Positions 1 to 21,617 of a DNA stretch of 21,617 nucleotides are shown in pieces. The notes under the pieces were generated by a model. It was given only the letters and a program-made list of their open reading frames with translations, did no database searches and was not told the DNA's origin. Positions within the stretch are counted from its first letter, which is position 1, and each line of letters begins with the position of its first letter. Source of the stretch: a virus; IMG/VR virus record IMGVR_UViG_3300023278_002973, positions 1-21,617 of that record; one strand, given 5' to 3'. Position numbers and translations under genes: made by a program.

Positions 1-941
1 TATCCTCCTATAGGACAGGAACTATTTGACTCTCTACCATCATTTGGTGATGTATTTCCAGATGCAGCATTCAAGAAGGCAACATCTAGTATATTTAGTA
101 TTCCAAAAGACGAACCGGCTATGGTAACTGCATCTGACCAGTCAGGGAATGCATACGTCAACATATTAGCAAGATTATATGTGGCACCACCAGTTATACC
201 AAAGTGTGCTGTTGACCCAGAACATCCTGCTGTTGCTTGAATACTGGTGGTATCGTCTAGTGTATATGGGAAGTAGTTACCAATAATAGCAATCTCTTCA
301 CCTGTTCCTGTTCCATCGTAGGCACCTTCACCAAATGTGGCTTCTTCCCATTGGGAGAAGTCTTCAATATTTACATTTTGAAGAACTGTTAGAGGTTCAT
401 CTACTGGGTTATAATCACCCTGTGTCTGTGATGATCTATATGTGGTGTCAGAAGCGTTGGTGAAGTCATCATTTGTTGCAGATACTGCAAACTGTATATT
501 CACACCAATTGGGATTACATGTTCATTCATGTACTCTTCCAAGTATTCGATGTTTATTGTAGTTGTGTCTTGGAAAAATAATGTGACAATGTAATTGCTA
601 CCATCAAATACTTCTATCCGAGTTGTGGACGCACCAATTAGGGTGTTACAGAAATACTGTATCGACGTTGGTGTGCCTTTGACGTTACAAAATCTATCCG
701 TAACACGATTGAGGAAATTTCTAATATGCTGGGGTTCAATGACCAATTGATCTTTGTTCATTTCAGCCACTAGTTCACTCGAATTAGGTAAGTAATTACT
801 GAGCAGGTATGAAGTCATTTCATTTGGACAGAAATCGAGATCCTTCAGAACCTCGAAATTATTGTCTAAAATATAACGACTGCCATTGGTTGAGTATAGC
901 CAGTTATAGTAGACCTGAAATAGTTGTACTAGATTATTCAT
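1..941 (-). CDS. KGTP-motif tail/baseplate protein, partial (C-terminus off the left edge)
   Basis: The frame is open from an ATG at 941 to the edge, giving 313 residues with no stop. Its start overlaps the stop of the preceding 115-residue gene by 8 bases, as elsewhere in this operon. Residues 80-100 contain a KGTPTSIQYF segment (88-97) preceded by an alpha-helical stretch. From family knowledge, KGT-(P)-x-S/A-I-x-Y/F motifs occur in phage tail and baseplate wedge proteins, including P2 gpI-like and several marine T4-like structural proteins. Position directly after gp6 fits a wedge component of the gp7/gp8 region, but I see no clear similarity to T4 gp7 or gp8. The later part (about 200-313) is rich in Gly, Thr and Asn and looks beta-structured, so a fibre-like C-terminal region is possible. 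Coding and strand are secure; the function is an inference. Confidence 0.7.
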   Translation of the reverse strand, partial: MNNLVQLFQVYYNWLYSTNGSRYILDNNFEVLKDLDFCPNEMTSYLLSNYLPNSSELVAEMNKDQLVIEPQHIRNFLNRVTDRFCNVKGTPTSIQYFCNTLIGASTTRIEVFDGSNYIVTLFFQDTTTINIEYLEEYMNEHVIPIGVNIQFAVSATNDDFTNASDTTYRSSQTQGDYNPVDEPLTVLQNVNIEDFSQWEEATFGEGAYDGTGTGEEIAIIGNYFPYTLDDTTSIQATAGCSGSTAHFGITGGATYNLANMLTYAFPDWSDAVTIAGSSFGILNILDVAFLNAASGNTSPNDGRESNSSCPIGG

Positions 942-1281
942 TTGTTATCCATGATGGAAGTTGGAATAAAACATTTATTCTATTTGTAGGTAGAACTTGT
1001 CCATATGAAGTATTTACTGTTGACGGTTTTAAAGTAACTAAAGAGTCAGGATTACTATATCCCAATTCATTTGTATCCTTTACCATAGTTATTGATTGGT
1101 TTTTTCCTATCGATGGATTTATTTCGGTTTCAACATCCAAAACTTTCCCATCGACTGAATTACTTGGACCCGTACTATAGGTTGGAAATTTTTTATTCAA
1201 ATCTTCTGCGATGGATAAGAGTCTATTTTCTGATGAATTTTCTCCACCATCAAGCTGTATTGCGTTATATAAAGATAGCAC
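934..1281 (-). CDS. Unknown small protein in the baseplate operon
   Basis: This 115-residue protein starts at a GTG 2 bases after the gp6 stop; a GGAG lies 10 bases upstream, inside the last codons of gp6. It begins MLSLYNAIQLDGG and has no cysteine, membrane segment or recognisable motif. The middle (residues 40-90) is rich in Ser, Thr, Asn and Val, which fits a beta-rich structural protein. It lies between gp6 and the KGTP-motif tail protein and overlaps the latter by 8 bases, so it is co-translated with baseplate genes and is probably a small virion or assembly protein. I do not recognise the family. The GTG start is the only reasonable one, because no in-frame ATG occurs near the amino end. 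Confidence 0.7.
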   Translation of the reverse strand: MLSLYNAIQLDGGENSSENRLLSIAEDLNKKFPTYSTGPSNSVDGKVLDVETEINPSIGKNQSITMVKDTNELGYSNPDSLVTLKPSTVNTSYGQVLPTNRINVLFQLPSWITNE

Positions 1282-1283
1282 GA

Positions 1284-2945
1284 TTAATTGGCTCCTATAA
1301 TCTTGGGATTGGCTAGAAGCTCCTGTGTTACCTTTATTTCACCCAGTGTATAATTTAAGCTAATACCTGCAACTGTGGTATATTTTGCAGGATCAAGCGC
1401 AAATCTACCTTCGTTTGTTGTTCCAAGAACATTATTGCTTACTGTAACACCACCTGCAAATATCAAACCAGAAGATGCCGAAATGCCAGCAGTAGTGAAC
1501 CCACTCGCTGTGTTTAGGGTTATGCTGAAAGTAGTCCCTGAGGTTGTGTAATCAATTCTATTTTTGAAATCAAATTTTCCTGATAATTCGCCAGAGGAAC
1601 CAGCCTGAATATTAGGGATTCGTGTAGTTTCTAGATTGATAAGCGAAGAGTTTAAATTATTACTAAAGGTCTGGTTAAATCCCCTACCATAAGCAGCAGC
1701 AAAATCACTTGCAGGTTCGTTAGTTGTGAAAGTGATATCTGCTTCTAATGGCTCTCTATATTGTAATGTTAGACCCACTAAGATTTCATCAGCAAAATCA
1801 TTGATTATTTGTTCGGGTACTTGACTTGTGGTTTTTACCGAATCTCCAGCACCACCGATAAGAGCATCGTCAAAGAGGGAAAAGAGAACTTTACCATCAA
1901 CTTCTTCGGCTGCCGCACCACTTCCGTATACTGAAATATTTCTTTTTGGATCTGTTGAGTTTATTGAAATTAAACCCTTATTCAAAATTTCTGTTTCATA
2001 GTCAGATATGGAAACCAATCTACCTCCACCAACAAAATTTCTTGGGGCTGCAAATTTAATTAGATTGAGGTTTGGTGTATCATAACCACCCAAGGCTTTT
2101 GTAGAGGAATTTGTGACGTTAATCGATGCACCTAGACCAGTGAAACTTGTTGATGAATTAGCTCCAGAGCCTGATGTGGTTAGATATGAAACGTAAACAA
2201 TTTCTGTATCTTTTATCACTCTGCCAGTAGGGGTGCCTTCTGTTGTAGTTGGGGCACCAAAGAAGATACGGTAACCATCATTTGTGGATTCTATGTAATA
2301 AACTCTATCTCCCGTGGAAAGACTTGAGTTTGTATTGCTAACTCTAGTATATTCTTTTATACCATCAGACTCACCGACTCTAACTGTGATTGTAGCAGGA
2401 TCTATTTTCTTGTTGTTTATATTGAATCTTTGATTTAAATAATCAACTGTCATGGGAGCATTAATAACAATAGATGATGCTTGAAAAAAGCGATGATCTT
2501 TTGTTTGTCCCGGTTCAATTATATCATCGGTAACATCATCATCATTTAATTGATTGATATAGACAAAATTATAATTCGTGCCATTCTTTGAAGCAGAAAC
2601 TGTTGTTGCGTATGGTATTAATCTAAAGGATGTTGTTCCTGTATTATTCAGCGATAGACTAGCAGAAGCACAGTTTCTATGGGCAACTGTATATCCAAGT
2701 GGCTTTGATAGAGAGATCAAACTTTCTGTTCTTTGTGCAGAGTCCATGAATGATTCATTCATAAGCATGTTTGAGTAAAATGCATAGTACAATGTATTAT
2801 ATGAAAGTAGATCTAGTATGGTGTTGGCAACCGAACCATCAAAGTCTATGTCTAGGTCGTTGTCTGAGTTCTGCACAAAAGACTTTAGATTAGCCTTTAT
2901 CTCATCAAAATTTAAACTTCCTAATTGTATTGGTGTGTTAGCCAT
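1284..2945 (-). CDS. gp6: Baseplate wedge protein gp6-like
   Basis: This 553-residue protein is the gp6-type wedge component (gpJ-like family), which joins neighbouring wedges into the inner ring of the contractile-tail baseplate. The amino end has the family hallmark: a short acidic leader (FVQNSDNDLDIDFDGSVANT, 24-43), then a helical region with LLSYNTLYYAFYSNMLMNESF and a region running QRTESLISLSKPLGY. It is shorter than T4 gp6 (660 residues), so some peripheral domain is reduced. It starts at an ATG one base after the gp25 stop; GAAGGAAC just upstream, within the end of gp25, is a plausible ribosome binding site. The gp25-gp6 order is the usual one in T4-like phages and supports the call. 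Confidence 0.88.
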   Translation of the reverse strand: MANTPIQLGSLNFDEIKANLKSFVQNSDNDLDIDFDGSVANTILDLLSYNTLYYAFYSNMLMNESFMDSAQRTESLISLSKPLGYTVAHRNCASASLSLNNTGTTSFRLIPYATTVSASKNGTNYNFVYINQLNDDDVTDDIIEPGQTKDHRFFQASSIVINAPMTVDYLNQRFNINNKKIDPATITVRVGESDGIKEYTRVSNTNSSLSTGDRVYYIESTNDGYRIFFGAPTTTEGTPTGRVIKDTEIVYVSYLTTSGSGANSSTSFTGLGASINVTNSSTKALGGYDTPNLNLIKFAAPRNFVGGGRLVSISDYETEILNKGLISINSTDPKRNISVYGSGAAAEEVDGKVLFSLFDDALIGGAGDSVKTTSQVPEQIINDFADEILVGLTLQYREPLEADITFTTNEPASDFAAAYGRGFNQTFSNNLNSSLINLETTRIPNIQAGSSGELSGKFDFKNRIDYTTSGTTFSITLNTASGFTTAGISASSGLIFAGGVTVSNNVLGTTNEGRFALDPAKYTTVAGISLNYTLGEIKVTQELLANPKIIGAN

Positions 2946-2946
2946 T

Positions 2947-3348
2947 TTACGTTCCTTCTATCGTGAGTTGTAAACTGTCGGATTTGGTGTCCGGTGTGCC
3001 AGTTTTTATGGTGTATTTTACTTCGAGCTTTATCACACCATCATCTTTTACTGTATCATAATTCGTAATTATCATATCATCATAAATTACTCTTGGTTCA
3101 TATTTATTTATGAGTTCTTTAGCCCTTTGTTTTATGAAAACAAACTTAGAAGATGATACATCGACATCAAATAATAGTTTTTCCAGACCAACTCCCACCG
3201 GAGCAGAAGAAAATGGTCTTTCACCCTCACGAGTTAATAATATATTCGTCAATGCAATACGTATTGCATTTTCGTTTGTTGTAACCGAAACGTCTCCGGT
3301 GAAGCTGTTTCTTTCGAGACTTAAATTTAAATCTTTGTATTTACTCAT
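2947..3348 (-). CDS. gp25: Baseplate wedge protein gp25
   Basis: This 133-residue protein matches T4 gp25 (132 residues), the small lysozyme-like-fold sheath-initiator/wedge subunit that contacts gp6 and starts sheath polymerisation. The signature is visible: NENAIRIALTNILLTREGERPF followed by a proline/glycine segment and VGVGLEKLLFD. The frame is open 34 codons further upstream, but the ATG at 3348 is chosen because it overlaps the upstream stop as TAATG and gives MSKYKDLNLS, the normal gp25 amino end; the longer version would run into the preceding gene. The C-terminal strand region (VKYTIKTGTPDTKSDSLQLT) ends just before gp6. Confidence 0.93.
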   Translation of the reverse strand: MSKYKDLNLSLERNSFTGDVSVTTNENAIRIALTNILLTREGERPFSSAPVGVGLEKLLFDVDVSSSKFVFIKQRAKELINKYEPRVIYDDMIITNYDTVKDDGVIKLEVKYTIKTGTPDTKSDSLQLTIEGT

Positions 3349-4019
3349 TACTGTGGCTCGTCTATCTTGGAATCTCGGATTAGTGTTAGAATCATCTTGT
3401 AGTTCTGAAGCGAAGCAATGGCGTGTCTGATGTTTGATATCAGCCAACACCCAGAATAATCTTCTGATAATGCACTCCCGTCACTTGGGATGTTGATAAA
3501 CTCACCAACACGAAGATTTAGGTTTCCGGGTACAATACAAACAGCCTGCTGTGCAGTATATAGGTTTACCAGAGCGTTCCGATATAGGGGAACTTCCTTG
3601 GGTGTATCCCAGAATGTTGAGTAGGTTCTTAGTGCTCTGAATGTACTGTAATAGTCTTTACCATGACAAGTAACTCCGCAGCTACTTTCCACAGACTCTG
3701 GATCTAAAACATAAAAACCATCTTTGTCATACTCACCAAAGCAGCCACCTACCTGTGATTTTGCCCATTCCATTTCCTCATCTCTAGGTTCACGGAAAAG
3801 TGGAACTGCTGATGTCATGAGTGGTCCTCCTGCACCATCAAAACCACCAGTACATGGACATCGACATAGAGAATTTGTGTCAGCACATCCAGAGTTATCA
3901 ACTGGACCATTTATGTTTACACAGTCATAATAGGGTCTGTTTTCGACAATACTTCTCTGCTTTGCATTGGCTATTTGTCGATTGACTTGAGATCGTATTT
4001 TTGGATATTGTTTACTCAT
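3348..4019 (-). CDS. Cys-rich protein with hub-like C-terminus
   Basis: The protein has 223 residues. A GTG at 4028 is also in frame, but the ATG at 4019 forms a classical ATGA overlap with the stop of the large upstream gene and is preferred. The first half is unusually cysteine-rich (about residues 37-65 hold CVNINGPVDNSGC and CRCPC) and may bind metal or form disulphides. The last 75 residues read LRVGEFINIP, then GCWLISNIRHAI, then YKMILTLIRDS. That pattern (high loop, G-x-W-x-I, then a His and a final strand) resembles the last beta-domain of tail-hub proteins of the gp27/gpD/VgrG type. With the preceding 904-residue protein it may make up one hub split over two chains. The hub link is an inference by pattern. 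Confidence 0.6.
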   Translation of the reverse strand: MSKQYPKIRSQVNRQIANAKQRSIVENRPYYDCVNINGPVDNSGCADTNSLCRCPCTGGFDGAGGPLMTSAVPLFREPRDEEMEWAKSQVGGCFGEYDKDGFYVLDPESVESSCGVTCHGKDYYSTFRALRTYSTFWDTPKEVPLYRNALVNLYTAQQAVCIVPGNLNLRVGEFINIPSDGSALSEDYSGCWLISNIRHAIASLQNYKMILTLIRDSKIDEPQ

Positions 4020-6730
4020 ATTGTACACCTTCCGTCGTGATCATTTTCTGCTGCGAACATGAATACTGTTTCATCGCCCTTTGTTGTAGTTGTATTTACT
4101 TTTTCCGGACTTGCATTAGTACTAATATCCGGTCGATCACCTATATCGTCTCTTTCAATTACTAAAGTATCACAGTGCAATTTAGACGGTGGACCGGCGA
4201 ATGTCGTTGGTAGATTATCTGTACCCATTATGCTGTTCAGTAAGTAAGTTGAAGGACAACAAATACCCTCGACATATCCTTCTGGTCCAGTGTAAGCCTC
4301 TTCACCACCATACTTAGTCCAAGTGCCTCGACATTCTTCTTCAGTAGTTGCATCGGTTCTATTACCATCATCATCCTCACAGTATCCAGTTTCACCTAGT
4401 GCTGCAAGATCAGCGTTAGTCTTAATTTCACTCAAATCAGAACTGTTGACTGGTGACATCCTGACAAGAGTCCCCATGTATTGTGCTGGTATTGGCGTTG
4501 TTCCCTCTCCGGCATTTGTGCCAGTAGTCATACCACCGATTTCCATGAGATTAAATCCACTGGGATAATTAAATCCTTTGGTATTAATTCCAGCACCAGT
4601 GAAAGCTTTATTATTAGTCAGTTCTATTGTATTATAAGCACTGAATAGTCCTCGCTTACCACCACTGACAGGTATCACAAACATTTCTTGTGCTTGGTTT
4701 ATTCTAAGTTTTTGTTCATTTTCATTTTGATGTGTTAGACCAAACTGGAATGTTATACCATTTGCAACCGGTGGATCAGGTTCTTCAGTTTTAGGATCTT
4801 GATAATAATCATTACCAGCATTACCCGGAATATACACTTGCTGAAATCCACTAGAAGGATTTAGATCGGCGTTTACTAGGTAATCATAATATTTTTGATC
4901 TGGAGGAGCACCTTCAATGAATGCATCGGCTTTCACATTTGTATCAATCAATGCTTTGGGCCATGCTTCTACTTCAATGAAAGAATATCGATACATGTTT
5001 CCAACGGTATTACCCATTCCAGAAGTATCAGCTTGTTGAGTTGAACCCAATGCATACGGAGTAATATTTCTATTGACCCAAGGACTACCATCAAGTGTTA
5101 CTCCTTGCGGTTCACCACCCCATGTAACACCAACAAGCAAAGCCAAGAATTCCCCTCCACTGTTAGAGTCACAGCAAATTGAGTGTCTATATCGGTTCCA
5201 CTGTTCCTTTAGGTCCGATAAGACACTATAGGCTAGTTTACATTGCTTGTTGGAATTTCTAATACTTACGATATCATTAATACCAACTTCACCATTTTTG
5301 ATATTCGTTCTCAGGGGGAATTCACACATATCAAACATTGTTTGCCACATGTACTTATTTCCTCTACCACTCGAATAATCGTCGTTCATGGTAGGGAAAG
5401 GTTTGTATAAGTATGATGTATCAAAGTAACCATAGACAGTATCTCTCAGTGAACTAAACGCAGGATTTTCTTTTCCATTTGTTATTTTTCTACCTAACAG
5501 AGGTGAATCGCTGTCCTCATCATCGGCATTGAAATCTTCGTACTTGTATGTAACATAGTCCTGTTTAAGGTGTGATGCAAGACTCATGGCATCATGATAA
5601 TAAGTATTATTTCTTATTCCGATATTATTATTTGTATGAACAGTTCCCTCATCATCATTATCACCAGAATCAAGACCTATACCATTATAAATTCCTCTAT
5701 AGTTTGGCTCGATCAAGTTGTAACGAGAACCAAAGGCACCATTTTCCTGTAATTCAAGAATATCTGTTGCCTTTATTAATTTAAACATTTCAATTCGTTT
5801 GGTTACAGTTTCATCCATTGTGAATCTATATGTGTGGTAGCCAGCATCTTCGTTTCCTTCGAGATAATTTTGTTTATATAAACTATCATGTTCAGCACCA
5901 CCTATTGGAATAAGTCGCCATTGACCTAAAGGTAATGACTGGTAGAAAACATATGATGGATTTTCTTTGTATGGAACTCCCGGATCTTGGACAATGATAT
6001 CCCCATCATTATTTTTTTCTTCCACGTAACCTACAGCAGGAACGGCATAATTTAATGATGATCCGATAAGTGTGTTTACGCTTGGTATTGATTTTTCTTT
6101 ACCCCAAGGATACAATGACTGTGTGCTCTTAAACCAGACACCATTAAAAGTAGGAACAATCTGAGGTTCAACTTGTGCTGTATTCTCTATTGTTACTGTT
6201 TCTTTGTTTGGTGTGGGAGCAAGAATACCCAACTCATTAGAGGAAGCAATAGATCGAACAAATTCACTAATTGTACCGACATAATCTTCTTCCAATTCTC
6301 TTGTTTCATAATCAATAGAAGTGCTTTCATACGAAGCAAATTCCAATCTATATGTTACTGCCTGAGAGGAACCCAATTTAGCAATTCCGGGAGAAATATC
6401 AGAAACAATAGAAACATTATAAACATAAAATGCTAGACCATCCAATTTGGATGTGATATTGTTTTCTGTGATATTAGTAGAAAATGAGAATCTGACCATT
6501 GATCCGGTTTTAGCCAGTGTTGTTATTGAGGGTAAATCTGGTTCATCGTTATCTGGATTTGGATCATTTAATAAAATAAATCCACTCACACCACCATTAA
6601 ATATACCCTCTTCAATAGACATTCCACCAAATGTGCTGGATGCTTGAAAATTATCAAGAATATTAATATACTCAGTTGAATCTTTTGCTTTTATTGAAAT
6701 CTCACTAAAAACTACATCATTTCTAGCCAT
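4016..6730 (-). CDS. Large baseplate/tail-hub-like structural protein
   Basis: The protein has 904 residues. The first 140 or so (MARNDVVFSEISIKAKD, then INILDNFQASSTFGGMSIEEGIFNG, then GFILLNDP) resemble the first beta-domain of phage tail-hub proteins (gp27/gpD-like), in which a region of that kind forms the hub ring. The rest is long and has no family I recognise; it includes a Cys pair with a tandem CC (HSICCDSNS) and a C-terminal segment with GYCEDDDGNRT, EEECRGTWTKYG and GICCPS, a Cys/GTWT pattern I associate with marine phage structural proteins. It overlaps the gp53-like gene by 8 bases upstream and the 223-residue gene by ATGA downstream, so it is translated with the baseplate set. 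The hub assignment is an inference from the amino end and gene order; an adhesin-like inserted region in the middle is possible. Confidence 0.6.
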   Translation of the reverse strand: MARNDVVFSEISIKAKDSTEYINILDNFQASSTFGGMSIEEGIFNGGVSGFILLNDPNPDNDEPDLPSITTLAKTGSMVRFSFSTNITENNITSKLDGLAFYVYNVSIVSDISPGIAKLGSSQAVTYRLEFASYESTSIDYETRELEEDYVGTISEFVRSIASSNELGILAPTPNKETVTIENTAQVEPQIVPTFNGVWFKSTQSLYPWGKEKSIPSVNTLIGSSLNYAVPAVGYVEEKNNDGDIIVQDPGVPYKENPSYVFYQSLPLGQWRLIPIGGAEHDSLYKQNYLEGNEDAGYHTYRFTMDETVTKRIEMFKLIKATDILELQENGAFGSRYNLIEPNYRGIYNGIGLDSGDNDDEGTVHTNNNIGIRNNTYYHDAMSLASHLKQDYVTYKYEDFNADDEDSDSPLLGRKITNGKENPAFSSLRDTVYGYFDTSYLYKPFPTMNDDYSSGRGNKYMWQTMFDMCEFPLRTNIKNGEVGINDIVSIRNSNKQCKLAYSVLSDLKEQWNRYRHSICCDSNSGGEFLALLVGVTWGGEPQGVTLDGSPWVNRNITPYALGSTQQADTSGMGNTVGNMYRYSFIEVEAWPKALIDTNVKADAFIEGAPPDQKYYDYLVNADLNPSSGFQQVYIPGNAGNDYYQDPKTEEPDPPVANGITFQFGLTHQNENEQKLRINQAQEMFVIPVSGGKRGLFSAYNTIELTNNKAFTGAGINTKGFNYPSGFNLMEIGGMTTGTNAGEGTTPIPAQYMGTLVRMSPVNSSDLSEIKTNADLAALGETGYCEDDDGNRTDATTEEECRGTWTKYGGEEAYTGPEGYVEGICCPSTYLLNSIMGTDNLPTTFAGPPSKLHCDTLVIERDDIGDRPDISTNASPEKVNTTTTKGDETVFMFAAENDHDGRCTI

Positions 6731-7748
6731 TAAAAGTATCCTCTATGTTTTGAATCACATTACCAACAACTGATTGTGAAACTGCTTCAATTTTTCTTTT
6801 ATTATCGTTTTCATTTGTAAGTCTATCGGTAACTGATACAACTTCTTGTGATAGTGTATAGGCAAATCCATCAGTTCCAGTTTGACCATTTGCTGACAAA
6901 ATGTAACCTTCTAGTAAAGAACATGTCCCGTTGGTATTTCCGGAATTATATGTTGTACCAGAAAAATTTGTATAACTGAAAAGATCTCCACTACCTTGCA
7001 ATAGAATGTTCTTCGTGTACGGATTTAAATCTGTGTTTGTTGTATCAGAATAAAATGTTTTAACTGAGTCTGAATATTCGCTAACCTTTTTCATTGTAAA
7101 TTCATCCCCAGAATTACCTATGTAATTTGGATCGGAAGAAAAGGCGTTATTTGTACCCAAAACATTAGTAGCAGAAATTCTAGATCCTTCGTTGGAGAAT
7201 TGTCCATCAGAACTTCTTCTGTATATGTAAAACCTGTTATCCTCTTTGAATAACTCGTCCTCTACTTGTGCTCCTGTTGTGCCAAGACTGTAATTCTTTA
7301 TCCACAATTTTCTCATGTGCGGATCCCAAGACTCTACAATGCCGTAACTGATTGTTTCTGCTGTATAGTCGTTTTGGTCTGGAGTAAAACCATTTAAGTC
7401 ATATTTTAATACAACAACATCCCCTGTTGTTGGGGGACTTTCGGGTTGCTCTAGAATATGAAAAGAATACCCAGCATAATCAGACTGAAGTTTTTGTTCA
7501 AATTCTTCACCGGAGATCGGCCAATAACTATCTGATATTACATTGTTTTCTAGTAGATTAATATAATACAATGAAGGATCACCATAAAGAGAAATTGATA
7601 GCTGGTCAGCACTTTGATTTTCTGAAATTTCAATTTTATTGACTTCTGCTGTATCCAGAATAGGACGACTAAACAGACTTTTAACATTTTTAGTAAGACC
7701 ATCAGTGAATTTATATTCAATATTACTTAAAAAATCAAAATATGCCAT
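6723..7748 (-). CDS. gp53: Baseplate wedge protein gp53-like
   Basis: The protein has 341 residues. The amino-terminal domain carries the gp53 pattern: an aromatic start (MAYFDFLSNIEYKF), then residues 50-68 LSISLYGDPSLYYINLLEN, matching the YGNP-x-LYW segment of T4 gp53, then a WPIS turn and an alpha-helix (EEFEQKLQSDYAGY). Gp53 completes the T4 wedge (order 11-10-7-8-6-53-25) and helps join wedges around the hub. T4 gp53 has 196 residues; this protein has about 145 more, a Gly/Ser/Asn-rich C-terminal half with no motif I know. It starts by TAATG overlap with the tube-cap-like gene. Confidence 0.8.
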   Translation of the reverse strand: MAYFDFLSNIEYKFTDGLTKNVKSLFSRPILDTAEVNKIEISENQSADQLSISLYGDPSLYYINLLENNVISDSYWPISGEEFEQKLQSDYAGYSFHILEQPESPPTTGDVVVLKYDLNGFTPDQNDYTAETISYGIVESWDPHMRKLWIKNYSLGTTGAQVEDELFKEDNRFYIYRRSSDGQFSNEGSRISATNVLGTNNAFSSDPNYIGNSGDEFTMKKVSEYSDSVKTFYSDTTNTDLNPYTKNILLQGSGDLFSYTNFSGTTYNSGNTNGTCSLLEGYILSANGQTGTDGFAYTLSQEVVSVTDRLTNENDNKRKIEAVSQSVVGNVIQNIEDTFNG

Positions 7749-8599
7749 TATCCACCACCTAATTGATTGAAGAATTCGGATCTACTTGTTATAGACCCAT
7801 CGTAATTGAATACATTTTCTAATTCTATAAAGTTACAAGTGAGGAAGTACGAGAAGGGACCACCTGCTCCAGCAATAAATGACTGATTATCTACACTTTT
7901 CAGAACTGAAGTTAGAACACATATTTTTGGTGTCCCCAACCACAGGTTAGTTGTACCTTCCTCATTCCCACCAAATTCGTTTACGGCAGTTACTGTCCAT
8001 ACGTTTGGAGGTCGCATCCTACTAGCATTTGCAATATTACCTTCATTTAAGAAACCTCCAACAACAGGCATAGACAATCTTTCAAACTCTTCTCCAATTC
8101 TTCTTGCTATAAACGTATTGGCAGTTTCTGATGTAGCCTTTAAGTTCCAATTAAACGCATACTTTCTTTTTGATGATCCAAGATATCCAGATTCAGTTGT
8201 CAAAAGATCCAATCTTCCTAACTTTGATTGAATTTGCCCAAACGCATCCCCCTGAAATCTTTCAGAAACATTTGATAGTTTTTTTCCAAGATCTCCAACC
8301 AATTGAGCAAAATCCATTTTAGCAATTTCTTCTGGACCTGCTCCTCCCTGTTTACCGTCCGCACCACCTTCAATTGTCCCTAGAGCTTGCTGCAAGTTTT
8401 CCATCATAGGAACATCTTCTGAATATCTGTGAGCAGTACCCGTATTTACAGCAACTCCCGGAAGAATTATACGGGTTATTGGATCTGATAGGTTTGCTCG
8501 TTCTTCGGACGTTCTGGGATAAGTATAACAACTAAATATTAGATAGTACGGCGCTTCTGCTGTTTTATCATCATATCCCCAAGAAAATTCGGTAGCCAT
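7748..8599 (-). CDS. gp48: Baseplate tail-tube cap/initiator protein (gp48/gp54-like)
   Basis: The protein has 283 residues. The C-terminal half shows the tail-tube fold pattern of the gp48/gp54 group: RKYAFNWNLKATSETANTFIARRI (a strand then a helix), a NVWTVTAVN strand, NLWLGTPKICVLTSVLKSVDNQ, and a final pair of strands (FSYFLTCNFIELENVF). The Gly/Gln-rich stretch at about 74-88 resembles the disordered central part of T4 gp48. In T4 these proteins sit on the hub and start tube polymerisation. It is the first gene of the minus operon and has a textbook AGGAGG ribosome binding site 5 bases before its ATG. T4 gp48 has 364 residues. I cannot separate gp48 from gp54 by eye. Confidence 0.72.
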   Translation of the reverse strand: MATEFSWGYDDKTAEAPYYLIFSCYTYPRTSEERANLSDPITRIILPGVAVNTGTAHRYSEDVPMMENLQQALGTIEGGADGKQGGAGPEEIAKMDFAQLVGDLGKKLSNVSERFQGDAFGQIQSKLGRLDLLTTESGYLGSSKRKYAFNWNLKATSETANTFIARRIGEEFERLSMPVVGGFLNEGNIANASRMRPPNVWTVTAVNEFGGNEEGTTNLWLGTPKICVLTSVLKSVDNQSFIAGAGGPFSYFLTCNFIELENVFNYDGSITSRSEFFNQLGGG

Positions 8600-8619
8600 G
8601 GTTTCCTCCTAGTTTCATT

Positions 8620-8629
8620 CATATATATG
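8620..8629. promoter_or_regulatory. Palindromic TATA core between divergent late operons
   Basis: CATATATATG is a perfect 10-base palindrome in the 36-base gap between the gp48-like ATG (8599) and the gp4 ATG (8636). Read on the minus strand it lies about 20 bases before the gp48-like start and upstream of its AGGAGG, the right place for a T4-type late promoter (consensus TATAAATA; 6 of 8 bases match TATATATG). The 12-base string ATTCATATATAT recurs at 19783-19794. Promoter function is an inference. Confidence 0.4.
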
Positions 8630-8635
8630 TATGCT

Positions 8636-9085
8636 ATGGCATATAAAACGAAGTACATTCCCGAAAATCCAACCAAATATGTCGGAAATCCTACCAAGAT
8701 CGTCTGTCGGTCAATGTGGGAAAGAAAGATGTGTAAATATCTGGATAATAACACCAATGTAATTCGTTGGGCGAGTGAAGAGGTGGTGATACCATATCTG
8801 TCCCCAGTAGACAATAAAATGCACAAATACTACCCAGATTTTCTCGCTGAAATAAAAACCAAAGATGGTGGTATTAAGACATTTTTGATTGAGGTTAAGC
8901 CCTATAAACAGACAAAGCCACCCGTAATAAAAAAGAGAAAAACAAAATCATATGACTTGAATATGAAGACATATGCCATAAATGAAGCAAAATGGGAAGC
9001 TGCCAAAAAAGTTTGTAATGACAATCAGTGGGAATTCACTATTCTAACCGAAAACGAACTATTTAAAGGGAAGCAAATAAAATGA
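8636..9085 (+). CDS. gp4: Head completion protein gp4 (PD-(D/E)XK nuclease-like)
   Basis: The protein has 149 residues, against about 150 in T4 gp4 (gene 50/65), which closes the filled head so that the tail can attach. The whole chain follows the family: YIPENPTKYVGNPTKI, RSMWERKMCKYLD (25-37), WASEEVVIPYLSPVDNKMHKYYPDFL (45-70), FLIEVKPYKQTKPP (83-96) and KRKTKS. The E30, P67-D68 and E86-V-K88 residues form the spaced signature of a PD-(D/E)XK nuclease-like fold. An ATG at 8627 is in frame, but it falls in the palindromic TATA core and would add only Met-Tyr-Ala, so MAYK at 8636 is preferred. No clear ribosome binding site precedes either start. Its stop overlaps the next start as ATGA. Confidence 0.9.
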   Translation: MAYKTKYIPENPTKYVGNPTKIVCRSMWERKMCKYLDNNTNVIRWASEEVVIPYLSPVDNKMHKYYPDFLAEIKTKDGGIKTFLIEVKPYKQTKPPVIKKRKTKSYDLNMKTYAINEAKWEAAKKVCNDNQWEFTILTENELFKGKQIK

Positions 9086-9657
9086 GTTTAGAAGGAACAA
9101 ATGTAGATGATCTAGTTGAAGGTAATGGAATTTACAGCAAAGGACTTATGAAGCACAATAGGTTCCATGTGAATATGTTTATCAATACTAAAACATATAG
9201 CGAATCATTCACTAATATTCCTGTCTTTGCCGCAGAAATACCCGGTTGGGATATTGCAACGATAACGGATCTTGGTGTTGCAGGAAATGTTAAAACATTT
9301 CCAGCGAGAAAAAATTGGACACAGCGTTTGTTCCTATCATTTTATATGGAAAATGAAGTCAATGGTTCAATGTTTGATATTGTTAATAGATGGTGTAATG
9401 CCGTAGTACAACCCCAAGGACCACAACCATACTACAACGAAAGTGTTTCTGGAAATATTTTGGAAATTGTAAACGGTGATAATGATAACATTAAATGGAG
9501 ATTTTCGGAAGTTTACCCAAGAGCGTTATATCCAATTAATCTTAAACCGGTTGAGGACTTTGCTCCTATGGTATTCAGTGTACAATTTCAATACAGATAT
9601 TATGATTTATTTACACCAAGTGTTGGAGTTTTAGGATCACAAAACCAGATAGGATAG
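9082..9657 (+). CDS. Tail-tube-fold protein (gp19/gp54-like)
   Basis: The protein has 191 residues. It follows the order of secondary structure of T4-type tube proteins: an amino arm, HNRFHVNMFINT (first strand), a PGWDIATI segment, KNWTQRLFLSFYME (strand), a helix with SMFDIVNRWCNAVV, then a closing region PRALYPINLKPVEDFAPMVFSVQFQYRYYD, in which FSVQFQYRYY is the typical last strand. The length fits the major tube protein gp19 (163 in T4) better than the tube initiator gp54 (320 in T4). However, gp19 normally sits beside the sheath gene gp18, which is not in the window, while gp54-type proteins sit among baseplate genes. A specialised tube/baseplate junction subunit is therefore likely. Confidence 0.68.
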   Translation: MSLEGTNVDDLVEGNGIYSKGLMKHNRFHVNMFINTKTYSESFTNIPVFAAEIPGWDIATITDLGVAGNVKTFPARKNWTQRLFLSFYMENEVNGSMFDIVNRWCNAVVQPQGPQPYYNESVSGNILEIVNGDNDNIKWRFSEVYPRALYPINLKPVEDFAPMVFSVQFQYRYYDLFTPSVGVLGSQNQIG

Positions 9658-9664
9658 GAAAATT

Positions 9665-10309
9665 ATGAAAATAGAATTGCCAATATACAAAACAACGTTA
9701 CCTGTGAAGGATATTGTTGTAGAGTTTACCCCTCTTGTTGTTAAACAAGAAAAAATTATAGCGGCCGCAAAAGAAACTGGTAATGTTTCTGATGGGTATA
9801 ATACCCTTCTTAAAATCATAGAAACAAATGTACAGGTGGATACAAAAGATCTAACAGAAACTGATTTAATTCACTTGTTACTAGAATTAAGAAAAAAATC
9901 TATAGGCGAAAAATTCAAAACAACTTTCAATTGTCCACATACAGGAGAATCTGTAGATCTACTGATTAATTGTTCTGATGTTGTTGTCAAAGGAAGTAAG
10001 ATAACAGAAAAACTAGTTACTGATAATTTCATCATAGAGATAGAAATACCAAAGAGCTTTTCTGATATTAGTTCAACAATAAAATCTATAGAGACTACGA
10101 ACGAGAAAATAGAGTTTAGTAAACTAACTGAAGATCAAAAAATTGAAATGTTTGATTCATTGCCAATTAAAACAAAAGACATAATAAAAAATGGAATGGA
10201 TTCTCTTTTTCATTATGAGTATGTTTTAGTGTATGAGACTGCCGGAAGAAAACGAAAAATAAAACTAAGTAGCGCAGAGGATTTTTTTACCTTACTTTTT
10301 GTCATGTAA
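9665..10309 (+). CDS. gp26: Baseplate hub assembly protein gp26
   Basis: The zero-frame product has 214 residues, against 208 in T4 gp26, a factor for assembling the baseplate hub (T4 baseplate family). Recognisable parts are the opening LPIYKTTLPVKDIVVEFTPLVVKQEKIIAAAKE, a central Cys region (FNCPHTGESVDLLINCSD) and a C-terminal helix (FDSLPIKTKDIIKNGMDSLF) followed by a strand with a kinase-like YVLVYETAGRKRKIKLS. A TAGGAAAATT ribosome binding site precedes the ATG. Near its end lies T TTT TTT at 10282-10288 in the correct phase for -1 slippage, after which the -1 frame stays open for 66 more codons; see the separate entry for the extension. Confidence 0.85.
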   Translation: MKIELPIYKTTLPVKDIVVEFTPLVVKQEKIIAAAKETGNVSDGYNTLLKIIETNVQVDTKDLTETDLIHLLLELRKKSIGEKFKTTFNCPHTGESVDLLINCSDVVVKGSKITEKLVTDNFIIEIEIPKSFSDISSTIKSIETTNEKIEFSKLTEDQKIEMFDSLPIKTKDIIKNGMDSLFHYEYVLVYETAGRKRKIKLSSAEDFFTLLFVM

Positions 10310-10488
10310 ATCTACCTAGCTTTTATTATTTAAATTTTCAACTCATGCAAATGTATGGGTATAGTTTAGCAGAATTGGAAAGCATGATTCCATGGGAAAG
10401 AAAAATCTATATTGGTATGTTAAATGATTTTATTAAAGATCAAAATATGAAAACACAACAATCAATGGCAAGTAGAGGAGTGCAGTAA
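10288..10488 (+). CDS. -1 frame extension of gp26 (probable programmed frameshift product)
   Basis: If ribosomes slip -1 on T TTT TTT (10282-10288), reading continues at TAC (10288) and adds 66 residues to residue 208 of gp26, giving a 274-residue fusion that ends at the TAA at 10486-10488. The added part contains NFQLMQMYGYSLAELESM and IPWERKIYIGMLNDFI, which look like real protein and, as I recall them, like the C-terminal part of gp26 homologues in other marine T4-like phages. The stop overlaps the next start as TAATG, so the frame also supplies translational coupling. Independent initiation at an ATG at 10345 (47 residues) has no ribosome binding site. An undercounted T in the 7-T run would give the same picture without any frameshift. 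Confidence 0.68.
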   Translation, partial: YLTFCHVNLPSFYYLNFQLMQMYGYSLAELESMIPWERKIYIGMLNDFIKDQNMKTQQSMASRGVQ

Positions 10489-10970
10489 TGGAAGAAAATA
10501 TGAATATTAAAGATGTTTTGAATTCGGAAAATGATAGAATGGTGCCATTTTCTGATATTGGTGTCCCAATCAATCCGATGCCAGATTTTTCTGATTTATA
10601 TTTTCGTTCAATGCAAAATGAATATAGTCTAGAAGATGAATATGATAAGTCTGATTATTTTTTGGGGGTTAATCCAAATGAAGAAAAACAACGAGATAAT
10701 AATGTGATACAAACCAATGCTAATTGGTGGGAAACTTCCCTACAGCAATTAAATGGTAAAGGGCAAGCAATTAATGAAGCTTCTGGTGATGTCTTAAATC
10801 CAACTTCAGAATTATTTGAACAGATTTCTCTTAAATCTCCTACTGAAGTAGACACAGAGGAGTTACCCTCCAATATAGGTGGGGCAACTCCTCGTGCATC
10901 TAACTCAGCTTCTAAATCTCGCGGTGGGAGTGACCTTAGAACAATAGGCAACCCCTATGGATACGCTTAA
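10488..10970 (+). CDS. Unknown acidic protein at the end of the gp4-gp26 operon
   Basis: The protein has 160 residues. Ribosome binding site GAGGAG lies just upstream of the ATG at 10488, which overlaps the previous stop as TAATG; a second in-frame ATG at 10500 is less well placed. The protein is hydrophilic and rich in Asn, Asp, Glu and Ser, has no cysteine or membrane segment, and ends in a low-complexity Ser/Arg/Gly tail (ASNSASKSRGGSDLRTIG). It looks largely disordered, which fits a scaffold, chaperone or tail-linked assembly factor, but I recognise no family. Its stop interlocks with the gp32 stop on the other strand within a TTAA palindrome. Confidence 0.7.
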   Translation: MEENMNIKDVLNSENDRMVPFSDIGVPINPMPDFSDLYFRSMQNEYSLEDEYDKSDYFLGVNPNEEKQRDNNVIQTNANWWETSLQQLNGKGQAINEASGDVLNPTSELFEQISLKSPTEVDTEELPSNIGGATPRASNSASKSRGGSDLRTIGNPYGYA

Positions 10971-11839
10971 TCCTTAGCGAGTCTCTCGAAGTAATCAAGA
11001 GCATCAGTCTCTTCTGCAACGCTCTCAGACTTGCTCTCAAGCGTCTCTGAGGTCTCCTGAATGGTCGGTGCGCTCGTTCCATCATTAGAACGGATATCAT
11101 CACCAACAACATCCATAAGACGCTGCTTAAGCTCGTCATACGACTTGAAGTTAGAAGGATCAGTGAACGCTGTGAGCGAGTACTGCTTCTTCCAAAGCTC
11201 TTCGAGCTGGACATCATCACCATCGAACAAGGCACTAGGTGAGTCAAACTCGGACTTATCATAGTTGATGAAGCCAGAGATCTTACGAACCTTGAGCTTG
11301 AAGTTGGCACCATCCCAGAGTTCAAAGGGATTGACTGCCTTTTCATCAGCGAATTCAGGTTCCATTGCTTCCTGAATCTTGTCGAAGATCTTCTTACCAA
11401 ACTTGTAGAGGAAGATCTTACCTTCGTTCTGTGGGTTGGCAGGATCACTGATCACCAGAATGTTGGAGATGTACTGGAGCTTACGCTTACGCGCTCTAGC
11501 AATATCCTTGTCTGATTCGATACCACTGTTCCAGAGTTCTGAGTTCATCTCTGACACAGGATCCTTCTCACCAAAGGTTGTACGAGAGTTCTCAATGAAC
11601 CATCCACCCTTACCTTGGAATCCGTGTGTGTAGAGCTTTGCCCAAGGAAGATCCTCATTGGGTGGTGCTGGAAGGAAACGAATAACGGCATAACCATTAC
11701 TTGCTTTGTCCAACTCAGGTCTCCAGAATCGATCATCCTTGTAGGACTTCTTTTCTGATGTTGCTTGAATCTTCTTTGAAAGTTCATCAAGGTTGGAACT
11801 GGAACGGGACTTACGCTTAAAATCTGCAAAATCGCTCAT
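10967..11839 (-). CDS. gp32: Single-stranded DNA-binding protein gp32
   Basis: The protein has 290 residues (301 in T4). It coats ssDNA cooperatively during replication, recombination and repair. The amino end holds the basic LAST-type motif KRKSRSSS used for self-association. The core follows T4 gp32 closely: GYAVIRFLPAPPNEDLPWAKLYTHGF, GGWFIENSRTTFG, RKLQYISNILVISDPANPQNEGKIFLYKFGKKIFDKI, WDGANFKLKVRKISGFINYD. The tail (from about 250) is acidic and Ser/Thr-rich, as needed to recruit replication partners, ending DALDYFERLAKD. The T4 zinc ligands are not kept: the histidine in THGF is present, but the three cysteines are replaced (ENSRTT, DPVSEM) and the protein has no cysteine. It lies downstream of gp33, as in T4, without gp59 between them. 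Ribosome binding site GGGGAAAGG lies 7 bases before the ATG. Confidence 0.95.
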   Translation of the reverse strand: MSDFADFKRKSRSSSNLDELSKKIQATSEKKSYKDDRFWRPELDKASNGYAVIRFLPAPPNEDLPWAKLYTHGFQGKGGWFIENSRTTFGEKDPVSEMNSELWNSGIESDKDIARARKRKLQYISNILVISDPANPQNEGKIFLYKFGKKIFDKIQEAMEPEFADEKAVNPFELWDGANFKLKVRKISGFINYDKSEFDSPSALFDGDDVQLEELWKKQYSLTAFTDPSNFKSYDELKQRLMDVVGDDIRSNDGTSAPTIQETSETLESKSESVAEETDALDYFERLAKD

Positions 11840-11853
11840 GTTAGAGCCTTTCC

Positions 11854-11870
11854 CCGAGGATCTACCTCGG
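11854..11870 (-). promoter_or_regulatory. Hairpin in the gp32 leader (possible translational operator)
   Basis: On the minus strand CCGAGG-TAGAT-CCTCGG forms a 6-bp GC-rich hairpin whose 3' arm runs straight into the gp32 ribosome binding site region, 14 bases before the ATG. T4 gp32 represses its own translation by binding a structured leader (a pseudoknot plus an unstructured tract), so a structure here is expected, but this one is a plain hairpin. The operator role is an inference. Confidence 0.45.
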
Positions 11871-11883
11871 CCTTAGTAAAATA

Positions 11884-11900
11884 ACAGGGAACTCCCCTGT
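11884..11900 (-). terminator. Hairpin after gp33 (weak terminator or processing site)
   Basis: ACAGGG-GAGTT-CCCTGT (minus strand) forms a 6-bp stem 2 bases after the gp33 stop and is followed by TATTTTA, not a clean T run. It could attenuate transcription between gp33 and gp32, stabilise the gp33 mRNA end, or mark a processing site that sets separate gp32 levels. Confidence 0.45.
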
Positions 11901-11902
11901 GC

Positions 11903-12130
11903 TTAGATCGGTAGTTGTACTTCTTGTTTGGGCAGGATATTGAGGTCTTGACCTTCTACTTTGAGCTTTTCGATGATGGGCTTGGATAGCGACTTAGCTA
12001 CGATACCCGGTTCAATCTCATGCTTCTCACACAATTCTATCACGGCTTCTAGGTAAGTTCCACCTTTATCTCGAACAATGTTCTCGACTTTCTTGGAAAA
12101 GCCCTTTTTTTCTTCGTCGCTTAGAATCAA
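11903..12130 (-). CDS. gp33: Late-transcription coactivator gp33
   Basis: The protein has 75 residues. In T4, gp33 bridges host RNA polymerase (beta flap) and the sliding clamp to activate late promoters together with the late sigma gp55. The family pattern is a short mainly helical protein with F-S-K-x-V-E near the amino end, then TYLEAVIELCEKHEIEPG (residues 25-42) and a region ending EKLKVEGQDLNILPK, as I recall it for gp33 of marine T4-like phages. The start is a TTG: AGGAG lies 7 bases upstream and no in-frame ATG exists near it. It is the first gene after a near-consensus sigma70 promoter and is followed by gp32, the T4-like order. Confidence 0.78.
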   Translation of the reverse strand: MILSDEEKKGFSKKVENIVRDKGGTYLEAVIELCEKHEIEPGIVAKSLSKPIIEKLKVEGQDLNILPKQEVQLPI

Positions 12131-12153
12131 TGTGTTTCTCCTGTTGAATACAT

Positions 12154-12181
12154 ATTATACCTTATATATGCTGTCTGTCAA
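12154..12181 (-). promoter_or_regulatory. Sigma70-type promoter for gp33-gp32
   Basis: On the minus strand TTGACA (12176-12181) and TATAAT (12154-12159) are both full consensus, with a 16-base spacer. The expected start of transcription is near 12147, about 17 bases before the TTG start of gp33 and just upstream of its AGGAG. This is an early, host-polymerase promoter, suitable for a gene that must be made before late transcription. Confidence 0.85.
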
Positions 12182-12190
12182 ACCCTTATA

Positions 12191-12198
12191 TATAAATT
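12191..12198 (+). promoter_or_regulatory. T4-type late promoter (TATAAATT)
   Basis: TATAAATT on the plus strand matches 7 of 8 bases of the T4 late -10 consensus TATAAATA, has no sigma70 -35 partner, and lies 23 bases upstream of the ATG of the 312-residue protein, whose AGGAG is at 12207-12211. It lies back to back with the early promoter for gp33-gp32, so early and late transcription diverge from about 45 bases. Confidence 0.65.
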
Positions 12199-12221
12199 AG
12201 TTCATAGGAGACTAACTAAAA

Positions 12222-13160
12222 ATGCCAGATACCGCCTCAAACATTATCGTACAAACAGTGGGTAACACCGCTAACCTTGCCACCGATTTCGGAACCAGTG
12301 GGGTAAACCTCAGTTCAGCCCACGTTCCTCTACAGAAGATGGCTTTCGGTAATTCCGGAGCAGCCATTCGCGTTTCTTCTACTGATCCTCTACCCATCAC
12401 CGTATCTGGCAGTGATGTTGCCATAACGGTAAGTGGTAACGTAGGTAACTGTGGTGAATTCGGTATCGGAAACTTCGGAACACAGTTCCTACGAGTCGCT
12501 GGATCTACGAACGGTGCTGATGGTGTCACTGTGCAAGGAACCATTGGTGTAACTGCTGCCGGACCAGAAGGGCTCAAGGTTACTGGTGGTATCGTTGCAG
12601 GACTCCTAGCGACCAGAGACACAGTAAGCGTCACAGGAAGCGTCTCGTTGGTTAGTGTGGATGGAACAACTGGTGCAGCAGTCAGGATCTTCTCTGGACA
12701 GACTGCAATCGGTGTCACCGGTGACTCTCTCAAGGTTTCCATTCAGGATGCCGGGTTTACCGCAACCATCTCACTCTCTTCGGTGGTAGGACTCACGAAT
12801 AACTCATCAGAGAACATTGTGCCAAGAATCCAAGGTTTCACCAACGGTATCTTAACTGGTGTAACTGGTCAGGTAGAAATCAAATCTATCGTGCAACCTG
12901 CTGGGTTAAGTGCTGGACAATTCTTCGTTGGATCTACTCCACGACAAATGCCTGCCGCACCTCTAGGTGCTGGAGTTAAACTTCGTGCCATATCAACGAA
13001 TACAGCGACATTGCATATTGGACATACATCTAGCCTAGGAAGCACTCTTGGGTATCCTCTACTAGCAGGAGAATCGTGCTACCTAGAAGTTGGCAACTTA
13101 AACACCGTGTTTGTTGTCGGTGGAGCTACAGGACAATTAATCTCATTCCTCGGTTCTTAA
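12222..13160 (+). CDS. Beta-rich probable virion protein
   Basis: The protein has 312 residues and is almost entirely short beta-strand-like repeats of the type h-T-V-S/T-G (ITVSGSDVAITVSGNVG, VSVTGSVSLVSVDGTTG, IGVTGDSLKVSIQD), rich in Gly, Ser, Thr and Val, with only two cysteines. Such repeats are common in phage fibres and surface decoration proteins. The last 100 residues (LRAISTNTATLHIGHTSSLG, LLAGESCYLEVGNLNTVFVVG) look like a compact jelly-roll-type or head-binding domain, known to me as a pattern in phage capsid/tail accessory proteins. It has a late promoter and AGGAG ribosome binding site. Base use is visibly richer in G and C than in the baseplate genes. No family name is claimed. 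Confidence 0.75.
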   Translation: MPDTASNIIVQTVGNTANLATDFGTSGVNLSSAHVPLQKMAFGNSGAAIRVSSTDPLPITVSGSDVAITVSGNVGNCGEFGIGNFGTQFLRVAGSTNGADGVTVQGTIGVTAAGPEGLKVTGGIVAGLLATRDTVSVTGSVSLVSVDGTTGAAVRIFSGQTAIGVTGDSLKVSIQDAGFTATISLSSVVGLTNNSSENIVPRIQGFTNGILTGVTGQVEIKSIVQPAGLSAGQFFVGSTPRQMPAAPLGAGVKLRAISTNTATLHIGHTSSLGSTLGYPLLAGESCYLEVGNLNTVFVVGGATGQLISFLGS

Positions 13161-13161
13161 T

Positions 13162-14310
13162 ATGAGCGATTTTTTCATCCAAGATCTTGGTACGGCCGAA
13201 TTCCTTGGACTGGAATTTATAGACACTCCAGATGACCGAGTAATAGTAAACCAAAACCTATCATCTAAGCCCTCTGTTCTCATTGAAGGAACACAGATAG
13301 TTTTAGACTATTCTGATATACAGAGCATAAAAGATAAACAATTTATTGATCTTGCTTTCAAGGCAATGGCAGCAGGTGCTGGATTCACAATTACTGGTGC
13401 CGTGTACGATGATCCAACTAATCAGTATACAGCGGATCTGTCTGCGTCATGTACATTGAATAGTTACAGTGAGTTTAAAATTATAGGAACTGTGTCTGCA
13501 ATAGGAAGCACGTCAGAAATAAACTATTATAGACCAGAATTTTTCAATACGGTTCCCCAGATAGCAACTGCCTCTGGTCTTACGTATGCCGGACTCACAA
13601 CAAACTCACTGATCAATTTCACTACAAGCACATCAACAAGTTTTATCGGTAATAATTTCCAGATAGGAGACTATGTTGATTTTACTACGTCATCCAATTC
13701 AGGTAGATATACCATCAATGGAATAACTGTAGATGATTTTTCTAGAGAAATTGTCTCTTTCTCTTCTGACTTGACCATAGTTGCAGAAAACTTGAAGGGC
13801 ACTAGAGTTACCGTTGATCATAAGAGAAAAACCTCTACTGTATCTGGAGGACCATTCGAAATAGAGAACCAGAACACTGTGATTCATATAGTTGGAAGAC
13901 GAGTGGCTGATGATGGTCAGAGTATGATCACTATTGATGGTGAAATTTCCAAACCACTGTCACTTTCTCGCGGTATAATGTATCTTTTTATTATTGATGA
14001 ACAGAATACAAATGACTTTTTGATCACTCCTACGGCAGAATTTATATCCGATTATAGTGATCCGGGAATATACAGTGTGGTTGATAATACCATGAATAAA
14101 AGATACTTGTTCTTTGTACCAAATAATCTAACACCAAATCAATTATATTACACTTCAGCGAATAATTCGATAGCCTCCGGATTTGGTGGTATTCAAGTCA
14201 GTGGATCATATGAATACTTCTCATCCGTGAATTTCTTTAATTCGGGAGGACTAAGCGGAAATTCCAGCTATAGTAGTTTTAGTGGTGGTGCATATTCAAC
14301 TGGTTATTAA
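13162..14310 (+). CDS. Structural protein with a cupredoxin-like C-terminal pattern
   Basis: The protein has 382 residues and follows the 312-residue protein by one base. The amino half is Ser/Thr/Asn-rich and beta-like. Residues about 275-350 read LSRGIMYLFIIDEQNTNDFLI, then GIYSVVDNTMNKRYLFFVPN, then LYYTSANNSIASGFGGIQVSG. This parallels the cupredoxin-like domains of marine phage virion proteins (G-x-x-Y-x-F-x-x-D-x-x-N, then V-P, then LYYYC-x-NHxGMGG-x-I-x-V), but the Cys and His copper ligands are replaced by Thr, Asn and Ser, so metal binding is unlikely. The C-terminus is a Gly/Ser/Tyr tail. It is probably a tail or capsid accessory protein. Its stop codon is followed directly by the 3' end of tRNA-Leu on the other strand. 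Confidence 0.7.
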   Translation: MSDFFIQDLGTAEFLGLEFIDTPDDRVIVNQNLSSKPSVLIEGTQIVLDYSDIQSIKDKQFIDLAFKAMAAGAGFTITGAVYDDPTNQYTADLSASCTLNSYSEFKIIGTVSAIGSTSEINYYRPEFFNTVPQIATASGLTYAGLTTNSLINFTTSTSTSFIGNNFQIGDYVDFTTSSNSGRYTINGITVDDFSREIVSFSSDLTIVAENLKGTRVTVDHKRKTSTVSGGPFEIENQNTVIHIVGRRVADDGQSMITIDGEISKPLSLSRGIMYLFIIDEQNTNDFLITPTAEFISDYSDPGIYSVVDNTMNKRYLFFVPNNLTPNQLYYTSANNSIASGFGGIQVSGSYEYFSSVNFFNSGGLSGNSSYSSFSGGAYSTGY

Positions 14311-14395
14311 TAGCGATGGGGGGACTCGAACCCCCATGAGGTTAACCCTCGACGGATTTTAAGTCCGTTGCGTCTGCCAATTCCGCCACATCGCC
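14311..14395 (-). tRNA. tRNA-Leu(UAA)
   Basis: The 85-base class II tRNA has acceptor GGCGATG pairing with CATCGCT (one G-U), D arm with AATTGGCAGAC, anticodon arm ACGGA-CTTAAAA-TCCGT with anticodon TAA, a long variable arm (CGAGGGTTAACCTC) and T arm GGGGG-TTCGAGT-CCCCC, discriminator A. No CCA is encoded. The 5' 54 bases also encode the C-terminus of the upstream nuclease-like protein. It is the last element of the early operon. The UAA anticodon suits an AT-rich phage. Confidence 0.95.
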
Positions 14396-14866
14396 AATAA
14401 GTCTATTAATATAAGTTTCCAAAACAACCGGGTGAACTTTTTTCCAATTGAACTTTTCTTGCAAACTATCAAATGAAGAAATGTCATAATACAGTACCTT
14501 CGTATCTGTAACAACTGCCATAAGGTGGATACCAGAATTATAATATCCGGTGCTTGTCCTTGGTTTACTGTTCTTTCCCGGAGATACCGGTGCAGTCTTT
14601 GTGGTTCCGCGTGTGGTAAGATTTACATATGTGTTATTTCCATAGCAACTTTTAATTTGTACTTTCAACCACCAGTCCGGTGCGATCTCAATTGTACAAT
14701 CGTGGATTGAGTCTCGGTCTTTTCCTTGGTGTGGATCATAACCGCGTTCGATAAGATCTCGAAGGACCGTCTCTTCGGACAAAGCCTTGCTCAGTGAAGA
14801 CTTTGCCCGCGAAAAGTTGCTATGCCATTCTGATGCAAATTCACCCATCACATCGGCTCCATTCAT
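14342..14866 (-). CDS. Putative PD-(D/E)XK nuclease-like protein ending inside tRNA-Leu
   Basis: The protein has up to 174 residues. The core reads DCTIEIAPDWWLKVQIKSC (56-74), resembling the D-x(n)-(Q/E)-x-K core of small PD-(D/E)XK endonucleases (there usually VQVKT), followed by a second beta region NTYVNLTTRG and GIHLMAVVTDTKVLYYDIS. The last 18 codons are the 5' half of tRNA-Leu (GDVAELADATDLKSVEG), with the stop inside the tRNA variable arm. The ATG at 14866 overlaps the previous stop as TAATG, but the ATG at 14848 has a GGAG 8 bases upstream and may be the real start (168 residues). Substrate is unknown; a role in DNA repair or host DNA breakdown is a guess. Confidence 0.7.
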   Translation of the reverse strand: MNGADVMGEFASEWHSNFSRAKSSLSKALSEETVLRDLIERGYDPHQGKDRDSIHDCTIEIAPDWWLKVQIKSCYGNNTYVNLTTRGTTKTAPVSPGKNSKPRTSTGYYNSGIHLMAVVTDTKVLYYDISSFDSLQEKFNWKKVHPVVLETYINRLIGDVAELADATDLKSVEG

Positions 14867-15072
14867 TAATCAGAGAGGAACTGACCAGTATGATCAACAC
14901 TGTCTTGGATGAACGAAGACAGTGATTCTGGCTTAGTCCACCCTTTACTACCATTTTCATACTTAACCTCAACTAGATGATTACCTTCGCGGTCTATCTT
15001 AGTTGCTGTAACAGTAGCCTTTTGTTTAGTTGGTGTGTGTATTACTTCTTGTAGAAGAGTAAATGTCTTCAT
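14866..15072 (-). CDS. Unknown 68-residue protein
   Basis: It starts by an ATGA overlap with the deaminase-like gene and ends by TAATG overlap with the nuclease-like gene. The sequence has a small beta-barrel look: VIHTPTKQKATVTATKID then NHLVEVKYENGSKGWTKPESL, close to the pattern of KOW/SH3- or Tudor-like folds (a turn of type KVT...D...V.Y..G...W...ESL) seen in small proteins that bind nucleic acid or partner proteins. No cysteine or membrane segment. Function unknown; the fold comment is an impression from the pattern. Confidence 0.7.
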   Translation of the reverse strand: MKTFTLLQEVIHTPTKQKATVTATKIDREGNHLVEVKYENGSKGWTKPESLSSFIQDSVDHTGQFLSD

Positions 15073-15440
15073 CAGTATACCAGCCTTTCGAATCCAGTGG
15101 GGGTTGTGTAATAGATTTTGTCAAATATGAGCTTGCACCATGGAGTACATAGAGAACAAGGCCGAGATAGACGAGCATCAGCAAACCTGTTGAACCGAAA
15201 ATTAAACAGTTCAAGATTTTGTCTCTCCTTACATCGGAGGAGTGCATCCAATTCTGAGTGTACTTCATCATAACGGTATCCAATCTTTTTTGCTTTCGGG
15301 TGCGATTTCAATTGATTCGTACCTATAGATATAACTTTATTACGCACGAGTATCAGAGATACATGACGTTTAGTTCTATCATTATTGAGTGCATATGGTA
15401 ATGCTATCTTAGAAAGTCTTTTGAATTTACGTTCATTCAT
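15072..15440 (-). CDS. Cytidine/dCMP deaminase-like enzyme
   Basis: The protein has 122 residues with the zinc signature of the cytidine deaminase superfamily: HSE (61-63), where His binds zinc and Glu is the proton shuttle, and PCSLC (94-98), whose two cysteines complete the site. The first strands VSLILVRNKVISIGTN match the usual beta-alpha opening. It is shorter than T4 dCMP deaminase (193 residues) and lacks that enzyme's extra zinc region, so cytidine, dCMP or an RNA base are all possible substrates. The frame stays open upstream through tRNA-Arg, but the ATG at 15440 is the first realistic start, two bases beyond the tRNA 3' end, which leaves no room for a separate ribosome binding site. 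The stop overlaps the next gene as ATGA. Confidence 0.78.
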   Translation of the reverse strand: MNERKFKRLSKIALPYALNNDRTKRHVSLILVRNKVISIGTNQLKSHPKAKKIGYRYDEVHSELDALLRCKERQNLELFNFRFNRFADARLSRPCSLCTPWCKLIFDKIYYTTPTGFERLVY

Positions 15441-15442
15441 AA

Positions 15443-15516
15443 CACGCTCGGCAAGACTTGAACTTGCGACCTGTTGATTAGAAGTCAACTGCTCTATCCG
15501 ACTGAGCTACGAGCGC
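15443..15516 (-). tRNA. tRNA-Arg(UCU)
   Basis: The 74-base tRNA has acceptor GCGCTCG/CGAGCGT (G-U at the end), D arm GCTCAGTCGGATAGAGC, anticodon arm GTTGA-CTTCTAA-TCAAC with anticodon TCT, T arm GCAAG-TTCAAGT-CTTGC and discriminator G; no CCA is encoded. It reads AGA codons, common in AT-rich phages. It lies 6 bases after the stop of the 44-residue basic protein, and its 3' end is two bases before the deaminase start, so one transcript would carry tRNA and messages. Confidence 0.95.
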
Positions 15517-15522
15517 AGGAAA

Positions 15523-15657
15523 TTATCGGACCCTTTTTCCATTGCCCTTGCGAGATGTTCGTGACAAGGCATTACCCTTTTTGCTCTTAGAAGAGCGAGG
15601 GCTTCCGACCTTGATCATGTTGTTGACGTGCTTAGATTGTGCTGAGTTTTTAGCCAT
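15523..15657 (-). CDS. Small basic protein (44 residues)
   Basis: MAKNSAQSKHVNN, then a chain dominated by Lys, Arg, Ser and Gly (SPRSSKSKKGNALS, ending NGKRVR). GGTGG lies 6 bases before the ATG, within the last codons of the upstream membrane protein. The charge and lack of hydrophobic core suggest nucleic-acid binding or disorder. It sits second in the early operon, a typical place for small host-takeover proteins. I recognise no family. Confidence 0.65.
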   Translation of the reverse strand: MAKNSAQSKHVNNMIKVGSPRSSKSKKGNALSRTSRKGNGKRVR

Positions 15658-15659
15658 TT

Positions 15660-15821
15660 TTATCCACCAATAAAGATCCAAAGACCAAGACCGATCAAAG
15701 CGGCCATACCAAGAACATAGACAATATAGACAGTAGCCATAGTATCGGCAACTTTCAGTCCAGTTCCAATTCCAGTTCCAATATCACTTTTTATAGATTC
15801 CCAAGAATTCTTTTCAGACAT
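15660..15821 (-). CDS. Small single-pass membrane protein (53 residues)
   Basis: It begins MSEKNSWESIKSDIGTGIGTG, a hydrophilic segment with a GTGIGTG repeat, followed by one hydrophobic helix (residues about 29-51: MATVYIVYVLGMAALIGLGL and on) and the end FIGG. AGGAG lies 6 bases before the ATG, and the sigma70 promoter lies immediately upstream, so it is the first gene of an early operon. Early membrane peptides of phages often affect envelope functions or superinfection; nothing in the sequence decides this. Its stop lies 2 bases before the next start. Confidence 0.72.
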   Translation of the reverse strand: MSEKNSWESIKSDIGTGIGTGLKVADTMATVYIVYVLGMAALIGLGLWIFIGG

Positions 15822-15843
15822 AATTGTCTCCTTTCGAACCCCT

Positions 15844-15871
15844 AGTATACCATGATTGTGTCTTATGTCAA
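15844..15871 (-). promoter_or_regulatory. Sigma70-type promoter for the early operon
   Basis: On the minus strand TTGACA (15866-15871) is followed after 16 bases by TATACT (15844-15849). Transcription would start near 15837, 16 bases before the ATG of the 53-residue membrane protein. It would serve that gene, the basic protein, tRNA-Arg, the deaminase-like gene, the 68-residue gene, the nuclease-like gene and tRNA-Leu, which follow without gaps. The -35 box overlaps the end of the 100-residue gene. Confidence 0.8.
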
Positions 15872-16170
15872 GTTGTCAGTGTTAGATTTGGTGCAGAAAC
15901 ATTCTTCTCGGGAACAACGAGACCACTACCAATACTTTCATTGTATTGATTCATAAGCTCAACTTGAGGCTTAATTGTAAACATGATGAACCTATTATCC
16001 ATCTCAAGATCCTTATAATCAGCATATGGCATCCATGGCATCATGCCAAGTTGACCGCCACCCATTGGCATGAGGATTGCAGGGTTCTTGATTTTGGTTG
16101 TTTCGCCGTCAGTCTCTGTCTTGCAGATGACTTCTTCACCACTACTTAGTCTTACGATTCGAATTTCCAT
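15868..16170 (-). CDS. Conserved marine phage protein with a small beta-fold start
   Basis: The protein has 100 residues. It opens MEIRIVRLSSGEEVICKTE, followed by KIKNPAILMPMGGGQLGMMPWMPYAD and a second half ending GSGLVVPEKN. The pattern V-x-L-x-S-G-E-E-V-I at the start recalls Sm-like small beta-barrels, and I recall similar proteins with a PWxPY segment in T4-like marine phages, without known function. It overlaps the 47-residue gene upstream by 29 bases; a GAAG lies just before its ATG. The last bases overlap the -35 box of the early-operon promoter. The Sm-like idea is only a suggestion. Confidence 0.68.
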   Translation of the reverse strand: MEIRIVRLSSGEEVICKTETDGETTKIKNPAILMPMGGGQLGMMPWMPYADYKDLEMDNRFIMFTIKPQVELMNQYNESIGSGLVVPEKNVSAPNLTLTT

Positions 16171-16285
16171 TTTTCTTCACTTTCACTTTCTTTTTGCCGA
16201 AGCATTTTTCATAGTTTTCTTGATACTGTTTAAAATCACTGATTCTACTTTTGTCGCCTTTACCAGCAGAATGTTTTCCACTCAT
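16142..16285 (-). CDS. Small basic protein (47 residues)
   Basis: MSGKHSAGKGDKSRISDF, then QYQENYEKCFGKKKVKVKKN and a Ser/Asn/Lys tail. GGAG lies 7 bases before the ATG, inside the final codons of the upstream gene. The MSGK-x-x-x-GKGDK-x-R opening and the N-Y-x-x-x-F-G segment look like a short conserved protein I recall from marine T4-like phages, of unknown role. It overlaps the 100-residue gene by 29 bases in another frame. Confidence 0.65.
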   Translation of the reverse strand: MSGKHSAGKGDKSRISDFKQYQENYEKCFGKKKVKVKKNGNSNRKTK

Positions 16286-16288
16286 TAT

Positions 16289-16501
16289 TTATCTCCAAAA
16301 TTTATACCACTGTATATGACTTAGACTACTAAGACCGGGCCACCTATCTTCTTGATTTCTTTGTGCTCGGTAGATACCACGCTTCACATCACTTTCGGTA
16401 AGTAGTATATCACATTCTTCCTTATCATACAAGACTGTAGTATGGTAGTAGTGTTTGGCTTCTCTCTTGCTTTTACGATTTTTGTTGAAAATTAAACCCA
16501 T
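16289..16501 (-). CDS. Unknown 70-residue protein
   Basis: The ATG at 16501 gives MGLIFNKNRKSKREAKHYYH; an in-frame GTG at 16510 overlaps the stop of the large structural gene as GTGA and would add three residues. No strong ribosome binding site is visible for either. The middle, HTTVLYDKEECDILLTESDVKRGIYRAQRNQED, looks like a compact alpha/beta unit of a strand, an acidic turn and a helix. Similar small proteins (HTTVL.., then LLFTE-D..., then RA.KN.ED) are familiar to me from marine T4-like phages; none has a known role. It is translated after a virion protein, so a late role is possible. Confidence 0.65.
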   Translation of the reverse strand: MGLIFNKNRKSKREAKHYYHTTVLYDKEECDILLTESDVKRGIYRAQRNQEDRWPGLSSLSHIQWYKFWR

Positions 16502-16506
16502 AGAAA

Positions 16507-18537
16507 TCACTTACCGAATCCGGGGGGAACAGGAATCGCACTACCGGGACGTTGGAATCCGGTATCGGCACCAGTGTTACCATCTGCGAACGAGGCAAGT
16601 ACGTAGTGACCAGTAGAGAACTCAATGTTTGCTGCTGGGTGCGAGATCAGGATACCTTCAGCATTCCCTGCGGTTCCAGTAAAGTCATCACCGATCTTGA
16701 ATCCCTGATATGATGGGTTACTTTCACTTCGAGCCTTGAGCACTGCCTTGCTAGACATTTCACCCTTGACAACTGTAATCTTCCTGTCACCGATACCACT
16801 TCCAACAGAGACTGTTCCTGCATTAATGATTAGATCATCAATCGTTAGCCCTGCATTGAGGAACAGCAAGTTATTTTTCTCGTTTCCTGTGATATTTTCT
16901 GCGTCATTGAAAGACTTGAGATTAATTGATGAATATGTAATTCTATCAGAGTCATTTAGGGGTTTGTTAATAAAGACTTTACCCTGAGAGGCTTCACCAT
17001 TTCGGTGTAACTGTTCAGGTTTCATATTTAGTGTTGTTGCTGCACCCTCTATGATGACATTACCATGCCTGAACGCATCAATCTCAACAGTAGGAATTGT
17101 ATTTGTTGGTCGAACGTATGTTACTGGTCTAGCACCACTGACATCAGTGTTTACAATATTAGAATCAGTGGGTGCATCATCTTCTCCTGTAAAAGTGTTA
17201 CCAAACTCTGTTCTTGTTTGGAAACCACCACCAGAGATAACGACTGAGTTTGTTACTTCAGTATCAAGGATAGAAGCTGCTGTCTTTGGTTTACCGAGAT
17301 AGTCAATGTCTTCTCTATCGAAGATCATTTGATTGATGATGCCACCGTTGTAGTTAAACTGACATTTACTTAGAACGAATGCCTGTTTATTAATTCTACT
17401 ATGATTGAGATTCACTGAGGCATCACCACGAATAGTCAAGGTGTCCGACTTAACTGACAACTGAGGCTGTTCTACTTTGTTATCTGTACCACCACTGAAT
17501 GCTGTGACACCATCACGTCCGGCAGAAAGACCGCCGTTCAGGATGAAGCTTCTCGATCCCATACCATGGGGGATGAGCTGTGCAAAGTCACCAAAATTCT
17601 TGTTTCCTCTTGGTCCGGGTTCGTTCATGGTTAGTCCAAAACTAGTCATACCATGAACAAAGGGACTAATTTGCATCTTAACGTCTCCGTTAGAGACACC
17701 CGTAACAATTGAACGATAGAGTGATTCTGTTGCGTGGGTCATACCGTAGAAAGTGCTACCGGCATCAGTTCCAACAAAGTAATCTCCATTTTGAATGAAT
17801 CCGTTGGCAACGTCTCCCTGCATCACTGTTCTCTGTGCGCTGAATCCCGCTGCGCTGTTCCCCGTACCACCGGAGGTGAATCCGTAGAACGTATTACCGA
17901 AGAAGTTGGCAGTTGTTCCATCGAAGTTTGTAATCTGGAAACCCATTCGACCGGTCAATCCGAAGAGACCAGTGAGACCACGAATATCGATATCGGCAGA
18001 GGCACCTAAGAATGACTGACCGAAAGTAGACCCAAAGACGTTTCCTAGCTCGAAGCTGGCGCCTCTGTGTGTGGAGTACGAATCTTCTACAAAGATCTTG
18101 AGTGCATTACCATCGATTTGACCCGGAAGACCAAATCCAGTACCCGTTTCCCATGATCCACCATCAGTGTAAGTTCCACCAAGAATACCACCAAAGAGAC
18201 ATTCAGAAGCAGGGTAGTGTCCTTCAATGCCGGGATCATCAGGGCTTAGTCCTGAGAAGAATATATTATCGTCGCCTCGTGGAGTTCGAATAGCTTCCTC
18301 GTAGTAGAAACCCTCAATGTAACCACCGGGATTGTCTGGGTCATTGGTAAAACCAGCAGACTGAACTACCCAGTTACCAGCTTCATTCCATGAATATCCT
18401 GTACAACCACCAGCACCACCTTGGTGCGATAGCGCAGTGCCAAATGACTTATTACCTCGGGTGTATCTGTATAATGGATTCTGCCCTGCTGGCTTATATC
18501 CGGTCCAATAAAAATTACCTGCTGTTAACTCTGCCAT
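16507..18537 (-). CDS. Large beta-rich virion protein (fibre or adhesin-like)
   Basis: The protein has 676 residues. The amino end (residues 1-115) contains two short motifs of the kind W-x-x-x-G-N-W and RTPRGDDNIFFSGLSP; the latter resembles the P-x-G-D-x-V-x-F segment of proteins with parallel beta-helix or autotransporter-like repeats. The rest is rich in Gly, Asn, Thr and Phe with repeated short strands (IDIRGLTGLFGLTGRMGF, TLTIRGDASVNLNHSRIN), as in right-handed beta-helices, and only three cysteines. The last 60 residues contain ILISHPAANIEFSTGHYVLA and a Pro/Gly tail. AAGGA lies 8 bases before the ATG and a consensus late promoter lies upstream. A tail fibre, spike or head fibre is the best guess; no family is named. 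Confidence 0.72.
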   Translation of the reverse strand: MAELTAGNFYWTGYKPAGQNPLYRYTRGNKSFGTALSHQGGAGGCTGYSWNEAGNWVVQSAGFTNDPDNPGGYIEGFYYEEAIRTPRGDDNIFFSGLSPDDPGIEGHYPASECLFGGILGGTYTDGGSWETGTGFGLPGQIDGNALKIFVEDSYSTHRGASFELGNVFGSTFGQSFLGASADIDIRGLTGLFGLTGRMGFQITNFDGTTANFFGNTFYGFTSGGTGNSAAGFSAQRTVMQGDVANGFIQNGDYFVGTDAGSTFYGMTHATESLYRSIVTGVSNGDVKMQISPFVHGMTSFGLTMNEPGPRGNKNFGDFAQLIPHGMGSRSFILNGGLSAGRDGVTAFSGGTDNKVEQPQLSVKSDTLTIRGDASVNLNHSRINKQAFVLSKCQFNYNGGIINQMIFDREDIDYLGKPKTAASILDTEVTNSVVISGGGFQTRTEFGNTFTGEDDAPTDSNIVNTDVSGARPVTYVRPTNTIPTVEIDAFRHGNVIIEGAATTLNMKPEQLHRNGEASQGKVFINKPLNDSDRITYSSINLKSFNDAENITGNEKNNLLFLNAGLTIDDLIINAGTVSVGSGIGDRKITVVKGEMSSKAVLKARSESNPSYQGFKIGDDFTGTAGNAEGILISHPAANIEFSTGHYVLASFADGNTGADTGFQRPGSAIPVPPGFGK

Positions 18538-18573
18538 TGATGGTGTCCTTGCTTAATGGTGGTCTATTCCAAA

Positions 18574-18581
18574 TATTTATA
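18574..18581 (-). promoter_or_regulatory. T4-type late promoter (TATAAATA)
   Basis: On the minus strand the full T4 late consensus TATAAATA lies 36 bases upstream of the ATG of the 676-residue protein, with no sigma70 -35 box in front. It lies just downstream of the terminator of the structured RNA, so late transcription of the structural gene starts in a cleared interval. Late promoters of this form need gp55 and gp33; gp33 is encoded in this window. Confidence 0.8.
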
Positions 18582-18600
18582 ATTTGCACCAGCTTAGATA

Positions 18601-18635
18601 TAGAAAAAGGCTGGTAACCTAAGCTACCAGCCTTT
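18601..18635 (-). terminator. Strong intrinsic terminator of the structured RNA
   Basis: On the minus strand an 11-bp stem (AAAGGCTGGTA pairing with TACCAGCCTTT, positions 18625-18635 and 18606-18616) with an 8-base loop runs into TTTTTCTATA. This is the best intrinsic terminator in the window. It ends the transcript from the promoter at 18890-18918. Confidence 0.88.
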
Positions 18636-18883
18636 CTCGTTGTTCATGGGACTCTGGACTGTCGTAATTACCAGAACTTTTCGGGTGACTGTACGATTGA
18701 GTGTACCCTACTAAGACCATTCTGCACACCCCGCTAAGGGTCATCCCCGCAAGCATTTCTGCATCGCTTAAGGAACAGGTCGCTAAACCTTTCAGAATTT
18801 GCACTATCCCCAGTCAGAGGATGATTATGCGAGTCCCGAAGAGAGAGGATCAGTCTCTCTTCATTCTTTTATTCAATTGTCAT
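18603..18883 (-). ncRNA. Structured non-coding RNA, about 280 nt (unknown class)
   Basis: A consensus sigma70 promoter and an intrinsic terminator bound a transcript of about 280 bases with no convincing protein: the longest frame (61 codons from 18804) lacks a ribosome binding site and looks random. Many helices can be drawn: a 5' hairpin GAAGAGAG/CTCTCTTC; a long-range 7-bp closing helix GGGACTC (18831-18837) with GAGTCCC (18648-18654); AUCCUC/GGGGAU around 18806-18822, which uses a U-G pair only on the minus strand; an AGGU/ACCU hairpin (18777-18790); a GCA-GAAA-UGC hairpin with a GNRA loop (18753-18762); and GGGU/ACCC with ACU/AGU (18683-18708). Together they suggest a multi-branched fold. 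It does not look like tmRNA, RNase P, 6S or SRP RNA. T4 makes stable small RNAs C and D of unknown role beside its tRNAs, a possible parallel. Confidence 0.7.
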
Positions 18884-18889
18884 ACGAGT

Positions 18890-18941
18890 ATTATACTCGC
18901 TCTTAGGGGGTCTGTCAACCCCTTTTCTAAGTTTTTTTTTT
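18890..18941 (-). promoter_or_regulatory. Full-consensus sigma70 promoter with an A-tract UP-like element
   Basis: On the minus strand TTGACA (18913-18918), a 17-base spacer and TATAAT (18890-18895) are all at consensus. An unbroken A10 run (18932-18941) lies at about -49 to -58, where UP elements contact the alpha subunit of RNA polymerase. This is the strongest-looking promoter in the window and has the make-up of a stable-RNA promoter. Transcription should begin near 18883. Confidence 0.85.
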
Positions 18942-18946
18942 CAAAA

Positions 18947-19027
18947 TGGAGGAGGAGGGAATCGAACCCTCGTCTTCGTTGGTTCCGACATGCGGCTTTC
19001 CCCGAATCGACTACCAAATACACCCCC
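18947..19027 (-). ncRNA. tRNA-like element resembling the tmRNA tRNA-like domain
   Basis: It is 81 bases long. The acceptor GGGGGTG pairs with CTCCTCC with G3-U70 (the alanine identity pair) and one U-U mismatch; discriminator A. The T arm GAGGG-TTCGATT-CCCTC is perfect. No D stem and no anticodon arm can be drawn. Instead TATTTGGTA (a D-loop analogue with GG) leads to a helix GTC(GA)TTCG / CGAAGAC (19011-19003 with 18978-18972) stacked directly before the T arm, with a 24-base loop holding CCG-CATGT-CGG. In tmRNA an acceptor with G3-U70, a stemless D loop and helix P2 have exactly this arrangement, and the 5' end (GGGGxUG then xUxUGG) resembles tmRNA 5' ends. No tag reading frame with a stop fits inside. 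A degenerate or unusual tRNA is the alternative. Confidence 0.6.
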
Positions 19028-19030
19028 GAT

Positions 19031-19084
19031 AAAAAAAAGACAGTGCGGGCTGGGCAGACGCTTCCCAGAAATTACCACCGCACT
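19031..19084 (-). terminator. Two-part stem with T8 tract before the tRNA-like element
   Basis: On the minus strand AGTGCGG/CCGCACT (7 bp) encloses CTGGG/CCCAG (5 bp, 9-base loop) with a 9-base one-sided bulge TGGTAATTT; GTC and then eight Ts follow. It would end transcripts of the upstream regulator gene. The large bulge is unusual for a simple terminator. The tRNA-like element starts 4 bases after the T run. Confidence 0.65.
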
Positions 19085-19092
19085 CTCTCAAT

Positions 19093-19151
19093 TCTTGATG
19101 AGGATTTTACCCCTCATCAAGATCTGCTCTTTACTTTATATATGTATAAAG
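19093..19151 (-). other. Two hairpins between the regulator gene and the terminator
   Basis: TCTTGATGAGG/CCTCATCAAGA (11 bp, 8-base loop GGTAAAAT, 19093-19122) and CTTTATA/TATAAAG (7 bp, 4-base loop, 19134-19151) lie directly after the regulator stop codon. Neither is followed by a T run. They could protect the 3' end of the mRNA or be processing sites. Apart from these hairpins and the neighbouring terminator and tRNA-like element, 18942-19152 holds no gene that I can see. Confidence 0.5.
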
Positions 19152-19152
19152 A

Positions 19153-19419
19153 TTACAGAGCGTAGCGACGACCCATGGGATCGAAACCGAAGCTTCGCTC
19201 ACCGGGATGAGTGTCTTCCATGAAGTAACGGGTCTTACCAGTGCTCGTGGGGGACGAGGTGATTTCCCAGTTACCGTGGGCTTCAACCATATCACGGATG
19301 TCGCTGATGGTAGCGCGGAGGTTTGCAACTCCAAAACGGCTACGTGCTTCGCCTTCAGTGAGGCCCTTACCGGACGCAAGATAGTTGATCACACGTCGCT
19401 TCTTAGTCATAGTTGGCAT
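19153..19419 (-). CDS. Winged-helix/HTH DNA-binding regulator
   Basis: The protein has 88 residues. KKRRVINYLASGKGLTEGEARSRFGVANLRATISDIRDM (6-44) is a helix, then a turn-helix pair with a GLTEGEARSRFGV recognition region, followed by WEITSSPTSTGKTRYFM (51-67), which forms the beta-wing. The domain resembles short HTH proteins of phages that act as transcriptional regulators. The C-terminus (GFDPMGRRYAL) is a short tail. The ATG at 19419 is preceded by AAGGAATGG, 11 bases away; an internal ATG at 19410 is the alternative. It is transcribed from its own sigma70 promoter with a leader of about 85 bases that can form a pseudoknot, suggesting controlled translation. Confidence 0.78.
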   Translation of the reverse strand: MPTMTKKRRVINYLASGKGLTEGEARSRFGVANLRATISDIRDMVEAHGNWEITSSPTSTGKTRYFMEDTHPGERSFGFDPMGRRYAL

Positions 19420-19439
19420 ATTATTACCATTCCTTAAAA

Positions 19440-19495
19440 TGATGCGGTTTAATTGTTAGTCGGTACGTTTGTCGCATCACCCAATACGTCCGACT
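19440..19495 (-). promoter_or_regulatory. H-type pseudoknot in the regulator leader
   Basis: On the minus strand stem 1 is AGTCGG (19495-19490) with CCGACT (19463-19458), extended by ACG/CGT (19489-19487 with 19467-19465) past one bulged base. The loop of stem 1 contains TGATGCG (19479-19473), which is fully complementary to CGCATCA (19446-19440) downstream. The order 5'-S1-S2-S1'-S2'-3' is an H-type pseudoknot. Its 3' strand ends 4 bases before the AAGGA region, so folding could block or expose the start site. T4 gp32 mRNA uses a leader pseudoknot for autocontrol. The pairing is seen; control is an inference. Confidence 0.65.
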
Positions 19496-19508
19496 TGCTT
19501 ATGCTCTA

Positions 19509-19536
19509 ATTATACACTAGATTCTGTGGTTGTCAA
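19509..19536 (-). promoter_or_regulatory. Sigma70-type promoter for the HTH regulator
   Basis: On the minus strand TTGACA (19531-19536) and TATAAT (19509-19514) are full consensus with a 16-base spacer. Transcription starts near 19502, a few bases upstream of the pseudoknot, so the whole leader structure is in the transcript. Confidence 0.85.
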
Positions 19537-19559
19537 TACCTTTATTGACTTTTTTGTTC

Positions 19560-19703
19560 AAAAAATATCGGCAGGCGGGGCAAGTGGTTTTCCATTGACG
19601 GCATGTATACTGCCTCCCACATCGGTATCCCTCTCTCTGACACCCGCTTTTCGTCGCCATATGTCTGCGACTATCCGATCTCTGAGGCGCGACCCCAGTG
19701 GAA
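19560..19703 (-). ncRNA. Second structured RNA, downstream of tRNA-Lys
   Basis: The 144 bases after tRNA-Lys hold no plausible gene but pair well on the minus strand: GCCTC/GAGGC (19684-19688 with 19612-19616) and ATCGG/CCGAT (19675-19679 with 19621-19625) stack across a 4x4 internal loop and enclose GTCGC/GCGAC (19667-19671 with 19653-19657). A second hairpin CAATGG-AAAA-CCA(C)TTG follows, and the segment ends GCCTGCCGATATTTTTT, terminator-like. It would be cut from a tRNA-Lys precursor made from the promoter at 19792-19819. It could be a tRNA 3' trailer with a terminator or a separate stable RNA. Confidence 0.5.
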
Positions 19704-19776
19704 TACCCCCGACAGGACTTGAACCTGTGACCAATCGGTTAAAAGCCGATTGCTCTACCAACTGAGCTACGGAGGC
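19704..19776 (-). tRNA. tRNA-Lys(UUU)
   Basis: The 73-base tRNA has acceptor GCCTCCG/CGGGGGT (two wobble pairs), D arm GCTCAGTTGGTAGAGC, anticodon arm ATCGG-CTTTTAA-CCGAT with anticodon TTT, T arm ACAGG-TTCAAGT-CCTGT and discriminator A. No CCA is encoded. It follows its own promoter by about 10 bases and is followed by a structured, T-ended segment. Confidence 0.95.
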
Positions 19777-19791
19777 AGTTGATTCATATAT

Positions 19792-19819
19792 ATTGTAACA
19801 CCATAAAAACGAAAGTCAA
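19792..19819 (-). promoter_or_regulatory. Sigma70-type promoter for tRNA-Lys
   Basis: On the minus strand TTGACT (19814-19819), a 16-base spacer and TACAAT (19792-19797), each one base off consensus. Transcription would begin near 19785, about 9 bases before the tRNA 5' end. It overlaps the leader of the plus-strand gene at 19827, so the two are divergent in about 50 bases. Confidence 0.7.
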
Positions 19820-19826
19820 GTAAAGC

Positions 19827-20339
19827 ATGGGATCATTTATCGATTATCTTCAAGAAAAGCGCGATGGCAAATCAGCAAAGGATAAGGGCTACTCACTCCG
19901 TGATTGGTTCAAGGGTGGTGGTTGGAAACAGGCTGGTGGTAAGTATGACGGAAAGCCATGTGCCAAACAACCCGGACAGAAAACTAAACCATATTGTAGA
20001 GACGCAGATGATCGTGCTAAATTGAGTAAAAAGGAACGGAACAAACGTGCCGCTAAAAAGCGCAGAGAAGATCCGAACCCAAACAGAAAAGGTAAAGCAA
20101 AGATGGTAAAACAAGAATCATATTCTGGTACAGAAATTAATCGACTCGTTGAAGATAAGAAGAAGTCAAAGAAGGATGCCTGTTATCATAAGGTCAAATC
20201 TCGTTACAAGGTCTGGCCGAGTGCATACGCATCTGGTGCTCTAGTCAAGTGTCGTAAAGTCGGTGCTAAGAACTGGGGCAATAGCACCAAAAAAGAAAGC
20301 TACAATTTTAAATCATTCGCAGAATTCTTAACATCCTAG
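19827..20339 (+). CDS. Basic conserved protein of marine phages
   Basis: The protein has 170 residues and is strongly basic. Two parts are visible. Residues about 20-95 (LRDWFKGGGWKQAGGKYDGKPCAKQPGQKTKPYC, then DDRAKLSKKERNKRAAKKRREDPNPNRKGKA) match a short Cys-containing domain with a Lys/Arg helix. Residues about 112-150 (KKSKKDACYHKVKSRYKVWPSAYASGALVKCRKVGAKNWG) match a conserved segment (CY-x-KVK-x-RYKVWPSAYASGALVKCRKVGA-x-NWG) that I know from many marine T4-like phages and some large algal viruses. The C-terminus (ESYNFKSFAEFLTS) echoes the amino-terminal FIDYLQE and may be a docking peptide. No enzymatic motif is visible; nucleic-acid or structural binding is likely. The ribosome binding site is weak (AAGTAAAGC). 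Confidence 0.75.
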   Translation: MGSFIDYLQEKRDGKSAKDKGYSLRDWFKGGGWKQAGGKYDGKPCAKQPGQKTKPYCRDADDRAKLSKKERNKRAAKKRREDPNPNRKGKAKMVKQESYSGTEINRLVEDKKKSKKDACYHKVKSRYKVWPSAYASGALVKCRKVGAKNWGNSTKKESYNFKSFAEFLTS

Positions 20340-20351
20340 AAAGGGAAAGAT

Positions 20352-20534
20352 ATGTCATCAAGAGAATATATTAGATTCAATGATAGTTCACGAGCAACAC
20401 GCAACAGAGCAGAACACGTTGCTCAACATGGTGGTGAGTTCGTAAAAGGTCAGGGTAAGAAAAGTTGGGTGTTTCAAGGAGAAATCAAGAAGACCACAAC
20501 CGAAAAGAAAGCTACTAAAAAGAAGCTGTTTTAA
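20352..20534 (+). CDS. Small basic protein (60 residues)
   Basis: MSSREYIRFNDSSRATRNRAEHVAQHGGEFVKGQGKKSWVFQG is a compact domain with a His/Arg helix and a GKKSWVF strand; the last 17 residues are Lys/Thr-rich and disordered. AAGGGAAAG lies close before the ATG, 12 bases after the stop of the 170-residue gene, so the two are co-transcribed. Its stop interlocks with the stop of the opposing gene in TTAA. The family is unknown to me. Confidence 0.68.
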   Translation: MSSREYIRFNDSSRATRNRAEHVAQHGGEFVKGQGKKSWVFQGEIKKTTTEKKATKKKLF

Positions 20535-21127
20535 TTAACAAACTCTGACTCTAGTACACCTTTACTAAACCACTCTGGGACAAGGCTCGATTCTTTCCAC
20601 TTTGCGAATCGAGCCTTGTCCCCGATGTAATAATTGCGATAGGCTTGAACAGCATCACCACTGACTTTGTAGTGATCCGGCATTGCCTGTGCAAACGGAG
20701 TCAGACCCTTGCTGGTTTGTCTCTCATTCCGATTCATCGGTATGTGTTTTTTACACCACTGAATAAGTCTTTCGGTGGCATGAGTTTTACCATATCTCCG
20801 AGTATATTCCGCACAGAGTTCCAGAGCATGTTCTGTATGCCAGTCGTAATTCTCCAAGCTCTTACATGTCCAGATCGTACAGGGATGCTTGAGCATCACT
20901 GACTTGTACAGCACTGGGTGATTGGAAGCCTTCGGAGGATCAGTCCAGTGACTCCATCGTGTGATCTTTCTTCCGTTCTTGCTGCGATCAATCCATTCCT
21001 TGCCATCAAAATACCTGTGAGTAGTGCATAGCATCTGAGCACTCTCCACAATCATCTTGACCACATGCTTGTCACACTGCATTCTAGCAGCGACTCTCGG
21101 ATCTTCATCAAGAATAAAGATATTCAT
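20531..21127 (-). CDS. Conserved phage protein, MNIF-LDEDP family
   Basis: The protein has 198 residues. The amino end MNIFILDEDPRVAARMQCDKHVVKMIVESAQMLCTTHR and the middle HPVLYKSVMLKHPCTIWTCKSLENYDWHTEHALELCAEYTRRYGK define a family found in many marine phages and in some large eukaryotic viruses, with no proven role as far as I know. Conserved Cys, His and Asp (CDKHVVK, HPCTIW) could bind a metal or nucleotide, and the protein is mostly helical. The C-terminal part has GLTPFAQAMPDHYKVSGDAVQAYRNYY. It starts directly after the stop of the membrane protein gene (TAA-ATG). Confidence 0.78.
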   Translation of the reverse strand: MNIFILDEDPRVAARMQCDKHVVKMIVESAQMLCTTHRYFDGKEWIDRSKNGRKITRWSHWTDPPKASNHPVLYKSVMLKHPCTIWTCKSLENYDWHTEHALELCAEYTRRYGKTHATERLIQWCKKHIPMNRNERQTSKGLTPFAQAMPDHYKVSGDAVQAYRNYYIGDKARFAKWKESSLVPEWFSKGVLESEFVN

Positions 21128-21412
21128 TTACTTCGACATCCTATCGTGAAACTTCTCAGGAGTCTCCCACATGCGCTCTCCGTCCCCCAGAAGAGCTTTC
21201 TGAGCGCGGATGATAAAGAGTCCCATAACAACAAATGCGACCACCATTCCCAGACTTACTGGGAGGAACCCGTACACCATCAGTATACCAAAAAAGATAT
21301 TACTCATGGTAATAAAAATTAAGGTTGTGACAGCATACTGTTGTTGGTTTGCTGCCCTCTTCTCTTGTTCTGTTAGTGGACGGGGTGTCCAATCAATCTG
21401 CCTATTCGTCAT
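21128..21412 (-). CDS. Two-helix membrane protein
   Basis: The protein has 94 residues: a charged amino end (residues 1-28), then two hydrophobic segments at about 29-48 (TTLIFITMSNIFFGILMVYG) and 52-69 (VSLGMVVAFVVMGLFIIR), then a hydrophilic end with GERMWETPEKFHDRMSK. It probably sits in the inner membrane with both ends on the same side. It is translated from an ATGA overlap with the zinc-finger gene, and its stop touches the next start. No family recognised; holin-like use cannot be excluded, but the location among metabolic-type genes argues against it. Confidence 0.72.
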   Translation of the reverse strand: MTNRQIDWTPRPLTEQEKRAANQQQYAVTTLIFITMSNIFFGILMVYGFLPVSLGMVVAFVVMGLFIIRAQKALLGDGERMWETPEKFHDRMSK

Positions 21413-21617
21413 CGTGCTCTTGTATATTCCCTGTCTAGGATTCTACAGTTCTCTTTACCCTTGGCGATGAATACTTCACCTGCCGTCTTGTGGTTGTAGA
21501 TCATACGAGCGACCACGGGTTCTGAATTCTTGTCAACACAGCTAGTACAATAGTCTGTGTCGGGACAGAAGTCAAGACGCATTTCTGGAATTTGGTCACC
21601 ACAGTCAATACAATATT
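21409..21617 (-). CDS. DksA/TraR-type zinc-finger protein, partial (amino end off the right edge)
   Basis: The visible 68 residues have C-I-D-C, 17 residues, then C-T-S-C, exactly the CxxC-x17-CxxC spacing of the DksA/TraR zinc finger, with the family motif CGDQIPEMRL and an acidic -FCPDTDYC- stretch. DksA and TraR proteins bind in the secondary channel of RNA polymerase and change promoter choice; short phage versions can act without ppGpp. After the finger it continues with MIYNHKTAGEVFIAKGKENCRILDREYTRAR, not the usual DksA ending, so the chain may carry an extra small domain. The stop overlaps the next gene as ATGA. The amino-terminal coiled coil, if any, is outside the window. Confidence 0.7.
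   Translation of the reverse strand, partial: YCIDCGDQIPEMRLDFCPDTDYCTSCVDKNSEPVVARMIYNHKTAGEVFIAKGKENCRILDREYTRAR

Follow-up and report, generated by a model that had tools for sequence, protein, structure and literature searches.

A short tag-less tmRNA-like RNA shared by phages and cyanobacterial tRNA arrays

Positions 1 to 21,617 of the viral record IMGVR_UViG_3300023278_002973, analysed as a whole and hereafter called the window, come from a marine phage and carry a small RNA gene that we identify with high confidence as a phage tmRNA cut down to its tRNA-like domain (TLD) and a capped P2 helix, its tag-coding and pseudoknot parts gone. The gene belongs to a family of at least 116 distinct sequences of 73-82 nt, mostly viral. 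Members are homologous to tmRNA, share a common structure, keep alanine identity elements and lack a tag frame; they interchange with tagging tmRNAs at a phage locus, and they coexist with full tmRNA. Joined to the mechanism proposed below, this identity provides the best explanation that we can offer, and a moderately probable one.

Results

The element and its fold

The whole element, which runs from 19027 to 18947 on the minus strand, is GGGGGUGUAUUUGGUAGUCGAUUCGGGGAAAGCCGCAUGUCGGAACCAACGAAGACGAGGGUUCGAUUCCCUCCUCCUCCA (Table 1). It is not a full tmRNA. A sequence-only reading of the window had drawn attention to this location, which is borne out here, with the minus strand as the one that carries the RNA. 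Several parts of that reading hold: the perfect T arm, here seen to have a 5-bp stem and a UUCGAUU loop, the G3·U70 pair (G3 at position 19025) with A73, and the GG-containing D-loop analogue, which includes UGG and has no D stem. Other parts required correction. The acceptor, given as 7 bp, consists of six pairs and a U6·U67 mismatch in the window; all seven pairs are present in a close relative, L053. The helix proposed before the T arm exists and is P2-like, but it is not 7 bp long and GAC lies between it and the T arm. It comprises four pairs (UUCG/CGAA), AA facing GG as a bulge or tandem G·A, and then one or two pairs, while the L053 helix runs through 8 continuous bp, UUCGUGGU/ACUACGAA. 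The interior does lack a tag frame, as had been stated, yet it is not an open loop, since a small apical hairpin found there is a feature of the family. CCA is absent from the element's own DNA, in which UUU directly follows A73.

Table 1 Features of the element and its surroundings in the window
Feature	Position	Strand	Remarks
Tag-less tmRNA-like RNA gene, 81 nt	18947..19027	(-)	5′ end 19027, discriminator A73 at 18947
Acceptor stem, 5′ strand GGGGGUG	19021..19027	(-)	Partner 18948-18954 save U6·U67
D-loop analogue UAUUUGGUAGUCGA, no D stem	19007..19020	(-)	UGG 19014-19016, UCGA 19007-19010
P2-like helix, 5′ strand UUCGGGGA	18999..19006	(-)	Degenerate in window, intact in L053
Apical part AAGCCGCAUGUCGGAA with hairpin CCG-CAUGU-CGG	18983..18998	(-)	Family consensus AAAGCCGCAYGCGGA
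P2-like helix, 3′ strand CCAACGAA	18975..18982	(-)	A1 alignment and family covariation
GAC linker, P2 to T stem (tmRNA GGAC)	18972..18974	(-)	RF00023 consensus also has linker
T arm GAGGG-UUCGAUU-CCCUC	18955..18971	(-)	5/5 pairs
Acceptor stem, 3′ strand CUCCUCC + A73	18947..18954	(-)
Intrinsic terminator, stem GUGCGG...CCGCAC + 8 U	19031..19084	(-)	Aligned in L049, L052-L055
88-aa protein gene, PHROG 4973, unknown function	19153..19419	(-)	Synteny anchor
Sigma-70-type promoter TTGACA-17-TATAAT	18890..18918	(-)	12/12 consensus; also in L052, L053

The standard tools that the sequence-only reading had recommended pass over the element. ARAGORN called a tRNA-Leu, a tRNA-Arg and a tRNA-Lys elsewhere in the window, and Rfam at gathering level returned the same three tRNAs only. 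With relaxed Rfam thresholds, RF00023 gave a partial, mis-stretched match of 17.8 bits with an incorrect placement, and the permuted tmRNA model, whose cut-off is 47, gave a partial match of 21.9 bits. An unusual tRNA, or one half of a permuted two-piece tmRNA, is an extremely improbable identity for the element, despite its tRNA-like T arm and acceptor and the permuted tmRNA of the sister phage L057. By ARAGORN, Rfam and inspection, the window element has no anticodon arm, no D stem and no tag frame, which led us to reject an ordinary tRNA; the earlier reading, too, could draw no anticodon arm. The permuted form was rejected because the parts come in the wrong order: in permuted tmRNAs the T arm comes ahead of the 5′ acceptor strand, whereas here it comes after that strand, and the score is far under the cut-off.

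The folding energy of the element was uninformative (z -0.14 against shuffles), so the case for it rests on comparison.

A family defined by covariation

Relatives were collected with three DNA patterns. Pattern 1, a loose pattern made from the element, matched 46 viral stretches, of which roughly half were plainly of the same kind; pattern 2 matched 36 viral and 19 bacterial stretches, the latter all from filamentous or related cyanobacteria; and pattern 3, which left everything free, the acceptor included, except TCGAC, GGAC and the T arm, matched at least 120. Pattern 1 also brought up other short genes. Four loci (L003, L005, L018, L029) hold phage tRNA-Ala(UGC)-like genes of 69-71 nt with an odd D arm, and three (L019, L033, L041) hold short tRNA-like genes with G3·U70 and a sequence such as CUUUAGA that resembles an anticodon loop; these may be alanine-type stop suppressors.

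In a plain MAFFT alignment of 32 sequences (A1), 92.4% of cells are paired, compared with 47-57% when the partners are slid, and the covariation score is 0.642 compared with at most 0.114. All eight P2 pairs change on both sides. U12, G13, G14, U18, G20 and A21 are invariant in these 32 sequences, in part because the search patterns fixed them, and so is A55 of the GAC linker. A second MAFFT alignment (A2) misplaced the Streptomyces phage sequences at their 5′ ends, and another alignment (A3) was used for modelling instead. A3 holds 59 distinct sequences, none from the window lineage; being fitted to the structure of our first covariance model (R1), it is biased in favour of that structure, and it gives 97.6% paired cells (40-54% slid) and a covariation score of 0.758 (at most 0.103 slid). 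The T stem is fully paired (100%) in A1 and A3.

The alanine identity elements are nearly absolute in A3, with G3·U70 in 58 of the 59 distinct relatives and U70 and A73 in all 59, and this conservation was not forced, because pattern 3 did not touch the acceptor. The acceptor is paired at 7/7 positions in 96% of the family, falling to 15% when 5′ and 3′ halves are crossed between members; likewise, the share in which P2 positions 1-6 all pair falls from 75% to 2%. Of the 116 distinct members counted, 83% have an apical hairpin with 3 bp or more, against 34% of shuffles. The search for compensatory changes that the sequence-only reading had proposed thus shows P2 to be kept by compensation at 7-8 of its 8 pairs; neither of the outcomes named there as contrary to it, a normal tRNA fold or loss of P2 and G3·U70 among homologues, was found. 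Homology, together with the overwhelming covariation of the family's helices, argues that the window element is more than a chance arrangement of bases.

R1 was built from 32 sequences, with the window lineage within its training set, and gives the window element 70 bits. R2 was built only from A3 (74 relatives, 59 distinct sequences), none of them from the window's phage lineage, and still gives 56.3 bits (E 1.1e-11). Nothing else in the window matched R2 at E <= 0.01, and full tmRNAs reached only 23-28 bits in the same search. R1 matched 74 of the 78 loci L126-L203 at E <= 1e-4 and scored at least 50 bits in 30 of the other 35 loci; three doubtful loci (L170, L187 and L194, 46-47 bits) were excluded from the final count. 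The family count draws on 134 viral records, including the window and cultured phages, and on cyanobacterial loci. Members are mostly metagenomic, and their independence means different contigs and diverged sequences, not known hosts. One 136-kb viral contig (G346, the contig of L177) has two tag-less elements, at 42520 and 109671, about 67 kb apart.

By BLAST, the window region had no match among cultured phages, and no relative was found in E. coli genomes. BLAST matches in Caulobacter, Ruegeria, Pseudomonas SM1, Lacusarx and Marzo phages covered the T-arm part only and were not counted; some of these are annotated as tmRNA.

Derivation from tmRNA

Most relatives align to RF00023 from end to end, over model positions 1-374 with about 306 deleted. 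In L015, which scores 81.1 bits, 14 nt replace 306 positions. Thirty-two of the 34 carrier records lie above the RF00023 cut-off; the window copy lies below it. No second, full-length tmRNA was found in these 34 records. Compared feature by feature with tmRNA, the family has the TLD, G3·U70 with A73, and P2 with its linker, and has no tag frame, resume codon or pseudoknots. What the short RNA shares with bacterial tmRNA is the G3·U70/A73 acceptor, the stem-less D-loop UGG..UCGAC, P2, the GGAC linker and the T arm, whereas it differs in its length of 73-82 nt. The D-loop analogue of the window itself corresponds, in the RF00023 alignment, to the tmRNA 5′ end ..UGG.UUCGAC. The central proposal of the sequence-only reading, a tmRNA tRNA-like domain without a tag, is accordingly supported by homologues, by covariation, by the RF00023 alignment of relatives and by the tmRNAs of sister phages described below. 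About 105 nt upstream of the L015 element lies a Pistol ribozyme (L015:6093-6154, minus strand, 51.9 bits).

TLD-only tmRNA is already known from one phage, DS6A, and from some organelles. The DS6A RNA is, like ours, a phage RNA with little beyond the tmRNA TLD and no tag frame (PMC4131195, PMC11915505), although the papers concern one phage and the present family is far wider; the two are likened here by description only. The tmRNAs of mitochondria and Mallomonadaceae plastids (about 65 bp; PMC11915505) also lack a tag frame. These organellar forms are presumably reduced resident genes, whereas the family described here is mobile and occurs in phages and in tRNA arrays, beside the host's full tmRNA. 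Full and permuted phage tmRNAs (Melnitz, PMC9004378; L054, L057, L083) are likewise phage ssrA genes, in the window lineage at the same locus, and differ from the window element in encoding a tag.

A very unlikely reading is that the element is without function, the relic of a decayed phage tmRNA or ssrA attachment site. Its acceptor mismatch and interrupted P2 are what decay might leave, and some phages do have ssrA 3′ ends beside integrases. The window copy is indeed one of the weaker members on account of these two defects, and it could be decaying. However, both halves of the RNA are present and covary in 59 distinct sequences of other lineages, a diverged member of the window's own lineage (L053) is perfectly paired, and 30 of 107 loci encode CCA where 1.7 would be expected by chance. 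An attP/ssrA scar was rejected because the RNA has its 5′ half and this half covaries. Scars of this kind probably occur elsewhere: in Mycobacterium phage Shandong1, an unannotated stretch resembling an ssrA 3′ end (L116:2501-2552) lies by a tyrosine integrase and is probably an attachment site.

The locus in sister phages

The window phage is T4-like (gp32-type SSB, baseplate wedge), and the 88-aa gene upstream of the element served to retrieve sister loci. Besides that gene, these loci share a conserved hairpin and a structured terminator, which in the window ends 3 nt upstream of the element's 5′ end, a position that makes the element's own promoter hard to place and counts somewhat against the proposed reading. 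What follows the terminator varies. In the window, L048/L049 and L053 it is the short RNA; in L054 it is a small ORF and then a full tmRNA (tag ADNSYALAA, 151 bits); in L050, L052 and L055 there is no tmRNA after it. L057 has a permuted tmRNA (73.8 bits) downstream of the same 88-aa gene, and the more distant L083, whose synteny was not aligned base by base, has a full tmRNA (tag GTTPFALAA, 109.8 bits). The short form could have come to this locus either by deletion or by exchange. The promoter just downstream of the element is the start of the next unit and lies outside the RNA.

The hairpin and terminator form a conspicuous structure of their own (19031-19122, minus strand), in which the conserved hairpin is followed by an elaborate terminator, GUGCGGUGG..CUGGGAAGCGUCUGCCCAG..CCGCAC-U8. 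Sister phages keep both, whether or not they have the element, and the structure seems more constrained than an ordinary terminator. Directly upstream of the permuted tmRNA in L057 (L057:3330-3535) is a manA RNA motif of 54.1 bits, just below its cut-off. No photosystem reaction-centre genes (psbA-type) were found in seven contigs of the lineage.

Cultured phages, cyanobacteria and tRNA arrays

Cultured carriers are the Streptomyces phages LuckySocke, BRock and Shaeky, scored with the models (66-68 bits with R1, 78-84 bits with R2), and GiJojo, pSt2308 and Alone3, found by BLAST only. In the first three, the short RNA is unannotated and lies inside a tRNA cluster. Across the family, tRNA genes occur within 1 kb in 23 of 107 loci; 56 such tRNAs are on the same strand as the short RNA and 1 is on the opposite strand.

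The short RNA is present in only 5 of 292 sampled cyanobacterial genomes under strict filters, including the Nostoc that served as centre. All 15 Nostocales-type genomes tested have a full tmRNA in addition to the short RNA. In three cyanobacterial loci (L240, L241, L244) a tRNA array includes the short RNA among its units; in L241 the RNA sits between tRNA-Arg and tRNA-Cys with tRNA-like spacing. In Anabaena, translational stress induces a comparable array, the trn operon, which helps the cells to survive (PMC10272220). This is the type of array in which the short RNA of these loci sits, although the paper mentions no tmRNA-like unit (PMC10272220).

Discussion

Proposed action

AlaRS requires G3·U70 and A73, and SmpB binding requires contact between the D-loop and T-loop (PMC3968760). 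The sequence features needed for each are kept in the family. We infer from these features that the short RNA would be expressed, processed like a tRNA and given CCA, then charged with alanine by host AlaRS through G3·U70 and A73. Host SmpB would bind its D-loop/T-arm elbow, and EF-Tu would bring it into ribosomes that have stalled on broken mRNA, where it would accept the nascent chain and offer no resume codon; having no template, it cannot tag. In competition with host tmRNA, stalled chains of the phage or of the stressed cell could then escape tagging for proteolysis. Tag-free rescue or blocked tagging would be the most likely result of this competition. As a whole, the mechanism, in which a charged, SmpB-bound competitor takes stalled chains untagged, has in our judgement an even chance of being correct. 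Tagging can hurt viruses, since deletion of tmRNA in recoded E. coli restores UAG-containing viruses (PMC6207430). The suggestion of the sequence-only reading that the element might instead serve in the virion or in replication found no support.

The carriers themselves bear on how the RNA may act. No SmpB gene was found in the 34 carrier records, so the short RNA must use host SmpB. The same absence would suit a pure sink, in which the RNA titrates SmpB (or AlaRS/EF-Tu) and switches trans-translation off with no productive entry into ribosomes. A DS6A-like TLD-only RNA inhibits tmRNA in E. coli, reportedly whether charged or not (PMC4131195, PMC11915505), and the inhibition was reported to be strong, to need no charging and perhaps to act by SmpB titration (PMC4131195). 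Titration alone, however, would let the alanine identity pair drift. The pair is strict, and a charged competitor is therefore favoured over a sink, which has no need of the charging that near-absolute G3·U70 and A73 suggest is under selection. A place in cellular tRNA arrays beside normal tRNAs also suits an aid to translation more than sabotage. We regard the sink as unlikely.

A helper in tag-free rescue is likewise rather doubtful. Such an RNA would take the chain and be released, for example by peptidyl-tRNA hydrolase, freeing ribosomes during phage takeover or antibiotic stress. Similar tag-free rescue has been proposed for tag-less mitochondrial tmRNA. The short RNA's interchange with full tmRNAs at one phage locus fits a helper, as does the location in tRNA arrays, the comparable Anabaena array being stress-induced (PMC10272220). 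On the other hand, release of the ribosome is unexplained when there is neither template nor stop codon, and the TLD-only RNA expressed in E. coli inhibited and did not rescue (PMC11915505). The competitor that is charged and bound by SmpB remains the reading that we prefer.

Significance

In the open-licence literature of PubMed Central we found no description of a widespread phage family of this kind, of P2 with an apical hairpin, of a place in cyanobacterial tRNA arrays or of alternation with full tmRNAs. New here is a large covarying family that extends over well over a hundred viral contigs, cultured Streptomyces phages and cyanobacterial tRNA arrays. It also exposes a gap in annotation: nearly all members are missed by ARAGORN, and many are labelled plain tmRNA by Rfam.

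Why tmRNAs of mitochondria, plastids and phages drop the tag and yet stay conserved is an old question that can now be tested, as can the question of whether phages disarm or re-route the host's ribosome rescue and protein tagging. We tentatively suggest, at somewhat less than even confidence, that these RNAs represent a widespread and unrecognised class of mobile, alanine-charged, tag-less tmRNAs, with which phages and stress-induced tRNA arrays may commandeer ribosome rescue. If so, stalled chains would be accepted without a mark for proteolysis, and phages would be able to exchange tagging, permuted and tag-less forms for one another at one locus.
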